Below are positions 1-64,000 of a stretch of DNA of 64,000 bases, one piece after another. Position 1 is the stretch's first letter, and each line of letters begins with the position of its first letter. This DNA comes from Marinicauda algicola (GTDB taxonomy: Bacteria; Pseudomonadota; Alphaproteobacteria; Caulobacterales; Maricaulaceae): positions 1 to 64,000 of the forward strand of contig NZ_CP071057.1 of NCBI RefSeq assembly GCF_017161425.1, in the 5' to 3' direction. Under the pieces are notes generated by a model. The model did not search any database. It saw only the letters and a program-made list of their open reading frames with translations, and was not told where the DNA came from. The translations under genes were made by a program, and so were the position numbers.

Positions 1-1201
1 CGCTGGCCGAGGAGGCGGCGGGGCCCTGCACGGTGATCGGCGGGGCGGGCCGCGCGCCGCTGCCGCCTCGCTCGCCAACGGGGCGGTCGGCAACGTGCTG
101 GAGATGGACGATGTCGACAAGCGGGCCATCCTGCATCCCGGGCCGACCGTTATCCCGGCCGCGTTCGCCCTGGCGCAAGCGAAAGATGCGAGTACGGACG
201 AATTCCTCGCAGGGCTCGTGCGCGGATACGAGGCGGTGATCCGGCTCGGGCGCACGGTCGGGCCGGCCACTACGCCTTCTGGCACAATACCGGCACGTGC
301 GGGCCCGTCGGAGCGGCGGCGGCATGTGCCTCGCTGCTGGGGCTCGATGCGGAGCGGACCGCCCATGCCCTCGCCCTCGCCGCGACGCAGGCGAGCGGGT
401 TCTGGCAGACCCGTCACGAGCCGGCCTCGATGGCGAAACAGCTCCACACCGCGCGTGCGGCCCATGCCGGACTGTTCGCGGCGCGGCTCGCGGCGGAAGG
501 CTTCCAGGGACCGCTCACCGTCTTTGAGGGCGAGCAGGGCTTCTTCGCCGCGACCTGCCCGGCGCCGAGGCCGAGGACGTGGTGGCGCAGCTGGACTCGG
601 GCTGGAAGATCCACGAGGTGAGCGTCAAGCCCTGGCCGGCCTGCCGCCACGCCCATCCGGCGATCGACGCGGCACTGGCGCTGCGCGCGCAGGGCGTGCG
701 GCCGCAGGACATCGACCGCATCGAACTGTCCACCTACGCGGACGCGGTTAAGTTCTGCGACCGTGTGAGGCCGCAAAGCGTGATCGAGGCGAAGTTCTCG
801 CTGCAGCACTCGGTGGCGGTGGCCCTGATCGAGGGCCCGCCCCGTCTTTGCCATTTCGAGGCCGGAGCGTTCGAGCGAGAGGATGTCCGGGCCCTGGCCG
901 CGAAGGTCCGCGTTCGGGCGGCGGAGCCTTGGGACGGCGCCTACCCCGCCCATTACGGGGCGGGGCTGAGGGCGGTGCTGGGCGGCGGGCGCGAGATCGC
1001 GCACCGCCAGCGCGACGCGCTCGGCGACCCGGAAAATCCGCTCCCGGAAGAGCGCCTGACGCAGAAGGCCGAGGCCCTGTGCGCGGCCGGCGGCATGGAT
1101 GCGGCCGCCGCCGCGCGCCTGATCGCGGCGGCGCTGTCGCTCGCGAGGGCGGGGCGCTCGATACCTATGCCGCGGCCCTGCCGCGCGAGGCGGCGTCATG
1201 A
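1..1201 (+). CDS. MmgE/PrpD family protein (5' partial, frameshifted)
   Basis: This is the first of two adjacent MmgE/PrpD proteins, the fold of 2-methylcitrate dehydratase and cis-aconitate decarboxylase. The gene is already open at base 1, so its N-terminus lies outside the window. Visible family features are the stretch ANGAVGNVLEMDDVDKRA followed by HPGPTVIPAA, which matches the family's Asp/His active-site region, and later SVKPWPACRHAHPAIDAA. The frame slips near 255, 555 and 1145, and each slip is repaired by adding one base. The stop overlaps the start of the next gene as ATGA, so the two are translationally coupled. The fold is secure; the substrate is unknown. Confidence 0.8.
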
Positions 1202-2548
1202 ACCCGGCGGAACTCTTCGCCCGTCACGTCCTGTCGCTCGGCTGGGACGATCTGCCCGAAGCCGCGCAGGCGGCGGCCAGGCGCTTCTACCGCGACACGC
1301 TCGGCGTCGGGATCGCGGGATCGAAAGCCGCGTATGCGGACAAGGTGCTCGCATCGCGCGCGGCTGGGGCACGGCGCAGGCGGTTCGGCTGCCACCGTCT
1401 GGAACGGGCCGAAACTGCCCGCCGCCGCGGCGGCCTATTGAACGGCTTCCAGATCCACGGCCAGGAATACTGCGTGCACGAGCGCGCGGTGGTCCATCCC
1501 TTCGCGGTGATCGGCGCGGCCCTGACCGCGGAAGCCGAGGCGCGCGGGGCCTCGGGCGCGGACCTGCTCGCGGCGATCGTGGGCGCGGTCGATGTCGCGG
1601 CCGGGATCGGGGTCGCGGTGACGAGCCCGATCCGCTTTTTCCGCCCGGCCAATGCCGGTCTGATCGGCGCGGCGTTCGGCATTGCGCGCCTTCGCGGCTT
1701 CGACGTGGACACGACGCGCTGGACGCGGCCGGCTACGCGCTCGCCCAGGCGGCCGGCACGATGCAGGCCCATGTCGAGGGAACCCCCGCACTCGCGGTCC
1801 AGATCGCGGCCGGCGCGCGCGCGGCGATCCTTGCCGCGGATCTCGCCGGGGCCGGGCTGCGCGGCCCGCACGACATGCTGGAAGGTCCGTATGGATACTT
1901 TCCCCTGTTCGAGGAGCGCTGGAATCTGGCCCGGTGCTCGACAGCCTCGGACGGTGTTCCGCATCACCGAGCTCAGCCACAAGCCCTGGCCGACGGGCCG
2001 GGCCGCCCAGGGCGGGATCGCGATGGCGCTCCAGCTGCGCGGGGACGGGCTCGAGGCGGGCGAGATCGAGCAGGTCACGCTCACCGCGCCCCCCGCTCGT
2101 CGCCCGGCTCGTCGGGCGCCGTCCGGAGCCGGACATGGGCGTGGCCCATGCCCGGCTGTGCTTTGCCTACACCGGCGCGGTCGCGCTGCGGCGCGGGGCG
2201 GTACGGCTCGACGATTTCACGGCGCAGGCGCTGCGCGATCCCAGCACCCTGGGCGCTCGCCGGCCGGATCGCGGTGGAGAGCGACGGGTCGCAGGACCCG
2301 CCGCCTTCACTCCGCAGACGCTCACCGTTCGGCTGAAATCGGGCGCGGTGAAGCGGGCGCGCACCGAGGCGCTCTACGGCAGTCCCGCCAAATCGATGAG
2401 CCAGGCCGACGCCCGCGCCAAGCTCGAACACTGCCTCGATTTCGCCGGCGCGGCGGCGGGCGCGGACGCGCTGACGCGGGCAGTGGACGAACTCGATCGC
2501 CTACCGGATATCCGTACACTCACAGGGCTTCTGGGAGCAGACGCATGA
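1198..2548 (+). CDS. MmgE/PrpD family protein, second copy (frameshifted)
   Basis: The second MmgE/PrpD-fold protein starts at an ATG overlapping the previous stop. Recognisable segments are NGFQIHGQEYCVHERAVVHP (Asp/His region), ITELSHKPWPTGRAAQGG and the C-terminal LYGSPAKSMSQADARAKLEH. That last segment is the typical MmgE ending, in which subunit packing residues precede a short helix. At least seven one-base slips (near 1350, 1390, 1435, 1718, 1932, 1950 and 2093) scatter the protein over three frames. The two copies are divergent and could form a heteromer or act on consecutive intermediates; that is inference. Its stop overlaps the next start. Confidence 0.8.
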
Positions 2549-3924
2549 GCGACGGCCACCGCACCTATTTCAACTCCGCCGACTGGGCCACGGTCGAGCG
2601 CGACTATCCGGTGGGCGAGGCCTTCACCCGCTTCGTCACGAGCGTCAGCCGAGACGATGCGCGCGATGCAAGAGGCGCGCTTCCTCGAATGCGTGAAGCG
2701 TGCCTGGAAGACGCCCTTCTACCGGCGCCTGTGGGGCGAGGCGGGCGTGGAGCCCGGCGACATCAAGGGACTGGAGACGCTGTCCTCGCTGCCGAGCTTC
2801 GACAAGTCCGACATCATGGATTCCATCGCGCGCAATCCCCCGCTCGGCGACTTCTCGGCGATGGACAGCTATGGGAGGGCGAGCGCCCGCCGGTGGTGAT
2901 GCACACCACCTCGGGCACGACGGGCACGCCGCAGGTGCTGCTGTTCGGTGCGAAGTCGCGTGAGATCCAGAACCTGCTGCTCGGCCGGCTCTACCGCTTC
3001 CAGGGCCTGAGGCCCGACGACGTGGTCCATTCCGTCTACGGACACGGCATGATCAATGGCGCGAGGCGGTGATCCACTGGACGAGCGCGCTCTTCATGTC
3101 GGCCGGCACCGGCGTGGAGACCCGCTCGGTGCGCCAGGTCGGCCTGATGAAGGATTTCGGCGCCACCGTGATCGTCGGCTTTGCCGATTACATCAAGAAG
3201 CTCGCCCGGGTCGCCGAGGAGGAGGGGATCGATCCGGTGAAGGACCTCAAGGTGCGCATGATCTCGGGTCATCTCGGGCGCGAGGACAAGGCCGCGCTGT
3301 CGAAGGCCTGGGGCGGGGCGGCCTGCTTCGACTGGTACGGTGTCGGCGATACGGGCGTCATCGCGGGCGAGGGCCCGGACCGCGACGGGCTCTACGTCAT
3401 GGAGGATGCGCAGTATCTGGAAATTGCCGACATCGACACAGGAAGGCCGGTGGCGGACGGGGAGTCCGGGGACATGATCTGCACCTGTCTGTACAAGGAC
3501 GATATCTACCCATCATCCGCTTCAACACCCATGACGTGACGAAGGTGAAAACCGGCACCTCCTCCATCGGCGCGAAGTTCCGGCGCATCGAGGGCTTTCT
3601 CGGCCGCTCGGACAACATGGTGAAGATCCGCGGCATCAACATCTTCCCGCAGGCCGTCGGCCCGCTGCTCGACGAGGTGGAGGCCTTCACTGGCGAGTTC
3701 ATCTGCAAGGCGGTGCGCGGCGAGAACGAGCGCGAGGACTTCGTCGTGATGGCCGAGACGAAGGACCGGGCGAGGCGGTCTCGGCGCGCATGCGCGAGAT
3801 CCTGAAGCGCCAGCTCGGCATCGAGGTCCGGGTGGAACTCGCGCCGCCGGGCGGGCTCGCCGACCTCACCCAGACCGAGGTGCGCCAGAAGCCGATCCGC
3901 CTCATCGACGAGCGCTTCAAGTGA
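2545..3924 (+). CDS. phenylacetate-CoA ligase-like adenylate-forming enzyme (frameshifted)
   Basis: This is an adenylate-forming ligase of the PaaK/CapK type, about 460 residues once the frame is repaired. The AMP-binding P-loop reads TTSGTTGTPQVLLFG. The central part has WYGVGDTGVIAGEG, and the C-terminal lid has RIEGFLGRSDNMVKIRGINI followed by the GGLADLTQTEVRQKP region typical of PaaK C-terminal domains. The expected reaction is activation of a carboxylic acid to its CoA thioester with ATP. Slips occur near 2660, 2875, 3060, 3510 and 3770. It overlaps both neighbours by four bases. The acid substrate cannot be told from sequence; it is probably an intermediate of this cluster's pathway. 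Confidence 0.8.
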
Positions 3925-5203
3925 GCCGGCCCGCCGACCCGGTCGAGACGTATGATCGCGCGATCGCGCGCATCGCGCGGTTCAACCCGGGGCTCAATGC
4001 CGTGCTGGAGGTGCGCGAGGCACGCACCGAGGCCGAGGCCAGCGCGAGGCGGGTGAAGGCGGGCGAGCCCCGCTCGCCGATCGACGGCCTGCCGGTCGCG
4101 GTCAAGGCCAATATCGCGCTTTCCGGCCTGGCCTGGCATGCCGGCATCGCGGCGTACCGGGACCGCATCGCGCAGCGCGACGCGGCCTGCGTGGCGCGAC
4201 TGAAGGCCGCCGGCGCGGTGGTCTTCGCCACGCTCAACATGGAGGAGGGCGCGCTCGGCGCGGTCACCGACAACCCCATTTCGGGCGCTGCCTCAATCCC
4301 TGGGGTGAGAACCTCACCCCCGGGGGCTCCTCGGGGGCTCGGGGGCGGCGGTCGCGGCCGGGCTCGTGCCGGCGAGCCTGGGGACCGACACGATGGGCTC
4401 GGTGGCGCATCCCGGCGGCCTATTGCGGCGTGGCCGGCCACAAGCCCTCGCGCGGCGCGGTCCCGCTCGAGGGCGTGATCGCGCTGTCCCGAACGCTCGA
4501 CCATGTCGGACCGCTCGCGCGAAAGGCGAAGGAGGCGGCCGACGTGTTCGCGGTGCTGAGCGAGACGCCGCCCGCACGCGCGCCCGGGCTTTCCGGGCTG
4601 CTCATCGGGCGCTGGCGGGTGGAGGATCACGTCGGGTCGATGGCGAAATCCTCGCCGCCTTCGAGGCGGCGCTGAAGGCGATGGAGAAGCGGGGCGCGCG
4701 CATCGTCGACATCTCGCTCGCCCGGTACGGCTTCGGGCAGAGCCGGCGCGCCGGCCTCCTGATCGCCGAGCGCGAAGGCGCGGCCATCCATGCCGAGGCG
4801 CTGGAGGCCGATCCGGAGGGCTTCTCGGAGACTTCCGCAAGATGCTCGCCTGGGGCGCGCGCCAGAGCCCGGACCGCTACGAGGCGGCGCTGCTTGTGCT
4901 GAAGGCCCGGCCGCCGACGCCGGGGCGGCGTTCGAGGCCTGCGACCTGCTCGCCGCGCCGACCGCCTGCGAGACGGCCTTCCCCTTCGGCAGCGAGGTGC
5001 CCGCGGGCCAGGCCGACATCACCGCCTTCGCCGACCTCGCCGGCATTCCCGCGACCAGCGTGCCGAGCGCGCTGTCCTCCGCCGGGCTGCCGATGGCGAT
5101 CCAGTTCATGGCGCCGGCGGGCGAGGACGCGCGCGCGCTCGGCGCGGCGATGGCCTACGAGGACCTGCGGGGGGAATTTCCGGCGCCGGACGGATTTGAG
5201 TGA
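3921..5203 (+). CDS. amidase signature family amidase (frameshifted)
   Basis: This is an amidase-signature hydrolase using a Ser-cisSer-Lys triad. The lysine lies in VAVKANIALSGLAWHAG, the cis-serine in GGSSGGSGAAV and the nucleophilic serine in GTDTMGSV followed, after a slip, by IPAAYCGVAGHKPSRG. The C-terminal half is typical (DLAGIPATSVPSALSSAGLP, MAIQFMAP). The GTG start overlaps the ligase stop. Slips fall near 4280, 4335, 4405, 4635, 4830 and 4915. It probably hydrolyses an amide bond of a pathway intermediate. It could also be an allophanate-hydrolase or Glu-tRNA amidotransferase-like relative, but the catabolic setting argues against GatA. Confidence 0.85.
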
Positions 5204-5219
5204 GGCTCGCCACCCCTAG

Positions 5220-5239
5220 CTCCCCCGCTCGCGGGGGAG
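5220..5239. terminator. hairpin between convergent amidase and nitrilase genes
   Basis: A nine-base inverted repeat, CTCCCCCGC against GCGGGGGAG, is separated by two bases. It sits between the stop of the amidase (+) and the stop of the nitrilase-fold gene (-). There is no strong T-tract on either side, so termination is likely but not certain. Confidence 0.5.
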
Positions 5240-5255
5240 GAGACTCAGCGCGGCC

Positions 5256-6294
5256 TCAGATCAGCCCCTTCTGCGCCAGCGTCTCGATCACCTTGGCCTG
5301 GCGGTCGCGGTAGAAGCTCTTCGCCGGGCTCGCGACCTGCCCCTCCTGCATCAGGGTTTCGGGCGGGTGCACGCGGGCCGCGGCGTAGACGCGTGCATAG
5401 AGTTCGGCGGGCTGGCGGGCGAGGAGATTGCCCATGCCGACCGGCGGCGCATGCGGCGCACTAGCCCCGCATCGATCTCGCCATTGGCGCACATTGACGG
5501 CCCGCCCGCCGCTCGGCGAGGATCACGCCCCTGGGATCGACGATCTTCGAGCCGCGGTCGGCGGAGTTCTGCGGGATCGGCGTGCCGGTCATGCCCGCGG
5601 TGTTGGCCGAGACCACATAGGCGAGATTCTCGATCGCGCGGGCCTGCTTGGCGATGTTCTTCGCGGTCGGTAGCGGACTGGCCACCTCGCTCGTGGATGG
5701 ACGAAGATCTCCGCGCCCCGGAAGGCGTGGGCGCGCGCGATCTCGGGATAGAGGATTTCCTCCGACGCGATCGCGGCGATGTGCCCGATCCCGGTGTCGG
5801 CCACGGGAAACAGCGCGTCCTCGCCATAGGCCTCGAGATAGCGCTCGAGCACGTCGTAGGGGCTCGGCGCGCGAACATGGAGATCAGGCGCCGGTAGCGC
5901 AGGATCGTGTCCCCGTTCGGCGCGATCAGGAAGCAGGCCTGGAAATACAGCTGCGGGAAATGGGGATCGGTCTCGTAGGCATTGCCGGCGAGGAAGATCT
6001 TCTGCGCTTGCGCGATCTTTCCGAGCGCCTCGTATTCGGGCCCGTCCGGATCGATGGCGGCCATGGCGCGCCATTCGTCCGCGCTCTCGCCCATGGGAAA
6101 GCCGGTGAGCACGTATTCGGGCAGCACGACGAGTTCGAGATCGGGGCCGACGAAGCCCTTCGAGCCGGCGATCTCTCGCCCGATCCTGTGGATGGCGCTA
6201 TTCATGCGCGTCCGGGCATCCCCCGGGGACAGGCCGTTGATCGCCTCGCACAGCGTCTGCAGGGCAAGGGCGTGGCAGGGGCGGGCTCACTCAT
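5256..6294 (-). CDS. nitrilase-fold carbon-nitrogen hydrolase, Ser in place of catalytic Cys (frameshifted)
   Basis: This is a carbon-nitrogen hydrolase superfamily protein. The catalytic Glu is in LVVLPEYVLTGFP. The segment that normally holds the nucleophilic Cys reads HIAAIASEEILYPEIARAHA, which puts Ser where Cys is expected before EILYPE; there is no frame slip at that point. The ATG at 6294 is chosen because it precedes a conserved-looking N-terminus (MSEPAPATP, then LCEAINGLSPGDARTR) joined by one slip near 6265. Other slips are near 5480, 5505, 5690 and 5870. The Ser variant may be inactive or may define a known subfamily; I recall similar SEEILYPE proteins but cannot check. It is the only minus-strand gene in the first 14 kb. 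Confidence 0.75.
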
Positions 6295-6365
6295 GGTCTT
6301 GTCATCTCCGGCTGGCATGGCGGCGCGAATTCGCTAAAAGTCGGGGAAGAGGAGGCGAAGAGCGC

Positions 6366-7180
6366 ATGAGCGAGACCGGGAAGACAAGCGAGCCGCCCCG
6401 CCTGGGGCCGGAGCTGATCGACGAATCCCTGCCCATGCCGCTCTACCATCAGATTTTCCTGGTGCTGCGCGACCGCATCCATTCGGGCGCCTACCCGACC
6501 GGATCGGTGCTGCCGGGCGAGCAGGAATTGTCGAAACTGCTCGACGTCTCGCGCATCACGGTCAAGCGGCCCTGAACGAGCTCGCCGCGCACGGCTTCGT
6601 CACGCGCCATCGCGGGCGCGGCACGCTCGTGATGTACAATGCCGGCGCGCCGGTGGTGGAGGGACGCTTCGACACGCTGTTCGACGCTCTCCAGCGCATG
6701 GGGCTGGAGACCCAGGTCGAGCTGATCGACGTCGCCGACATTTCCGCCGACAGCGAGCTCGCCGCGGTGATGGGGCTCGACAGTGGCGAGAAGGTGCAGC
6801 GCGCCGTGCGCCTGCGCGCCGCCTGGAAGGGGATACCTTTTCCTATCTCCTCACCCACGTGCCGCTCGACATCGCGCGCCAGTACACGCGCGAGGAGCTG
6901 GCGAGCGAGCCGCTCCTGACGCTGCTGAAGCGCGCGGGTGCGGAGGCGGCCGAGGCCGACCAGACCATCACCGCCGCGGCCGCAGAGCCGCACGTGGCCA
7001 GCGTGCTGAAGGTCGCGCCGGGCTCGCCGCTGCTGAAGATCACCCGCATCATGCGCGACCGGCGCGGACGGGTTGTGCAGCATCATCGCCTTCTACCGGC
7101 CCGAGCGCTTCCGCTATCACATGCGCCTCCTGCGCGATCCGGGCGAGGGGTCGGGCTGGACCGCGGTCGATCCGCGCTGA
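6366..7180 (+). CDS. GntR family transcriptional regulator, HutC/UTRA type (frameshifted)
   Basis: The N-terminal winged helix-turn-helix of the GntR family reads LPMPLYHQIFLVLRDRIHSG, then GEQELSKLLDVSRITVK and GFVTRHRGRGTLV. It is followed by a UTRA ligand-binding domain (VASVLKVAPGSPLLKITRIM and a closing FYRPERFRYHMRLLR). Three slips, near 6569, 6835 and 7078, are each repaired by one base. The gene lies between the divergent nitrilase-fold gene and the downstream catabolic operons, so it is the obvious local regulator. Its ligand is probably the pathway substrate or an intermediate. The palindromes at 11395, 16727 and 17259 are candidate operators. Confidence 0.85.
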
Positions 7181-7205
7181 ACGCCGCGCCCGAAGGCTTC
7201 CCTCC

Positions 7206-7231
7206 GAAATGGCTTATTGTTATACCATTTC
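7206..7231. promoter_or_regulatory. inverted repeat upstream of the first membrane-protein gene
   Basis: GAAATGG and CCATTTC form a perfect seven-base inverted repeat with a 12-base spacer, within 15 bases of the GTG start at 7246. The spacer region includes TTGTTATACCA, which resembles a GntR-type TNGTNNNACNA site. It differs from the GATATATC palindromes elsewhere in the cluster, so it may be bound by another protein or be a diverged operator. Confidence 0.4.
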
Positions 7232-7245
7232 TACAGGGAGGCCAA

Positions 7246-7892
7246 GTGCTCGAAACCACGCTGTTCACGTTCCTGCATCTCCTGGTCCTCGTCTACTGGC
7301 TGGGCGGTGATCTCGGCGCATTCTACGCCTCCTTCGTGCTGACCGACGAGGCGAGGCCGGCCGGCCAGCGGCTCGGCGCGGCGGTCGTGGTCAAGCATGT
7401 CGACATGGCCCCGCGCATGGCGCTGATCTTCGCCGCCCCGACCGGGCTCGCGCTCGCGGTGAGCCGGGGCTGGCTCGCGCTCGACTGGGGCTGGATCCTC
7501 GCCGCGTTCGCGCTCGCCGTGATCTGGGCGGCATCGCCTGGCGCATCCATCTCGGCGCGGGACCGGCCTGGGCGAAGAGCGATCTCGCGATCCGCATCGG
7601 GCTGATGATCGCGCTGGCGCTTACGGGGCTCGCCGGGCTCGCGGCGCCGATCGACCTGCCGGGCTTCCTTTCGTGGAAGCTCCTGATCCTCGCCGCGGCG
7701 ATCGCGCTCGGCCTCGCCGTGCGCCGGCTGCTGAAGCCGTTTTCCGCTGCCATGCCTGGGCTGGCATCGGGGGCTCCGAGCGAGGCCGACAATGCGGCGA
7801 TCCGCGGCTCGCTGCGGCAGGTGAGACTCGCGGTGGTCGCCCTCTGGGGGCTCATCGTCGCGGCGGCGATCCTCGGGATATCGGCGTCGTGA
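7246..7892 (+). CDS. small integral membrane protein, CopD/DUF2269-like (frameshifted)
   Basis: The protein has about 215 residues with five or six predicted membrane helices. It opens with the first-helix motif FLHLLVLVYWLGGDLGAFY, shared with the second membrane protein of this cluster at 17307 (WLHILAMVYWLGG). Conserved His and Trp in the first helix recall haem- or copper-associated CopD/DUF2269 proteins; the family match is approximate. One slip near 7540 separates the halves (VIWGGIAWRIHLGAGPAW when repaired). The GTG start is preceded by CAGGGAGGCC. The stop overlaps the next gene's GTG. A role as an electron-transfer partner for the downstream FAD enzyme is possible but only inferred. 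Confidence 0.65.
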
Positions 7893-9457
7893 AGGCGCTC
7901 ACCGCAGAGCTCGCGCGTCTCGTCGGCGAGGACGGCGTCGTCACGGCACGCGAGGCGCGCGAGCATCACTCGCAGGATGTCTGGACGACGGGCGGGCTTG
8001 TCGATCTCGTCGTGCGCCCGAAGACGCAGGAGGCCGCCGCCGCGGCGCTCGCCGCCTGCGCAAGGGCGGGTGTGCCGGTCTATCCGCGCGGTGGCGGGAT
8101 GAGCTACACGGCCGGCTATCTCGGCGAACGCGGGGGCGGGATGAGCCTCGACACGTCGCGCCTGACCCGCATCGTGGAGATCGACGAAACCGACCGCTTC
8201 GTGCGCGTGGAAGCGGGCTGCACCTGGGCGGCGCTGCACGAGGCGCTCAAGCCGAAGGGTCTCAGGACCCCCTTCTGGGGACCGCTCTCCGGGCTCGCCT
8301 CCACGATCGGCGGTGGGGTGTCGCAGAACAATGCCTTCTTCGGGGCGGGCACCCACGGCCCGACGGGGCAGAGCGTGCTCTCGTCTCGGTCGCCCTCGCC
8401 GACGGCTCGATCCTGAGGACCGGAAGCCCGGCCAGAGGGCGGGATCGGCCTTCTTTCCGCCATGACGGGCCGGATCTGACCGGACTCTTCGTGGGCGATT
8501 GCGGCGCGCTTGGGGTGAAGCTCGAGATCACGCTAAGGCTCGTCGAGATGCCCGCACACGAGGCCTGGGGCAGTTTCAGCTTCGCCGCGCCCGACGCGAT
8601 GGCGCACGCGGCGAGCGCGATGGCGCGCACCGGCCTTGCCTGCGAGATCTTCGGCTTCGACCCGGGCCTGACCGCGGTGCGCATGCAGCGCGCCTCCATC
8701 CTGAGCGATGCGAAGACCCTGGCGAAGGTCGTGACGGGTCAGAAGACTCTCCTGAAGGGCGCGCGGGAGGGCGCGCGGATGGCGCTCGCCGGCCGCAATT
8801 TCCTCTCCAAGCCGACTTCAACCTGCATTTCGTCACCGAAGGCCATTCGAGGGTGGGCGTGGAGGACGCGCGCCGGCGCCTCGCCGCGATCTGCGAGCGC
8901 GAAGGCGGCAAGGCCGTCGAGCCGACCATCCCCAAGGTGATCCGCGCCAATCCCTTCACGCCGCTGAACACCATGATCGGGCCCAATGCGGGAGCGCTGG
9001 GTGCCGGTGCATGGCATCGTGCCGCACTCGCAGGCGGTGGCCTGCTGGGCCGCGATCGAGGCGTATTTCGCCTCGCTGAAGGACCGGTTCGAGGCCGAGG
9101 GCGTGACCACCGGCACGCTGATCACGACGCGGCGAGACCGGCTTCCTCATCGAGCCGGTCTTCCTGTGGCCCGACGCGCTATTCGCCCTGCACGAGGAGA
9201 GTGTGGAGGCGAACTATCTGAAGAAGCTCGAGCGCCGGCCCGCGAATCCGGCCGCGACCGCGCTGGTCGGGGAGGCGCGCGCGGGCGTTGTCGACATCTT
9301 CACCCCATGGCGGAGTGCATTTCCAGATCGGGCGGACCTATCCGTTCGCGAAGACGCGTCGGCCGGAGACGCTCGCGCTCCTGAGATCGATCAAGGCCGC
9401 CTCGATCCGGACGGCATCGTCAATCCCGGCGTTCTGGGGCTCGGAGGATCGTCGTGA
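7889..9457 (+). CDS. FAD-linked oxidoreductase, GlcD/VAO type (frameshifted)
   Basis: The N-terminal FAD_binding_4 (PCMH) domain is clear: DLVVRPKTQEAAAAALAACA, then YPRGGGMSYTAGYLGERGGG, RIVEIDETDRFVRVEAGCTW and GLASTIGGGVSQNNAFFG. A C-terminal oxidase domain follows, in pieces. Enzymes of this family oxidise hydroxy acids or alcohols and pass electrons to the membrane chain or O2. The GTG start at 7889 overlaps the membrane-protein stop. Slips occur near 8385, 8440, 8810, 8990, 9130 and 9310. With the following aldehyde dehydrogenase it suggests alcohol or hydroxy acid to aldehyde to acid oxidation. Confidence 0.8.
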
Positions 9458-10883
9458 CGCAGCCGATCGAGGTCCGGAACCCGCGCACCGGCATGCCCGA
9501 CTACCGCTTCACCCCGCCGACCGAGCGCGAACTCGACACACTCGCCACACGCCTGCGCGAGGGGCAGCGGGATTGGGCCGCGGCGGACGCTGCCCATCGC
9601 GGGCAGGTGCTGCAGGACTGGGCGGCGCGGATCGAGGCGCGCCGCGACGACCTCGCCGCGGCGCTGGAGGCCGACACCGGGCGGCGACGGCTCGCCCGGC
9701 TGGAGATCGACGGGGCCATCGCCTCGATCCGGGGCTGGGCGTCGCGCGCGGCCGCGCTGATGCCGCGCAGCGACTGGGTCGAGGGCCGCGCCAATCCGGC
9801 GATCCGCCATGCCGGCCAGTATCTGCCCTATCCTCTCGTCGGGGTGATCAGCCCATGGAATTTCCCGCTCACCCTGTCGCTGATCGATGCCATCCCCGCC
9901 CTCGCCGCCGGATGCGCGGTGCTGGTCAAGCCGAGCGAGGTGACGCCCCGCTTCGCCGAGCCCCTGAGCGCGACGATCGGCGAGGTTGCAGGCCTTGCCG
10001 GGGTGCTCGCGCTCGCCCCGGGCGTCGGCGAGACGGGGCAGGGCGTGATCGCGCGCGCCGATCTCGTCTGCTTCACCGGCTCGGTCGCGACGGGGCGGAA
10101 GGTCGCCGCGCAGGCGCCCGGCGCCTGATCCCGGCTTTCCTGGAACTCGGCGGCAAGGACCCGCTCATCGTCACGAAGACCGCCCGTGGAGGCCGCCGTC
10201 ACCGCCGCGCTGCGCGGTTCGGTGCTGTCGACCGGCCAGGCCTGCCAGTCGATTGAGCGCATCTATGTCGCGCGCGAGATCCACGATGCCTTCCTGGAGC
10301 GCCTCACGGATGAAGCCCGCAAGGTCCGGATCAACTGGCCCGACATCGCCAGCGGCGAGATCGGACCGATCATCTTCGAGGCCCAGGCCGAGACGATCCG
10401 GCGCCAGCTGGAGGACGCTGTGAAGAAGGGCGCGGAAGTCCTCACCGGCGGGACGGTCGAGCGCCATGGCGGCGGGCTGTGGCTGAAGCCGACCGTCCTC
10501 ACCAATGTCGATCACTCCATGGCGATCATGACCGAGGAGACGTTCGGGCCCGTCCTTCCCGTCATGGCCTTCGAGACCGAGGACGAGGCCGTCGCGCTCG
10601 CCAACGACACCGAGTTCGGCCTGTCGGCCGGCGTCTTCGCGGGGACTCTTAAGGAAGCCGAGGTCATCGCCGGCGCCTGCAGACCGGGGCGGTGTCGCTC
10701 AACGACGCCGCCCTGACCGCGGTCTTCTACGAGGCGGAGAAGCAGGCCTTCAAGGCGTCCGGGCTCGGACCCTCGCGCATGGGCGATGCCGGGCTGACGC
10801 GCTTCCTGCGCAGGAAGGCGCTGATCGCCAATACAGGCGCGCCCGCGCCGCTCTCCGCCTTCGCAGAGGAGGCCGGGTCGTGA
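9454..10883 (+). CDS. aldehyde dehydrogenase (frameshifted)
   Basis: This is an NAD(P)-dependent aldehyde dehydrogenase of about 475 residues after repair. The nucleotide-binding region has GVISPWNFPLTLSLIDAIPA and VLVKPSEVTPRFAEP. The general-base Glu lies in FLELGGKDPLIV, the nucleophilic Cys in STGQACQSIERIYV, and the C-terminal region has EETFGPVLPVMAF. Slips occur near 10120, 10185 and 10685, so in the raw sequence the protein stops early at 10128. The GTG start overlaps the preceding FAD enzyme and the end overlaps the SnoaL-like gene. It probably oxidises the aldehyde made by the neighbouring flavoenzyme. Confidence 0.88.
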
Positions 10884-11330
10884 CACACGCGGCGGCGGGC
10901 GAACTCGATGCGCTGATGGCCGGCTACGCCCGGGCTTGGCACGGCAGCGATCCGGCGCAGCTCAGGCGCTTCTGGGACCGGGGCGCGGAGCCGGTCTCTC
11001 GCCGAGGAGATCGAGGAGACCTTCATCGGCTGGGACGAGGTCGAGGCCTACTGGGCGGGCAATCGCGAGCTGCACGCGGGCGTGGACCTCGCGTTCTCGG
11101 GCTCGCGTTACGTGACGGTCGGGGAGGGCCTCGTTCTCGGGGTGCATCGCATGGACTGGTCGATCCGCTTCACCGACCGGCCCGCGATGGGAGGTGACAA
11201 CCGGGTCGCCGCGCTGTTCCGGCATACCGGCGAGGGCTGGCGCCTTTCCGCCTGGATCGAGGCCCCGCTTGCCCCGATCGTGTATCTCAGGCGGCTCTAC
11301 GAGGCGCGGGCCGGACGGCTTGGCGGATGA
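10880..11330 (+). CDS. SnoaL-like (NTF2-fold) protein (frameshifted)
   Basis: A small protein of about 150 residues matches the SnoaL/nuclear transport factor 2 fold: LDALMAGYARAWHGSDPAQL at the N-terminus, then (after a slip near 10995) AEEIEETFIGWDEVEAYW, and a C-terminal RVAALFRHTGEGWRLSAWIE typical of the family's last strands. Such proteins can be cyclases, isomerases or decarboxylases or have no known activity. The GTG start overlaps the aldehyde dehydrogenase stop, making it the last gene of the 7246-11330 operon. Confidence 0.65.
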
Positions 11331-11392
11331 CGGGCCGCGAGCCTGGGGTTGCAGGAGTCATGTTTCACAGGACGTGCATTCCATGAAATGCT

Positions 11393-11411
11393 ATAAAGAT
11401 ATATCCTTTCA
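11393..11411. promoter_or_regulatory. GATATATC operator-like palindrome upstream of the LeuC-like gene
   Basis: AAAGATATATCCTTT lies 48 bases upstream of the LeuC-like start, inside a 126-base intergenic stretch that is much more AT-rich than its surroundings. The GATATATC core is shared with the sites at 16727 and 17259. It is the expected kind of site for the local GntR regulator. Confidence 0.55.
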
Positions 11412-11456
11412 TCCAAGGTCGGGACTTGTCGGGCCGGAACGGAGTTTTATGACGCG

Positions 11457-12737
11457 ATGACGCGGCCGCGCACGCTGGTTGAGAAGATCATGGCCCGCCC
11501 AGCGGAGGCGCGGACGTGCGTCCGGGCGACATCGTCACGGTGCAGGTCGATCTCGCCATGGCCATGACAGCTCCGGGCCGCGGCGCTGGCGCGCGCGCCT
11601 GGAGGCGCTGGGCGCGCGGCTGTGGGATCCCGACAAGGTCGTGATCGTCTCCGATCACTACGTGCCGGCCGTCGATCCGGCGAGCGGAAATCCTGAAGAC
11701 CACGCGCGAGTTCGCTCGCGATTACGGCGTGGAACGCTTCTACGACATGCGCGGCATCTGCCATGTCGTGCTGCCCGAGCACGGCCATCTCAAGCCGGGC
11801 ATGTGGCCGGCGGGGATTCCCACACGACCAATGGTGGGGCGTTCGGCTGCTATGCGGCCGGGTTCGGCGCGACCGACATGACCGCGATCGTGGCCACGGG
11901 AAAGACCTGGACGGTCGTGCCGAGACCATCCGGGTGGAGATCGCGGGCGAATTCCGGGAGGGCGTGGCGGCCAAGGACGTCATGCTCCTGCTCTGCCGCG
12001 AGCTCGGCATGGGCAATCATTTCAAGACGATCGAATATGGCGGGCCGGCAGTGCGCGCGATGGACATGGAAGCGCGCATGGTGCTCTCCAACATGGCCGC
12101 GGAACTCGGCGGGGATACCGGGCTCATCGAGCCGGACGAGACGACGCTGTCCCATATCCGCGCCCATGGCGGCGAGGTGGAGGACGAGGCGATCGCGCGC
12201 TGGCGCAGCGACGCGGGCTGCGGCTACGCGAAGGTGCACGCCGTGGACGCTTCCGCCCTGCAGCCCCAGGTGGCGGCGCCGCACAGCCCGGCGAACTCGG
12301 ACGCGATCTCGAACGCGTCCGGCGAACGCATCGACCAGGCCTATATCGGCGCCTGCATCGGGGCGAAGCTCACCGACCTTCAGATGGCCGCGCGCGTGCT
12401 GGAGGGGCGCAAGGTCGCCAGGGGCGTGCGCCTGCTCGTCGCGCCGGCCTCGGCCAAGGTCACCCACGCCGCGGCCAGGGACGGCACGCTCGCCACGCTG
12501 ACCGAGGCGGGCGCGGTGATCCTGCCTCGGGATGCGGCGCGTGCGCCGGGCTCGGCGCCGGGCTGCTCGCCGAGGGGGAGGTGTGCATCTCCTCGACCAA
12601 CCGCAATTTCCGTGGCCGGATGGGCCACAAGGACGCAGGTCTGGCTCGGCTCGCCCTTCACGGTGGCGGCCTCGGCGGTCACGGGAACGATCACCGATCC
12701 GCGCGAATTCCTCGGCGAACGCCGGAGGGCGGCATGA
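11457..12737 (+). CDS. aconitase/LeuC-type hydro-lyase large subunit (frameshifted)
   Basis: This is the large subunit of a 4Fe-4S hydro-lyase of the LeuC/homoaconitase class. Family signatures are [20 protein letters not shown], the first cluster cysteine in [15 protein letters not shown], and the paired cysteines in [13 protein letters not shown] followed by [11 protein letters not shown]. Slips occur near 11510, 11575, 11690, 11810, 11925, 12535 and 12640. A leucine-synthesis role is unlikely because the neighbours are a PrpB-type lyase and amide hydrolases. It better resembles the dehydratase pair that hydrates a substituted maleate before an aldol-type cleavage, as in 2,3-dimethylmalate metabolism. 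The small subunit follows with an ATGA overlap. Confidence 0.82.
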
Positions 12738-13195
12738 GCACACCGGACATCATACGAGGCCGGGCCTGGGTGTTCGGCGACCGGATCGACACCGACCTGC
12801 TCGCCCCCGGCCACGCCATGAAGAAGGGACCCGAGGCGCTCGCCATGCACTGCCTGGAGGCCGTCGACCCGGCTTTCGCCCGGGAAGTGGAACGCGGCGA
12901 CATCGTGGTGGCGGGGGAGGATTTCGGCATTGGCCGAGCGGGAGCAGCGGCGATCTCGCTGAAGCTGCTCGGGTCTCGGCGGTGATCGCGAAGAGCTTCG
13001 CGCGCATCTTCTACCGCAACGCCATCAATATCGGCCTGCCCGCGATCCCGCTCGCCGAGGCCGGCGACATCGCGGCCGGCGACCGCCTGCTGGTCGACCT
13101 GTCGAAGGGGAACTCGTCGACGAGACGACGGGTGAGGAATTCGCATTCCCGCCCCTGCGGACCATCTCACCGCCATGATCGAGGCGGCGGGCTGA
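12734..13195 (+). CDS. aconitase/LeuD-type hydro-lyase small subunit (frameshifted)
   Basis: The small swivelling subunit is recognised by [20 protein letters not shown], the [13 protein letters not shown] motif and [20 protein letters not shown], all characteristic of LeuD. Slips near 12935, 12975 and 13110 interrupt about 150 residues. It overlaps the large subunit by four bases. A 15-codon ORF lies between its stop and the lyase start and is probably only a spacer. Together with the large subunit it should form an iron-sulfur hydratase/dehydratase acting on a di- or tricarboxylate. Confidence 0.82.
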
Positions 13196-13238
13196 TGGCG
13201 CAGCTGAAAGCCCGATTCAACGCCCCGGAGGCGCAGCC

Positions 13239-14113
13239 ATGACCAGCCTGAAGACACGCCTCGCCGAAGGCCGGCCGTGCTCGCGCCCGGCGTGTACGAC
13301 GCGCTTTCCGCCCTGCTCGTGGAGCAGGCGGGCTTCGAGGCGGCCTATCTCTCCGGCGCGTCCATCGCCTACACGCAGCTCGGCCGGCCCGACCTGGGCC
13401 TCGTCACCGCGAGCGAGGTCGCCGACGTGATCGCCCGCATCCGCGAACGCACCGGCATACCCCTCGTGGTCGATGCCGATACCGGTTTCGGCAATGCGCT
13501 CAACGTCCAGCGCACGGTGGAGATGTTCGAGCGCGCCGGGCGAGCGCAATCCAGATCGAGGACCAGAACCTGCCCAAGGCTGCGGGCATCTCGCCGGCAA
13601 GAGCCTCGTCTCACCGGAGGAGATGGCCGGCAAGGTGCGCGCCGCCGTCGACGCGCGCAAGAGCCGGGAAACCCTCATCATCGCCGCACCGACGCCATCG
13701 CGGTGGAGGGTTTCGAGGCCGCGCTGGAGCGCGCCGAGGCGTATCTCGCCGCGGGGGCGGACATGCTGTTCGTCGAGGCTCCCAGGAGCGCGGAGGAACT
13801 CTCCGCCATCGCGCGCCGGTTCAAGTCGCGCGTGCCGCTGCTCGCCAACATGGTTGAGGCGGTAGGACCCGATGAGGACGCTCGACCAGCTCGACGCGCA
13901 GGGCTCAGGTTCGTGATCACGCCAGGCGCCATGGTGCGCGCGCTCGCCTTCATGGCGCGCGAATTCCTCTCCGGGCTGAAGCAGACCGGCTCGACCGCCG
14001 GCTATCGCGAGCGCATGCTCGATTTCGACGGGCTGAACGCCCTGCTCGGGCTTCCGGAGATGAAGGAGAAGGGCGCACGCTACGACGCCGACCGAAAGGA
14101 TGCGGCCGAGTAG
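13239..14113 (+). CDS. isocitrate lyase/PEP mutase family lyase (frameshifted)
   Basis: This PrpB-like protein belongs to the isocitrate lyase/phosphoenolpyruvate mutase superfamily and has about 290 residues. After repair it shows [20 protein letters not shown], the Mg-binding [10 protein letters not shown], the active-site loop with [17 protein letters not shown] (compare KKCGHL in isocitrate and methylisocitrate lyases) and [11 protein letters not shown]. Slips lie near 13275, 13540, 13580, 13685 and 13870. The expected reaction is retro-aldol cleavage of a 2-alkylmalate-type acid to pyruvate or succinate plus a second product. Directly downstream of the LeuCD pair, it probably cleaves that enzyme's hydrated product. 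Confidence 0.85.
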
Positions 14114-14127
14114 GAGCGCGGAGTGTC

Positions 14128-15030
14128 CTAGAACGCCTTCACGATCTCGTCCGCCGCGCGCACCACACCGCCTCGTCGCCGGCGAACTCGGCGAGCATGT
14201 TGACGAGCGAGCGCATGCGGAAGGGCTGGCCGGCGACGAAGGGGGTGAGCGTGAAGCCCAGTACCTGCGCGCCGTGGCGGTCGTGCTCGGTCTTGAGATA
14301 GTCCTTCGCTTCCAGGATCTGGTCGGTCCACAGATCCTCGGTCTGCTTTCTCTCGACGAGCAGCTTGAAATCGTCGAGCTCGTTGAGGAGCGGCAGGGCG
14401 GTGATCGGCCTGCGCGCGTCCTCAGCGGCAGCGGCACCCCGTCGCTTTCCCAGTCGAGAAGCGCGGTGAACCCGGCCTCGGCGAGGAGGTCGGGCGTTGC
14501 AAAGCTCTCCTGGCGCGCCGGCGAGAGCCAGGTCGTGGGGTGGAGCCGGCCGCGTCGAAGGCCTCGCGCACGTCTTCGATCATCGCGCGCTCCTCGCTTT
14601 CGGAGAGCCCGGCATGGTGGATCGCGTCGCCGTGTAGACCCGCGGCGGCGAGTTCGTGCCGTCTCCCACGATCGCCTCGGCGAGCGGGCGGGCGCGGGTG
14701 AGCAGCGCCGCGCTTACCGGGAAGGTCGCCTTCAGCCCGGCGGATTTCAGCGCGTGAGCAGGCGGAGCACCCCGACCCGGTTGCCGTAGTCGCGCGCGGT
14801 GAAGTGGCGAAGGTCCGGGAAGGGCGTGACCATGCCGTGGGATGGCCGAAGGGGGTCTTGTGCGGATCGATCGGGTGGTACTCGCAGGGGATGACGATCA
14901 TCGCCGCGACCTGGCGGGCGTTCTTCAGCCGGACCGGCGCGCGGTCCTTTGCGAGGCGCCAGTCATAGCGCCCGATGTCCTGGCCGTAGCCGCGCTTGTC
15001 GTATTCGAGATAGGCGGGAGGAAGGCTCAT
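14128..15030 (-). CDS. polysaccharide deacetylase-fold hydrolase, second copy (frameshifted)
   Basis: This NodB/polysaccharide-deacetylase-fold protein is related to the adjacent intact gene, from which it starts with a four-base overlap. The N-terminus is clean (KRGYGQDIGRYDWRLAKDRA, VAAMIVIPCEYHP). Repaired downstream segments include FTARDYGNRVGVLRLL, mirroring DYGNRVGHWRLMELM in its neighbour. Slips begin near 14840 and recur about every 100 bases to 14420. These are the last members of the dense error region. In catabolic clusters such proteins are often allantoinase-like (PuuE) or other cyclic amide hydrolases rather than sugar deacetylases. Confidence 0.75.
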
Positions 15031-15971
15031 CGCTCGAACGCCTCGAATGCGGTGCCGCCGGTGGCGAGGCCCTTCTTTTCCAGATCGTCCTGCGTCGTAT
15101 CCCAGTAATGCTCGCGCCAGTGGCCGGCGATGTCCTTCGCGGTCGCGAACCAGACTTCGTCATGGGCGGTGATGTGCTTGAGCGCCTCCTCGAACGGGCG
15201 CAGGCGGTGCGGCTGGGCGACGAGATAGGCATGCAGCGGGATGCACATCACCGTGCCCGAAGTCTCGCCCTCCTCCAGCAGCTGGTCGAACTGGCGCTTG
15301 AGGACGTCGCCATAGCGCCAGGGATCCATGGCGAGCTGGCCGTAGGTGATGACGTCGTTGACCTCGAGCGAATAGGGCATGGAGCACAGCCTGCCGGTCT
15401 TGGTCTTCACCCGCTGGGGCTGGTCGTCCTGGAACAGGTCGCACGTGTACCAGAAGCCATGCTCGGCGATGAGGTCGAGCGTGCGCGTCGTGTCCGTCAG
15501 CGCCGGGGCGAGATAGCCGCGGATGCGCTGGCCCGTGGCGGCCTCCACCGTGCGGATCGAATCCTCGATCACGGCGCGCTCCTGGTCCTCGCTCATCTCG
15601 TAGGAATAGCGCGTGTTGTAGATGCCGTGGCTGAAGAACTCCCAGCCGCGCTCATTGCAGGACTCGATGATCTCCGGGCAGTGGTCGCACATTGCGACAT
15701 TGAGGCTGACCGAGCCCTTCAGGCCGTAGCGGTCCATCAGCTCCATCAGGCGCCAGTGGCCCACCCGGTTGCCGTAATCGCGCTGGGAATAGCCGGTGAC
15801 GTCCGGGGCCGGGCGCGGCCAGCCGGGGCGCTTGGGATTCCTCGGCGGATCGAACTCGTAGAACTCGATGTTCGGCGCGATCCAGAAGGCGAGCTTCTTC
15901 CCTCCCGGCCATTCGATCTTCGGGCGGTCGCGGTAAGGATTGTAGTCGTAGAGATTGGGGTCGGAGATCAT
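15027..15971 (-). CDS. polysaccharide deacetylase-fold hydrolase, PuuE-like
   Basis: An intact protein of 314 residues if started at the ATG at 15971, which overlaps the isochorismatase stop as ATGA. Motifs of the NodB-type barrel include WIAPNIEFYEFDPP, DYGNRVGHWRLMELMDRYGL, CDHCPEIIESCNERGWEFFSHGIY split over the motif-2 His region, and GYLAPALTDTTRTLDLIAEHG. The tandem with a second paralogue and an isochorismatase-fold amidase resembles allantoin- or cyclic-amide-degrading sets. The substrate is not defined. It is transcribed away from the palindrome at 16727 as the second gene of that operon. Confidence 0.82.
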   Translation of the reverse strand: MISDPNLYDYNPYRDRPKIEWPGGKKLAFWIAPNIEFYEFDPPRNPKRPGWPRPAPDVTGYSQRDYGNRVGHWRLMELMDRYGLKGSVSLNVAMCDHCPEIIESCNERGWEFFSHGIYNTRYSYEMSEDQERAVIEDSIRTVEAATGQRIRGYLAPALTDTTRTLDLIAEHGFWYTCDLFQDDQPQRVKTKTGRLCSMPYSLEVNDVITYGQLAMDPWRYGDVLKRQFDQLLEEGETSGTVMCIPLHAYLVAQPHRLRPFEEALKHITAHDEVWFATAKDIAGHWREHYWDTTQDDLEKKGLATGGTAFEAFER

Positions 15972-16639
15972 CCCTGATACCCGTCCAGCCACTCATGAAC
16001 CTCCTTCACCTCCACCACGTCGGCGTATTTCAGCTGCAGGTCGGTGAGGTTGGCGTAGTGATAGCTTTCGTGCTTGTCGGCGACGCACTCCATGGGAACG
16101 ATCGTGCGGTAGCCGTGGCTGAGCGCGTCGACGGCGGTGGCGCGCACGCAGCCGCTCGTCGAGCCGCCGGTGATCACCACCGTGTCGACCCGGTGCCAGA
16201 CGAGGAAGCTCGCCAGCGGGGTCTCGAAGAAGGCCGAGGGCATACGCTTGGTGTAGACCGCGTCCACGGTCGCGTCGATCTCGACGCGGTCGTCGAATTC
16301 GTGGCGCGTCGAGCCGTACTTGATGTTCTGCAGGGAGTCCGGGGTGTCGGTGCGCGTGCCCCAGACCCCCGCATCGGCCGCATTCTCCATGTAGGCGACA
16401 TGGGTCCAGACGACCGGAAGGCCCTTGGCCCGCGCCTTTGCCGAGATGGCGTTGATATGGTCGAGCTGGTCGGGATCGGTGACGTAGGCGGTCTTCGGGA
16501 ACAGGTCGGGCCGCGTGTAGGCCTTCTGGGGATCGACATTGATCACGGCGAGCTTCTCGCCGAAGCCGAAGCGGGCGCGGGCCGGATTGGCGCGCACCTC
16601 CTCGAAGATCTCCCGCGCCGTCTTGTCGGAGCGGGTCAT
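15968..16639 (-). CDS. isochorismatase-fold amidohydrolase (N-carbamoylsarcosine amidase-like)
   Basis: This cysteine hydrolase of the isochorismatase fold has about 223 residues. Key features are the Asp-bearing strand KLAVINVDPQKAYTRPD, PVVWTHVAYMENAADAG, and the catalytic Cys in TVVITGGSTSGCVRATAVDA. The ATG at 16639 is chosen because the upstream extension in the same frame is low-quality and crosses the promoter region. The closest functional families are N-carbamoylsarcosine amidases and maleamate amidohydrolases. It is the first gene of the minus-strand operon 16639-14128 and has the GATATATC palindrome about 90 bases upstream. Confidence 0.83.
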   Translation of the reverse strand: MTRSDKTAREIFEEVRANPARARFGFGEKLAVINVDPQKAYTRPDLFPKTAYVTDPDQLDHINAISAKARAKGLPVVWTHVAYMENAADAGVWGTRTDTPDSLQNIKYGSTRHEFDDRVEIDATVDAVYTKRMPSAFFETPLASFLVWHRVDTVVITGGSTSGCVRATAVDALSHGYRTIVPMECVADKHESYHYANLTDLQLKYADVVEVKEVHEWLDGYQG

Positions 16640-16726
16640 GGTCGGTTCGAATTTCAAGCCTGTCTCCCGGTCTGGCTCCCGCCCGCGATCATGAAGCCTA
16701 AAGCCTCGCGCGCACAGACGGAACAG

Positions 16727-16742
16727 AAAAGATATATCATTT
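16727..16742. promoter_or_regulatory. GATATATC operator-like palindrome between divergent genes
   Basis: AAAAGATATATCATTT is a near-perfect palindrome in the 164-base gap between the isochorismatase gene (-) and the DUF1330 gene (+). It shares all but one base with the perfect palindrome at 17259. It could control both directions. Confidence 0.6.
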
Positions 16743-16803
16743 GCGTTCTGCCCGAGCCGGGGCCTAGGATTCAAGCCCTGTGGCGGAGAAAGCGGAGATC
16801 GCG

Positions 16804-17225
16804 ATGCGCGAACGCACGATTCTGATCGCAGGCGGGGCCGCGCTGCTGGGCGCGTGCGCGGGATACTGGATCGGGGACGGCGCCCCTGCCGCCGGGGCGC
16901 AGTCCTCGGCCGAGCGGCCCGCCTACATGGTCGTGATGGGCACGGTGCACGACCGGGAGGCCTTCATGGCCGGCTATGCCGCCCACCTGCGGCCGCTCTA
17001 CGAACGCCATGGCGGGCAATATCTCGCGCTGACCGGCGATGTGGAGACGCTCGAGGGGGAGATCGGCTTCTCCTCGGTGGCGATGAGCCGCTGGCCGAGC
17101 GCAGACGCGGCGCGCGCGTTCTGGAGCGATCCGGACTATCGCGACCTCGCCAATGCCCGCATCGACAATGAATGGGGCGATTTCGACGTGTTCCTGGTGG
17201 AGGGCCTGCCGCAGGAGGGGAGTAG
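16804..17225 (+). CDS. DUF1330-like exported protein (probable 3' frame slip)
   Basis: A short protein with an N-terminal hydrophobic segment ending in LLGACAGYWIG, which could be a signal peptide or lipobox-like Cys. It is followed by a DUF1330-type ferredoxin-like domain (AYMVVMGTVHDREAFMAGYA, YLALTGDVETLEGEIG, SRWPSADAARAFWSDPDY). As written, the frame stays open to 17616, overlapping 310 bases of the next gene. Adding one G in the GGGG run near 17218 gives a TAG at 17223-17225, right after the domain ends, so a missing base is likely. ATG 16804 is preferred over 16780 because the signal-like segment follows it directly. Confidence 0.6.
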
Positions 17226-17258
17226 CGATCCCGCTTGGCCTTCGCCCCGGTCTCAGTT

Positions 17259-17274
17259 AAATGATATATCATTT
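17259..17274. promoter_or_regulatory. perfect 16-base GATATATC palindrome
   Basis: AAATGATATATCATTT is perfectly self-complementary, lies 33 bases before the membrane-protein ATG at 17307, and is the strongest copy of the motif found at 11395 and 16727. An AT-only-rich palindrome in such GC-rich DNA is very unlikely by chance, so it is probably a transcription-factor operator. Confidence 0.7.
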
Positions 17275-17306
17275 GGTCGAGTCCAGCCGGAGCGGGGAGG
17301 CGTGTC

Positions 17307-17999
17307 ATGGCGGAGTGGTGGGTCGCGAACGAGGTGCATGTGCTGCGCTGGCTGCACATCCTGGCCATGGTCTACTGGCTGGGCGGGGAATGGGGCGTGT
17401 TCCAGACGAGCTACAAGGTGGTCAATCCGCGCCTGCCCTTCGAGGAGCGCCAGCGCCACATGGAGACCGCCTACCGCATCGACATCCTGGCGCGCACCGG
17501 CATCATCTCGCTCCTGCCGCTCGGCCTGCACATGGGCTATCTCTACGGCTTCCATCCCCTTGGCGGGGGGTGGCTGGCGCTCATGTGGGCGGTCTACGCG
17601 GCCTGGTTCGCCCTGACCTGGGCCGCCTATGCGACGCGCGGCAAGCCGATCTGGACGACGCTCTCGGGCATCGAGGACTGGACGCGCTACATCCTCATCC
17701 CGCTGCTCATCGTCACCGCGATCACCTCGCTGCTCGGCTACGGCCCGTTCGAGGCCGGGCCGGGGCAGAACTGGTACGCCGCCAAGGTGCTGGTCTTCGG
17801 CTGCGCACTCATCATCGGCGTGATCCTGCGCGTGGTGATGCACGAGTGGGAGGGCCTGTTCCGGATCCTCGCCGCCGGCCCGAACGAGGATGTGGAGAGC
17901 CGGCTGGAGAAGTCCATCCGGCTCGGCCGCTCGGTCGCCTATCTCTACTGGGTGCTGATCGCGGGGGCCTGCTTCCTCGCCGCGGTCAAACCCGTCTAG
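17307..17999 (+). CDS. integral membrane protein, CopD/DUF2269-like
   Basis: An intact protein of 230 residues with about six membrane helices. It begins with HVLRWLHILAMVYWLGGEWGVF, close to the start of the membrane protein at 7246, so the two are distant paralogues in one cluster. Conserved His and Trp in the first helix and a His-containing WVMHEWEGLFRIL-type loop near residue 180 suggest a haem- or metal-associated role, as in CopD-like proteins. It is preceded by GGAGCGGGGAGG and the perfect palindrome at 17259. It may serve as membrane electron acceptor for the pathway's oxidoreductase; this is inference. Confidence 0.65.
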   Translation: MAEWWVANEVHVLRWLHILAMVYWLGGEWGVFQTSYKVVNPRLPFEERQRHMETAYRIDILARTGIISLLPLGLHMGYLYGFHPLGGGWLALMWAVYAAWFALTWAAYATRGKPIWTTLSGIEDWTRYILIPLLIVTAITSLLGYGPFEAGPGQNWYAAKVLVFGCALIIGVILRVVMHEWEGLFRILAAGPNEDVESRLEKSIRLGRSVAYLYWVLIAGACFLAAVKPV

Positions 18000-18006
18000 G
18001 CCGGCC

Positions 18007-18795
18007 ATGGCCGAGTTCGCCGAGCGCTATTTCGCCTCCGGACGCGCGGTCGAAGACGAGCGCGACCGTCTCGATCGCCTGGCCGCCTTCTACGCCGAGC
18101 CGACGCAGCGCTGGCTCGAGCGCGCCGTGGTGTTCAGGCCGGGCATGCGGATCATGGAGGCGGGGGCCGGCTCGGGCGCGATGCTCGCCTGGTTCGCGCG
18201 CAAGGTCGGCGAGGGCGGCGACGTGCTCGGGCTCGACATCGATCTCTCCCATGCCGGGCGGGCCGAACCGCCGGTGCGCCTCATCGAGGCCGATCTCTAC
18301 GCGCCTCCCGCCGAACCGGAGCGCTTCGACCTCGTCTTCGCCCGTCTCGTGATCGAGCACCTGCCCGATCCCGCGCGCGCCATCGCCAGCCTTGCGCGAT
18401 GGCTTCGGCCCGGCGGGGTTATGGCGCTCGCCGATCTCGACTGCTCGGTGGCGGCAGCTGCCGACAAGCAGGCCGCCGGGGCGGACGACTTCGATGCCGC
18501 CCTCGACCGGGTGCGCTCGGCGATGGACCGGTCCGGCCTCGTCGAGGCCGCCTTCGGGGCGCGACTGCCGCGACTGATGCAGGAGGCGGGGCTCCTCGAC
18601 GTGCGCGAGGACCGCTTCGAGCGCATCGTGGAGGGCGGCAGCTCCTGGGCGAACTTCATGGCGGAGAACAACCTGATCATTGGCGAGCTCCTCGGCGAAG
18701 CCGAGACGGCCCGAAGGGTCGCCGCCTTCATGCGCCGCCCCGGCTTCCGCTTCCACGACCAGGCGCTGGTACGTGTCACCGGCCGGAAGGGATAG
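18007..18795 (+). CDS. class I SAM-dependent methyltransferase
   Basis: This is a Rossmann-fold methyltransferase of 262 residues. Motif I is MRIMEAGAGSGAMLAWFARK, motif II GGDVLGLDIDLSHAG, and motif IV region RFDLVFARLVIEHLPDP is followed by LRPGGVMALADLD. It starts seven bases after the membrane-protein stop, so it is probably the last gene of that operon. Small-molecule methyltransferases of this shape act on O, N or C acceptors; the target is not predictable here. The frame is clean, unlike the genes before 15 kb. Confidence 0.8.
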   Translation: MAEFAERYFASGRAVEDERDRLDRLAAFYAEPTQRWLERAVVFRPGMRIMEAGAGSGAMLAWFARKVGEGGDVLGLDIDLSHAGRAEPPVRLIEADLYAPPAEPERFDLVFARLVIEHLPDPARAIASLARWLRPGGVMALADLDCSVAAAADKQAAGADDFDAALDRVRSAMDRSGLVEAAFGARLPRLMQEAGLLDVREDRFERIVEGGSSWANFMAENNLIIGELLGEAETARRVAAFMRRPGFRFHDQALVRVTGRKG

Positions 18796-19127
18796 GCCGC
18801 GCCCGAGCGCCGCCCTGGGGAGCCCCTCCCGGCCCCGGCTCTTGCCCGGCGCCGCGAGGGGCCGCGGTTCAGCGATGCGCGCAGGAATTCCATGGGCCCG
18901 GCGGGCCGGGAACCATCGCGATCGGAGCGCGCCGCCCGTGTCCCGGCCGGCTCGCGTCGCTTCGCGCGGGCGCAGGCGGGACGACCGGGCGGGATCGCGC
19001 CCACAGACCGGGCGTGGCGGTGACGGGCACAAGATCAGACCGGGGAGGGACTAAACTTCGCGGCCGTGTCCTGCCACTCTTTCCCACTACGGCCGGAGAT
19101 CCGGCGTGACGGGAGGAGTGCTCGAAC
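18796..19127. other. intergenic region, no gene recognised
   Basis: About 330 bases between the methyltransferase and the DUF4212 gene. It is very GC-rich with several partial inverted repeats but no stem with a T-tract. No convincing ORF, RNA gene or operator was seen. The symporter promoter should lie in its right half. Confidence 0.4.
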
Positions 19128-19439
19128 ATGGCAGACCAGGACAACACGGAGGACGTCGGGGCTTACGAGCACGACATCTCCGAAAGCGCCTTCAGGCAGT
19201 ACTGGCGCGAAAACCTCACCCTCATGGGCGTGCTGCTCGCGATCTGGTTCCTGGTGTCCTTCGGGGCCGGGATCCTGTTCCGCGACTTTCTCGACCGATG
19301 GTCGATCGGCGGCGCGCCGCTGGGATTCTGGTTCGCCCAGCAGGGCGCGATCTACGTCTTCGTGATCCTGATCTTCGTCTACAGCGCGCTCATGCACCGC
19401 ATCGAACAGCGCTTCGACGTCGATGACGACGAAGGCTGA
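19128..19439 (+). CDS. DUF4212 small subunit of a sodium/solute symporter
   Basis: A 103-residue protein with two membrane helices, LTLMGVLLAIWFLVSFGAGI and AIYVFVILIFVYSALM, and the charged tail HRIEQRFDVDDDEG. This is the DUF4212 family, which nearly always precedes a large sodium/solute symporter subunit, as it does here 14 bases downstream. The two probably assemble as one transporter for acetate or a related small carboxylate. Confidence 0.88.
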   Translation: MADQDNTEDVGAYEHDISESAFRQYWRENLTLMGVLLAIWFLVSFGAGILFRDFLDRWSIGGAPLGFWFAQQGAIYVFVILIFVYSALMHRIEQRFDVDDDEG

Positions 19440-19453
19440 GGGGGAGCGGGACC

Positions 19454-21475
19454 ATGGAAATCTTCGGGCTTTCGCCGACCCTGTTCTGGACGGCCGTCTT
19501 CGTCATCTCGACCTTCGGGCTCTATATCGCCATCGCGATCTGGGCCCGGGCGGGCACCACCAACGATTTCTACGTGGCCGGGCACGACGTTCACCCGGTC
19601 TTCAACGGCATGGCCACCGCCGCGGACTGGATGAGTGCGGCGAGCTTCCTGTCCATGGCGGGCCTCATCGCCTTCATGGGCTATGACGGCTCTGTCTTCC
19701 TGATGGGCTGGACGGGCGGCTACGTGCTGCTCGCCCTGCTGCTGGCGCCGTACCTGCGCAAGTTCGGCAAGTTCACGGTGCCCGACTTCGTCGGCGACCG
19801 GTATTACTCCCAGACCGCGCGCATCGTCGCCGTGATCTGCGCGCTGTTCATCTCCTTCACCTACATCGCGGGACAGATGCGCGGGGTTGGGATCGCCTTC
19901 ACCAACTTCCTCAACGTGCCGATCGAGGTCGGCGTGATCATCGGCGCGATCATCGTGCTGTTCTACGCCACGCTCGGCGGGATGAAGGGGATCACCTACA
20001 CCCAGGTCGCGCAGTACTGCGTGCTGATCTTCGCCTTCATGGTGCCGGCGATCTTCCTGTCGCTGCAGATCACCGGCTCGCCGATTCCGCAGCTGGGCTT
20101 CGTGGGCAATGCGCAGGACGGCACCCCGCTCCTGCAGAACCTCGACCGCACGCTCGTCGATCTGGGTTTCCAGCCCTATACCGAAGGGGCGAAGGCGAAG
20201 ATCGACGTGTTCGCCATCACGCTCGCCCTGATGGTGGGCACGGCGGGCCTGCCCCACGTCATCATCCGCTTCTTCACCGTGCCCAAGGCCTCCGATGCGA
20301 GGAAGTCGGCCGGCTGGGCGCTGGTCTTCATCGCCATCCTCTACACAACCGCCCCGGCGGTGGCGGTCTTCGCGCGCTCGAACTTCATCGAGACGGTCAA
20401 CGAGAGCGACTACTCGATCGACGTGCGCCGCGGCGAGGCGCTCTCGGCGGACATGGGCGAGGATGCGACCCCGCAGTGGTTCTACAACTGGGAGCGCGCC
20501 GGGCTTCTGGGTTTCACCGACAAGAACGCGGACGGGCGCATCCAGTACCGGGCCGACGAGGAGACCAACGAGGTCACCACGCTCGACCGCGACATCTTCG
20601 TGCTCGCCAATCCCGAGATCGGCAATCTGCCGGCCTGGGTGATCGGGCTCGTGGTCGCGGGCGGTCTGGCGGCCGCGCTGTCCACGGCGGCGGGTCTTCT
20701 GATGGTCATCTCCTCGGCGGTGTCCCACGATCTGTGCCGCAAGGTCCTGTTCAAGCGGATGAGTGACGGGCAGGAGCTGCTCGTGGCGCGCCTGGCCGCC
20801 GTCGGGGCGGTGCTGATCGCGATCTATGCCGGCATCAACCCGCCCGGCTTCGTGGCCGCCGTCGTGGCCTTCGCCTTCGGACTGGCCGCGGCGAGCTTCT
20901 TCCCGGCGATCTTCCTCGGGATCTTCTGGAAGCGGATGAACAAGGAAGGTGCGATCGCGGGCATGTCCACGGGCCTCGTCGTCACCGGCCTCTACATCAT
21001 CCACTACAAGATCGGCTTCGGCTCGGCGGTCATCGGGGCGCTCGCCCTGCTCGCCGCGATCTCGTGCGCCGTGATCTATTTCGGCACCCGCGAGCGGATC
21101 GACGGCACGAAGGGCTCGCTGGCCTTCGCCGGCATAGCGGGCGTGCTCGCCCTCGCCGGCATCGCCGGCTTCGCAGGTCTCCTGCCGAGCCTGGCGATCG
21201 GCGATCCGGCGAGCTGGTTCCTGGGCATCTCGCCCGAAGGCTTCGGCGCGGTCGGCATGGCGATCAGCTTCGCGGTCTCCATCGCCGTGGCGCTGATCAC
21301 CGCGGCCCCGCCGCAGGATGTGCAGGACCTGGTCGAGGACATCCGCATCCCCTCGATCCGGACCCATGTCGAGCACGGGCCGAAGACGGCCCATGCCCCG
21401 GCGCCGGCAAAACAGGAACCGCGTCCCGAGACTGGCGGAGCGAAGCCTCCCGGCCGCCCTGCCGGGGGTCAGTAG
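19454..21475 (+). CDS. sodium/solute symporter family protein (ActP-like)
   Basis: A 673-residue SSS-family transporter with about 13 membrane helices. Recognisable segments are YVAGHDVHPVFNGMATAADW, MSAASFLSMAGLIAFMGYDG, the FTVPDFVGDRYYS motif and LSTAAGLLMVISSAVSHDL. Residues about 310-390 form a long hydrophilic insert (from FARSNFIETVNESDYS onward), which is a feature of the DUF4212-paired subgroup. It would take up a small carboxylate with Na+. It ends seven bases into the 3' end of the convergent porin gene. Confidence 0.9.
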   Translation: MEIFGLSPTLFWTAVFVISTFGLYIAIAIWARAGTTNDFYVAGHDVHPVFNGMATAADWMSAASFLSMAGLIAFMGYDGSVFLMGWTGGYVLLALLLAPYLRKFGKFTVPDFVGDRYYSQTARIVAVICALFISFTYIAGQMRGVGIAFTNFLNVPIEVGVIIGAIIVLFYATLGGMKGITYTQVAQYCVLIFAFMVPAIFLSLQITGSPIPQLGFVGNAQDGTPLLQNLDRTLVDLGFQPYTEGAKAKIDVFAITLALMVGTAGLPHVIIRFFTVPKASDARKSAGWALVFIAILYTTAPAVAVFARSNFIETVNESDYSIDVRRGEALSADMGEDATPQWFYNWERAGLLGFTDKNADGRIQYRADEETNEVTTLDRDIFVLANPEIGNLPAWVIGLVVAGGLAAALSTAAGLLMVISSAVSHDLCRKVLFKRMSDGQELLVARLAAVGAVLIAIYAGINPPGFVAAVVAFAFGLAAASFFPAIFLGIFWKRMNKEGAIAGMSTGLVVTGLYIIHYKIGFGSAVIGALALLAAISCAVIYFGTRERIDGTKGSLAFAGIAGVLALAGIAGFAGLLPSLAIGDPASWFLGISPEGFGAVGMAISFAVSIAVALITAAPPQDVQDLVEDIRIPSIRTHVEHGPKTAHAPAPAKQEPRPETGGAKPPGRPAGGQ

Positions 21476-22641
21476 GTATAGCTCAACGTCAGCCACAGCT
21501 TCGTCCGGTCCGCCGGACCGGACGGGCCGCCGTCGAAGAGTGCCGCCTTGGCTTCGAGATCGATCCGATCGGTCAGGGCCAGGCCGGCGGAAAGATCGAG
21601 CTCGGAGCCGAAGTCGAGATCGCCGTCGTCGGAGGCGAAGTCGTGGACGGCGGCCCTCAGGCTCAGTGGGCGGGGCAAGGCGTCGGGCAGCGTGACGCTG
21701 GCGTGCAGGTGGAGATCGCGCAGGCCCTCGGCGGGCGTCGTCAGGAAGGCGTCGGCCGCGCCCTGGAACTTGTGCAGGGTGGCGAGCGGGGTCTGGAACG
21801 CGTTCGCCCCGTCTCCGCCGAGGATCTGGATGCCGGCTCCCAGCCTGACGGATTCGAAGGCGTAATCGGCCTCGGCGCGCACATAGTCGACGTCGAAACC
21901 GGCCGGGTTGCCGGCATGCTCGCTCTGCCGGGCAAATTCGACGCGCCAGGACAGCGCCTCGCGCGCGCCGGCGAGGCGCGCCCCCCAGGTCTGCGAGGAC
22001 AGGCCCGGCGCGTTGTCGAACTCCAGGACGAGAGCAAACAATGCGGCCTCGCCGAGCGGCGTGTCGATCGCGGCTTCGGCCAGATGGGAGTCGCTGTCGA
22101 ACTCGCCGAGCGGATGGTCGTCGCCGAAGAGGCGGTGGACGGTGTCGATATAGGCGTAGCGCAGGCGGACGGGCAGGGCCGAGCCGCTGGTGAGATCGAT
22201 GGCGTCGAAGGTCTGGCTGTTCTGGCGGAAGCCGACCGGGCCGACGAAGCGCTGATCGTCGAGCACGAGGTATTGCCGGCCGAGCGTGAGACCGGCCTTC
22301 TGCGCGTTCTCGTAGGAGATCTGCAGGCGATTGAGCTCGGTGATCTCCGGGTCCGCAATGACCGGAAAGCCGGGTGCGGGATCGACCGTGTCCGCGAAGT
22401 CACCGGCCAGGTGCAGGGTGTTCTCCGCCTCGATGAGGAGGGACAGCCCGTTCCTGCGGGGCGTCTCGAAGCCGAGCCGGGTGCGCAGGGTCAGGGCGTC
22501 GGCCTCCCGGGCGAAGCCGTCCTGGTCGACCTGCTCGTAGCGCAGGCGCACGTCGAGGATCAGGCCCTCGGGCAGGACCGGCATCGACGCTGGCTCGGCG
22601 GCGGCAAGGGCGGCGGAGAGGGCGAGAAGGGAAGCGGGCAT
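21469..22641 (-). CDS. alginate-export-type outer membrane porin
   Basis: A protein of about 390 residues with a signal peptide (MPASLLALSAALAAAEPA) followed by amphipathic beta strands, including LILDVRLRYEQVDQDGFARE, LTLGRQYLVLDDQRFVGPVG and a terminal LWLTLSYTY ending in an aromatic residue. This matches the Alginate_exp/AlgE-like porin family. ATG 22641 is preferred over GTG 22650 because AGGAG lies at the right distance. Its place next to the symporter suggests a matching outer-membrane channel, though the two genes converge. Confidence 0.75.
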   Translation of the reverse strand: MPASLLALSAALAAAEPASMPVLPEGLILDVRLRYEQVDQDGFAREADALTLRTRLGFETPRRNGLSLLIEAENTLHLAGDFADTVDPAPGFPVIADPEITELNRLQISYENAQKAGLTLGRQYLVLDDQRFVGPVGFRQNSQTFDAIDLTSGSALPVRLRYAYIDTVHRLFGDDHPLGEFDSDSHLAEAAIDTPLGEAALFALVLEFDNAPGLSSQTWGARLAGAREALSWRVEFARQSEHAGNPAGFDVDYVRAEADYAFESVRLGAGIQILGGDGANAFQTPLATLHKFQGAADAFLTTPAEGLRDLHLHASVTLPDALPRPLSLRAAVHDFASDDGDLDFGSELDLSAGLALTDRIDLEAKAALFDGGPSGPADRTKLWLTLSYTY

Positions 22642-22821
22642 GTGAAGCACTCCTTGTCCCGGGTTTTTCTCCGACTAGCCGGCGCCGGCCCTGCCCGTAT
22701 TGCTCTGGCGCAAAAGGGGTGCGTCTGCGGCCTCGCGCCGCGCTGCATCCGCGCGTTTGCGCTGCGACAAGGACGCGCGCGCGACAGCGTGCGATGAGCG
22801 CTCCAGGCAGAGCTCGAAAGG

Positions 22822-24594
22822 ATGGAAGCGATGGGACAGACCAATGGCGCGGTCGGCGCGAACGCCTATTTCCCCGGTCCGAAATCGGAAAACGAATCCT
22901 GGGTGCGCGCGGAATTCCAGGCGATCATCGACGACTGGTTCGACTGGCGCAAAGCCTATCGCGGGGACGATCCGCCGGCCCTGACGCCGGCCGAGCGGAT
23001 GGCGCCCGATTTCCTGAAGGAGCGCGAGATCCTCGCCCAGGAACTCCAGAGGCTGAAGACCCTCATGCGGCGCGAGACCCCCACCTACTCGCCGCGCTAT
23101 GCCGGCCACATGGTCGCCGAACTGACCCTGCCGGCCCTGTTCGGCCATTTCACCGCGCTGCTGCACAATCCCAACAACACCTCGAAGGAAGTCAGCCGGG
23201 TCGGCACCGTGATCGAGGCCGAAGCCATCGCCATGCTGGCGCGGATGATCGGCTTCGACCCGCAGCAGGCGCGCGGCCACTTCACCTCGGGGGGAACGGT
23301 GGCCAATTTCGAGGGCGTCTGGCGGGCCCGATACCGGCTCGATCACTGGCTCGCCCTGGCGCTGTGGATCGCCGAGCGCACCGGCGAGCCGCTCGACGTG
23401 TTCGGCGCGGCGCACATGGGCTGGGCCCGGTTCAAGGCGTTGGTCGACGAACATTCCCCGCAACAGGAAGAGTTGCGTGGCGCGAGCGCAGTCGCGGGCA
23501 ACCCGGCCGATGTCTTCCGGCGCATCTCGAGGGCGAGCGGGGAGGACTATCTCGGCCCCGTCGTGCTGGTGCCGGGCAACAAGCACTTCTCCTGGCGCAA
23601 GGCCGCCAACGTGTTCGGGCTCGGCGAGGAGGCGTTCTGGAGCGTCGGACTGGACGAGGACGGCAGGCTCGATCTCGAGGACCTGGAACGCCAGGTCGGA
23701 CGCGCCGCGCGGGCTCACCGGCCGATCCTCGCCGTCGTGAGCGTGGCCGGGACGACCGAGACCGGCGAGATCGATCCCGTCGACCGCGTTGCCGATCTCC
23801 TCGACCGCTGGCAGGCCGAACGCGGCTGGCGCATCTGGCATCATGTCGACGCGGCTTATGGCGGCTTCCTCTGCTCCATCCCCGGCGGGCCGCACGAGGA
23901 CGTCCTCGAGGACGAGACGATCTCGGCGCTGCGCGCGGTCGCGCGCGCGGACTCCGTGACGCTCGACCCCCACAAGCTCGGCTTCGTGCCCTATGCCTGC
24001 GGCGCATTCCTTGTGCGCGATGCCGACCGCTATGCGGTTTCGGTGTTCGACGCGCCCTATCTCGAACGCCCGCATCTGGCCGACGATCTGTGGTCGGCGA
24101 CCCTGGAGGGCTCGCGCAGCGCGGCCGGGGCGACCGCGGTCTGGCTGACCGGCAGGACGATCCGCTTCGAGCCCGACCGGTTCGGGGCGATCCTCGCCGG
24201 CACGGTGGAATCCCGGCTCGTCTTCCAGACCGCGATCGCGAGCGGGGTTTCCGATGCGCGCTTCCTGGAGCCGGCCGACACCAACATTCTGTGCTTCTCG
24301 CTCGGCCGGAAGGGCGAGGCGCTGTCACGATCCAACAGGAGGACGCAGGCGCTCTACGACGCGATCCGCCAGGGGGGCGAATTCTTCGTCAGCACCACGA
24401 CGCTGAAGAGCCCGCACTATGCCGGGCAGATCGCCCGCCATGTCGCGCGCCATGGCGGCGAAGCCGATGCCGACAGCCTGGTGCTGATCCGCTGCGTGTT
24501 CATGAACCCCTACTGGGCCAGCCGGGACGTGCGCGAGCGCCTGATCCCGGAATTCATCGATTTCCTGAGGGCCTGCATCGCGAAGCTGGATTGA
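22822..24594 (+). CDS. PLP-dependent group II decarboxylase
   Basis: A 590-residue pyridoxal-phosphate enzyme of the glutamate/aromatic-amino-acid decarboxylase class. It shows GHFTSGGTVANFEG (cofactor phosphate site), WHHVDAAYGGFLCSIPGG (the His/Asp pair stacking on and bonding to PLP) and the Schiff-base lysine in VTLDPHKLGFVPYACGAF. The N-terminal segment is longer than in GadB, as in larger diaminobutyrate- or tyrosine-type decarboxylases. It starts at ATG 22822 or 22831. No neighbour defines the substrate. It is divergent from the porin and ends before a strong hairpin. Confidence 0.87.
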   Translation: MEAMGQTNGAVGANAYFPGPKSENESWVRAEFQAIIDDWFDWRKAYRGDDPPALTPAERMAPDFLKEREILAQELQRLKTLMRRETPTYSPRYAGHMVAELTLPALFGHFTALLHNPNNTSKEVSRVGTVIEAEAIAMLARMIGFDPQQARGHFTSGGTVANFEGVWRARYRLDHWLALALWIAERTGEPLDVFGAAHMGWARFKALVDEHSPQQEELRGASAVAGNPADVFRRISRASGEDYLGPVVLVPGNKHFSWRKAANVFGLGEEAFWSVGLDEDGRLDLEDLERQVGRAARAHRPILAVVSVAGTTETGEIDPVDRVADLLDRWQAERGWRIWHHVDAAYGGFLCSIPGGPHEDVLEDETISALRAVARADSVTLDPHKLGFVPYACGAFLVRDADRYAVSVFDAPYLERPHLADDLWSATLEGSRSAAGATAVWLTGRTIRFEPDRFGAILAGTVESRLVFQTAIASGVSDARFLEPADTNILCFSLGRKGEALSRSNRRTQALYDAIRQGGEFFVSTTTLKSPHYAGQIARHVARHGGEADADSLVLIRCVFMNPYWASRDVRERLIPEFIDFLRACIAKLD

Positions 24595-24615
24595 AGGGGG
24601 AGACCATCGGGAAGA

Positions 24616-24643
24616 AAGCCGCGGACCACCCGGTCCGCGGCTT
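24616..24643. terminator. bidirectional hairpin terminator
   Basis: A perfect 12-base stem, AAGCCGCGGACC against GGTCCGCGGCTT, with a four-base loop is followed on the plus strand by TGCTCTTT. It lies between the convergent decarboxylase and TonB-receptor genes. Confidence 0.75.
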
Positions 24644-24667
24644 GCTCTTTGGGTCCTGCCGCCCTGC

Positions 24668-26779
24668 CTAGAAGGCCGCGCTCACCCGGGCGTAGAGCCC
24701 GCGGCCGGCGCCCGGCAGGCGTTCGCCCAGCGCGACGTCGGCACCGGCGACCCGGTTATAGCCCGCGAGGTGGCGCTCATAGGTGTGGTCGAGCAGGTTC
24801 TCCACGCCGAGCGTGACGATCACGGTGTCGCGGGCATACCAGTCGAGGCGTGCCCCGAAGATGGCGTAGCCGGGGGTCTCCTGCTCGTCATTGGTCCGCG
24901 AGACCTTGTCCTGCTCGGCGACGAGCTGGCTCTCGAAGGTCAGCGCATAGTCGGGCTGTTCCCAGGTCACGTCGAGCAGGAGACGTGGCGGAGCGATGCG
25001 GTAGAGATCGTCATCGATGTCGCGCCGCTTGCCGCGTACGACACTGGCCACGCCGTCGATGCGCCAGTCGGTGGCGAACCGCCAGCCGAAATCGGCGTCG
25101 AGCCCGTAGAACTCCGCATCGACATTGGCAAAGCGCAGCGGTGTCGGATCGCCGTTCATCGCCGAGACCATCTCGGTGGGTGAGTCGATCACGCCGGGGG
25201 TGGCGTCGAAGGGCACGCCCTGGATGAAGTCGTCGACGCGCCGGTAATAGGCGGTCGGGCGCAGGTAGACGCCATCGCTGCGCCAGTCGAAGCCGGCTTC
25301 GACCGACCAGGCCGCCTCCGGGTCCAGGTCGAGATCGCCGACATAGGTGTTGCCGTCCGCCAGGCCCGCACTCATCGCGGTCGGCAGCCAGGCGAAGCGC
25401 TCGACATGATTGGGCACGCGGGTCTTGCGCGCGAGCGTCAGGCGCCAGGTCATCGCACCGTCTGCCTCGCGCCAGATGCGGGCCACCGCGTCCAGCGTCG
25501 TCTCGTCGCGATCGCGGTCGGCCATGTTGTAGGCCATGGCCAGCATGCGGGGCCCGGTGGGCAGGGCCGGGCCAAGGCCGGCCTCGCCGGCCGTTTCCTC
25601 GAACCGGTCCGCGCGCACGCCGAGCTCGGCTTCCAGCCCTGCGACTTCGCCGGTCCATTCCGCGAACACGCCGGTGCGATCGATCTCGATGTCCGGCAGG
25701 GTGTCGACGAAGAACAAGGGATTGTCCGGGTTCGTGATGCGTGCGGCGCGATCGGCCTCTTCGCGATCGAGACCGAACTCGAGGTCGCCGAGGAACAGCG
25801 GGACGCTGATGTCGATCGCGGCGGTGACGGCAGCGGCGGTGGCCCGCGTGAACCGGTACATCATAGGGTTCGCGTTGGGCCGCTGTGTGAAATTGTCCAT
25901 GCCGTGATCGACATCGCTCCAGCCGATCGAGGCATCGACGAGGATCTCGCCGAACGTGCCCTCATAGGTCGCCCGGGCGATGTCGGTCTCCACGAAGCGG
26001 ATATCCATCGCCAGCGGCGCGGTGCCCGTCGGCCCGGTATCCACGCGGCGATACGAAAGCGCGACCTCATGATCGCCGCCGCGGATCCCGCCGCCGACGC
26101 CATGGACGGTGCGCTCATGATGGCTGTTTGGAATATCGCCGCCGGCAAAGGCGATGTCGCCGCCTTCCTCGCGCGAGAACAGGGCCTCCATCCGGTGCCG
26201 GTCGTCCGCTCCGCCAGCGACGCCACCGACGGCGTAGGAGCCGTCCACGCTGCGCACGGACGCCATGGTGTCGGCGCTCCATGCGATCTCGTCGCCGGAC
26301 GCGAAGTCCACCGATTTGAGGATGGCGTTCATGCCCCCGCCGAGACCGGGGCCGCGGCTGACCGGGGCGACGCCGCGGTCGACCTCGATGCGCTCGACCA
26401 GAGGCATGGGCGCGTAATGAAGCGGCGGGTCCATCAGGTTGGGGCCGCCCGAGAGGACCGAGGCCCCGTTGATGGTCACAGGTGCGCGTGGCCCGAACAG
26501 CCCGCGATACTGGACCTGGCCGGAGACCGCGCCATTGTCGATCAGCGCCGCGCCCGGAAGACGGGCGACGAGGCCGGCTGCGTCGGGGCCCAGCACCGGA
26601 GCCTGCTCGGGCGAGATCTCGGTCTCGGTATGGATGTCGATGTTCAGCCGGTAGCCGGTGACGACGATCACGTCGTGCGTGGCGGGCTGGGGTGCCGGCT
26701 GGCCGTGCTCGGCCATGGCCGGTGCGGTCAGCGCCAGAGCGCCTGCGGCGCCCGCGAGAAGTCTGGTCTTCAGTGTCAT
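24668..26779 (-). CDS. TonB-dependent receptor, NosA/OprC copper-receptor type
   Basis: A 703-residue outer-membrane receptor with a signal peptide (MTLKTRLLAGAAGALALTAP) and a plug domain. The plug carries GAVSGQVQYRGLFGPRAPVT, SVLSGGPNLMDPPLHYAP and VERIEVDRGVAPVSRGPG, which match the OprC/NosA copper receptors. The barrel ends in LYARVSAAF. The N-terminus has His/Met-containing EHGQPAP before the plug. It lies downstream of pseudoazurin and NirK on the same strand, so copper import for these cuproproteins is the likely role. ATG 26779 is chosen because it starts the signal peptide. Confidence 0.85.
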   Translation of the reverse strand: MTLKTRLLAGAAGALALTAPAMAEHGQPAPQPATHDVIVVTGYRLNIDIHTETEISPEQAPVLGPDAAGLVARLPGAALIDNGAVSGQVQYRGLFGPRAPVTINGASVLSGGPNLMDPPLHYAPMPLVERIEVDRGVAPVSRGPGLGGGMNAILKSVDFASGDEIAWSADTMASVRSVDGSYAVGGVAGGADDRHRMEALFSREEGGDIAFAGGDIPNSHHERTVHGVGGGIRGGDHEVALSYRRVDTGPTGTAPLAMDIRFVETDIARATYEGTFGEILVDASIGWSDVDHGMDNFTQRPNANPMMYRFTRATAAAVTAAIDISVPLFLGDLEFGLDREEADRAARITNPDNPLFFVDTLPDIEIDRTGVFAEWTGEVAGLEAELGVRADRFEETAGEAGLGPALPTGPRMLAMAYNMADRDRDETTLDAVARIWREADGAMTWRLTLARKTRVPNHVERFAWLPTAMSAGLADGNTYVGDLDLDPEAAWSVEAGFDWRSDGVYLRPTAYYRRVDDFIQGVPFDATPGVIDSPTEMVSAMNGDPTPLRFANVDAEFYGLDADFGWRFATDWRIDGVASVVRGKRRDIDDDLYRIAPPRLLLDVTWEQPDYALTFESQLVAEQDKVSRTNDEQETPGYAIFGARLDWYARDTVIVTLGVENLLDHTYERHLAGYNRVAGADVALGERLPGAGRGLYARVSAAF

Positions 26780-26898
26780 GGCGTTGCCCCCGCCTTGAGA
26801 TGTGGTTTGTCTGACGTCTGGATAGAAAAGCGGCGGCGCGTCGGGGAGAGGGACACGCCGCCGCAGGCAGGAGGCCGGAGAGGGAGGGCCTCGCGGGT

Positions 26899-27357
26899 CT
26901 ATTCGGTCCCGGCCTCGACGAGCTCGAAGAGGTCGTGGAAGCGTTGGTTGGCGCGGCCCGGGTGACGCACGGCGGCGGCTTCGCCCAGGTTGGGGGCCTC
27001 GCCGTCCCCGACCTTGATCAGGCCCACCATGCCGAGCCCGTAGTGGGGCAGGCACTTGATGCCGTAGACGCCTTCCTCGTCGAAGGTCACGGTGATCTCC
27101 TGGTTGATGCGGCCTTTGAAGGGCTCGGCCCCCTCGGGCAGCATGGTGAGGATGCTCTCCGCATTGTGGCTCGGCTCGGTCGGCAGGAAGGTGACGGTGT
27201 CACCGGGCGCGATCTCGAGATAGGCGGGTTCGAAGACCATCATCTGGCCGTCTTCGCCGCGGGTGAGCATATGGACCTGGTGGTCCTCTGCGAGCGCGGC
27301 GCCGGTCATCATGGTGGTGGCGAACAGCGAAGCCGCGAGGATCATCTGGAGTTTCAT
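26899..27357 (-). CDS. pseudoazurin (type 1 copper protein)
   Basis: A 152-residue periplasmic cupredoxin with a signal peptide cleaved near AALAED. The type 1 copper ligands are His64 (TEPSHNAES), Cys102 and His105 (GIKCLPHYGLG) and Met110, in the pseudoazurin spacing. A C-terminal extension of about 30 residues (AAAVRHPGRANQRFHDLFEL) is similar to that of other alphaproteobacterial pseudoazurins. It donates electrons to the copper nitrite reductase encoded just upstream on the same strand. Confidence 0.92.
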   Translation of the reverse strand: MKLQMILAASLFATTMMTGAALAEDHQVHMLTRGEDGQMMVFEPAYLEIAPGDTVTFLPTEPSHNAESILTMLPEGAEPFKGRINQEITVTFDEEGVYGIKCLPHYGLGMVGLIKVGDGEAPNLGEAAAVRHPGRANQRFHDLFELVEAGTE

Positions 27358-27393
27358 CGTCTTGGCCTTTCATTGAGGCTTGGGGGGAGGAGC

Positions 27394-27416
27394 GGAGGGC
27401 GGACGGGCCGCCCTCC
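27394..27416. terminator. hairpin after nirK
   Basis: GGAGGGCGG and CCGCCCTCC form a nine-base stem with a five-base loop, 20 bases downstream of the nirK stop on its strand. There is no T-tract, so it may attenuate or stabilise rather than fully terminate before pseudoazurin. Confidence 0.5.
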
Positions 27417-27435
27417 TTCGAGTCGGGTGTTGCGC

Positions 27436-28494
27436 CTAGTGGCCGGCGAGATCGCTTTCGCCGTCGAGGGCGTGGAAGATCTCGTGGTTCTCTTCACCGG
27501 TGACCCTGAGGATGCCGGCAAGGCCGCGCTCGGCCCGCGACAGGGCGTGGTCGACCAGGATGAAGTCGCCGGGCACTTCGAGCTCGAAGTCCACCGCGAC
27601 GGCACCGCCCGGGGCGACCGTGACCGTCTGGACGTCCTCGACCGGTTCGCTGGTCAGCGAGCCCATCGTGTAGACGCGGTCGAAGATCTCGCCGATCACG
27701 TGGAAGCTCGACGTCGCGTTCGGGCCGCCCACGCCGAAGAAGATGCGGACCGTCTCGCCGACCTCGGCTTCCAGCGGGGTGTTCATCAGAGCGCCCGCCG
27801 CGCCGTTGAAGACGTAGTATTCCGGATCCTCGTCGAGCAGCTTCTCGATGCTCTCGGTGTTGTGGCCGGGCGTGCCGAAGGCTTCCTCGGTGTAGATCTC
27901 GCCCTGCATCACGTAGAACTCGCGATCCACGGGGGGCAGGCCTTCCTCGGGCTCCACGATGATCAGCCCGTACATGCCGTTGGCGATGTGCGAGGCCACC
28001 ATGGGCGTGGCGCAGTGATAGACGTACACGCCCGGGTTCAGCGCCTGGAAGAGGAAGGACTTGGTCTCACCGGGCGCCGCCAGCGAGGCCTTCGCGCCCC
28101 CGCCGGGGCCCGTCGCCGCGTGGAAGTCGATATTGTGCATCATCGTGCTGTCTTCAGCATTGGTGAGGCGGACTTCCACGGTGTCGCCGACGCGCACGCG
28201 CAGCACCGGACCGGGGACCTGGTTGTCGAAGGTCCAGTAGGTGTAGGTCGTCCCGTCGGCGAGCTGACCGACGACCTCGGTCGTTTCCAGCTCGACGAGG
28301 TGACGGCGCGGTTCGGTCCAGTCGACCGGCGGCGGCACGTAGTTCGGATCGGCCACGATGTTGACGACCTCGGCGTCGACGCCTTCATGAGCGCCGTGCT
28401 GGGCCATCGCGGCCGGGGCGAACATTGCCGCAGCGGCCACCATGGCGGTCGCGGTTCCGGCAAAGAGCGCGGTCTTGATGCTGCGGGTTTTCAT
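27436..28494 (-). CDS. nirK: copper-containing nitrite reductase
   Basis: A 352-residue periplasmic enzyme that reduces nitrite to NO, with a signal peptide cleaved near AMAQHG. Two cupredoxin domains carry the type 1 ligands His120, Cys161, His169 and Met174 (HNIDFHAATG, YVYHCATPMVASHIANGMYG) and the type 2 ligands His125, His160 and His316 (LVDHALSR). The catalytic Asp is Asp123 and the second active-site His is in SSFHVIGEIFD (His265). All expected residues are present. A TTG-N8-CAA box lies upstream at 28560. Pseudoazurin and the copper receptor follow. Confidence 0.96.
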   Translation of the reverse strand: MKTRSIKTALFAGTATAMVAAAAMFAPAAMAQHGAHEGVDAEVVNIVADPNYVPPPVDWTEPRRHLVELETTEVVGQLADGTTYTYWTFDNQVPGPVLRVRVGDTVEVRLTNAEDSTMMHNIDFHAATGPGGGAKASLAAPGETKSFLFQALNPGVYVYHCATPMVASHIANGMYGLIIVEPEEGLPPVDREFYVMQGEIYTEEAFGTPGHNTESIEKLLDEDPEYYVFNGAAGALMNTPLEAEVGETVRIFFGVGGPNATSSFHVIGEIFDRVYTMGSLTSEPVEDVQTVTVAPGGAVAVDFELEVPGDFILVDHALSRAERGLAGILRVTGEENHEIFHALDGESDLAGH

Positions 28495-28559
28495 GTCTGT
28501 GCCCTCCTTCTGAGCAACGTTTGATGATGTCTGTTTAGGGCGGGCGCGGCGGGGCTTTA

Positions 28560-28573
28560 TTGCGCTGCGTCAA
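28560..28573. promoter_or_regulatory. Dnr/FNR-type box upstream of nirK
   Basis: TTGCGCTGCGTCAA fits the TTG-N8-CAA consensus of Crp/Fnr-family NO and oxygen regulators. Its centre is about 72 bases before the nirK ATG, suitable for activation from near -41.5. The Dnr-type regulator gene is 1.2 kb away. Confidence 0.7.
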
Positions 28574-28738
28574 ATCCCGTGAAGTTTGTGCAGTGTGGGT
28601 AGCTGCGCCGGGCCGACCATCTGACAGCTTCCACGGCGCTAGGTGCGGGAAAGCCTTGCTCCGCTTGCACGTTCCAGAAGGGAGTCAGTCGCAATTCTTC
28701 CGGTTTCGGCCAGATCGAGCATGTGGCAGGCGTGAAAA

Positions 28739-28767
28739 GGCCCCGCATCCGGTCAGGATGCGGGGCC
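28739..28767 (-). terminator. rho-independent terminator of the DUF1858 gene
   Basis: GGCCCCGCATCC and GGATGCGGGGCC form a 12-base stem with a five-base loop. On the minus strand it is followed by CTTTTC. It lies 26 bases after the DUF1858 stop. Confidence 0.8.
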
Positions 28768-28792
28768 TGCGCGCCGGAGGGTCCGGCGGGTT

Positions 28793-29017
28793 TCAGCCTG
28801 CGACCCGATCAGGGTGGTTAGAAGCGATCGCGCCCTTGAGATCGGCGGCGAGGTCGGCCGGCTCCAGCCCGTATTCGAGCGCGGCTTCGGTCACGGTCAT
28901 GAACGGGGCCATGACGCAGCCCGGGCATGCCATGCGATGGGCGATGAAGACCGGCACGGTCTCCGGCCAGGAATTCATGACATCGGCGACGATGAGGGTT
29001 TCGAGATTGTCCGGCAT
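28793..29017 (-). CDS. DUF1858 domain protein (redox-disulfide type)
   Basis: A 74-residue protein of the DUF1858 / hybrid-cluster-associated disulfide family. The core is LIVADVMNSWPETVPVFIAH followed by the redox-like cysteines in RMACPGCVMAPF (CxxC). Such proteins commonly sit in NO and nitrite gene sets, but their biochemical role is not settled. A TTG-N8-CAA box at 29072 is 55 bases upstream, placing it in the same regulon as nirK and the NO reductase. Confidence 0.85.
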   Translation of the reverse strand: MPDNLETLIVADVMNSWPETVPVFIAHRMACPGCVMAPFMTVTEAALEYGLEPADLAADLKGAIASNHPDRVAG

Positions 29018-29071
29018 GGGGCGCCTCCTTCATTCCGGGAGGCAGTCTGGCCCAGGCGAGGCCGGCCAAAT

Positions 29072-29085
29072 TTGTCGCACCGCAA
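29072..29085. promoter_or_regulatory. Dnr/FNR-type box upstream of the DUF1858 gene
   Basis: TTGTCGCACCGCAA fits TTG-N8-CAA. It lies between the regulator gene stop and the DUF1858 start, with its centre 61 bases from the ATG. Confidence 0.65.
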
Positions 29086-29097
29086 ATCGACGGCAAT

Positions 29098-29796
29098 TCA
29101 GGCCTGCTCGCTGATCTCCACCAGCCGGTGCGGGCGCTTGATGACGAGATGGCTGGAGCGCCGGCCCTCGATGATCCCTTCCTCGATCCAGGCCGACAGC
29201 GTGCGGCTGACCGTGTGCAGCGTCGTGCCGGTCATCTCGGCGAGATCCTGGCGCGAGAGCGGGAAGGGGATCTCCACGCCCGCCTGCGTCTTGCGGCCCG
29301 ACTGGCCGGCGATCTTCAGCACGGTGGCCGCTATGCGGCGCTCGACCTGCTGGGTGGCGACCTGCTGCAGGCGCTCCTGCAACTCCTCGATGCGGCCGCC
29401 CATCATGTTCATCGCCTTCATCGCGAGGGCGGGATGGGCCTGGATCAGCTCCATCATGCGCGCGTGCGACCAGAGAAGCGCGCGCGTCTCTTCCACCGCC
29501 GTGGGGGTGGCGGGATAGGGAATCCCCCGCATCACGGCGACCGAGCCGACGAGGTCTCCCGGCCCCATGAAGCGCAGCACGACATTCTTGCCGTCCGGCG
29601 TGGTCTGGTCGAGCCGCAGGCGGCCCGAGGCCACTATATAATGCGTCGTCGCGTCGTCGCCCTGGCGGAAGAGCGCCTCGCCCTTGTCGAGCTTCTTCTC
29701 GCTGGCGGCCTCGGCGCCGGCCTCCAGCGCTTCGCGGGGAAGCCCGCCGAACAGGGTGGAGCGCTCGAGCACGCTCACTCTTGCAGGAATGTCCAT
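29098..29796 (-). CDS. Crp/Fnr family regulator, Dnr/NnrR type
   Basis: A 232-residue Crp/Fnr-family activator. The N-terminal cyclic-nucleotide-binding-like domain runs to about residue 120 (GEALFRQGDDATTHYIVASG, LRFMGPGDLVGSVAVMRG). It is followed by the dimerisation helix and a C-terminal helix-turn-helix (FPLSRQDLAEMTGTTLHTVS). The Fnr iron-sulfur cysteines are absent, so NO sensing through haem, as in Dnr, is more likely than oxygen sensing. ATG 29796 is preferred to the TTG one codon earlier. Three matching boxes in this locus make it the probable activator of nirK, the DUF1858 gene and the NO reductase gene. Confidence 0.82.
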   Translation of the reverse strand: MDIPARVSVLERSTLFGGLPREALEAGAEAASEKKLDKGEALFRQGDDATTHYIVASGRLRLDQTTPDGKNVVLRFMGPGDLVGSVAVMRGIPYPATPTAVEETRALLWSHARMMELIQAHPALAMKAMNMMGGRIEELQERLQQVATQQVERRIAATVLKIAGQSGRKTQAGVEIPFPLSRQDLAEMTGTTLHTVSRTLSAWIEEGIIEGRRSSHLVIKRPHRLVEISEQA

Positions 29797-29883
29797 CAAG
29801 GCCTCTCGGGGCTGGCGGCGCGGCGGGGATACCTCCCCTAGCCCGAAATACCCTGCGGGCCAAACCCGGCGAATTCAGCCGAT

Positions 29884-29897
29884 TTGATCTCGCGCAA
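29884..29897. promoter_or_regulatory. Dnr/FNR-type box upstream of the NO reductase gene
   Basis: TTGATCTCGCGCAA fits TTG-N8-CAA and lies about 100 bases upstream of the NO reductase ATG, in the divergent gap shared with the regulator gene. Confidence 0.65.
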
Positions 29898-29990
29898 GTC
29901 GCCCCTGCCTGCCGCTGGCTATCACGCTCGCCGGAACCGCTCCCCGGGACGGGGTCGGCCGCAACTCTGCAGCGGAGGGAGAAGAAAACC

Positions 29991-32276
29991 ATGCAGGACC
30001 GCTCCATACGAAAGATGGGCGTGCTCCTGGCCGTGATATTGATTGCCTCGTTCAGCGTCCTTGGATGGCTGGGCCGCGATCTCTACCGCCAGGCACCGCC
30101 GATGCCCGAGGCCGTCGTCACGACGCAGGGCGACGTCGTTTTCACCAGAGACGACATCCAGACGGGCCGTCAGGTCTACCAGTCCATGGGCGGCCAGCAG
30201 GTCGGCTCGATCTGGGGCCATGGCGGCTATGTCGCGCCGGACTGGTCGGCCGACTGGCTGCACCGCGAGGCGCTCGCCACGCTGAATGTCATGGCGCAGG
30301 AGGAGTACGGGCGAAGCTGGTCCGAACTCGATGAAGGCGCACAGGCGCGCCTGCAGCAGCGCTTCCAGCACGAGATCCGGGAGAACACCTACGATCCGCA
30401 GACCGGCCACATCGTCATAAGCCCGCAGCGGGCCGAGGCGATCGCCGAGGTCAAGCCGCACTATGCCGACCTGTTCGGCAACGGCCATGCGCTCGAAGGC
30501 CTGCGCGAGGACTACGCCATCGCCAACAACGCCATTCCCGATCCGGAACGGCGCGAGGCGCTGACCGCCTTCTTCTTCTGGGCGAGCTGGGCGACGGTGA
30601 CCGAGCGTCCGAACGATACGGTCAGCTACACCAACAACTGGCCGCACGAACCCCTGGTCGGCAATGAGCCGTCCGCGCCGAACGTGATGTGGTCCATCGC
30701 CTCGGTGATCCTGCTGATCGCCGGTATCGCCGCCCTGACCTGGTGGCATGCCGGGCGCAAGGAGGAACCGGCCCCGACGCCGCCGGCCGAGGACCCGCTC
30801 GCGGCGCTCAAGCCGACGCCGTCGATGAAGGCGACGCGGAAATATTTCTGGGTCGTCGTCGCCCTGTTCCTTGCCCAGATCGGGCTCGGGGCGATCACGG
30901 CGCACTACGCGGTGGAGGGCCATGATTTCTACGGCATCCCGCTGTCCGAGATCCTGCCCTACGCCGTCACGCGGACCTGGCACACCCAGCTCGCCATCTT
31001 CTGGATCGCGACCGCCTGGCTCGCCACCGGTCTCTATCTCGCCCCTGCGCTCGGCGGGCGGGAGCCGAAATTCCAGAAGATCGGCGTGGACGTGCTGTTC
31101 GGCGCCCTGCTGGTCGTGGTCCTCGGCTCGATGGCCGGCGAGTGGCTCGGTGTTCAGCAGTATTTCGACCTCGACATGAATTTCTGGTTCGGTCACCAGG
31201 GCTGGGAGTATGTCGATCTCGGCCGCTTCTGGCAGATCCTGCTGTTTGCCGGACTCATGATCTGGCTCGTCCTGATGGGACGTGCGCTCTGGCCGGCCCT
31301 GAGAAAGCCGGGCGAGGGCCAGCCGCTGACGATCATCCTCTTCCTGTCGACGATCGCCATCGGCCTGTTCTACGGCGCGGGTCTGACCTGGGGCAAGCAC
31401 ACCCACCTGTCGATGATCGAGTACTGGCGCTGGTGGGTCGTCCACCTGTGGGTGGAAGGCTTCTTCGAGGTCTTCGCGACCGCGGCCATCGCGCTCCTGA
31501 CGGTCAAGCTGGGCCTTCTGCGCAGCCGCACCGCCAACCATGCAGTGCTGTTCGCCACGATCATCTTCCTGACCGGCGGGGTGCTCGGCACGCTGCACCA
31601 CCTCTACTTTGCCGGCACCACGACCCCGACCCTCGCGATCGGTGCCGTGTTCTCGGCCCTGGAAGTGGTGCCGCTCGCCCTGATCGGTCACGAGGCGCTG
31701 GAGAACTACCGCATGACGAAGGTGGCCAAGTGGGTGAAGGCCTACAAGTGGCCGATCCTGTTCTTCGTCGCGGTCGCGTTCTGGAACCTCGTCGGGGCGG
31801 GCCTGCTCGGCTTCATGATCAACCCGCCGATCTCGCTCTACTACGTGCAGGGCCTGAACCTCACGCCGACGCACGGCCACGCGGCGCTGTTCGGGGTGTA
31901 CGGCTTCCTCGGGATCGGGCTGATGCTGTTCTGCATGCGCGGCCTGTTCGCCAGGGAAGGCTGGTCGGACCGGATGCTCGCCTGGAGCTTCTGGCTCCTC
32001 AATGGCGGCCTGGCGATGATGGTGTTCATGAGCCTGCTCCCGGTCGGGATCATCCAGGCCCACGCCTCGATCACCGAAGGCTTCTGGTTCGCCCGTTCGC
32101 CCGAGGTGGTGCAGTCGCAGCTGGTCCACTTCTTCGTGTGGATGCGGGTGCCGGGCGATATCGTCTTCTCGGTCGGGGCCGGCGTGCTCGCCGTCTTCGT
32201 CGCGAAGCTCGCCTGGACCGGGTTCCGCGGCCAGAAGAAGACCAAGCCGATACCGGTCGCAGCCCCGGCCGAGTAG
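29991..32276 (+). CDS. norZ: quinol-dependent nitric oxide reductase (qNor)
   Basis: A 761-residue single-subunit NO reductase reducing 2 NO to N2O with quinol. The N-terminus holds a membrane helix and a cytochrome-c-like fold without haem-binding CxxCH (TGRQVYQSMGGQQVGSIWGH). The catalytic NorB-like part follows with at least 12 helices, including HTQLAIFWIATAWLATGLYL, the metal-site region WVVHLWVEGFFEVFATA, LGTLHHLYFAGTTTP and LTPTHGHAALFGVYGFLGIG. The length is typical of qNor. ATG 29991 follows GGAGGGAG. It removes NO made by NirK and may use quinol directly, so no NorC is needed. A Dnr-type box is upstream and a strong hairpin is downstream. Confidence 0.95.
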   Translation: MQDRSIRKMGVLLAVILIASFSVLGWLGRDLYRQAPPMPEAVVTTQGDVVFTRDDIQTGRQVYQSMGGQQVGSIWGHGGYVAPDWSADWLHREALATLNVMAQEEYGRSWSELDEGAQARLQQRFQHEIRENTYDPQTGHIVISPQRAEAIAEVKPHYADLFGNGHALEGLREDYAIANNAIPDPERREALTAFFFWASWATVTERPNDTVSYTNNWPHEPLVGNEPSAPNVMWSIASVILLIAGIAALTWWHAGRKEEPAPTPPAEDPLAALKPTPSMKATRKYFWVVVALFLAQIGLGAITAHYAVEGHDFYGIPLSEILPYAVTRTWHTQLAIFWIATAWLATGLYLAPALGGREPKFQKIGVDVLFGALLVVVLGSMAGEWLGVQQYFDLDMNFWFGHQGWEYVDLGRFWQILLFAGLMIWLVLMGRALWPALRKPGEGQPLTIILFLSTIAIGLFYGAGLTWGKHTHLSMIEYWRWWVVHLWVEGFFEVFATAAIALLTVKLGLLRSRTANHAVLFATIIFLTGGVLGTLHHLYFAGTTTPTLAIGAVFSALEVVPLALIGHEALENYRMTKVAKWVKAYKWPILFFVAVAFWNLVGAGLLGFMINPPISLYYVQGLNLTPTHGHAALFGVYGFLGIGLMLFCMRGLFAREGWSDRMLAWSFWLLNGGLAMMVFMSLLPVGIIQAHASITEGFWFARSPEVVQSQLVHFFVWMRVPGDIVFSVGAGVLAVFVAKLAWTGFRGQKKTKPIPVAAPAE

Positions 32277-32283
32277 TCCGACG

Positions 32284-32324
32284 CCCGGCGGGCGGGTCTT
32301 GCCCCCGTCCGCCCGCCCGCCGGG
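32284..32324 (+). terminator. long GC hairpin after the NO reductase gene
   Basis: CCCGGCGGGCGGG and CCCGCCCGCCGGG form a perfect 13-base stem with a 15-base loop, eight bases after the NO reductase stop. The T-tract is weak. Confidence 0.6.
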
Positions 32325-32395
32325 TTCACCCGGGACGGCTCCGGAGTTCGCTCCGGGGCCGGACCGGCCTCAAGCGACAGGGCAGGGAGATCGAC

Positions 32396-32758
32396 ATGAA
32401 CACGTCCCAGACCTTTTTCGCCTGCATCGGGATCCTGCTCCTGCCCGTGGCCATTGCCGGGATCGCGCTGCCCTTGCTGCCGGGTACGCCGGTGCTGATC
32501 CTCGCGGCCTTCTGCATGGCCAGAGCGTCACCCGATCTCGAGGCCTGGCTCCTCGAGCACCCGCGTTTCGGCCCGCCGATCCGGGCCTGGCGCGCCCGCG
32601 GCGCGATCGCCTGGGGTGCCAAGATGGCCGCGACCGGGGCGATGGGGATCTCGTTCGTCTGGATGCTCGCATCCGGCGCGCCGCTGGCGGGTAAGCTTGT
32701 CGCCGCAGGGGCCATGCTCGCCGCCGCCGGCTTCATCTGGTCGCGCCCCGATGCCTAA
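32396..32758 (+). CDS. YbaN/DUF454-like membrane protein
   Basis: A 120-residue protein with three or four membrane helices: FFACIGILLLPVAIAGIALP, LLPGTPVLILAAFCMARASP and a C-terminal pair. The LPLLPGTPVLILAAFCMARA signature and LEHPRFGPPIRAW define the DUF454 (YbaN) family. The function is unknown. In denitrifying and haem-related loci it often neighbours NO detoxification genes, as here between the NO reductase and NsrR genes. Its stop overlaps the convergent NsrR stop by four bases. Confidence 0.82.
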   Translation: MNTSQTFFACIGILLLPVAIAGIALPLLPGTPVLILAAFCMARASPDLEAWLLEHPRFGPPIRAWRARGAIAWGAKMAATGAMGISFVWMLASGAPLAGKLVAAGAMLAAAGFIWSRPDA

Positions 32759-33189
32759 TCGGCAAAGGCCAGGAGTTCGGCCAGCGCGTCGCTGCGCCGC
32801 GATATGTCGGCCAGCGTGACGGTGTCGAGTTCGGCGAGATAGGCCTGCACCGCCCGGTTCAGCACGCCTTTCAGGCCGCAGGCCGGCGTGATCACGCAGG
32901 CGTTCTCCGGCTTGAAGCATTCGGCCTGGGCGAAGCTGTCTTCCATCTTGCGCACGACATCGCCGACGACGATCTCGCTGGCCGGCCTTGCGAGCTTCAG
33001 CCCGCCGCCACGCCCGCGCACCGTCTTCAGGAAGCCCTTCTCGCCGAGCCCGCGCACCACCTTCATCAGGTGGTTCTTCGAGATGGCGTAGGCCGAGGAG
33101 ATTTCCTCGATCCGGCACAGCCCGTCCGGCGCGACGGCGGCGTAGATCAGGACGCGCAGGGCGTAATCGGTGTGAGCGGTCAGGCGCAT
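32755..33189 (-). CDS. nsrR: NO-sensing Rrf2-family repressor NsrR
   Basis: A 144-residue Rrf2-family regulator. The N-terminal winged helix reads MRLTAHTDYALRVLIYAAVA, then ISKNHLMKVVRGLGEKGF and a glycine-rich wing (VRGRGGGLKLARP). Three cysteines for a NO-sensitive iron-sulfur cluster are present in CFKPENACVITPAC. The gene is divergent from nrdD with a strong NsrR-like dyad in the shared gap, so it may repress nrdD and itself until NO damages its cluster. Confidence 0.9.
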   Translation of the reverse strand: MRLTAHTDYALRVLIYAAVAPDGLCRIEEISSAYAISKNHLMKVVRGLGEKGFLKTVRGRGGGLKLARPASEIVVGDVVRKMEDSFAQAECFKPENACVITPACGLKGVLNRAVQAYLAELDTVTLADISRRSDALAELLAFAD

Positions 33190-33273
33190 CTCTCTCTCCG
33201 GCCGGGCGTTTCGGGACCATCGCTTAGCCCGCCCGGTGGCGGATTGCCACAGGAGCGGGGATTTCCGCTTCTC

Positions 33274-33298
33274 AAAGAGGCATATTTAGTGCATCTTT
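33274..33298. promoter_or_regulatory. NsrR-like operator between nsrR and nrdD
   Basis: A 25-base dyad has flanks AAAGA and TCTTT and half-sites GGCAT and TGCAT with starts 11 bases apart, close to the NsrR consensus of paired ATGCAT-like half-sites. It is centred in the 149-base divergent gap. Confidence 0.75.
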
Positions 33299-33338
33299 TT
33301 CTCGTCGCCACAATCTGTTGATTCGAGGAGAAGCTCTG

Positions 33339-35201
33339 ATGCTCGATCTGCCACCGGTTTCCGAAGTCCGGACCCGCCCTGCAACATCCGTGAGGAAGAC
33401 ATCCGTCGACGTCGCCCATGCGGTCGAGGAATATGTCGGCCGCGCCGACTGGCGCATCAAGGCGAACGCCAACCAGGGCTATTCGCTGGGCGGCCTGATC
33501 CTCAACGTCGCGGGCAAGGTGATCGCCAACTACTGGCTCGACGAGGTCTACCCGGCCGCGATCGGACGCGCGCACCGCGAGGCCGACATCCACATCCACG
33601 ATCTCGACATGCTCTCGGGCTATTGCGCGGGCTGGTCGCTGCGGACGCTGCTCAACGAGGGGCTCAACGGCGTGCCGGAAAAGGCCGAGGCCGGTCCCCC
33701 GAAGCACTTCACCGTCGCCCTCGGCCAGGCCGTGAACTTCCTCGGCGCGCTGCAGAACGAGTGGGCCGGCGCCCAGGCCTTCTCCAGCTTCGACACCTAC
33801 ATGGCGCCCTTCGTGCGCGCCGATGCGCTCGGCTACGAGGAGGTTCGCCAGGGCATTCAGGAATTCGTCCACTCCCTCAACGTGCCCTCGCGCTGGGGCA
33901 CGCAGACCCCCTTCACCAACCTGACCTTCGACTGGGTCTGCCCGGACGACCTGAAGGACCAGGTTCCCCTGATCGGCGGGGTGGAGGCCGATTTCACCTA
34001 TGGCGAGCTGCAGGCGGAGATGGATCTCATCAATCGTGCCTTCATCGACGTGATGACGAGCGGGGATTCCAAGGGGCGCGTCTTCACCTTCCCGATCCCG
34101 ACCTACAACATCACCACCGACTTCCCCTGGGAGAGCGAGAACGCGAAGGCGCTGTTCGAGATGACGGCCAAGTACGGCCTGCCCTACTTCCAGAACTTCA
34201 TCAATTCCGACATGACGCCGGGCCAGGTGCGCTCGATGTGCTGCCGTCTGCAGCTGGATCTGCGCGAGCTTCTCAAGCGGGGCAACGGCCTGTTCGGCTC
34301 GGCCGAGCAGACCGGCTCGATCGGGGTGGTCACGGTCAATTGCGCCCGGCTGGGCTATCGCTTCGCCGGCGACTGGGACGGGCTGATCGCCGAGCTCGAC
34401 CGGCTCCTGGAACTCGGCCGCGACAGCCTGGAGATCAAGCGCGCCTATATCCAGCAGCTCATGGACCAGGGGCTCTTCCCCTACACGAAGCGCTATCTCG
34501 GAACGCTGCGCAATCATTTCTCCACGCTCGGGGTCAACGGGCTCAACGAGATGGTGCGCAACTTCACCCATGACGAAGACGACATCACGACGCCCGAAGG
34601 CGAGCGGCTCACCCTGGCCCTGCTCGACCATGTGCGCGGGCGCATGCTCGAATTCCAGGACGGGACCGGGCACATGTACAATCTGGAAGCCACGCCCGCG
34701 GAAGGCACGACCTACCGCTTCGCCAAGGAGGATCTGAAGCGCTTCCCCGGCATCCTGCAGGCCGGCTTCGAGGGGGCGCCCTACTACACCAACTCCTCCC
34801 AGCTTCCCGTCGGCCATACCGACGATCCGTTCGAGGCGCTGACCCGGCAGGATCCGATGCAGACCCGCTATACCGGCGGCACCGTGCTGCATCTCTACAT
34901 GAGCGAGAAGCTGAGTTCGGCGCAGGCCTGCCGCACGCTCGTCCAGCGCGCCCTGTCGGGCTTTCGCCTGCCCTACATCACGATCACGCCGACCTTCTCG
35001 ATCTGCCCCACGCACGGCTATCTCGCCGGCGAGCATCACCAATGCCCGAAATGCGAGGCGGACGGAAAGGAGCAGGCCTGCGAGGTCTGGACACGCGTGA
35101 TGGGCTATCACCGGCCCGTCTCGGCGTTCAATCCGGGCAAGAAGAGCGAGCACGAGGAACGCACCCATTTCGAGGAAAGCCGTGCCCGTCTCACCGCATG
35201 A
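33339..35201 (+). CDS. nrdD: anaerobic ribonucleoside-triphosphate reductase
   Basis: A 620-residue class III ribonucleotide reductase that makes dNTPs without oxygen using a glycyl radical. It shows HIHDLDMLSGYCAGWSLRTL, PSRWGTQTPFTNLTFDW, the active-site cysteines in SMCCRLQLDLREL, and GVVTVNCARLGYRF. The C-terminal zinc site has CPTHG, CPKC and a further Cys near residues 555-580. The glycyl-radical loop follows as RVMGYHRPVSAFN near 585-590. ATG 33339 follows GAGGAG. It lacks the long N-terminal ATP-cone of the E. coli enzyme. It overlaps nrdG, and the NsrR-like site links it to NO control. Confidence 0.95.
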   Translation: MLDLPPVSEVRTRPATSVRKTSVDVAHAVEEYVGRADWRIKANANQGYSLGGLILNVAGKVIANYWLDEVYPAAIGRAHREADIHIHDLDMLSGYCAGWSLRTLLNEGLNGVPEKAEAGPPKHFTVALGQAVNFLGALQNEWAGAQAFSSFDTYMAPFVRADALGYEEVRQGIQEFVHSLNVPSRWGTQTPFTNLTFDWVCPDDLKDQVPLIGGVEADFTYGELQAEMDLINRAFIDVMTSGDSKGRVFTFPIPTYNITTDFPWESENAKALFEMTAKYGLPYFQNFINSDMTPGQVRSMCCRLQLDLRELLKRGNGLFGSAEQTGSIGVVTVNCARLGYRFAGDWDGLIAELDRLLELGRDSLEIKRAYIQQLMDQGLFPYTKRYLGTLRNHFSTLGVNGLNEMVRNFTHDEDDITTPEGERLTLALLDHVRGRMLEFQDGTGHMYNLEATPAEGTTYRFAKEDLKRFPGILQAGFEGAPYYTNSSQLPVGHTDDPFEALTRQDPMQTRYTGGTVLHLYMSEKLSSAQACRTLVQRALSGFRLPYITITPTFSICPTHGYLAGEHHQCPKCEADGKEQACEVWTRVMGYHRPVSAFNPGKKSEHEERTHFEESRARLTA

Positions 35202-35901
35202 GCTCCTCGCGGAAGATCTGAGGGTGGGCGGGCTCGAGCCCTTCTCCACCCTCGACTTCCCCGGCCGGCTGGCGGCCGTGGTCTTCTGCCAGGGCTGCCC
35301 GCTGCGCTGCGGCTATTGCCACAATCCGGAGCTCATTCCGCCGCAGGCCGAGGGGCTCGTGACGTTTGGCGACGTCCTCTCGGTGCTGGACAGCCGCAAG
35401 GGCTTCCTCGACGCGGTCGTCTTCTCCGGCGGCGAGCCGCTTGCCCAGGCCGCGCTCCTGCCGGCAATCGAGGCCGTGAAGGCGCGCGGCTTCGCGGTGG
35501 CGCTCCACACTGCAGGCACTTCGCCGAAGCTTCTGGAGAAGGTCCTGCCCCATCTCGACTGGGTCGGCTTCGACGTGAAGGCGCCCTTCGAGGGCTATGA
35601 AGGCGTCACCGGCGTGGCGAAGGCGGGCGGCAAGGCGCGCGCCTGTCTCGAGCTGCTTTCGCGTTCCGGCATCGCCTTCGAGGTGCGCACCACCGTATGG
35701 CCCGAGCGTCTCGGCGCGGCTGACATTCGCGCGATCGCGTTTGCCCTGGAGCAAAACGGGGTATCCCGCTTCGTGCTCCAAGAGACTCGAACGCCGGACC
35801 GCAAGCCCTGGCCCGGCCCTGGTGCGCTCGACGATGCGGCCCTCATGGCCGAACTCGCCGGGCGGTTCGAAGATTTCGAGGTGCGCCGTGCTCAATCCTG
35901 A
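35182..35901 (+). CDS. nrdG: anaerobic ribonucleotide reductase activase (radical SAM)
   Basis: A 239-residue radical-SAM activating enzyme that installs the glycyl radical in NrdD. The CxxxCxxC cluster motif is in QGCPLRCGYCHNPELI near residues 35-45. SAM-binding segments include VVFSGGEPLAQAALLPAIEA. The GTG start at 35182 overlaps the last seven codons of nrdD. It is longer than E. coli NrdG and resembles the alphaproteobacterial anaerobic activase form. Confidence 0.92.
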   Translation: MPVSPHELLAEDLRVGGLEPFSTLDFPGRLAAVVFCQGCPLRCGYCHNPELIPPQAEGLVTFGDVLSVLDSRKGFLDAVVFSGGEPLAQAALLPAIEAVKARGFAVALHTAGTSPKLLEKVLPHLDWVGFDVKAPFEGYEGVTGVAKAGGKARACLELLSRSGIAFEVRTTVWPERLGAADIRAIAFALEQNGVSRFVLQETRTPDRKPWPGPGALDDAALMAELAGRFEDFEVRRAQS

Positions 35902-35923
35902 CAAGTCCGCCCTGAGGCGGGCC

Positions 35924-37120
35924 ATGCCCAAAGATCCGATCGCCGCCCGCCGCGAATATGCCGGCCCGGCCCTGTTCAGCTACGGCTTCCGCCCCTTCTT
36001 CCTGTTCGGGGCGCTGTGGGCTGCCGTGTCGCCGCTGCTGTGGATGCACGCCTATGCCGGGGGCGATGCCATGGTCGGCGCCGCCCCGGCGCTCGCCTGG
36101 CATGTCCACGAAATGCTGTTCGGCTTCATCGCCGCCGTCGTCGCCGGCTTCCTCCTGACCGCGGTGCCGAACTGGACCGGCCGGCTGCCCGTCATGGGCT
36201 GGCCGCTCGCAGGCCTGTTCGTCCTCTGGGCGACAGGGCGGGCGGCGATGGTGTTCTATGACGAGCTCGGCCTGGCCGCGGCGGCGATCGACAGCGCCTT
36301 TCTCCTCGTTCTCGTCGGCCTGCTGGGCCGGGAGGTCGTGACGGGAGGCAATGCCAAGAACATCCCGGTCGTCGTCTTCGCCAGCCTGTTCGCGCTCGCC
36401 AATGTCGGCTTTCACGCAGCACTCGCGCTCGGACTCGACTGGCGTCCGGCGCAAGGCGTCGCGATCGCCGTTATCGCCATGCTCATCGCCCTGATCGGCG
36501 GGCGCATCGTGCCGAGCTTCACCCGCAACTGGATGGTCCAGCAGGGCAAGGACCACCTGCCCGCGCCGATGGGCCTGTATGACCGCGCGAGCCTCCTGGC
36601 TCTGGGCCTTGCCCTGATCGTCTGGATCTCGCTGCCCTTCGACTGGTTCACCGGCGCGCTGCTGCTCATCGCAGGCGCCATGCATGCGGTCCGGGTCCTT
36701 CGCTGGAAGGGCTGGAGGACCGGCGCCGAGGCGCTCGTCTGCATCCTGCACGTCGGCTACGCCTGGCTGCCGCTGGCGCTCGTCCTGATGGGCGTGGCCA
36801 TGATCGCCCCCGGCCTGGTCCCCGCGAGCGCGGCGCTTCACGCGCTGACGGCGGGTGCGATGGGCACGATGACGCTCGCGGTCATGACCCGCGCCAGCCT
36901 CGGCCATACCGGGCGCGAGCGCAAAGCCGACCTGTGGACCGGCGCGATCTACGCCCTCGTCGTCCTCGGTGCCCTGATCCGCGTTGCCGCGCCCATAGGT
37001 CTGGGCCAGGCGCAGTTCGCCGCGCTCGGTGTCTCTGCCGCGCTCTGGAGCGGGGCGTTCGCCCTCTTCGTCGTCCGCTACGGGCCGATCCTCGCGGCCC
37101 CGCGACGGGGAGGCGCCTGA
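35924..37120 (+). CDS. nnrS: NnrS family membrane protein
   Basis: A 398-residue protein with about 12 membrane helices of the NnrS family, a haem- and copper-containing membrane protein linked to NO tolerance. Signature segments are FSYGFRPFFLFGALWAA, WHVHEMLFGFIAAVVAGFLL, TAVPNWTGRLPV, GGRIVPSFTRNWMV and HALTAGAMGTMTLAVMTRASLGHTG, the last with a conserved His. ATG 35924 is chosen; GTG 35888 would overlap nrdG. It is the third gene of the nrdD-nrdG-nnrS run, probably under NsrR control. Confidence 0.92.
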   Translation: MPKDPIAARREYAGPALFSYGFRPFFLFGALWAAVSPLLWMHAYAGGDAMVGAAPALAWHVHEMLFGFIAAVVAGFLLTAVPNWTGRLPVMGWPLAGLFVLWATGRAAMVFYDELGLAAAAIDSAFLLVLVGLLGREVVTGGNAKNIPVVVFASLFALANVGFHAALALGLDWRPAQGVAIAVIAMLIALIGGRIVPSFTRNWMVQQGKDHLPAPMGLYDRASLLALGLALIVWISLPFDWFTGALLLIAGAMHAVRVLRWKGWRTGAEALVCILHVGYAWLPLALVLMGVAMIAPGLVPASAALHALTAGAMGTMTLAVMTRASLGHTGRERKADLWTGAIYALVVLGALIRVAAPIGLGQAQFAALGVSAALWSGAFALFVVRYGPILAAPRRGGA

Positions 37121-37164
37121 GCCGTCAGGCCGCGTGCGCCCGGACGCGGTTGTGCACGCCCATG

Positions 37165-37189
37165 AAACATGCAATAAAAATGCATCTAA
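37165..37189. promoter_or_regulatory. NsrR-like operator upstream of the small membrane-protein gene
   Basis: Half-sites TGCAA and TGCAT with starts 11 bases apart are flanked by AAACA and TCTAAA. The spacing and A/T flanks match the nsrR-nrdD site. It lies 60-80 bases upstream of the ATG at 37246. Confidence 0.6.
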
Positions 37190-37245
37190 AAATCTGGCGT
37201 TCTCTCGCCGCCGGATCAGGCCATCTCGCGAAGGAAACACCCGAC

Positions 37246-37530
37246 ATGACCGGCAAGTCTCTGGGAATGGCGCTCGTCACGCTTGCGGGCGTGGCGATCA
37301 GCGTCGTGTTTCTCGTGTTCGCCGGGAAGCTGCTGCCTGCCGTCGAGATGGGCGTGCACGGCTGGGCCGCCCTCGTCCTGGGCACCGCTCTGAGCTTCCT
37401 CGTGGGCGGGGGGCTCTCCGCGATCCTCGTGATCGGCCGGCGCCGGGGCTATGACGAGGCCGCTCACGACCTCTACAGGGCCCGCTTCGAGACCGATCCG
37501 GACACCGACCGGGACCACCCGCGCGGATAG
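37246..37530 (+). CDS. small membrane protein of the NO-response cluster
   Basis: A 94-residue protein with two membrane helices (LGMALVTLAGVAISVVFLVF and AALVLGTALSFLVGGGLSAI) and a charged tail (RRRGYDEAAHDLYRARFETD). I do not recognise a named family, but similar two-helix proteins accompany nnrS in other Alphaproteobacteria. The NsrR-like site upstream and GAAGGAAAC ribosome site support expression as its own unit in the NO response. Confidence 0.7.
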   Translation: MTGKSLGMALVTLAGVAISVVFLVFAGKLLPAVEMGVHGWAALVLGTALSFLVGGGLSAILVIGRRRGYDEAAHDLYRARFETDPDTDRDHPRG

Positions 37531-37807
37531 GCGCAGTCCCGTCCGCAGGGGTGAATGGTGTGTGGTCGAGGCATGCGCTAACGGGTCTCGGCAATACTGC
37601 GAAAGCACTCACGCAGCCTACGCTGGCGCCATGACACGGGGGATTTTCTACATCCCGGTGGCCCAGAAACGGGGTCAAGCTCAAGCCCCGACCCGACGGA
37701 ACCATTTCCCTTTCTCAGAAGGACTTTTTTGATCGGGTTCAGGCATGGATTATCTGGCAGCGCGCCGGGTTCGTGATAGGCTTCGCCACGCAGCTCGGGA
37801 GGGTCGG

Positions 37808-38365
37808 ATGGTCGGTTCAGTTGCACTTATACTGGTCACAATGGCGCTGGCAGGCTCAGATGTGGGGAACCCGGCGCCCTTTGAGGTTCAGGGCTTTCGC
37901 TCGCAGATCGACGTGGAGATCGCCGCGCCCGTCGAGACCGTCTTTGACGCGGCGACCGGCGACGTAACCGGATGGTGGGACCACAGCTTTGCCGAGGACC
38001 CGGCCGAGATGGTGATCGAGCCCCTCTTCGGCGGACGGTTCTATGAGCGCTTCTCGCAGGACGGCGCTGACGGCGCGCTCCATGCCACCGTCATCTATGT
38101 CAATGCCCCCTCGCAGCTTCGCCTGGATGGGCCGCTTGGCCTGAGCGGGCGGGCCGTCGACCTCGTGACCACCTGGACCCTGCAGCCGAGCGAGGCCGGC
38201 ACACTGTTCACGGTCGACCTCTCGATGGCCGGAGAGATAGACCCGCCGCTCGCCGAGGCGGTGACGCGGGTCTGGGATCATTTCATTCGCGAACGATTGA
38301 AGCCCTATGTCGAGAGCGGGTGCCATCTTGCGCCGGATGAACCCTGCGAGGTCTTCGTCGAATAG
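37808..38365 (+). CDS. SRPBCC/START-like domain protein, probably exported
   Basis: A 185-residue protein with an N-terminal hydrophobic stretch (MVGSVALILVTMALAGSDVG) and a SRPBCC-fold domain: IDVEIAAPVETVFDAATGDV, GWWDHSFAEDPAEMVIEPLF, GGRFYERF and a last helix RVWDHFIRERLKPYVESG. ATG 37808 is chosen since it starts the signal-like segment; an in-frame ATG at 37745 would add an improbable arginine-rich leader. The ligand is unknown. The 277 bases before it contain no gene I can support. Confidence 0.7.
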   Translation: MVGSVALILVTMALAGSDVGNPAPFEVQGFRSQIDVEIAAPVETVFDAATGDVTGWWDHSFAEDPAEMVIEPLFGGRFYERFSQDGADGALHATVIYVNAPSQLRLDGPLGLSGRAVDLVTTWTLQPSEAGTLFTVDLSMAGEIDPPLAEAVTRVWDHFIRERLKPYVESGCHLAPDEPCEVFVE

Positions 38366-38381
38366 ACATTTGGAGGCGGGA

Positions 38382-39166
38382 ATGGCGGATATTCCATCCG
38401 CCTACTCTCGTTTCGAGCGTCACGATCTCTCAAGCAGAAGCATCCGCAGAGCCCTCCCGGCGAAACCCAACGCCTACTGGAACCTCATCTCCTTCGGTAA
38501 ACAGCTCGGTTACGACAAGAAGCGCGCTGGCGAAGGCTACTGGGTGGCGTGGTTCCGTACCAAGGCGGGCGGATTCAGGCAGAAGCGTATCGGCACCGCG
38601 AATGACACAGCGACTGCGACGGGATCGAGGTGCTGTCCCACGAACAGGCTATCGACGCTGCCAAATGCTGGTTTGGGGAGCCCACGCAGTCCTCCATAGC
38701 AGTCGAGCGCCGCGCGCCTGGCCCTCGGCGGGAATTGATCTACTGTCCCGTCGGTGAGGAGTTAACCGTCGCGCATGCGCTCGAGGATATGATCGAGTGG
38801 AAGTGGCTCACCAATGCGGGCAGCGATGTCGAGGTCTCGATCAGCCTCGTCAACCACCATGTCCTGCGCCGGATCGGTACTTTGTCTGCGAATGACGTCG
38901 CGGGCAGAACGGCCAGAAGGCTCATCCAGGATATCGGCGAAACCCCTCCTAGAACCGAGGTTAACGAAGCCAAGCGGCCTATAGTGTTCCTTAGCTCCGA
39001 CGAGTTACGCAAGCGAAGTAAAACTGCAAATGCCGTCTCGAGCCTGATGCGTCAAGCGCTCTATCTTGCCTGGGAAGAAGGACTCAGGTCACAATATTAC
39101 CGGGCAGAATTCAACATCTATGTGATGGTCTGCGCCAAGACTGGTATCTGCTCCCAAGAAATATGA
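38382..39166 (+). pseudogene. tyrosine integrase, N-terminal fragment
   Basis: The N-terminal two-thirds of a phage-type tyrosine integrase. It opens with the arm-type region YWNLISFGKQLGYDKKRAGE, YWVAWFRTKAGGFRQKRIGT and, after a frame slip near 38620, DGIEVLSHEQAIDAAKCWF. Next come the core-binding segments IGETPPRTEVNEAKRP and RKRSKTANAVSSLMRQALYL. The reading frame then ends after unrelated residues, and no catalytic domain (R, HxxR, LGH, Tyr) follows. So it is broken twice, by a slip and by a 3' truncation near 39085. It marks the left part of the accessory region. Confidence 0.7.
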
Positions 39167-39173
39167 CCTCGCG

Positions 39174-41153
39174 GTGTGTTGCTATCCGGAGTATTATCAC
39201 GCCGTCCCGCAAGTGAAGGGTGAAGGCTTGGCGGAGTTCAGCGAGCAAAGCGCGCTGCGTGAGGGGCTGTCGCGCTTTCGGTGGTCCGAGGGCGTAGTGG
39301 GCTGGGCGGCTGGGCTCGGTCTTCCCGGGCTTGTCATCCTGGCGGCCTTGTTGATTCCCCCGATACCCGGCTCCCTTTCAGCTCAGCGTGTGCCCCCGCA
39401 CACCATCGGCTGGATCGAGGCGAGCTGGGATCTCTTCCCGCGCCACCACACCAGCAGAGAATCGCTCCGCGCGCCACGGAATCTGCCCGCTAGTGGAGAT
39501 CGAAACGTTCAGCTATTCTTTTTCTGGCAAGACAGCGATACGGGTCCACCACCCGCCCGCTTGTTTCTTCCCGCCGTCTCCGGCGCCAGTGAACTCTACG
39601 TGAACGGGGCTCCGATATTCGCCGAGCCGATAGCCTCCGCCCCGCATATCGCGCACGCCGGCTCGCGCGCCGAACTCTGGTCACTTCCGCCCGAGTTCTT
39701 CGGTCCGGGCCGCGACCGGATCGATCTCGTGCTCTCGCAAAGCTCGGGCCGGGCCTCGGCGGGGGGCATCTTCATCGGGTCCGGAGACATCTTGTCACCT
39801 TTGATGGATCGCTATCAGGGCCGGAGCCTTTTCGCCCGGCACGCACTGATGCTTCTCTCCATTATAGCAGGCCTTCTGGCGCTGACCTACGCGGCCCTGG
39901 CGGGCAAGTCGCGGACTCACGTTCCAGCCGGGTTCGCCGCGCTCGCCTTGAGCGCACGAACCGCATGGTCGGGCCCTGACGCACAGGAAATGGCCGGCGC
40001 GCTCTGGTGGGTCGCCGACAAGGCGATGCTCGGCCTCGTTCTGCTGCTACTTGCCCGAAGCCTGCAGCCACGAGCCGCGATCCGTAGTCCCGCTCTCGGT
40101 GCGGCCGCCCTTTTCGCGCTCGCCCTTGTACTCGCCCCCCGGCAAGTCGAAATTGCCTGGTGGCTGTCCGCCCTTGCCTTGATGACTTGCGCGATCCCAG
40201 CCGGCATCACTGTCGCGAGGAGCATTCCCGGCCCGCTCGAACTCGCGACGCAGCCGGCTGCCGGGGTGCAGGCCGTCATGCTCGGGGTTCTCCTGGGGGT
40301 GATTTCGGCCGCTCTGCTGGCGGGTCTCGGGCTGACCCCCTCGTGGGCGACACTGGTGAGCGAGACAGGATACGCGATCGGCGCGCTCGCGCTCTGCGTA
40401 ATCCTCGCGGGATATGCGGGCGCCAAGTGCGTACACCAGATCGCGGCGATCGTTCGCACCCAGTTCGATCTCTCCAGGCTCGTCCGGATGCAGCGCGAGG
40501 AGCTGGATGCCAAATCCATCGCGCTCCAGAACGAGATGCGCCAGCGCGCCGTGCTGGAAGAGCGCCAGCGGCTCGTGCGTGACATGCACGACGGCGTCGG
40601 CGGTCAGCTCATGTCGCTTCTCGCCCGGGTCCGCGCCGGCCGGGTCGGCCCCGACCGTATCGAGCCGGAGCTGGTGACCAGCCTCAATGATCTCCGCCTG
40701 ATCGTGGACTCCCTCGACAATGCGGGAGACACGCTTGACACCGCTCTGGCGACCTTCCGCGGGCGCGCGCGCGCCCAGCTCGAAGCCGCCGGGATCGCCC
40801 TGCACTGGAACCAGCCCGGCGTTCTTCAGATGGTCGTCGACAATCCGCGCAAGATTCTCCACATCTACCGCTTCCTGCAGGAGGCGGTGACGAACGTCAT
40901 CCGGCACGCACGGGCGAGCCGGCTCGATGTCGAGGTGCGGTGCGAGAACGGCGAACTGATCTTCACGCTCCGCGACGACGGCATAGGCTATCGGCCGCCT
41001 GCTCAAGGCGAGGGGCGTGCCGGCAAGGGAGTCTCCAACATGGAGCATCGTGCCCGTCAGCTGGACGGAACGTTGCGGATAACGGCTCTCCAGCCAGGGG
41101 CGGGAACGGAGGTCGAACTCGCCATACCTTCACCCGCAATCCTGCCGTCCTGA
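39174..41153 (+). CDS. 7TM-type sensor histidine kinase, HisKA_3/NarX class
   Basis: A sensor kinase of up to 659 residues. After a first membrane segment near residue 45-65 comes a periplasmic beta-rich domain (WIEASWDLFPRHHTSRESLR to IFIGSGDIL) like 7TMR-DISM extracellular domains. About seven helices (residues 220-420) and a coiled linker follow. The phosphorylated His is in RQRLVRDMHDGVGGQLMSLL, and the HATPase region has FLQEAVTNVIRHARAS and LRDDGIGY. The GTG at 39174 is uncertain; TTG 39228 after AAGGGTGAAGG is also possible. It converges with the response-regulator operon six bases away. Confidence 0.85.
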   Translation: MCCYPEYYHAVPQVKGEGLAEFSEQSALREGLSRFRWSEGVVGWAAGLGLPGLVILAALLIPPIPGSLSAQRVPPHTIGWIEASWDLFPRHHTSRESLRAPRNLPASGDRNVQLFFFWQDSDTGPPPARLFLPAVSGASELYVNGAPIFAEPIASAPHIAHAGSRAELWSLPPEFFGPGRDRIDLVLSQSSGRASAGGIFIGSGDILSPLMDRYQGRSLFARHALMLLSIIAGLLALTYAALAGKSRTHVPAGFAALALSARTAWSGPDAQEMAGALWWVADKAMLGLVLLLLARSLQPRAAIRSPALGAAALFALALVLAPRQVEIAWWLSALALMTCAIPAGITVARSIPGPLELATQPAAGVQAVMLGVLLGVISAALLAGLGLTPSWATLVSETGYAIGALALCVILAGYAGAKCVHQIAAIVRTQFDLSRLVRMQREELDAKSIALQNEMRQRAVLEERQRLVRDMHDGVGGQLMSLLARVRAGRVGPDRIEPELVTSLNDLRLIVDSLDNAGDTLDTALATFRGRARAQLEAAGIALHWNQPGVLQMVVDNPRKILHIYRFLQEAVTNVIRHARASRLDVEVRCENGELIFTLRDDGIGYRPPAQGEGRAGKGVSNMEHRARQLDGTLRITALQPGAGTEVELAIPSPAILPS

Positions 41154-41159
41154 TGGAGC

Positions 41160-41828
41160 TCATTCGTCTGAGGCTATCAGGCCGAGCGACCGCGCCTCGA
41201 AGATGGCCTCCGCGCGAGAATGAACACTGAGCTTGCGGTAGATCGCCTTAACGTGATCGCCGACCGTATGGGAGGAAATGGAAAGAACCTCCCCGGTTTC
41301 GCGGTAGGAGAGACCCCGGGAGAAGAGCCGCAAGATCTCCGCTTCGCGCGTGGTCAGCGGACTGGCGGGCCCCGCCGAGCCGGCGGAGCTGGAGGCCGGC
41401 TCCCGCTTGATGAGTTCCAACAGGTAGGTCGCGGCCTGCGGGCTTATCGGAGACTCCCCGGCGAGAGTCATCTCGATGGAGCGGCGCAGCTGGTCGGCCG
41501 GCGTGTCCTTCAGGAGATAGCCGTCCGCGCCCGCATGAAGGGCGACGAGCACGCTCTGGCGGTCGCCCAGCACGGTCAGGATCAGGGTGCGCGCGTCGCA
41601 TTGACGCTTGAGTTCGGCCACGAAGTCGAGCCCGCTGCCATCGGGCAGCTGCAGATCGACCAGCGCGAGGTCGCACGCTTGCGTGCGGCACGCCGCGACC
41701 GCTTCGGCCACCGTGCCGGCGCTGAACGCCACTTCCAGTCCGCTCGCATGATTGACGATGGTCGCGAGATACCCGCGAAGGTCCGGGTCATCCTCCAGGA
41801 TTGCGATCCGGCGGTTCGATCCGGCCAT
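41160..41828 (-). CDS. NarL/LuxR-type response regulator
   Basis: A 222-residue response regulator. The receiver domain (residues 5-120) has acidic EDDPD, the phospho-acceptor Asp58 in LALVDLQLPDGSG and a conserved Lys in GYLLKDTPADQL. The C-terminal LuxR helix-turn-helix (residues 155-215) reads PLTTREAEILRLFSRGLSYR, then ISSHTVGDHVKAIYRKLSVH. It is the likely partner of the kinase that converges on it. It starts three bases after the stop of the upstream uncharacterised gene, so kinase output and these exported proteins are probably linked. Confidence 0.88.
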   Translation of the reverse strand: MAGSNRRIAILEDDPDLRGYLATIVNHASGLEVAFSAGTVAEAVAACRTQACDLALVDLQLPDGSGLDFVAELKRQCDARTLILTVLGDRQSVLVALHAGADGYLLKDTPADQLRRSIEMTLAGESPISPQAATYLLELIKREPASSSAGSAGPASPLTTREAEILRLFSRGLSYRETGEVLSISSHTVGDHVKAIYRKLSVHSRAEAIFEARSLGLIASDE

Positions 41829-41831
41829 GCC

Positions 41832-43013
41832 TCACCTCGTCCAGCAGGTGGAATAGGGCTGACCCATGATGTCGACCCAGACTCGGCGGGCCTCGTCACC
41901 AAGCCCGCCGAATGCGGACAACCGTCCGGGGCGCAGCCCGTCGTGATAACGGGCCGTGCGCCACCCCTCGCCGAACTGGCCGGAACAATAGGCATCAGCT
42001 TCTGAAATCGTGCGGAAGCTGTCGCCGCGCACGTCCGGCGTCGTGGCGATGACCCCGCCGCTCCAGTCGAATTCATAGGTGCTTCGCGCCTCTGCGCCCG
42101 CCGGGACCGGTGAGCCAAGATCGAAGAAGCAGAGCAAGGGTTGCGCCGTCTCGCACGGCGTGTCTCCGAGATAGGGGTCGCAGATATAATGGTCACCCTG
42201 CCACTCATCGCAGCCCAGCGCGCTGGCGCCCGTGCTCGATCGGCGCCAGTTGCTATTGAGGACCAGCGAGACACCCTTTTCCCGGGGCGGCTCTTCGCAC
42301 ACCGCGACACCGATGAAATCCACCGCCGTATCATCACCGATCCAGACATCGAGAATCTGAACGCCATCGCCGCTGCGCACATAATCCAGGATCGTATTGA
42401 GATCCCCATCGAGATGGAATGCGCGGGGTTCCTCATGTGTCGCGGACCGATAGCGTTGCAGCCTCAGTTCTTCGAACCGGGCCGAGTGGAGATCACCCTC
42501 GATGGTCCAGGTTCCTTCCTCGGCCATCGCCGTCAGCCGGTGCATCGAAACGGTCGGAGACCGCTCGCCCGCCCTGAACGGCGAGACATCCCCGATGCTG
42601 AGGGTGTCGGTGCCGTTGCCTGAAACCGGACGCAGGCGCGTGACGAAGACCCCGCTCGAGATATTGCTCGGCAGTTCGAAATAGTCTGAAAGAATGCGGT
42701 CGGCCTGAACCTGATCATAAGGGCCGAAGGCGACCGAACGCGTGCGTTCGTTTTCGAGCCTGGGATGCAAGCGTCCGAACTCGCGGCCCTCGATCGAGAA
42801 TCCGTCCTCCACGCCGCGCACGAAGATTTGCTTGGTCTCGGCGCGGTGGCACGGGAAATCCTGCAGGATGGCCATGCCAGGCTGAGCAGGACCGTCCGGC
42901 TCCGCGTCCGCGGAGACGGGTCGCAGGGCGAGCGGTAACGCAAAGCCGAGCGCAACAAGCGCCAGGCACAGGCCGATGAAGCTCCCCCAGGCAAACACGC
43001 GCAGGCGCGCCAT
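41832..43013 (-). CDS. uncharacterised membrane-anchored protein with Cys-rich C-terminal domain
   Basis: A 393-residue protein I cannot assign to a named family. It starts with one membrane segment (FIGLCLALVALGFALPLALR), so it is anchored or secreted. A middle domain of about 200 residues follows, and then a C-terminal region with CDPYLGDTPCETAQPLLCF, GGVIATTPDVRGDSFRTISE and AYCSGQFGEGWRTARYHDG, ending in CW. The same C-terminal pattern occurs in the next gene upstream (43072-43622). Six or more cysteines suggest disulfides outside the cytoplasm. ATG 43013 is chosen at the start of the hydrophobic segment. It is in one operon with the response regulator. Confidence 0.7.
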   Translation of the reverse strand: MARLRVFAWGSFIGLCLALVALGFALPLALRPVSADAEPDGPAQPGMAILQDFPCHRAETKQIFVRGVEDGFSIEGREFGRLHPRLENERTRSVAFGPYDQVQADRILSDYFELPSNISSGVFVTRLRPVSGNGTDTLSIGDVSPFRAGERSPTVSMHRLTAMAEEGTWTIEGDLHSARFEELRLQRYRSATHEEPRAFHLDGDLNTILDYVRSGDGVQILDVWIGDDTAVDFIGVAVCEEPPREKGVSLVLNSNWRRSSTGASALGCDEWQGDHYICDPYLGDTPCETAQPLLCFFDLGSPVPAGAEARSTYEFDWSGGVIATTPDVRGDSFRTISEADAYCSGQFGEGWRTARYHDGLRPGRLSAFGGLGDEARRVWVDIMGQPYSTCWTR

Positions 43014-43071
43014 TGCCGGTCCCCTGTCCTGCTCCTCCCGCGGAAACTCTACTTCAGGCTCCCGGGAATGG

Positions 43072-43622
43072 CTATTCTGGCGTTGTTTCGCCGTCATCGA
43101 CGGGTACCCAGCAGGTCGCGCCGCCGGATACGTCCACCCAGGCGCGCTGCTCGTCGTCACCGAAAAAGCCGTAGGCGCGGAAATTGACCGCGCGGCCCGA
43201 CTCGATGGAGAGGGCCTGCCAGCCCGGCCCGAACTGCTGCTCGCAATAGCCGTGCGCGTCCTGCGCCGTTGCGAATGCGTTTCCCGTCACCTCCGGGGTC
43301 GTCGCGATCACACCGCCCAGCCAGATCGTGTTCTCACCCCCGGGGGCAGGGAGCGCGGAGCGGGCACTTCCATGTCGTTGAAGCAGATCAGGGGCCTCGC
43401 CTGCGAGCACGCCGTGTCGCCCCGGTAGGGATCGCAGCGTTCGCCGTCCCCGCCTTCGCACCCGATCGTTGACACGGCCGTGACCGGATCGCGGTGCTTG
43501 TAGGCGAGCGTGGTGCCGCGCTCGGCGGAGGGCTGCGGCTGCCGGGTTTCGCTATGAACGGAACCCGGCGACATCGCAAGCACCAGGCCCGCCACGCAGA
43601 GTACCGGCATGGTGAATTTCAT
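43072..43622 (-). CDS. secreted paralogue of the Cys-rich C-terminal domain (frameshifted)
   Basis: A shorter exported relative of the protein encoded downstream. It has a signal peptide (MKFTMPVLCVAGLVLAMSPG), then CDPYRGDTACSQARPLICF, GGVIATTPEVTGNAFATAQD, YCEQQFGPGWQAL and a closing CW. The frame slips once in a CCCCCGGGGG run near 43340; one added G joins MEVPAPRSLPPG to GENTIWLGG. A homopolymer sequencing error is likely, but a natural or phase-variable slip cannot be excluded. It lies 58 bases upstream of its paralogue on the same strand, so it is the first gene of that operon. Confidence 0.65.
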
Positions 43623-43826
43623 CGTCATCCAGTCTCACTCGGTCCGCTCGATCCTGCTGGCTAGAGGCCCGCAGCACCACCCCCAACATTCGGGATATCA
43701 ACCGCGACCGACATTCCGTCCGTAGTCCCTTTACTCCCCCATACTCGGGATACGCGGCCGGACTTTCTTCGACCAGACTTGCCTTCGCGAGGGGTGGGCT
43801 TGCCCCGCTTTAATTCGGAGGAAGAA

Positions 43827-45503
43827 ATGAGACTTCTAAAAGCTGCTGCGGCCGCGCTGACATGCTTGTCGGCAATGCCGATCGCAAGTGCCGCCATCGC
43901 GCAGGAATGCACACCGCCGCCGGACGACATGCTGTTCTGGTTCGCACAGGATGGGCAGATGTCCGAACTCATCGGCAACCGGACCGCGAACGGCGTTGGA
44001 TCGCCGGGCCAGCCGGCCGATCCCTGGTCGAATGCGTCCGCGGCGCTCAGCGTCACGCCGGGCAACTCCGTGGAGTTCGCCTCGGACGCCGGAATGCAGG
44101 TCGGCGCCGGCGATTTCACGGTCGATGCGTGGATAAGGACCAGTCAGAGACGCGGCGTCCTGCCGATCGTCGACAAGCGCAACCGCGATACCGCCGGCTA
44201 CATGTTCTATGTCCATGACGGCCGGATCAGCATGCAGACCCACCTTCCCAACGATTCATACAATGTCGAATCCCAAACCGGCGTTGCGAACGGGGAGTGG
44301 CGTCACGTCGCGGCAACGATTCATCGGCGCGAACGCGCCGTACGCCTCTATGTCGATGGCCAACTCGTTCATACCGGCAGTCACATGGTTCCGGCCGGCG
44401 CGAGCCTCGACAACAACGTTCCACTCAGAATTGGCCGGGGCGGCTATGATGAGCGGGGCAGCTTCGATGTCGACGAGGTGGAGCTGTTCGACCGAGCCCT
44501 GTCGCCCAACGAGATCGCGGCTCTCGCGCGCGCACCGAAGTGCAAACGCGCCGAGCCCCCTCGAGGCTACGACCTTACCATCAGCAAGGAGCCGGTGGAT
44601 GCCGAGGACGGCTGGCAGATCGGCACCCAGCAGTCGTTCGAGATCGTCGTCCAGAACCAAAGCGGATCGGCCTCCTTCCCGAACGGCGCGATCGTGGTGC
44701 AGGACAATGTTCCGGCCAATTTCTCGCCTTATTCGGTGTCCTGGCCGCAAGGAAGCGGCTGGACCTGCCAGGGCGGCGGATTCCCCTGCACCTACGAAGC
44801 CGTCTCGCTCGGCGCCGGCGATACCCTGCCGCCGCTGACGGTGACCGCCACGGTCGGAGCCGGGGACGTGGTCTCCAATTGCGCGAGCGTGCGGGCAAGG
44901 CTCGAGGGCGAAACCAACCGCCGCAACAACGAGGATTGCGCCCGCGTGGTGTTGCACGATCGCCCCGTCGTTCCGCCGGTGTCCGATCCGTGCTGCCCGC
45001 CGGGAGGTGGAGCCGAGGTCGCGTCAGTCTTCCAGCCGATCGGAACCGGAGACGCCGATGACCCCCGGCTCTATCGTTACATGCCTTCGCTCAATCCAGG
45101 ATACGGCCAGATCATGCAGGCCTATGCCGACTACGTCATCTTGGCGAACGGCGGCATTTCCAGCATGCGAGAGACATATTCGCTGAAGAGTGGCGGCAAT
45201 ACGATCCAGACCGGGATCATCACATACCAGAACGGAAGCAGTTCGGCGTCCGGGACCTTCTTCACCATTCCGCTTCAGGTGAACACCACCTATCGCATCG
45301 AGCGCACGGTCACCTTCCATGGCGCGAACGGTCAACTCGTCGAGTTCCATGACCGCGAAGAATGCGGTCCTCGCGGGATAGAATTCGTGCTGACCATGAC
45401 CTACTTCCGCACCGCCGGGGAAGACCAGCCCAGCGAGAGAGCTGTCTTGAGACTCTCCTACGACGGTGTCACGCGCGATGTGCCCTTCCAACCGAGGCAC
45501 TGA
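43827..45503 (+). CDS. secreted LamG-domain protein with DUF11-like repeat
   Basis: A 558-residue secreted protein. A signal peptide (MRLLKAAAAALTCLSAMPIA) precedes a LamG/concanavalin-like domain (residues about 60-230). This contains FTVDAWIRTSQRRGVLPIVD, WRHVAATIHRRERAVRLYVD and the closing VDEVELFDRALSPNEIAALA. A DUF11-type Ig-like repeat follows (YDLTISKEPVDAEDG, QSFEIVVQNQSGSASFPNG), then a proline/cysteine linker and a C-terminal beta domain of unknown type. Such layouts are typical of surface or matrix adhesins. The ATG follows CGGAGGA. A clear terminator follows, and the next gene also carries LamG. Confidence 0.78.
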   Translation: MRLLKAAAAALTCLSAMPIASAAIAQECTPPPDDMLFWFAQDGQMSELIGNRTANGVGSPGQPADPWSNASAALSVTPGNSVEFASDAGMQVGAGDFTVDAWIRTSQRRGVLPIVDKRNRDTAGYMFYVHDGRISMQTHLPNDSYNVESQTGVANGEWRHVAATIHRRERAVRLYVDGQLVHTGSHMVPAGASLDNNVPLRIGRGGYDERGSFDVDEVELFDRALSPNEIAALARAPKCKRAEPPRGYDLTISKEPVDAEDGWQIGTQQSFEIVVQNQSGSASFPNGAIVVQDNVPANFSPYSVSWPQGSGWTCQGGGFPCTYEAVSLGAGDTLPPLTVTATVGAGDVVSNCASVRARLEGETNRRNNEDCARVVLHDRPVVPPVSDPCCPPGGGAEVASVFQPIGTGDADDPRLYRYMPSLNPGYGQIMQAYADYVILANGGISSMRETYSLKSGGNTIQTGIITYQNGSSSASGTFFTIPLQVNTTYRIERTVTFHGANGQLVEFHDREECGPRGIEFVLTMTYFRTAGEDQPSERAVLRLSYDGVTRDVPFQPRH

Positions 45504-45532
45504 GCGACGGAACGCTCTATCTTCCCACCTTC

Positions 45533-45560
45533 CGGGCGGCCGAAAGGCCGCCCGTTTTCT
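45533..45560 (+). terminator. rho-independent terminator after the LamG gene
   Basis: CGGGCGGCC, a GAAA loop and GGCCGCCCG are followed directly by TTTTCTTTC, a textbook intrinsic terminator 30 bases after the LamG-protein stop. Confidence 0.9.
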
Positions 45561-45682
45561 TTCGACGGTGCTATCCGTCCCGGCTGCACTCCCCAATTCA
45601 TGGGATCGGCGCGTCTCTCGATCAGGGCCATGCTAACGCGATCGGCGCACTTGCGCCGGCCGCAGGACGAAGGACGATCGCC

Positions 45683-47902
45683 ATGCACATGCTCATCAGC
45701 GCTGCTGCCGCGTGCTTATTGGTCTCAACGCCCTGTGCTTCGGCACAGGTCCTGTTCGATCTCGACACGCTCGACGGGACGAATGGCTTTCGCATAGATG
45801 GCCAGGCGGCCGGCACCCGGTTCTCGACCGGCCATTCCGGCATCGGCGATTTCAATTGCGACGGGCGCGACGACTGGGCCGTTTCCTCCCTCGATCACGG
45901 CGTCCGCGTCTTCTTCGGCCAGGCCGCACCCTTTTCCCACCCGCTGCCTGCGGACGGCTTCGCACTGGCGCCCGGTTTCGTCATCGAGGGCGTCGCAACG
46001 GGCAATGTCGTCAGTGGAGCGAACAGCGGCGAGAACGTTGTGGGGCTCGGCGACCTGAATGCCGACGGCTGCGACGACTTCGCCATCGGCCTGCCCGCCC
46101 ATGACAGCCGCAATGGCGCTGTTCTGGTCGTGCTCGGTGCGCCGTCCACACCCGCATCTCTGAACGCCATGTCAGCGCTGGGCGAACGCACCATTCTCGT
46201 GACCCCCGCGCTTAAAAACCAGAGCTGGTTTGGCATGGCCGTCGGGGCGGCCGATTTCGATGCGAACGGAACCCCGGACCTTCTCGTCGGTGCGTTCTAC
46301 GACCATGTCTGGGACTGGGGCCGCGGCTATATCGTGCATGGCGATCTTCTGGTTCCGGCCCAATCGGGTCAGGGATACGAGCCGATCCGGGAGGTCGGCG
46401 CTTCGGGCGGGCCGGCCACGCTCCAGCTGGTTGGTGAATCTTCGCACAACGAACATCTTGGCTGGAGCGTAGCCGGTGTCGGCGACGTCGATGGTGTGCC
46501 GGGTGACGAGGTCGTGTTCGGCGCATACGGAGCAGACAACATCCAGTCCGGCGTGCGCCATTATAACGGCGCCGCCTATCTGGTCTTCTCTCAGCCCTCG
46601 CCTGCCACGGGCGTACTGCGGGGAAGCCATCTCGCGGACGCCGGCATCAGGATGGTTCCACCCGCACTCCCGCAAGGGCTTACGGTCAGTGCGGCGGCCC
46701 ATGCCGGCTGGGCCGCCGCGGGCGCCGGCGATATCGATCAGGATGGTTATAAGGACTTCATTGTCACTGCCTTCCGCCTGTCCACGGGGACGGCCCCGAG
46801 CGAACTCTATCGCGGTGCCGCCTTCCTGATCTATGGCGGGCCTTATCTGCGCGCCCTCTCCGGCGGGTTGGGCGCAGGCGACCCAAGCTACGACCTTCTG
46901 CTCGAAACCGGCGGAGCTCAGGGGGTGCCCTACAGGGGAACGACGATCCTCGGCTTTGCCTCCCAGGTGCTCGGTGCGGCCGCCGCCGCTGACCCGGCAA
47001 GTGGACGGCTGCTGCTGGGAACGCTCCATCCGGGCGCCACTGGCGGCGATGGCGGCGGAGCCTGGCTGGTCAATCCGCACACCTGTCCCGCTTCCCAGGT
47101 GGACCTGACCGCATCTCTGCCCGATGGTTGCGCCATCTACTACCATGCGCCGGGCTCCGGGCAGAACCTGTCCTTTCTAGGCGACGTGATGGGCGCAGAC
47201 GGATTATCGGAACCGGCAATCGGATTTCAGACGACGGGCAGTTATGCCGGAGCGCTGTACGTCTTGCGCGGCGAGCCCGCGATAGACTGTGCAGCCTTGC
47301 CCCCCGGGGCGGTGTTTTACTACCGGCCCGAAACCGGTCTGCCCGACCATGACCGGATCGGCGGGTCGATCGCCGCGTCTGGCTCGGGTACGCTCGTCAG
47401 CGGCCGCTATGGCACCGAAGCCATCGCGGTGAATCACACATTCGCTTTCCCCCAGGCCGATGTGGACTTCGCCGATGGGCAGGATTTCACCGTGGAGGTC
47501 GTGGCCCGCTGGCAAAGCCAGTGGCGCGAACGCAATATCGTTTCAAAGTGGACGAACCCGCGCGGCTACCGGCTCTCGACCGGCAGCGATCAGGCCGTGG
47601 CCACGCTTCGATCAAACGGTCAGGTCCGCATCCAGAACGCCGCAACGCCCGATCCTGAGGGCTGGTACTCGCTTCATGCGGTGGCCGATTACGGCGCAAA
47701 CGCGCTGACACTCTACAATCATGGTGCCGCGGTCGCGACGAGCAATCCAGCCCTCGACCTCGGCGTCGTACTCGGCTCCTTCAACGTGCCCACGCCATTA
47801 CACATTCATGCCGGAATGACGATCGATCATGTTGTCGTGTACGACCGCGCATTGACGCCGGAAGAAATCGCCGGGCTCCACGATCTCCCGAAATGCAATT
47901 AG
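45683..47902 (+). CDS. secreted FG-GAP repeat protein with C-terminal LamG domain
   Basis: A 739-residue secreted protein. A signal peptide (MHMLISAAAACLLVSTPCAS) precedes integrin-alpha-like FG-GAP repeats with calcium-binding loops: GIGDFNCDGRDDWAVSSLDH, GLGDLNADGCDDFAIGLPAH, GAADFDANGTPDLLVGAFYD, GVGDVDGVPGDEVVFGAYG and GAGDIDQDGYKDFIVTAF. The last 190 residues form a LamG-type domain closing with HVVVYDRALTPEEIAGLHDL, like the end of the preceding LamG protein. It probably folds as a beta-propeller for adhesion or glycan binding at the surface. Calcium dependence is inferred from the repeats. Confidence 0.85.
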   Translation: MHMLISAAAACLLVSTPCASAQVLFDLDTLDGTNGFRIDGQAAGTRFSTGHSGIGDFNCDGRDDWAVSSLDHGVRVFFGQAAPFSHPLPADGFALAPGFVIEGVATGNVVSGANSGENVVGLGDLNADGCDDFAIGLPAHDSRNGAVLVVLGAPSTPASLNAMSALGERTILVTPALKNQSWFGMAVGAADFDANGTPDLLVGAFYDHVWDWGRGYIVHGDLLVPAQSGQGYEPIREVGASGGPATLQLVGESSHNEHLGWSVAGVGDVDGVPGDEVVFGAYGADNIQSGVRHYNGAAYLVFSQPSPATGVLRGSHLADAGIRMVPPALPQGLTVSAAAHAGWAAAGAGDIDQDGYKDFIVTAFRLSTGTAPSELYRGAAFLIYGGPYLRALSGGLGAGDPSYDLLLETGGAQGVPYRGTTILGFASQVLGAAAAADPASGRLLLGTLHPGATGGDGGGAWLVNPHTCPASQVDLTASLPDGCAIYYHAPGSGQNLSFLGDVMGADGLSEPAIGFQTTGSYAGALYVLRGEPAIDCAALPPGAVFYYRPETGLPDHDRIGGSIAASGSGTLVSGRYGTEAIAVNHTFAFPQADVDFADGQDFTVEVVARWQSQWRERNIVSKWTNPRGYRLSTGSDQAVATLRSNGQVRIQNAATPDPEGWYSLHAVADYGANALTLYNHGAAVATSNPALDLGVVLGSFNVPTPLHIHAGMTIDHVVVYDRALTPEEIAGLHDLPKCN

Positions 47903-48348
47903 CTGAGGCGATGTCCGGCGTCACAACATCCCGGCGAGGGGCTCCGGTCTACGTGTTGACTCGCAGCATGTCCGCATTATGAGAAGTTGACCTTCAACCG
48001 CTCGGGTCATGAGCCAGCGCTCAGACCATCCCTGCTACCTTGGAAATTGACCATATTTCCATTATGCGCACTTGCGCTGTTCAGGTTAGGACGCCCAATC
48101 ACGCTATTGGGACGGCAGGCAATTTCGAGACGGAATCTAAGACGCATTTATCTGCACTTGGAACAACTCCCGTAAACTCTTGCCGGCTGCCTCGGAAACG
48201 ACCGTTTTTGCGACGACCGGATTTACGAGTTAGTTAGCGCCCATCACTCGAGTGGGCCAGACAACCTTGACGTAAGAGCAATTCTGACGCCTCCTTTTAG
48301 GCGCGGAGCGTCGCAATGAAAACGAGGCGCGATTGAAGGGACCGAGCC
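47903..48348. other. intergenic region at a GC drop, no gene recognised
   Basis: About 450 bases separate the FG-GAP gene from the OLD-type nuclease gene. GC falls clearly from about 48.0 kb. Short ORFs here (about 60 codons) have no family signal. The region should contain the nuclease promoter; AT-rich blocks occur near 48040-48120. The composition change marks the edge of recently acquired DNA. Confidence 0.45.
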
Positions 48349-50073
48349 TTGGCAGTCAGATATAAATTAGCTGAACTAAGTGCGACAAATTTCCGTGGCA
48401 TCAAAGAAATAACCGTTCCGCTTTCGAGCGAGACCCCGCTTTACCTTATCGGCTCTAATAACGCCGGGAAGTCCACGGTACTTGATGCAATAGCATTTGC
48501 CCTCAAGTCGGGCGGCTTTTTTTCGTACGATCTTGATCCCTTCGACTTCTACCATTCAAAAAACGGCGACGCTGCGAAATCCTTCAGCGTTAGAGTTCGA
48601 CTTTCTGCGGAATCAGAAGAAGAGCTCCCGGCGGTTCAAGGTGTTGGAAATCCAGTGCCGGTTCACTTCCTCAGCGCGAAAGGAAAAACATCGTCATCGG
48701 GGAAATTGTCGAAACACTTTAATCTTTTAGACCGGAATGGAAAGGCTATTTCACTCTCGCGTAGCACTCCCTTAAAGGGTAAACTTAAAGCAGCTTATGC
48801 AGATCACGAATACGTTGATTGGCGCCCGAATAGCGCGCGGCATGACGATATTCGGTCCTATCTGCCCGAAGTTATGCTTATAAGGCCGAGCGACCTAAAG
48901 TCATCATTATACTCTTGGAAAACTGGACCTCTCAACCGGCTATCAAAGATACTCGCAGAAAGAATGCTGAACGAAAGCTGGACGCTTGACTATCAAGGTC
49001 AACAAAAGCGAATGCCAGAAACCATTCACTCTGCTTACGATTTTTTTAATACCGCAGTATCGGAATTCCCATTTTGGACAAAAGAGATACGGCCCATGCT
49101 TGAGGAGAGCCTAACCGGCTTCCTAGGTTCGCAGGGTAAGATCGAATTGGCGCCACGCATCCAGCAAATCGAGGACTGGATCAGGCAGCAGCTTCTACTC
49201 TCGTTTGCCGCTGACGGCACCGGAGCATCAACACCGCTTGAACGGATGGGCGAGGGCTGGCAGTGCATGGTTCGTCTTGCCGCACTCGAAGTGCTTAGCA
49301 AGTTGCCAGACCAAGCTCGGGACAATGTGGTGCTACTACTCGAAGAGCCAGAGACGCACCTCCATCCGCACCTGCGCAGACGGTTGCGAAAGGTGCTTGA
49401 ACGCCTCGCTGCCCAAGGGTGGACGGTCATCGCCACCACTCATGCACCAGAATTTATAAATCTCACCGAAAATCAACGGATAGGGAAGATTCGAAGATCG
49501 GAAGACGGTGTAAGTTTGGCGCTCACCGATCCGCATGAAAAGCCCCCCGGGCTCAAGACACAAGCCAAACTTGACGAACGCGACAACGGCGAAATCTTCT
49601 TCGCGGACAAGGTGATATTGTGTGAGGGGCCTGACGACCAATTCGCGCTTCAGCACATTCTCCAAATTCTTGGCGCAGACCTTGATGCGGGCAGCGTAAG
49701 TCTGATTCAAGTGGGCTCGCGAAATAACCTTCCTGATTACGCGGCGCTGCTGCAATCATTAGCGACACCTTGGTGCGCAGTACTTGATGAAGACCGATTG
49801 CCAGATGGCTCACTTAAACAAGGCGCAGCCAAGACGCTGACTAAACTTTGCGACTTGAAATCTCAAGCAGACCTGATCGAGAAATGGAACATCGACTTAG
49901 AACATTGCCTTGGAATTCGGCCTGACGGGCCGATGCGAAAAGCGATTCCATCTTGGCAGTCTGAGGTTATACAGCCCCTGAAATTGTCCGAACTGCAACA
50001 GAAGTATCCTGATTACGTCACGGTCGGAGAAGCGGTCGCCGAATGGGTGACCTCACCCAGCGGTAAACAATGA
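48349..50073 (+). CDS. OLD-family ATPase/TOPRIM nuclease
   Basis: A 574-residue protein of the overcoming-lysogenization-defect family. The N-terminal ABC-type ATPase has Walker A GSNNAGKST (residues 35-43), the signature region TPLERMGEGWQCMVRLAAL, Walker B NVVLLLEEPETHLHPHLRRR (about 324) and the H-loop IATTHAPEF. The C-terminal TOPRIM domain has VILCEGPDDQFAL (about 422, catalytic Glu) and CAVLDEDRLPDG (about 480, Asp pair). Such nucleases act in phage defence, alone or with a UvrD-like partner as in Gabija; no helicase gene is adjacent, so class 1 (stand-alone) is likely. The start is TTG after GAAGGG. Codon use and GC differ from the neighbours, consistent with transfer. Confidence 0.85.
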   Translation: MAVRYKLAELSATNFRGIKEITVPLSSETPLYLIGSNNAGKSTVLDAIAFALKSGGFFSYDLDPFDFYHSKNGDAAKSFSVRVRLSAESEEELPAVQGVGNPVPVHFLSAKGKTSSSGKLSKHFNLLDRNGKAISLSRSTPLKGKLKAAYADHEYVDWRPNSARHDDIRSYLPEVMLIRPSDLKSSLYSWKTGPLNRLSKILAERMLNESWTLDYQGQQKRMPETIHSAYDFFNTAVSEFPFWTKEIRPMLEESLTGFLGSQGKIELAPRIQQIEDWIRQQLLLSFAADGTGASTPLERMGEGWQCMVRLAALEVLSKLPDQARDNVVLLLEEPETHLHPHLRRRLRKVLERLAAQGWTVIATTHAPEFINLTENQRIGKIRRSEDGVSLALTDPHEKPPGLKTQAKLDERDNGEIFFADKVILCEGPDDQFALQHILQILGADLDAGSVSLIQVGSRNNLPDYAALLQSLATPWCAVLDEDRLPDGSLKQGAAKTLTKLCDLKSQADLIEKWNIDLEHCLGIRPDGPMRKAIPSWQSEVIQPLKLSELQQKYPDYVTVGEAVAEWVTSPSGKQ

Positions 50074-50117
50074 TCGGTGAGGCCGGGACGCTCCGCCGAG
50101 GCCCCGGCCCACCTCAT

Positions 50118-50258
50118 TCAAGCCAATCCAACCGCCGAGGCAACCGGACGCGTCGCTTCGTCGCGCACTTGGGCGTATCGAATGGTCGTCTCCCGGCTCT
50201 TGTGACCGAGCGTGTTGCCGATGCTTTCCAGCGAGCAGCCGGAGTTTATCCCGGTTCC
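50118..50258 (-). pseudogene. tyrosine integrase, C-terminal fragment
   Basis: Only the end of a tyrosine recombinase remains: SLESIGNTLGHKSRETTIRY followed by AQVRDEATRPVASAVGLA. The LGH box and the nucleophilic Tyr in TTIRYA are kept in correct spacing. The Arg and HxxR boxes are missing; the upstream sequence is the HNH gene end. It is a scar of an integrase lost by deletion or recombination. It faces the opposite way to the N-terminal integrase fragment at 38382. Confidence 0.75.
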
Positions 50259-50260
50259 CC

Positions 50261-50926
50261 TCAGCGAACCCGCTCCCCGGTAGCATGTACCACCCCATGG
50301 CAGTTCGCGCACATGAGCACCCGGCGGAGTGACTTCGACCGTGCCTCCGGCATCCTCTCGAAGGGAGTTTGAATGTGGGCCTGGGCCACGTGGATTGCCG
50401 CGTCCCCGAAGGTCGCCCGCATATCAACGCCGCAACGTCGACACTCGGCTGATCGATGAGCTCTCGTGATATGTTTTCTGACCCATTCGCGGGACTGATC
50501 GGTCTCTTCGCAGAGCCGGTGCGCTTCCAGCAAGAGATAGCCATCTGGTGAATCTTGCCTGCGGCGACGGGCCGGAACCGTCATGTCAAGCTTGATGCCA
50601 GCCGCAGCAACATGCCTTATCGCGCTCGCGATAGCCTCAAGGCGAGCAGGGTCGCGTTGGAAGCGGTCCACGACCTGCCCACCCAGAGGATCGGCTCCCG
50701 ACCGCTTGCCCCGATGGATGGCATCGAGGGCACTAAGCTTCGAGCTACATCCGGCTTCGCTCCGATGCCAGTCCCATTGCGCGCGGTCCGCGCTCCAAAG
50801 CGCCTTGATCGAACTGACAAGCTCTTTGACATCGCCAGAAGCCACACGTCGCGAGGACCACCCGTTCGCTCTGAGAACGTCGTAGGCGAGAATCCACTCG
50901 TCCCTGCACCAGAGCGGACTCGTCAT
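50261..50926 (-). CDS. HNH-type zinc endonuclease-like protein
   Basis: A 221-residue protein. The C-terminal 60 residues carry paired zinc cysteines ECRRCGVDM and LMCANCHGVVHAT, with His residues between (IHVAQAHIQTPFERMPEAR), as in HNH nucleases. The N-terminal part (WILAYDVLRANGWSSRRVAS) is similar to the conserved N-terminus of HNH proteins in restriction and defence islands. ATG 50926 follows GATAGGGGGCAAC. Its stop abuts the integrase fragment. It converges on the OLD-type nuclease and may be a separate defence or mobile-element component. Confidence 0.65.
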   Translation of the reverse strand: MTSPLWCRDEWILAYDVLRANGWSSRRVASGDVKELVSSIKALWSADRAQWDWHRSEAGCSSKLSALDAIHRGKRSGADPLGGQVVDRFQRDPARLEAIASAIRHVAAAGIKLDMTVPARRRRQDSPDGYLLLEAHRLCEETDQSREWVRKHITRAHRSAECRRCGVDMRATFGDAAIHVAQAHIQTPFERMPEARSKSLRRVLMCANCHGVVHATGERVR

Positions 50927-51063
50927 GTTGCCCCCTATCTCGATTACCGGCGCGATCCCGATACTCCGGCAGAGAGCCAATCACACGACTGAAACGCAGC
51001 GTCCCGTGCAGCATCCGTGCAGCACGGAGCAGCCGGACGCTTTCGTAACTTGTTGGAATCTCA

Positions 51064-51099
51064 GGGTATCGTGTCGCACTGTGCAGCAGTGCAATACCC
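51064..51099. repeat. long two-part inverted repeat
   Basis: GGGTAT pairs with ATACCC and, inside, GCACTG pairs with CAGTGC around a five-base loop, giving a 36-base stem-loop with one small internal bulge. Just upstream (51000-51025) TGCAGCA-type short repeats occur. There is no T-tract, so a terminator is less likely than a protein-binding dyad or a recombination site. Confidence 0.5.
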
Positions 51100-51153
51100 T
51101 ATCCCGCTCGGAGCGGGGTAGCGCGAAAAGCGCAATTATTTCAAGAGGTTGGA

Positions 51154-51203
<50 letters not shown>

Positions 51204-51270
51204 GGCCTGTCTACCCGCCTATCCAAATTACTTGGATTTTGTCCAACGTTCTATGACGTCCAACAACCGA

Positions 51271-51344
51271 TGGGGCCCCCGGGGAGAGTCAAACCTCTGA
51301 CCTCTGCCTTTGAAGGGCATCGCTTTACGAATTGAACTACGGGC
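51271..51344 (-). other. degenerate tRNA-like sequence with UCA-type loop
   Basis: On the minus strand a tRNA outline is visible: GCCCGTAGTTCAATTCGTAA (acceptor and D-arm), TGCC-CTTCAAA-GGCA (anticodon arm), a T-arm-like segment and a CCCCA end. Loop position 34-36 would read UCA. The acceptor and T stems have several mismatches, so it is probably a decayed tRNA or an element-borne tRNA mimic. It resembles tRNA-Arg(UCU) in several blocks. Confidence 0.4.
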
Positions 51345-51844
51345 TGCTCGATCTCAGCCGCGAAAGGCTGAAACACGCCTTCTGAGCAAGACGAATGAAC
51401 GCTCTGAAATCCCCCAGTCGTGGCACCTCGACTAGATGAATGCCGGTTAGGTGGTGTTGCCGACTGAGGTCGCGTGGTGGCCGCCTCTGCGACGCGAGAT
51501 GCGTGCGTTTCCAAAGAGCCCTCATGCCGGCCAAGTCGATGCAATCTCCCAGTTCATGACCTGGCCGCGCCGCGATCACGGAATGGCGCTACTCGATACC
51601 GATCTGCAAACAAAGCGGAGTTACGGGTCGAGCGTTCTCGCGATCGTTACGTCGGTTGCTCGCGCTATCGGATCGCCACTGGCGGCGAGTGAGCGAGAGG
51701 CAGAAGCGGACTGGACTTCACCGCACCTTCGAGCATGCATGCGAACACCGCCCGGAAAGGCCCGACGCGCATACGCGTAACGGCTCCGGGCTCGCTTCAG
51801 TGCAAGCGCCGGCATCCTGCCCGCGTATTCACTGGAGGCACTCC
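51345..51844. other. 500-base stretch without a supported gene
   Basis: Several ORFs of 70-110 codons overlap here in different frames, none with a recognisable domain or good ribosome site. GC is intermediate (near 58 percent by eye). The right end carries the DUF3489 gene's ribosome site GGAGGCACTCC. I see no RNA gene or repeat array in it. Confidence 0.4.
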
Positions 51845-52117
51845 ATGTCCAAGTCCGCAGCAAGATCTGTCGATTCCGTCACCGAACCGAAGCCGTCGGT
51901 CCTCAAGCCCGGCACGAAGAAGGCTCAACTCGCCCAACTTCTCAAGCCGCGCAAGGGCGTCACCATCGAGGCACTTTCGACGACGCTCGGCTGGCAAGCC
52001 CATACCACTCGCGCCGCGATTAGCGGGCTACGCAAGGCGGGGTTCGAGGTCGAGCGGATTTCCGCTGATGATGGAAGCAAGACGTCATGCTATCGCTTGG
52101 CGGGCAGGGTGTCCTGA
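51845..52117 (+). CDS. DUF3489 domain protein
   Basis: A 90-residue protein with a basic, disordered start and the DUF3489 core: KKAQLAQLLKPRKGVTIEAL, LGWQAHTTRAAISGLRKAGF and ISADDGSKTSCYRLAG. The core looks like a small winged helix. It is conserved directly upstream of DUF2924 and a large serine recombinase in many alphaproteobacterial elements, as here. A role as accessory or regulatory DNA-binding protein of the recombinase is inferred. ATG 51845 follows GGAGG. Confidence 0.88.
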   Translation: MSKSAARSVDSVTEPKPSVLKPGTKKAQLAQLLKPRKGVTIEALSTTLGWQAHTTRAAISGLRKAGFEVERISADDGSKTSCYRLAGRVS

Positions 52118-52530
52118 TGAGAACGCTTCCGAGCCTTGGCGAGATAGCCGGGATGGATCATGCAGCGCTCTCCGATGCCTATAGTAGGTGTTTCGGCAAG
52201 CCCGCGCCGCGCCGAATGAGCCGCGTGCTCCTGGCGCGCATCCTCGCCTACGAGGTCCAGGTCAAAGCGAAGGGCGGTCTTCCCGCCGCCCTTCGCCGGC
52301 GACTCACCAACATCGCCAACGAAACGGCGCGTAAGAAAACCACGGGCTTGAAACCAGGCGCCTGTCTTGTGCGCGAGTGGAACGGAATCTCTCACGTGGT
52401 CGATGTAGTCGAGACCGGCTTCGTCTGGAAGGGCGAGACGTATCGCTCTCTCACGGCCATTGCCACGGCGATCACCGGTACGCGCTGGTCCGGACCTCGC
52501 TTCTTCAACCTCACGGGGAAAAAGCAATGA
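52117..52530 (+). CDS. DUF2924 domain protein
   Basis: A 137-residue DUF2924 protein. Motifs are LADIAGMD-like LGEIAGMDHAALSDAYSRCF, APRRMSRVLLARILAYEVQ, LKPGACLVREWNGISHVVDV and GFVWKGETYRSLTAIATAIT, TGTRWSGPRFF. The family accompanies phage and island recombinases; the function is unknown. The start overlaps the DUF3489 stop (TGATG) and the stop overlaps the recombinase start, so the three are one operon. Confidence 0.88.
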   Translation: MRTLPSLGEIAGMDHAALSDAYSRCFGKPAPRRMSRVLLARILAYEVQVKAKGGLPAALRRRLTNIANETARKKTTGLKPGACLVREWNGISHVVDVVETGFVWKGETYRSLTAIATAITGTRWSGPRFFNLTGKKQ

Positions 52531-54191
52531 ACGTTCAGACCATGCCACAACGCAAGATGCTGCGTTGCGCGATCTATACCCGGAAGTCGAGCGAGGAGGG
52601 CCTCGACCAGGAATTCAACTCGCTCGATGCTCAGCGAGAGGCCTGCGAGGCCTATATCGCAAGTCAGCGCCACGAAGGCTGGAAGCTCGTGCCAGATCGT
52701 TACGACGACGGCGGCATATCCGGTGGAACCCTGGAGCGGCCCGGGGTGAAACGATTGCTCGACGACGTGAAGGCGGGGAAGGTCGATCTTGTCGTCGTTT
52801 ACAAGATCGATCGCCTCACGCGGTCGCTCGCCGACTTTGCAAAGCTCGTCGATGAGTTCGACGCGGCGAACTGCTCCTTCGTATCCGTGACCCAGGCCTT
52901 CAACACCGCGACCTCCATGGGGCGGCTGACGCTCAATGTCCTGCTCTCTTTCGCGCAGTTCGAGCGGGAGGTCACCGCCGAGCGCATCCGCGACAAGATT
53001 GCCGCGTCCAAGAAAAAGGGACTCTGGATGGGTGGCGCCTGCCCGCTGGGCTACGAGCCGGCCGGGCGTACGCTAAAGATCATTGAATCTGAGGCCGAGA
53101 CGGTACGCACGCTTTTCCGGCTTTATGCCGAGCTGGGCTGCCTGAGGAAGGTTCAGCTTGAAGCCGAGCGTCTGGGACTGAAGACCAAGAAGCGCGAGTC
53201 TAGGAACCCAAAGCTCTGCGGCGGAGTCACTCCGTCCCGCGGCCGGATCCACCAGATTCTCCGGAACCCGATTTACGCCGGAAAGATCCGTCACAAAGAA
53301 AAGGTCTATGAGGGGCAGCATCCGGCCATCGTGGAGGCGGAGCTCTTCGAGAGGGTTCAAGAGAAGCTCGCCTTCGCGTCCGACCGCCCGAGGAACGTGA
53401 AGGACCCGGCCTCGCGCAGCCTGCTGGTCAGCCGACTCTGGGACGGCGAGGGCAACAGAATGATTCCCTGCCACACCAAGCGGAAGAAGAAGCGATACCG
53501 CTACTACGTCTCGGCGCCGTTGATCGAGAGGTCGGGCGAGCAGGGGATCGAGGGGTTGCGGCTTCCAGCGGTCGCTCTTGAAAATGCGGTCGGGAACGCG
53601 CTTGGAGACCATCTCACGAATGGTTTCCATCATGTCCTCGCGGAGAGCATGGCGGGAGCGGCAGATATGCATCGTCTCGAAAGCACGCTTCATGCCCTCG
53701 CCGAGTCAAAGCTCGAAGAGAGGCTTCAGCTCATCAGGTCTGCGATCGTGAAGCCCGGCGAGATATCGCTGAGCCTCTGCGCGCAGAGTTTGGGGAAAGT
53801 GCTCCAGATCGAGCCTGATCGTTTTGCCGACGAGATGCTGGTGTGCCGGGCGCCGTACACGCTTCGCCGGCGCGGTGTGGAGACCAAGCTCATCCTTGGC
53901 CGGCGAAAGCCCGAACCCGATGCCCGGATGCAGCGCACCCTGGCCCGCGCGATCCAGTGGCTCGGCGAGCTTCGAAACGGTACGCCACTCGATAAATTGG
54001 CCGAACGGGAGAAGCTCAGCCCGCGCTTTCTGCGGAGCCGACTCCAGATGGCTTTTCTCTCTCCGGCAATCATGAAGGCGATCGCCGATGGTACCCAGCC
54101 GGTCCATTTGTCGACTCATTCGTTCACGAGCACTGAGATCCCGATGGACTGGAATGACCAGGCGCGCGCCTTCGGATTTGGCTCCGACTAA
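52527..54191 (+). CDS. large serine recombinase
   Basis: A 554-residue serine integrase/resolvase-type recombinase. The N-terminal catalytic domain has Ser21 in RCAIYTRKSSEEGLDQEF, then NSLDAQREACEAYI, VVVYKIDRLTRSLADF and the FAQFEREVTAERIRDKIAAS helix. The recombinase domain (residues about 160-280) has RIHQILRNPIYAGKIRHKEK, and a zinc-ribbon-like segment follows (MIPCHTKRKKKRYRYYVSAP, with few cysteines). It probably inserts or excises the surrounding element. ATG 52527 overlaps the DUF2924 stop. The tRNA-Arg gene 350 bases downstream may be relevant as a target. Confidence 0.92.
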   Translation: MNVQTMPQRKMLRCAIYTRKSSEEGLDQEFNSLDAQREACEAYIASQRHEGWKLVPDRYDDGGISGGTLERPGVKRLLDDVKAGKVDLVVVYKIDRLTRSLADFAKLVDEFDAANCSFVSVTQAFNTATSMGRLTLNVLLSFAQFEREVTAERIRDKIAASKKKGLWMGGACPLGYEPAGRTLKIIESEAETVRTLFRLYAELGCLRKVQLEAERLGLKTKKRESRNPKLCGGVTPSRGRIHQILRNPIYAGKIRHKEKVYEGQHPAIVEAELFERVQEKLAFASDRPRNVKDPASRSLLVSRLWDGEGNRMIPCHTKRKKKRYRYYVSAPLIERSGEQGIEGLRLPAVALENAVGNALGDHLTNGFHHVLAESMAGAADMHRLESTLHALAESKLEERLQLIRSAIVKPGEISLSLCAQSLGKVLQIEPDRFADEMLVCRAPYTLRRRGVETKLILGRRKPEPDARMQRTLARAIQWLGELRNGTPLDKLAEREKLSPRFLRSRLQMAFLSPAIMKAIADGTQPVHLSTHSFTSTEIPMDWNDQARAFGFGSD

Positions 54192-54320
54192 CTCTCCCAG
54201 AAAACCGGAAAAGCGCTCCCTGATCGGTGCCAGATATTCCCTGATCCAAACGAAAATTTCCCTGTTAGGTCGACCAAGGAAATCAAGAATAAGCCACTGA
54301 TGCTATTTGTAAAATCGCAC

Positions 54321-54341
54321 GCCCCGATCCATGATCGGGGC
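54321..54341 (+). terminator. hairpin downstream of the recombinase
   Basis: GCCCCGATC and GATCGGGGC form a perfect nine-base stem with a three-base loop, followed by CTATTTGG. It lies 130 bases after the recombinase stop in an otherwise featureless 350-base stretch. Confidence 0.6.
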
Positions 54342-54541
54342 CTATTTGGTCGGGAATACCCTGTAAATCGCCCCGTAACAGGGTAAGCGGACCACGGACC
54401 ATCGCGCACTGAGACTATGGGGAGATCTCGGCTGGAACGTCTCCCACTTGCGGTCTCTGTCACCGGACAGCTTTGCCAAGCCTCGGAATTCAGGCGCGAA
54501 TTTTGGGTGTCCGCGGGCGGCTATGTCGGCTCCCGAATGAA

Positions 54542-54618
54542 TGGTGTCCCCGACAGGATTCGAACCTGTGGCCCCGGGATTAGGAATCCCGTGCTCTATC
54601 CTGCTGAGCTACGGGGAC
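54542..54618 (-). tRNA. tRNA-Arg (anticodon CCT)
   Basis: A 77-base cloverleaf on the minus strand: acceptor GTCCCCG pairing with CGGGGAC, D-arm GCTCAGCAGGATAGAGC, anticodon arm GGGAT-TCCTAAT-CCC with CCT at 34-36, T-arm with GTTCGAATC and an encoded CCA end. All stems pair. Its 3' end faces the recombinase-bearing island. Confidence 0.95.
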
Positions 54619-54985
54619 ACGCGGGGGGAAATTAGGCGAGGCGGGCGGGGCTGTCACGTCGGGAGTCAGCCTGCCGGTGCCTCGCGGCCGGCGCCAGCCC
54701 GGTCCTCGGGGCAACACCCTTCATAGCTTCCACATCGGGCCGGCGCCTTGCGCGAGGCGTACCGGCGTCCGCGCGCAGCGAAAAAACCGGCGCGGGATGC
54801 GATTCCAACGCTTGCGGCCTGCGTTTCAACGCCGCCTCCAACGCTGGAGTCAACGCAAGGCCCCGAAGAGGGCTCCTCAACGAAACCGCGGGCGGTCGAT
54901 CCCGCGGACCAGACGGTCAGGACCCGGCGGGTGGCGGCGCGCCCCGGACGGGTCGCATTCGCTTTCGCGCCGGGAGACTCTCCCC
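54619..54985. other. intergenic region between tRNA-Arg and a methyltransferase gene
   Basis: About 370 GC-rich bases. A long in-frame extension of the methyltransferase runs through it but is arginine-rich and shows no family similarity, so I treat it as non-coding. The tRNA promoter (minus strand) and the methyltransferase promoter should both lie here. No operator or RNA motif was seen. Confidence 0.4.
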
Positions 54986-56059
54986 ATGGATATCAACACT
55001 GCCGGCTCTGTCGATCCGGAAAAACTCGAGGCCTTCGCCGGCAAGGTGATGGGCGATATCGGCGGCTCGCTCGCCGCCCTGCTTGCCTATATCGGCGACC
55101 AGACCGGCGTCTACCGCGCGATGCGCGACGGCGGGCGTGCCGGCGTCGTCGACATCGCACGGCGTGCCGGTGTCGACGAGCGCTACCTGCTGGAATGGCT
55201 GAGCGCGCAGGCCGCGGCGGGCTACGTGACCTATCACGGCGAGGACGAGACCTTCTCGCTCACGCCCGAACAGGCCCTCGTCCTGTCGGCGGAAGGCCAT
55301 CCGGCCTGCATGCAGGGCTTCATCCAGCAACTCGTCGCCCAGCACACGACGCACGACAAGGCCGTCGACACTTTCGCGAGCGGCAAGGGCCGCGGCTGGG
55401 AGGATCATCACGCCTGCTGCTTCTGCGGGACGGACCGGTTCTTCCGCCCCGGTTACGACGCGAACCTGGTGTCGAGCTGGATCCCCGCGCTCGACGGGGT
55501 GGAGGAGAAGCTGAAGGCCGGCGCGAAGATTGCCGATCTCGGCTGCGGCCTCGGCTCGTCCACCGTGCTGATGGCGAAGTCCTACCCGAACTCGACCGTG
55601 CACGGCTTCGACTTCCACGAGCCCTCGATCCTGACCGCGCGCGAGCGCGCCGCCGAGGCGGGCCTCGAGAATATCCGCTTCGAGGCGGTGGCGGCCAAGG
55701 ACATGCCGGCGAACGGCTATGATCTGGTGTGCATCTTCGATGCGCTGCACGACATGGGCGATCCGGTCGGGGCGGCCCACCGCATCCGCCAGTGCCTCGC
55801 CCCCGGCGGCACGCTGATGGTGGTCGAGCCGCTGGCCGGCGACAGCCTTTCGCAGAACCTGCACCTGCTCGGGCAGCTCTTCTATTCCGCCTCGACCCTC
55901 ATCTGCACGCCGGCCTCCAGGGCCCAGGAGGTCGGGCTCGGGCTCGGCGCCCAGGCAGGACAGAAGCGCCTGACGCAGGTGCTCAACGAGGCCGGCTTCA
56001 CCCATGTGCGCCGCGCCGCCGAGACCCAGACCAACATGATCCTGGAAGCGCGCGTCTAG
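54986..56059 (+). CDS. class I SAM-dependent methyltransferase with N-terminal winged helix
   Basis: A 357-residue protein. The N-terminal 100 residues form a dimerisation/winged-helix domain (LLAYIGDQTGVYRAMRDGGR, GVDERYLLEWLSAQAAAGYV). The C-terminal Rossmann domain has motif I KIADLGCGLGSSTVLMAKSY, GFDFHEPSI, LVCIFDALHDMGDPVGAAHR and APGGTLMVVEP. This layout matches the Rv2258c-like methyltransferase group. A Cys-containing HHACCFCGTD segment near residue 140 is unusual. The substrate is unknown. ATG 54986 is chosen because family similarity begins there. Confidence 0.82.
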   Translation: MDINTAGSVDPEKLEAFAGKVMGDIGGSLAALLAYIGDQTGVYRAMRDGGRAGVVDIARRAGVDERYLLEWLSAQAAAGYVTYHGEDETFSLTPEQALVLSAEGHPACMQGFIQQLVAQHTTHDKAVDTFASGKGRGWEDHHACCFCGTDRFFRPGYDANLVSSWIPALDGVEEKLKAGAKIADLGCGLGSSTVLMAKSYPNSTVHGFDFHEPSILTARERAAEAGLENIRFEAVAAKDMPANGYDLVCIFDALHDMGDPVGAAHRIRQCLAPGGTLMVVEPLAGDSLSQNLHLLGQLFYSASTLICTPASRAQEVGLGLGAQAGQKRLTQVLNEAGFTHVRRAAETQTNMILEARV

Positions 56060-56182
56060 CGCTTCCCGGTCAAGCTGCCGGTCCGGGGCCTCCTCTGACC
56101 GGTCCGGCGGCCTGAACGGGGCGGCACGCGGGAGATGCGAAGCCCCCGAGTGCCGCCCCGCCTTCGGCCTGGAACCGGCAAG

Positions 56183-56206
56183 ACCCCGGAGCGGACGCCC
56201 CGGGGT
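56183..56206 (+). terminator. terminator after the methyltransferase
   Basis: ACCCCGG and CCGGGGT form a seven-base stem around a ten-base loop and are followed by TTTCTC on the plus strand. It lies between convergent genes, five bases from the phytase stop. Confidence 0.6.
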
Positions 56207-56210
56207 TTTC

Positions 56211-57248
56211 TCATTCGGCCGGATCGAGCAGGGGCGCGATGTCTGCGAGATCGACGATCTTGAAGTTCTGCCCGCCGCTGTCGTCGGCATCGTCCTGAGC
56301 CACGAACACGCCTTGCGGGAAGGCCGGGCCGAGATCGCCGGCGAACACCTCTATGCCGTCGGTCTCGGTGGTGGCGTCCACTGTCCCGTCCGCGATGCGG
56401 AACCGCTCGACATAGGCGCCGGTCTCGAGCTCGTAGACGGCATAGGCGCTGTCGCCCTGTGAAGAGGCGAAGAGATAGCCGCCGGTTTCGCCCTGCGGCC
56501 AGATCGCGAGGCCCTCCACGTCGGGCACGATGCGATCGCCATCGGCCTCGGCGAACAGGGTGCGCGCCTCGCCGTCGCCCGGCTCGGCGCCGTAGCGCCA
56601 GACCCCGACCGCCTCCTCGCCGACATAGAGCTCGCCCGTCCGGTCGTCGGCGACGCAGCCTTCGGGCTGGGTGCCGATGGTGAAGCGGCGCACCGGCTCG
56701 CCGGTGACGCCCGCACCGTCCCAGCTCAGGCGCAGCTGCACCATGTCGGTGCTCTCCTGGTCGTTGACGAAGGCGTAGTGCGAGCCGTCCACCGGGCTGA
56801 CATAGAGACAGGCGCCGTACGGGTCGACGAGATCGAGCGGCGTGCGCCCGGCGGGCGCGATCTCGCGCGTCGCCGGGTCGATCAGGAAATAGGCGATCGC
56901 GATGTTGGTGCGGTCCGAGGCCGCCACGATCGCCATCTCCCGGTCCCCGGCCATGAAGCCGCCGCGCACATCGACATTGTTGAGCCGGCCGACCGGCAGG
57001 CGCTGGGCGATCGAGCCATCGAGATTGAAGGCGTAGAGGCCGGCGGTCTTGTCGGTGCCGAGAACGAGGCTGTCGGCCGGATCGGGCGCGGCCCAGACGG
57101 CCGGGTCGTCGGCGGCATCGCCCGACCCGGCGACGCGTGCGGTTTCGGCCGTGGCGGCCACCTCCCGGGCGGGAAGGCCGGGCGGCGGGGCCTGCTCGCA
57201 GGCCGCGAGCGCGAGGGTGATGAGCGCCAGGGCGGCAGGACGGGTCAT
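56211..57248 (-). CDS. beta-propeller phytase, lipoprotein
   Basis: A 345-residue phytase of the six-bladed beta-propeller type, which releases phosphate from inositol hexakisphosphate with calcium. The N-terminus is a lipoprotein signal (LALITLALAACEQ). Propeller motifs are GDAADDPAVWAAPDPADSLV, LGTDKTAGLYAFNLDGS, GRLNNVDVRGGF, GTQPEGCVADDRTGELYVGE and VPDVEGLAIWPQG, which hold the calcium- and phosphate-binding acids. It is followed upstream on the same strand by a TonB receptor gene 95 bases away, a common phytase-receptor pairing. Confidence 0.92.
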   Translation of the reverse strand: MTRPAALALITLALAACEQAPPPGLPAREVAATAETARVAGSGDAADDPAVWAAPDPADSLVLGTDKTAGLYAFNLDGSIAQRLPVGRLNNVDVRGGFMAGDREMAIVAASDRTNIAIAYFLIDPATREIAPAGRTPLDLVDPYGACLYVSPVDGSHYAFVNDQESTDMVQLRLSWDGAGVTGEPVRRFTIGTQPEGCVADDRTGELYVGEEAVGVWRYGAEPGDGEARTLFAEADGDRIVPDVEGLAIWPQGETGGYLFASSQGDSAYAVYELETGAYVERFRIADGTVDATTETDGIEVFAGDLGPAFPQGVFVAQDDADDSGGQNFKIVDLADIAPLLDPAE

Positions 57249-57343
57249 GGTCTGATCCTCTTCGGGTTCGGTGAAAGAAAAGCGCCGGGCCGCCCCCTCG
57301 GCAACCCGGCGCATCCCCCCTGTGTCAGGCGTTCCGGTCCGGG

Positions 57344-59674
57344 CTAGAAGGCGGCGCGGACCATGAGCTGCACGACCGGACCGGCTTCCTCGGTCTCCAG
57401 CTCGTACTCGTCGAAATCGCGCGCGATCTGGTCGGCGAGATTGTCGAACTTGTTGAAGACCTCGTCCTTGGAGGCGTTCAGCAGGTTCTGGCCGACGAGG
57501 CGCACGGTGACGCTTTCCCCGAAGCTGCGCTCGACGAAGACCTCGAGATCGGCGCCGTAGCTCGTGGTCACCTCCTCGGCGATGACCCGCTCGAAGGCGT
57601 CGCCCTGCTCGCGATAGGTGGCGCCGAAGGCGCTGTCCCAGGCGGGAAGGGACTGGATGAAGCCGACGTTGAAGACGTAGTCGGACTGGCTGTTGAAGCG
57701 CCGGTCGCCGAGGAAGTCGGTGACCTCGGAGTCGAGCCAGGAATAGTTGGCGAACACACCGGTGTTCTCCAGGCCGAACATGGTCAGCGGCGTGGAGAGG
57801 TCGAACTCGATGCCGTAGACATCGCCGTCGCCGGTATTGCGCGGCTGGTAGACGAAGGTGCCGGGGCCTTCGCTGCCTTCCATGCCGGTATTGGCGAGCT
57901 CGATGAGGTCCTCGACCGCGCGGTAGAAGACGTTCACGCCGAACACGCCGTTCGTGGCGATGCGCCGCTCATAGCCGAGATCGAAGCCCCAGGCGCTCTC
58001 CGGGTCGAGGTTGGGATTGCCGAGGAAGTCGTCGTCCTCGATCTCCTCCTCCAGCAGGGCCGGATTGATGAAGTCGAAGCCCGGACGGCGGACCGTACGC
58101 GCCACCGAGGCGTAGACCCGGTCCTCGGGCGTGAGCTCGTAGCGCAGGTGCGCGCTCGGCAGGAGGAAGGAATAGTTGTTTTCCACCGACTGCGGGGTCA
58201 CCTCGTCGGTGATGTCGCCATAGGTGTTCTCGTAGCGCAGGCCGGCCTCCCAGGAGAGCGGGCCGTTCTCGCCGTTGAACACGAAATAGATGTCGAGGCG
58301 CTGCTCCTCGATGGCCGAGACAGAGCCGTCGAACGTGTCGACATCGGGACGCGCGAAGCCGAGATCGAAGGGCTGGTCGCTGAACTGGTCCCACGGCTGG
58401 GCGAAGGGCTGGTCCTCGTCGCCGGCGAGGATTTCCGTATCGCGCTGCTTGTCCTGGGCGAACAGGCCGATCTCGAACGCGACGCCGCTGCGCATTTCCC
58501 AGACCTGGCTGAGTTCGAAGGTCAGCTCCTGATCCTCGATGCTTTCCAGCTCGCGCTCGAGGCCGATCTCGCCGTCCTCGAAATCGATCTCGTCCTCGTT
58601 GTTGTTGTTCTCGCCGTCGAAGATCGAGTAGCCGAGACGCGCCTCCATCTCGCCGCCGAAGGCCGGGCGCTCGTACTCGGTGTCGATGGTCCAGTTGATC
58701 TGCTCGATCTCCTGGCGCTGCTGGTTGTCGGTCAGCAGGTTGCCGCCCGGCACCGGACCGGTCACCGCGGTCGGGTCGTCATACTCGAAGGAGCGCTCGT
58801 TCTCGGTCCGGTCGGTGAAGGTCAGATAGCCGCCGATCTCGAACTCGGAGCCATCGGCCATGTCCACCGTGTAGCGGCCGTTGAACGAATAGTCCGTGCC
58901 GTCGCGGGTGTCGGTCTGGTCTTCGCGATTGTCGAACTCGTTCGTGGCGAAGGCCGGATCGTTCTCCGGGCTGTCGCCATAGCGCAGCGAGAACTTCTCC
59001 TTCGGATTGTAGCGGCCCTGGACGTTGGCGCCGAGCAGGATCCGGCCCTGGCCGAGCTCGCCGCCATAGACCGCGCCGAAGCTCGGCTTGATTTCGCCGT
59101 CGTCGAAGCGCAGCGCGCCGGCGCGCACATAGCCGCCGTCGAGGTCGTAGCCGTCGCGCAGCACGATGTTGAGCGCTCCCGCGACCGCGTCGCCGGTGCG
59201 CCGCGCCGAGGAGGAGCGCACGATCTCGACGCGTTCGATCAGCTCGGCCGGGATGCGGTCCATGAAGAAGGAACGGTCGGCTTCGCCGCCGGGCACGCGC
59301 TCGCCGTCGATCAGGATCTGGGTGTAGGCCGGCGCCAGGCCGCGAAAGCGCGGGCCGTCGCTTTCGATGACGTCGGACAGGAAGGTCACCGAGGGCACGC
59401 GGCGCAGCGCATCGCCCGCGGTCAGGGGCTCGAAGCGCTGGAAGTATTCGGAGTCGTATTCCAGCACCGGCTCGGTCTCGTCGGAGCGGTTGCGGAACTG
59501 GATGCGCTGGCCAAGCACGACGATGGTGTCGGCCGCGGCCGGAGCCTCGCCGGCCTCGACGAGGTCGTCGCCGCCGATCTCCTGGTCCTGCGTCGGCTCC
59601 TGGGCGAGCGCCGGGCCCGCAGCGATGATGGACAGCATACCGGCGGTGCCGAGCAGCAGGTCGCGATAGGTCAT
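57344..59674 (-). CDS. TonB-dependent receptor linked to phytase
   Basis: A 776-residue outer-membrane receptor. A signal peptide (MLSIIAAGPALAQEPT) and an acidic linker precede the plug: AADTIVVLGQRIQFRNRSDE, GPRFRGLAPAYTQILIDGER, PAELIERVEIVRSSSARRTG and AVAGALNIVLRDGYDLDGG. The 22-strand barrel follows with many DE-rich loops and ends in PVVQLMVRAAF. Position directly upstream of the phytase gene suggests uptake of inositol phosphates or their products. ATG 59674 begins the signal peptide. Confidence 0.88.
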   Translation of the reverse strand: MTYRDLLLGTAGMLSIIAAGPALAQEPTQDQEIGGDDLVEAGEAPAAADTIVVLGQRIQFRNRSDETEPVLEYDSEYFQRFEPLTAGDALRRVPSVTFLSDVIESDGPRFRGLAPAYTQILIDGERVPGGEADRSFFMDRIPAELIERVEIVRSSSARRTGDAVAGALNIVLRDGYDLDGGYVRAGALRFDDGEIKPSFGAVYGGELGQGRILLGANVQGRYNPKEKFSLRYGDSPENDPAFATNEFDNREDQTDTRDGTDYSFNGRYTVDMADGSEFEIGGYLTFTDRTENERSFEYDDPTAVTGPVPGGNLLTDNQQRQEIEQINWTIDTEYERPAFGGEMEARLGYSIFDGENNNNEDEIDFEDGEIGLERELESIEDQELTFELSQVWEMRSGVAFEIGLFAQDKQRDTEILAGDEDQPFAQPWDQFSDQPFDLGFARPDVDTFDGSVSAIEEQRLDIYFVFNGENGPLSWEAGLRYENTYGDITDEVTPQSVENNYSFLLPSAHLRYELTPEDRVYASVARTVRRPGFDFINPALLEEEIEDDDFLGNPNLDPESAWGFDLGYERRIATNGVFGVNVFYRAVEDLIELANTGMEGSEGPGTFVYQPRNTGDGDVYGIEFDLSTPLTMFGLENTGVFANYSWLDSEVTDFLGDRRFNSQSDYVFNVGFIQSLPAWDSAFGATYREQGDAFERVIAEEVTTSYGADLEVFVERSFGESVTVRLVGQNLLNASKDEVFNKFDNLADQIARDFDEYELETEEAGPVVQLMVRAAF

Positions 59675-59811
59675 GGGAATCCCCCGTGGCAATGAAGAAA
59701 GCACGGGTGGACCGCATAGGGGCAAAGCTTGACCGTCCGGCGACACGGCGGTGTCGGCGAAGCGACATCTCGATGAAGGCTGCTCGACAGGCTTGTCGGG
59801 ACTGAAGAAAG

Positions 59812-59839
59812 GAGCCCCGGAGCGTCCGCTCCGGGGCTC
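59812..59839. terminator. bidirectional terminator
   Basis: GAGCCCCGGAGC and GCTCCGGGGCTC form a 12-base stem with a four-base loop. T-rich runs follow on both strands (GATTTT on plus, CTTTCTTC on minus). It ends the betaine-synthesis operon. Confidence 0.85.
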
Positions 59840-59865
59840 GATTTTCCCGCCGAGTGGCGCGTCCG

Positions 59866-60723
59866 CTACACGGCTTTCGCCCGGTCCGGCTTCCTGAAGT
59901 GCATGATCGCCCAGCTGAGCTGGCCGGCGTCGGCGCCGTCGACCCAGTGCTTCAGGCCCCTGATCATCCGGTCGATATAGTCTTGCGAGATCTGGCCCTT
60001 CAGCGTGTCGCGCTTCTCGATCAGCACCTCGCGCACCCGGTTGTAGTGATTGCGCAGCTGATGGGTGAGGTCGGTGATCTCGACCTCTTCCAGCCCGGCC
60101 TTCTTCGCCACGGCGCGATAGAAGCCGATCGAGCCGAGATCGGGCAGGTGGATGCGTTCGTAGATCGGCTGCAGGGCGGTCTCGTCGTCCGCCCCGTCGG
60201 CCTGCATGGGGTCGGTGAAGATGAAATGCCCGCCGGGCTTGAGCACGCGGGCGACCTCGTGGACGACGCGCTCGCGCGCGCCCGAATGCAGGATCGCGTC
60301 CTGGCTCCACACCACGTCGAAGAGCGCCTCGGGGAAGGGGATGTCCTCGAACGAGCCGTGCACGACCTCGATCTTGTCGACCAGGCCCTGCTCCTCGTTG
60401 AGCGTGCGGTTCCTCGCATTCTCCTTGCCCGACAGGTTGAGGCAGGTCACGTGCACGCCGAAGGTCTTCGCCAGATAGCGCGCCGCCCCGCCATAGCCGG
60501 CCCCGATGTCGAGCACGCCCATGTCCTCGGTGAGCTTCGGCAGGCGCGCGGCCATCTCGCGCACGGTGCGCGCGCTCGCCTCCTTGATGTCCTCGGCCGG
60601 GTCCTCGTAGAGCCCGACATGGATGTCCTCTCCGCCCCAGACCGCGGCGTAGAAGGCGTCGGCGTCGGCGCTGTCGTAATAGTCCTGCGCGGTCCGGGCG
60701 GCTTCGCGATAGTCAGCCGTCAT
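59866..60723 (-). CDS. sarcosine/dimethylglycine N-methyltransferase
   Basis: A 285-residue SAM-dependent enzyme that methylates sarcosine to dimethylglycine and then glycine betaine. It closely follows the known SDMT pattern: DYYDSADADAFYAAVWGGED, IHVGLYEDPAEDIKEAS, motif I VLDIGAGYGGAARYLAKTFG, VTCLNLSGKENARNR, DVVWSQDAILHSGARERVV and GGHFIFTDPMQADGADDE. ATG 60723 overlaps the end of the glycine/sarcosine methyltransferase by 11 bases, so both are co-translated. Together they make betaine from glycine, a salt-stress solute. Confidence 0.93.
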   Translation of the reverse strand: MTADYREAARTAQDYYDSADADAFYAAVWGGEDIHVGLYEDPAEDIKEASARTVREMAARLPKLTEDMGVLDIGAGYGGAARYLAKTFGVHVTCLNLSGKENARNRTLNEEQGLVDKIEVVHGSFEDIPFPEALFDVVWSQDAILHSGARERVVHEVARVLKPGGHFIFTDPMQADGADDETALQPIYERIHLPDLGSIGFYRAVAKKAGLEEVEITDLTHQLRNHYNRVREVLIEKRDTLKGQISQDYIDRMIRGLKHWVDGADAGQLSWAIMHFRKPDRAKAV

Positions 60724-61537
60724 AGGATTTCTCCGCGACGTGGATGAAGAAGTCCGCATCGTCGTTGTTCTCCTGGAAATCGCCGTACGTCTTCACGCTG
60801 GTGAAGCCGACCTCCATCATGAGGTTGGTCGTGTAGGCCTTCCTCAGCGGGAACATGTTGAGGTGATAGGTCGAGCCGTCCGGGAAGTCGTAGCGGAAGC
60901 GCGCCAGCGACTCGTCGACATATTCGGGCGCGGCGGTGACCTGGTCGCCGCAATAGTAGTACTTGTGCTTGGACGAGAAGCCGCGATCGAGGATCTGGTC
61001 GTAATTGCGCTGGTCGAGGATCAGGATGCCGTCATGCTTCAGCGCGGCGTAGAATTCGGCCAGCGTGCGCCGGCGGTCGCGCTCCTCGTGCAGGTGGGTG
61101 AAGGAATTTCCCAGGCACACGATGGCGTCGTACTTGCCGGCGAGATCGCGGTTCAGCCAGCGCCAGTCGGCGTGCACGGTATTCAGGATCAGCCCGCGCT
61201 TGCGCCCGTTCTCGAACGCCTTGGCCAGCATCTCGGCCGAGCCGTCGCAGCTGGTCACCTGGAAGCCGGCCTTCAGCAGCTGGACCGAGTGGAAGCCCGT
61301 GCCGGTCGCCGCATCGAGCACCTGGCGCTTGCCACGCTCGCGCAGGAGATCGATGAAGAACTGGCCTTCGCTCTGGGCGCGCGCATCCCAGTCGATCAGC
61401 TCGTCCCACTTCTCCACGAAGCCGCGGACATATTCCTGCTTGTAATGGTCGGTATCGCGCACCTCGATGGGATTGTCGCCATAATGCTGGTTCGCCCCGG
61501 CCGGGTCGCTGCTCTTCAAGACGGGAGTCTCCTTCAT
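60713..61537 (-). CDS. glycine/sarcosine N-methyltransferase
   Basis: A 274-residue SAM-dependent enzyme for the first two methylations, glycine to sarcosine to dimethylglycine. Conserved GSMT segments are YGDNPIEVRDTDHYKQEYVR, GFVEKWDELIDWDARAQSEG, motif I QVLDAATGTGFHSVQLLKAG, ADWRWLNRDLAGKYDAIVCL, GNSFTHLHEERDRRRTLAEF and STYHLNMFPLRKAY. ATG 61537 is used because upstream in-frame sequence has no similarity. It is the first gene of the betaine operon. The AT-rich upstream region with a dyad at 61709 is its likely control site. Confidence 0.94.
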   Translation of the reverse strand: MKETPVLKSSDPAGANQHYGDNPIEVRDTDHYKQEYVRGFVEKWDELIDWDARAQSEGQFFIDLLRERGKRQVLDAATGTGFHSVQLLKAGFQVTSCDGSAEMLAKAFENGRKRGLILNTVHADWRWLNRDLAGKYDAIVCLGNSFTHLHEERDRRRTLAEFYAALKHDGILILDQRNYDQILDRGFSSKHKYYYCGDQVTAAPEYVDESLARFRYDFPDGSTYHLNMFPLRKAYTTNLMMEVGFTSVKTYGDFQENNDDADFFIHVAEKSYDG

Positions 61538-61708
61538 GATCGCCCTGTCCTTCCTTGTGTCGCGCGAACGCCTGCAAGGCCGCACGAGCCCCTGCCGGTT
61601 GCCCGGCACGAGGATGCAGCCCCAAGCGAGTGGATGGGCGGACCATAAGGGAAGCGAGCGGGAATTGAAAGACTTCAATCCTGTTACAAAAATATTTCAC
61701 GACAAGAA

Positions 61709-61742
61709 TTTATCTTATGACAAATGTCAATATAGAGATAAA
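61709..61742. promoter_or_regulatory. nested dyad in the betaine-operon promoter region
   Basis: TTTATCT pairs with AGATAAA and, inside, TGAC pairs with GTCA around AAAT. On the minus strand this includes TTGACA, usable as a -35 element. The block lies in an AT-rich 130-base stretch between the divergent GSMT and lipoprotein genes, so it is a candidate salt- or betaine-responsive operator. Confidence 0.5.
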
Positions 61743-61802
61743 CAGTCCGCATCTGGATGCGACCTAACGAGTACATTTAAGCAATTTAGGTCGTTCGGCG
61801 AC

Positions 61803-62582
61803 ATGTTCATCCGCCGTATAGTCGGCTCGCTGTTTTTCTTGTTTTTGCTCGCGTGCGGCGCCTCCAATGCTCCCGATCATCCCTCATCGCACGGCGTGCC
61901 GGGGCCGGTGCGAAGTCCGGTCGGATTCGTGGTGGACGGCGAGGGCGGACCGCTCGAGGTCCGGCTCGCGGAGGTGAACGCGGCGGCCGACGAATCGGTC
62001 GCCGCGCTCGCGCAAGCCCGCCTGGCGGCCCTGCTCGAGGAAGCCGGGGGGCAGGTGGAGCTCGTCTTCACGGGAGCGGAGCGCGACCGCTACGGGCGTG
62101 CGCCGGTTCATGCCGAGTACGCGGCGCCCGGCGGCCGGGTCTGGATCCAGGGCGTGATGGTGTCGGAGGGCCTGCTCGTCGTCGCGAGCCGGGCCGACAA
62201 CCGGGCGCGCGCCGGCGCGCTGCTCGCGCTCGAGCAGCAGGCGCGGGAGGCGCGCGAAGGCGGCTGGGGCAGCGGGGCGTTCGCCGTGCGCGCCCCCGAT
62301 CCGAACGCGCTCGCCCAGGTGCTCGACAGCTTCCAGATCGTGGAAGGACGGGTGATCGATGTCGGCTCGGCCCGTTCGGGACGGCTCTACATCAATTTCG
62401 GGCTCGACTGGCGCACCGACTTCACGGTCTCGATCCGCGAGGACGCGCTCGAGCGCTTCGAGGGGATCGATCTCGCCGGCCTGGAGGGGCGCACGATCCG
62501 GGTGCGCGGCTGGCTCTACCGCGAGAACGGTCCGATGATGGCCATCGACCATCCCGAAGCGATAGAGGTCCTCGGCGACTGA
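61803..62582 (+). CDS. thermonuclease (SNase)-like lipoprotein
   Basis: A 259-residue exported protein with a lipobox (FLFLLACGAS). The first domain is SNase-like: VRLAEVNAAADESVAALAQA, GAERDRYGRAPVHAEYA and RVWIQGVMVSEGLLVVASRA, the latter matching the nuclease OB-fold core. A second OB-like domain follows (FQIVEGRVIDVGSARSGRLY, INFGLDWRTDFTVSI). The catalytic Arg/Glu set of thermonuclease is only partly present (the usual LRGID arginine appears replaced in VRLAEVNAAA), so nuclease activity is doubtful. The ATG at 61803 starts the signal. Confidence 0.7.
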   Translation: MFIRRIVGSLFFLFLLACGASNAPDHPSSHGVPGPVRSPVGFVVDGEGGPLEVRLAEVNAAADESVAALAQARLAALLEEAGGQVELVFTGAERDRYGRAPVHAEYAAPGGRVWIQGVMVSEGLLVVASRADNRARAGALLALEQQAREAREGGWGSGAFAVRAPDPNALAQVLDSFQIVEGRVIDVGSARSGRLYINFGLDWRTDFTVSIREDALERFEGIDLAGLEGRTIRVRGWLYRENGPMMAIDHPEAIEVLGD

Positions 62583-62588
62583 TCCGGC

Positions 62589-63479
62589 TCACTCCGCCGG
62601 GATCAGCCCGGCCGCCTGCGGGTCGCCGACCGCCTCGGTGAGCGCCTTCTTCAGCTTTCCCAGCGCCTGGTGCTCGATCTGGCGCACGCGCTCCTTGGAG
62701 ATGCCGAGGCGTTCGCCGAGTTTCTCCAGCGTCACCGCCTCCTCGGCGAGCCGGCGTTCGCGGATGATGAGCTGCTCGCGCGCGGTGAGCGTGGCCATCG
62801 CCTCGCCGAGCCACTTGGTGCGCTTGCTGCCGTCGTGCTCGGCCATGACGCTGTCCTCCGGCGTCGGGGAGTCCGCGGCCAGGAGATCCTGCCACTCGCC
62901 CTCGCCGTCCTCGGTGAAGGGGGCGTTCAGCGAGCGGTCGACGGCGGCCAGGCGCGCGGCCATCTGCTCGACATCGTCCTCGCCGACCCTGAGAGCCTGG
63001 GCGACATAGGCGCGGTTCTCCGGCGTCAGCGCGCCGGAGGAGACGTCGTTGATGAGGGCGCGCAGGCGGCGAAGATTGAAGAACAGCGATTTCTGCGCCG
63101 AGGTCGTGCCGGTGCGCACGATCGACCAGTTTCTCAGCACGTAGTCCTGGATGGAGGAGCGGATCCACCAGCTGGCATAAGTGGAAAAGCGCACCTCGCG
63201 CTCGGGCTCGAAGCGGGCGGCGGCCTGCATCAGCCCGATATTGCCTTCCGAGACGAGGTCGGGGAAGGGCAGGCCGTAATGCTTGAACTTCGCGGCCATC
63301 GCGATGACGAGGCGCATGTAGGCGGTGGTCAGCCGGTGCAGGGCCTCCTCGTCGCCCTTCTCCTTCCAGGCGACGGCGAGATCGTGCTCCTCCTCGCGTT
63401 CGAGCAGCGGGGCGTCCATCGCGGTGCGCAGGAAGTGGCGGTCGGGATCGATCGAGCGGCGGGAGGAGGCGGCGGCCAT
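62589..63479 (-). CDS. rpoH: heat-shock sigma factor (sigma-32)
   Basis: A 296-residue sigma-70-family factor. Region 2 has YMRLVIAMAAKFKHYGLPFP, DLVSEGNIGLMQAAARFEPE and VRFSTYASWWIRSSIQDYVL. The RpoH box appears as SAQKSLFFNLRRLRALIND. Region 4 has AREQLIIRERRLAEEAVTLE and LGISKERVRQIEHQALGKLK. RpoH directs heat-shock transcription. Its stop is seven bases from the convergent lipoprotein stop. Confidence 0.95.
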   Translation of the reverse strand: MAAASSRRSIDPDRHFLRTAMDAPLLEREEEHDLAVAWKEKGDEEALHRLTTAYMRLVIAMAAKFKHYGLPFPDLVSEGNIGLMQAAARFEPEREVRFSTYASWWIRSSIQDYVLRNWSIVRTGTTSAQKSLFFNLRRLRALINDVSSGALTPENRAYVAQALRVGEDDVEQMAARLAAVDRSLNAPFTEDGEGEWQDLLAADSPTPEDSVMAEHDGSKRTKWLGEAMATLTAREQLIIRERRLAEEAVTLEKLGERLGISKERVRQIEHQALGKLKKALTEAVGDPQAAGLIPAE

Positions 63480-63591
63480 GGCATTCGCTCCGTGGTTCCG
63501 GGCTGGTGTCGATCCTCATTACGCGCGTTCGGCACGCCCGGTTCACCGTCCTGCGGACTTTATTCAGAGCGGCGAGCGCCGGACGAAACGA

Positions 63592-63622
63592 AACCGGGCG
63601 CGGAAAGCCTCCGCGCCCGGTT
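63592..63622 (-). terminator. terminator of the CarD gene
   Basis: AACCGGGCGCGGA and TCCGCGCCCGGTT form a perfect 13-base stem with a five-base loop, 33 bases after the CarD stop. On the minus strand TTTCGTTTC follows. Confidence 0.85.
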
Positions 63623-63654
63623 CGTACGTCTGCATTTGGCCGAGGTTTGCGCCG

Positions 63655-64000
63655 TTACGCGGCCTTCTTGGTGGACAGCGTCTCGGCGAGCATTTCCATC
63701 GCCTTCTCGCGGTCGACCTTCTCCACCGCGGCGACCTCGCGGGCCATGCGGTCGAGCGCGCTCTCGTAGAGCTGGCGTTCGGAGTAGGAGGGCTCGGGCT
63801 GGTCCTCGGCGCGGTAGAGATCGCGCACGACCTCGGCGATCGAGATCAGGTCGCCCGAATTGATCTTGGCTTCGTATTCCTGGGCCCGGCGGCTCCACAT
63901 GGTGCGCTTGACCTTGGCCTTGCCGGTCAGGGTCTTGAGTGCGTCCTTCAGCACCGTCTCGCTGGCGAGCGGGCGCATGCCGGAGGCCACCGCCTTCGCG
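63655..64000 (-). CDS. carD: CarD family transcriptional regulator (C-terminal part)
   Basis: The C-terminal 114 residues of a CarD/CdnL-type RNA polymerase-binding protein; the N-terminal RNAP-interaction domain lies beyond base 64000. The helical C-terminal domain is clear: VLKDALKTLTGKAKVKRTMW, SRRAQEYEAKINSGDLISIA, EVVRDLYRAEDQPEPSYSER and YESALDRMAREVAAVEKVDR. These proteins stabilise open promoter complexes. In Alphaproteobacteria carD often lies next to rpoH, as here. Confidence 0.93.
   Translation of the reverse strand, partial: AKAVASGMRPLASETVLKDALKTLTGKAKVKRTMWSRRAQEYEAKINSGDLISIAEVVRDLYRAEDQPEPSYSERQLYESALDRMAREVAAVEKVDREKAMEMLAETLSTKKAA

What the first reader, a model, noticed from the sequence alone, without database searches (positions are those of the whole stretch)
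39174..43622. Signalling unit tied to two related uncharacterised exported proteins
Two paralogues share a C-terminal pattern (CDPYxGDTxC, PLxCF, GGVIATTPxVxG, YCxxQFGxGW, closing CW) of no named family that I know. They form an operon with a NarL-type regulator whose likely kinase, with a large extracellular sensor domain, converges on it. The exported proteins may be ligands, sensors or outputs of this two-component system.
Basis: partly seen in the sequence, partly recalled or inferred. Interest (0 to 1): 0.6.

Follow-up and report, generated by a model that had tools for sequence, protein, structure and literature searches.

The report
Self-regulated sensing cassette with exported partner
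A small set of neighbouring bacterial genes (a membrane sensor, its gene switch, and exported proteins carrying a previously unnamed cysteine-rich domain) recurs as a unit in related bacteria and appears to control itself and nearby surface proteins through a shared DNA signal, which points to a new kind of helper protein in bacterial sensing.

Summary
Two exported paralogues share a real, unnamed C-terminal domain beside a NarL-type regulator and a convergent kinase; the short paralogue is frameshifted here. The link is not a local accident: [short]-long-regulator, convergent with the kinase, recurs in 17 of 22 domain-bearing genomes found by profile search. Kinase, regulator and long-protein distances co-vary.

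New: (1) the long protein is a jelly-roll-like domain plus the new domain behind one N-terminal hydrophobic segment; each domain alone can also neighbour two-component genes. (2) The domain has three predicted disulfides and two apparent circular permutants, and reaches Deinococcus, Streptomyces (fused to a ricin lectin) and an archaeal bin. (3) A dyad, YCCC-N8-GGGR, sits upstream of operon and kinase: 17 of 38 matches fall in 3.3% of the sequence searched; most other spacings are not enriched. In several loci, including this window, it also precedes flanking exported proteins.

Best reading: an autoregulated three-component system whose long protein is an extracytoplasmic partner of the kinase, with exported proteins as output. 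The operator is well supported across loci, less so in the window alone; the partner role is inferred. New variant of a known kind.

The parts
39174..41153 (+). Sensor histidine kinase: N-terminal TM, about 150-residue extracytoplasmic part with a YVNG motif, six further TMs by hydropathy, HisKA_3 (weak) and HATPase_c
   Evidence: Pfam, hydropathy, alignment with relatives
41160..41828 (-). NarL-type response regulator (receiver + LuxR/GerE DNA-binding domain)
   Evidence: Pfam; NCBIfam MadR, NarL and NarP models match below cut-off
41832..43160 (-). Long paralogue: exported or membrane-anchored extracytoplasmic protein (likely start ATG 43013 or 43097; hydrophobic segment at residues 61-79 of the 442-aa frame)
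42261..42887 (-). N-domain of the long paralogue, predicted jelly-roll-like beta-sandwich
   Evidence: profile match, AlphaFold model, VIA-align Z up to 5.9 with CBM-like and other jelly rolls
41835..42281 (-). Shared C-terminal domain (six cysteines) of the long paralogue
   Evidence: A2 alignment, profile E 1.6e-57, no Pfam/NCBIfam/PHROG/PDB-sequence family
43072..43628 (-). Short exported paralogue: signal peptide (by eye) plus the shared domain, broken by a frameshift; pieces 43308-43628 and 43072-43461
43779..45503 (+). Divergent exported protein 1 (likely ATG 43827): LamG + DUF11 + C-terminal CCxP domain shared with neighbours of other modules
   Evidence: Pfam; neighbour BLAST; profile A10
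45683..47902 (+). Exported protein 2 (ORF from 45362, signal-peptide-like ATG at 45683): FG-GAP repeats + LamG
   Evidence: Pfam, start
43680..43695 (+). Operator-like dyad CCCCCAACATTCGGGA in the divergent intergenic region
43735..43750 (+). Operator-like dyad TCCCCCATACTCGGGA in the divergent intergenic region
45590..45605 (+). Operator-like dyad TCCCCAATTCATGGGA, about 85 bp upstream of exported protein 2

Best explanation
This is an autoregulated three-component signalling cassette. A kinase with an extracytoplasmic domain and several membrane helices signals to a NarL-type regulator. The long protein, held at the outer face of the inner membrane with a jelly-roll-like domain and a disulfide-rich domain, is a partner that carries or relays the extracellular cue to the kinase. 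The phosphorylated regulator binds a 16-bp inverted repeat (YCCC-N8-GGGR). It thereby controls its own operon (short-long-regulator), the kinase gene, and in several loci flanking exported, adhesin-like proteins. Shown: module conservation, coupled divergence, the shared dyad at these promoters. Inferred: that the regulator is what binds the dyad, that the long protein stays anchored and touches the kinase, and that the ligand is a glycan or surface polymer.
For: Module in 17 of 22 domain-bearing genomes; in 18 of 18 module loci the regulator follows the domain protein on the same strand and converges with the kinase. In the family, 12 of the 15 domain genomes also carry this kinase's sensor part, which occurs in 14 of 137 genomes. 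Distance matrices of kinase, regulator and long protein from 13 modules correlate at 0.83-0.88, 0 of 5000 permutations as high, and the trees share main splits. Dyad: with operon and kinase promoters only, 17 of 38 matches fall in 8.4 of 251 kb, in 10 of 14 loci; reversed and direct-repeat controls give 1 hit each inside, spacings 4-6 and 11-12 give 0-1. A PWM from ten sites of five genomes scores at least 9 in 11 of 21 promoter windows of ten other loci and in 0 of 83 other gene starts of those loci. Genome-wide, 3 of 3 exact matches to YCCCATNNNNATGGGR in G034 and 3 of 4 in G023 lie at the module. N-domain without the shared domain 99 bp from a kinase, with a NarL-type regulator near (L094); shared domain without the N-domain in one module (G081). 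Precedents: QseG (PMC6075780, abstract), VraT (PMC9380581, abstract), RgsP/RgsM (PMC6107284, passages).
Against: No protein contact, phosphotransfer or DNA binding can be tested here. The kinase's sensor part matches no 7TMR-DISM profile. The domain occurs without this kind of two-component genes in 4 of 22 genomes and in extra copies of others, so it is not dedicated to this system. Anchoring is not certain: all 17 N-termini checked have a hydrophobic segment, but 5, the window's among them, have an AxA in the stretch after it, as a cleaved signal might. In the window the looser dyad is no commoner than chance (10 matches, expected 10.8); only its placing, 3 of 10 in the two module intergenic regions, is telling. 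The clade PWM does not find the window's sites (p 0.37) nor any in G129 (p 0.53), and the stricter pattern has no match in G000; in G009, G080, G082 and G229 its matches lie away from the module, and five of the module-less relatives have two each. Spacing 9 is also enriched (8 of 28) and spacing 7 weakly (3 of 16). The dyad was first seen in a scan that included all these loci, so the held-out test is not fully blind.
Confidence: 0.6

Rival explanations
1. Output only: long and short are envelope or surface proteins made when the system is active, and take no part in sensing. The kinase senses its cue alone.
For: The operon shares its operator-like dyad with flanking exported genes. The domain is found in exported-looking proteins with no such two-component genes nearby. 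No short gene is seen in 10 of 18 modules, and it is broken in the window.
Against: The long gene is coupled to the regulator, often with a 4-nt overlap, while the more variable exported neighbours are not. The long protein is present in 17 of 18 module loci, counting one truncated at a contig start. Its divergence tracks kinase and regulator.
Confidence: 0.27
2. The short exported paralogue is a diffusible protein signal, or a competitor of the long protein's homologous domain, so that the cassette measures its own secretion or cell density.
For: Short and long share the domain, and the short gene precedes the long one in 8 of 18 module loci, one of them broken in the window; the operon has its own operator-like site.
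Against: In 10 of 18 module loci no short gene is seen, one of these at a contig start, so it cannot be the general ligand. Processing motifs were not searched for.
Confidence: 0.08
3. The domain is an enzyme or structural module and its link with the two-component genes is only joint transfer of neighbours.
For: Patchy distribution; the module tree mixes the two families. Fold of the C-terminal domain untested.
Against: The shared dyad upstream of operon and kinase suggests common regulation, not mere proximity. Order and strand are the same in 18 of 18 loci.
Confidence: 0.05

Closest known systems
QseE-QseG-QseF of E. coli (PMC6075780, abstract read)
   Same: An envelope protein encoded in the operon with a response regulator; there it binds the kinase's periplasmic loop and activates it.
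   Different: QseG is an outer-membrane lipoprotein; here the partner has an N-terminal hydrophobic segment and two other domains. QseF activates sigma-54 promoters, here the regulator is NarL-type. The kinase gene here is convergent, not in the operon. Sequence relation was not tested.
VraTSR of S. aureus (PMC9380581, abstract read)
   Same: Three-component system with a membrane protein whose C-terminal domain is extracellular and which is needed for full activity. That VraSR is NarL-type is recalled.
   Different: Sequence relation of VraT to the long protein was not tested; a Gram-positive host without a periplasm.
RgsP-RgsM of Sinorhizobium (PMC6107284, passages read)
   Same: Alphaproteobacterial 7TMR receptor with a periplasmic 7TMR-DISMED2 domain that interacts with an inner-membrane-anchored periplasmic partner.
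   Different: RgsP signals through PAS, GGDEF and EAL domains, and RgsM has a LytM domain; no Pfam family at E up to 1 is found in the window's long protein.
NarL-type operator (7-2-7 inverted heptamers; recalled)
   Same: 16-bp inverted repeat with the same geometry upstream of target genes.
   Different: Half-site here is YCCC-type, not the TACYYMT heptamer (recalled).

Membership tests
NarL/HPK7-type two-component system | Kinase with HisKA_3 dimerisation domain and HATPase_c | tested here: inconclusive
   HATPase_c above cut-off; HisKA_3 E 4e-4 but 21.3 bits against a cut-off of 24; His invariant in ERQRL.RD.HDG.GG in the three aligned kinases
NarL/HPK7-type two-component system | Receiver domain plus GerE (LuxR) helix-turn-helix | tested here: met
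   Response_reg 69.4 bits and GerE 50.3 bits, both above cut-off
7TMR-DISM receptors | N-terminal signal/TM, extracytoplasmic domain, seven TMs, cytoplasmic signalling module | tested here: inconclusive
   Hydropathy: 1 + 6 segments in the window kinase, 1 + 7 in two relatives, fewer in the other eight; AlphaFold model poor, pLDDT 55
7TMR-DISM receptors | Match to Pfam 7TMR-DISM_7TM or DISMED profiles | tested here: not met
   No such match at E up to 1 among 9 sensor parts
Three-component system with accessory envelope protein (QseG, VraT type) | Accessory envelope protein encoded with the system across genomes | tested here: met
   18 of 18 module loci of 17 genomes
Three-component system with accessory envelope protein (QseG, VraT type) | Accessory protein contacts the kinase and alters its activity | not testable with these tools
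   Needs two-hybrid, pull-down or phosphorylation assays
CBM-like jelly roll (N-domain of long protein) | Jelly-roll beta-sandwich clearly matching a CBM family | tested here: inconclusive
   VIA-align Z at most 5.9, CBMs mixed with capsids and other jelly rolls; only chance-level Pfam hits
Any named Pfam/NCBIfam/PHROG family (C-terminal domain) | Profile match above cut-off | tested here: not met
   10 members: only scattered single-member hits, best E 0.043
C-type-lectin-like fold (C-terminal domain) | Structural match to a C-type lectin domain | not tested
   Suspected from motif spacing by eye only; the fold search barely covered this part

The most novel reading that the evidence does not exclude
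The C-terminal domain is a new, widely scattered extracellular recognition domain, held by three disulfides and able to be circularly permuted. In this cassette the secreted short copy and the membrane-held long copy compete for the same surface ligand or for each other, so that the cell reads, and by feedback sets, the state of its own surface-protein layer.
Probability: 0.12. Interest if true: 0.8.

Novelty: new variant of a known kind. Interest (0 to 1): 0.6.

Why it matters
It gives a testable cassette in which an unnamed exported domain, a kinase, its regulator and a candidate operator can all be read from sequence. It would add a new class of accessory protein to three-component signalling. 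It also defines an extracellular domain that none of the Pfam, NCBIfam and PHROG copies searched names, with a predicted disulfide map and apparent circular permutants in a bacterium and an archaeal bin. The dyad turns guilt by association into a regulon hypothesis that one gel shift can test.

Tried and rejected
Scan of genome contigs with the long protein alone: no relatives. Fold comparison: Foldseek gave nothing at E <= 0.001, and the VIA rows span mainly residues 11-208, so the C-terminal domain's fold is untested. A C-type-lectin-like fold was suspected from the motif spacing; not tested. The kinase model (pLDDT 55) was not interpreted. PDB sequence search with the kinase sensor part: best E 0.33, a GH2 sugar-binding protein over the YVNG region, taken as chance; N-domain best 0.29. 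Viral contigs and phages: no relative. Three weak hits (G003, G052, G033; E 0.002-0.008) cover only N-terminal stretches and were dropped. Predicted folding of the divergent intergenic region is ordinary (z -0.12). The window-specific 18-base pattern has no further match with fewer than 3 mismatches in G000; the five 3-mismatch hits are like the control's six.

Left out of counts: the distant loci L084-L088, L124 and L125 are not in the 22 genomes; none of them matches the kinase or N-domain profiles. Trees used 13 of 18 modules (dropped: G034 broken kinase, G136 truncated long, G089 partial kinase, G081 no N-domain, second G368 copy). One search used 14 of 18 module loci (dropped: both G368 copies, near-identical to G265; G229, near-identical to G281; G089 at a contig end), and for G136 only the kinase promoter. 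One search used ten loci, leaving out the training genomes. Neighbour promoters were added after seeing sites, so the stricter is the one to quote. The threshold of 9 was chosen after seeing scores. Nine dyad sites away from modules were inspected: six lie in open frames, one of them a doubtful 74-codon frame, and three between genes; of those three one (G136:C1:5686) lies just upstream of two exported-looking genes. The other off-module sites were not inspected.
Full report
What is there. The window is bases 1-64000 of a single 3.42 Mb contig. At 39174-41153 lies a kinase on the + strand. Convergent with it, on the - strand and in order of transcription, lie a short exported paralogue (43628-43072), a long paralogue (to 41832) and a NarL-type regulator (41828-41160). 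The short paralogue is interrupted: two frames meet at the C/G run 43337-43346. Nothing in Pfam matches either paralogue at E up to 1. Divergent from the short gene is an exported protein with LamG and DUF11 domains, then an FG-GAP/LamG protein.

The link to two-component genes is conserved. Profile A2 of the shared domain matched 15 of 137 genomes of the family, 14 of 398 of the order (6 of them new) and 1 of 398 of a phylum sample, the window's own. A longer profile (A6) matched 3 of 385 genomes of a class sample: the window's own, one new for the domain (G679) and one with the N-domain only (G565). Of the resulting 22 domain-bearing genomes, 17 carry the module. Four show no regulator or kinase of this type in the stretch held (G133, G326, G378, G679; G326 sits on a 7.2 kb contig), and one ends at a contig edge (G134). 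In all 18 module loci (two in G368) the regulator directly follows the domain protein on the same strand, with gaps of -157 to +12 nt, and converges with the kinase; in G034 the kinase is broken into frames and in G089 it is cut by the contig end. A second, upstream copy of the domain as a short gene is seen in 8 of 18 loci, broken in the window. Further copies without this kind of two-component genes occur in G034, G023, G082 and G081 (for the G034 and G023 copies only the kinase profile was run over six frames, and the regulator profile later: no match).

Co-occurrence and co-divergence. The sensor part of this kinase is found in 14 of 137 family genomes, 12 of them among the 15 with the domain; the other two, G078 and G142, are weak matches in tandem kinase-regulator pairs without the long protein. 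These profiles were built from module members, so presence is partly by construction; the absences are not. Distances among 13 modules correlate for kinase/regulator (0.88), kinase/long (0.83) and regulator/long (0.85), with 0 of 5000 permutations as high, and the trees share the same main groups while mixing the two families. That fits descent or transfer as a unit; it does not by itself prove contact.

Anatomy of the long protein. It has a single N-terminal hydrophobic segment; all 17 N-termini checked from module loci have one, and in 5, the window's included, an AxA follows, so cleavage is not excluded. Then come an N-domain and the shared domain. The AlphaFold model (10 sequences, pLDDT 71.4) gives a beta-sandwich for the N-domain and a more confident C-terminal part. 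VIA-align places residues about 22-207 with jelly rolls, carbohydrate-binding modules among them, at Z no higher than 5.9, which is a common arrangement and not a family assignment. Both domains can neighbour two-component genes on their own. G565 has an N-domain protein without the shared domain, 99 bp from a kinase whose cytoplasmic half matches our kinase profile, with a NarL-type regulator 616 bp beyond it; the order and strands differ from the module. In G081 the module protein has the shared domain without the N-domain. In Thiothrix (L086) the shared-domain gene lies 171 bp from, and divergent to, a different kind of kinase (Reg_prop, HATPase_c) followed by an AraC-type response regulator. 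The N-domain also stands alone in G090.

The shared domain. No family in Pfam, NCBIfam, PHROGs or PDB sequences beyond scattered chance-level hits. Relatives outside the order: Candidatus Electrothrix, a betaproteobacterial bin, Thiothrix, an Aenigmatarchaeota bin and Paraliomyxa, and, on plasmids, Deinococcus and a Streptomyces protein that also has a ricin-type lectin domain. Bin assignments rest on the record titles. Six cysteines recur; their losses are paired. C1 and C2 are lost together in L019, L020, L054, L055, one L062 copy and L063, and again in L124 and L125, where C3 and C6 are lost as well; C4 and C5 stay. Several of these are close relatives, so the independent losses are few. 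This predicts disulfides C1-C2, C3-C6 and C4-C5. Exceptions: the L016 short protein has Tyr at C4, and the other L062 copy lacks only C1. In L087 and L088 the second half precedes the first, as in a circular permutation.

A shared operator-like dyad. Scanning 34 upstream regions for inverted repeats gave CCCAT-N4-ATGGG in 7, against at most 2 for any repeat in 30 shuffles. The best sites are CCCCATA-N2-TATGGGG-like, the 7-2-7 geometry recalled for NarL. Exact genome-wide matches to YCCCATNNNNATGGGR: 3 in G034, all at the module; 4 in G023, 3 at the module; 5 in G138, 2 at the module; 1 in G134, at the module; 3 in G136, 1 at the module; the reversed control gave none in these five. The other 31 genomes had 0 to 3. 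None of the matches in G009, G080, G082 and G229, which carry the module, lies at it; G000 has none; and five of the module-less genomes have two each, so it is the placing and not the number that is telling. A PWM from ten such sites, applied to ten other module loci, scored at least 9 in 11 of 21 module promoter windows and in 0 of 83 other gene starts in the same loci. Other clades change both half-sites together, for example CCCCTTA..AAGGGG and CCACAT..ATGTGG. In the general form YCCC-N8-GGGR, 17 of 38 matches lie in the operon and kinase promoter windows, 8.4 of 251 kb, in 10 of 14 loci. Spacings 4, 5, 11 and 12 give none inside, 6 and 10 give 1 and 2, 7 gives 3 (p 0.015) and 9 gives 8 (p 3e-6), the last perhaps because C and G runs are often longer than three; reversed and direct-repeat forms give 1 each. 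In the window the number of matches, 10, is what chance gives (10.8), and three of them overlap at one place; but 3 of 10 fall in the two module intergenic regions, two between the short gene and exported protein 1 and one about 85 bp before exported protein 2. The window's sites are not found by the clade PWM (p 0.37), and those of G129 are weak (p 0.53).

Likely outputs. Exported neighbours recur: a C-terminal CCxP domain is shared by neighbours in the window, L016, L017, L073 and L074. Among 61 relatives its profile is found in 4, three of them at the module (those three are profile members). In G265 the dyad lies between the long gene and a PKD/autotransporter protein; in G034, G023, G138 and G136 it precedes other exported-looking genes.

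Mechanism. The simplest account: a cue outside the inner membrane is bound by the long protein or by the kinase with it; the kinase phosphorylates the regulator; the regulator binds the dyad and raises or lowers its own operon, the kinase and exported surface proteins. Conservation, tight coupling and dyad are shown. Binding, contact, sign of control and ligand are inferred. [quoted passage not shown]

Comparison with print. Closest systems are QseEGF, VraTSR and RgsP/RgsM. Paper searches that showed no report of this module or domain: by motif strings, by subject (listings only, apart from the three papers named). The library is partial, so this is not proof of absence.

Noticed in passing
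43337-43346 (short paralogue): A C/G run marks a frameshift that splits the short paralogue; three relatives hold it in one frame. Real mutation or assembly error is open.
   Followed up: partly
L087 6717-8723; L088 7782-8447: The two halves of the shared domain are in reversed order, as in a circular permutation; most of the cysteines are kept.
   Followed up: partly
L125 3407-4345 (Streptomyces plasmid), L124 3752-5914 (Deinococcus plasmid): Shared domain with only two of six cysteines; in Streptomyces fused to a ricin-type lectin domain and preceded by a GerE-type regulator gene.
   Followed up: partly
L086 3242-8471 (Thiothrix): Shared-domain gene divergent to a Reg_prop kinase gene followed by an AraC-type response regulator: a second, unrelated kind of two-component neighbour.
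   Followed up: partly
L124 178-807: A further match to the shared-domain profile near the first one on the Deinococcus plasmid.
   Followed up: no
44976-45500: C-terminal CCxP domain of exported protein 1, shared with exported neighbours of other modules and also found in G036; the protein's Pfam matches lie elsewhere in it.
   Followed up: partly
38307-39166: Two overlapping frames just upstream of the kinase; the second has no Pfam match and no relative in 30 other genomes. They look like a decayed gene, perhaps an integrase (my guess).
   Followed up: partly
G368 C10 and C12 (L078, L079): Two apparently identical copies of the module and its flank on two contigs: recent duplication or assembly duplicate.
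   Followed up: no
G136:C1:5686 (L146): Dyad site upstream of two exported-looking genes away from the module: a possible second target.
   Followed up: no
54542-54618: tRNA-Arg (cct) on the - strand.
   Followed up: no
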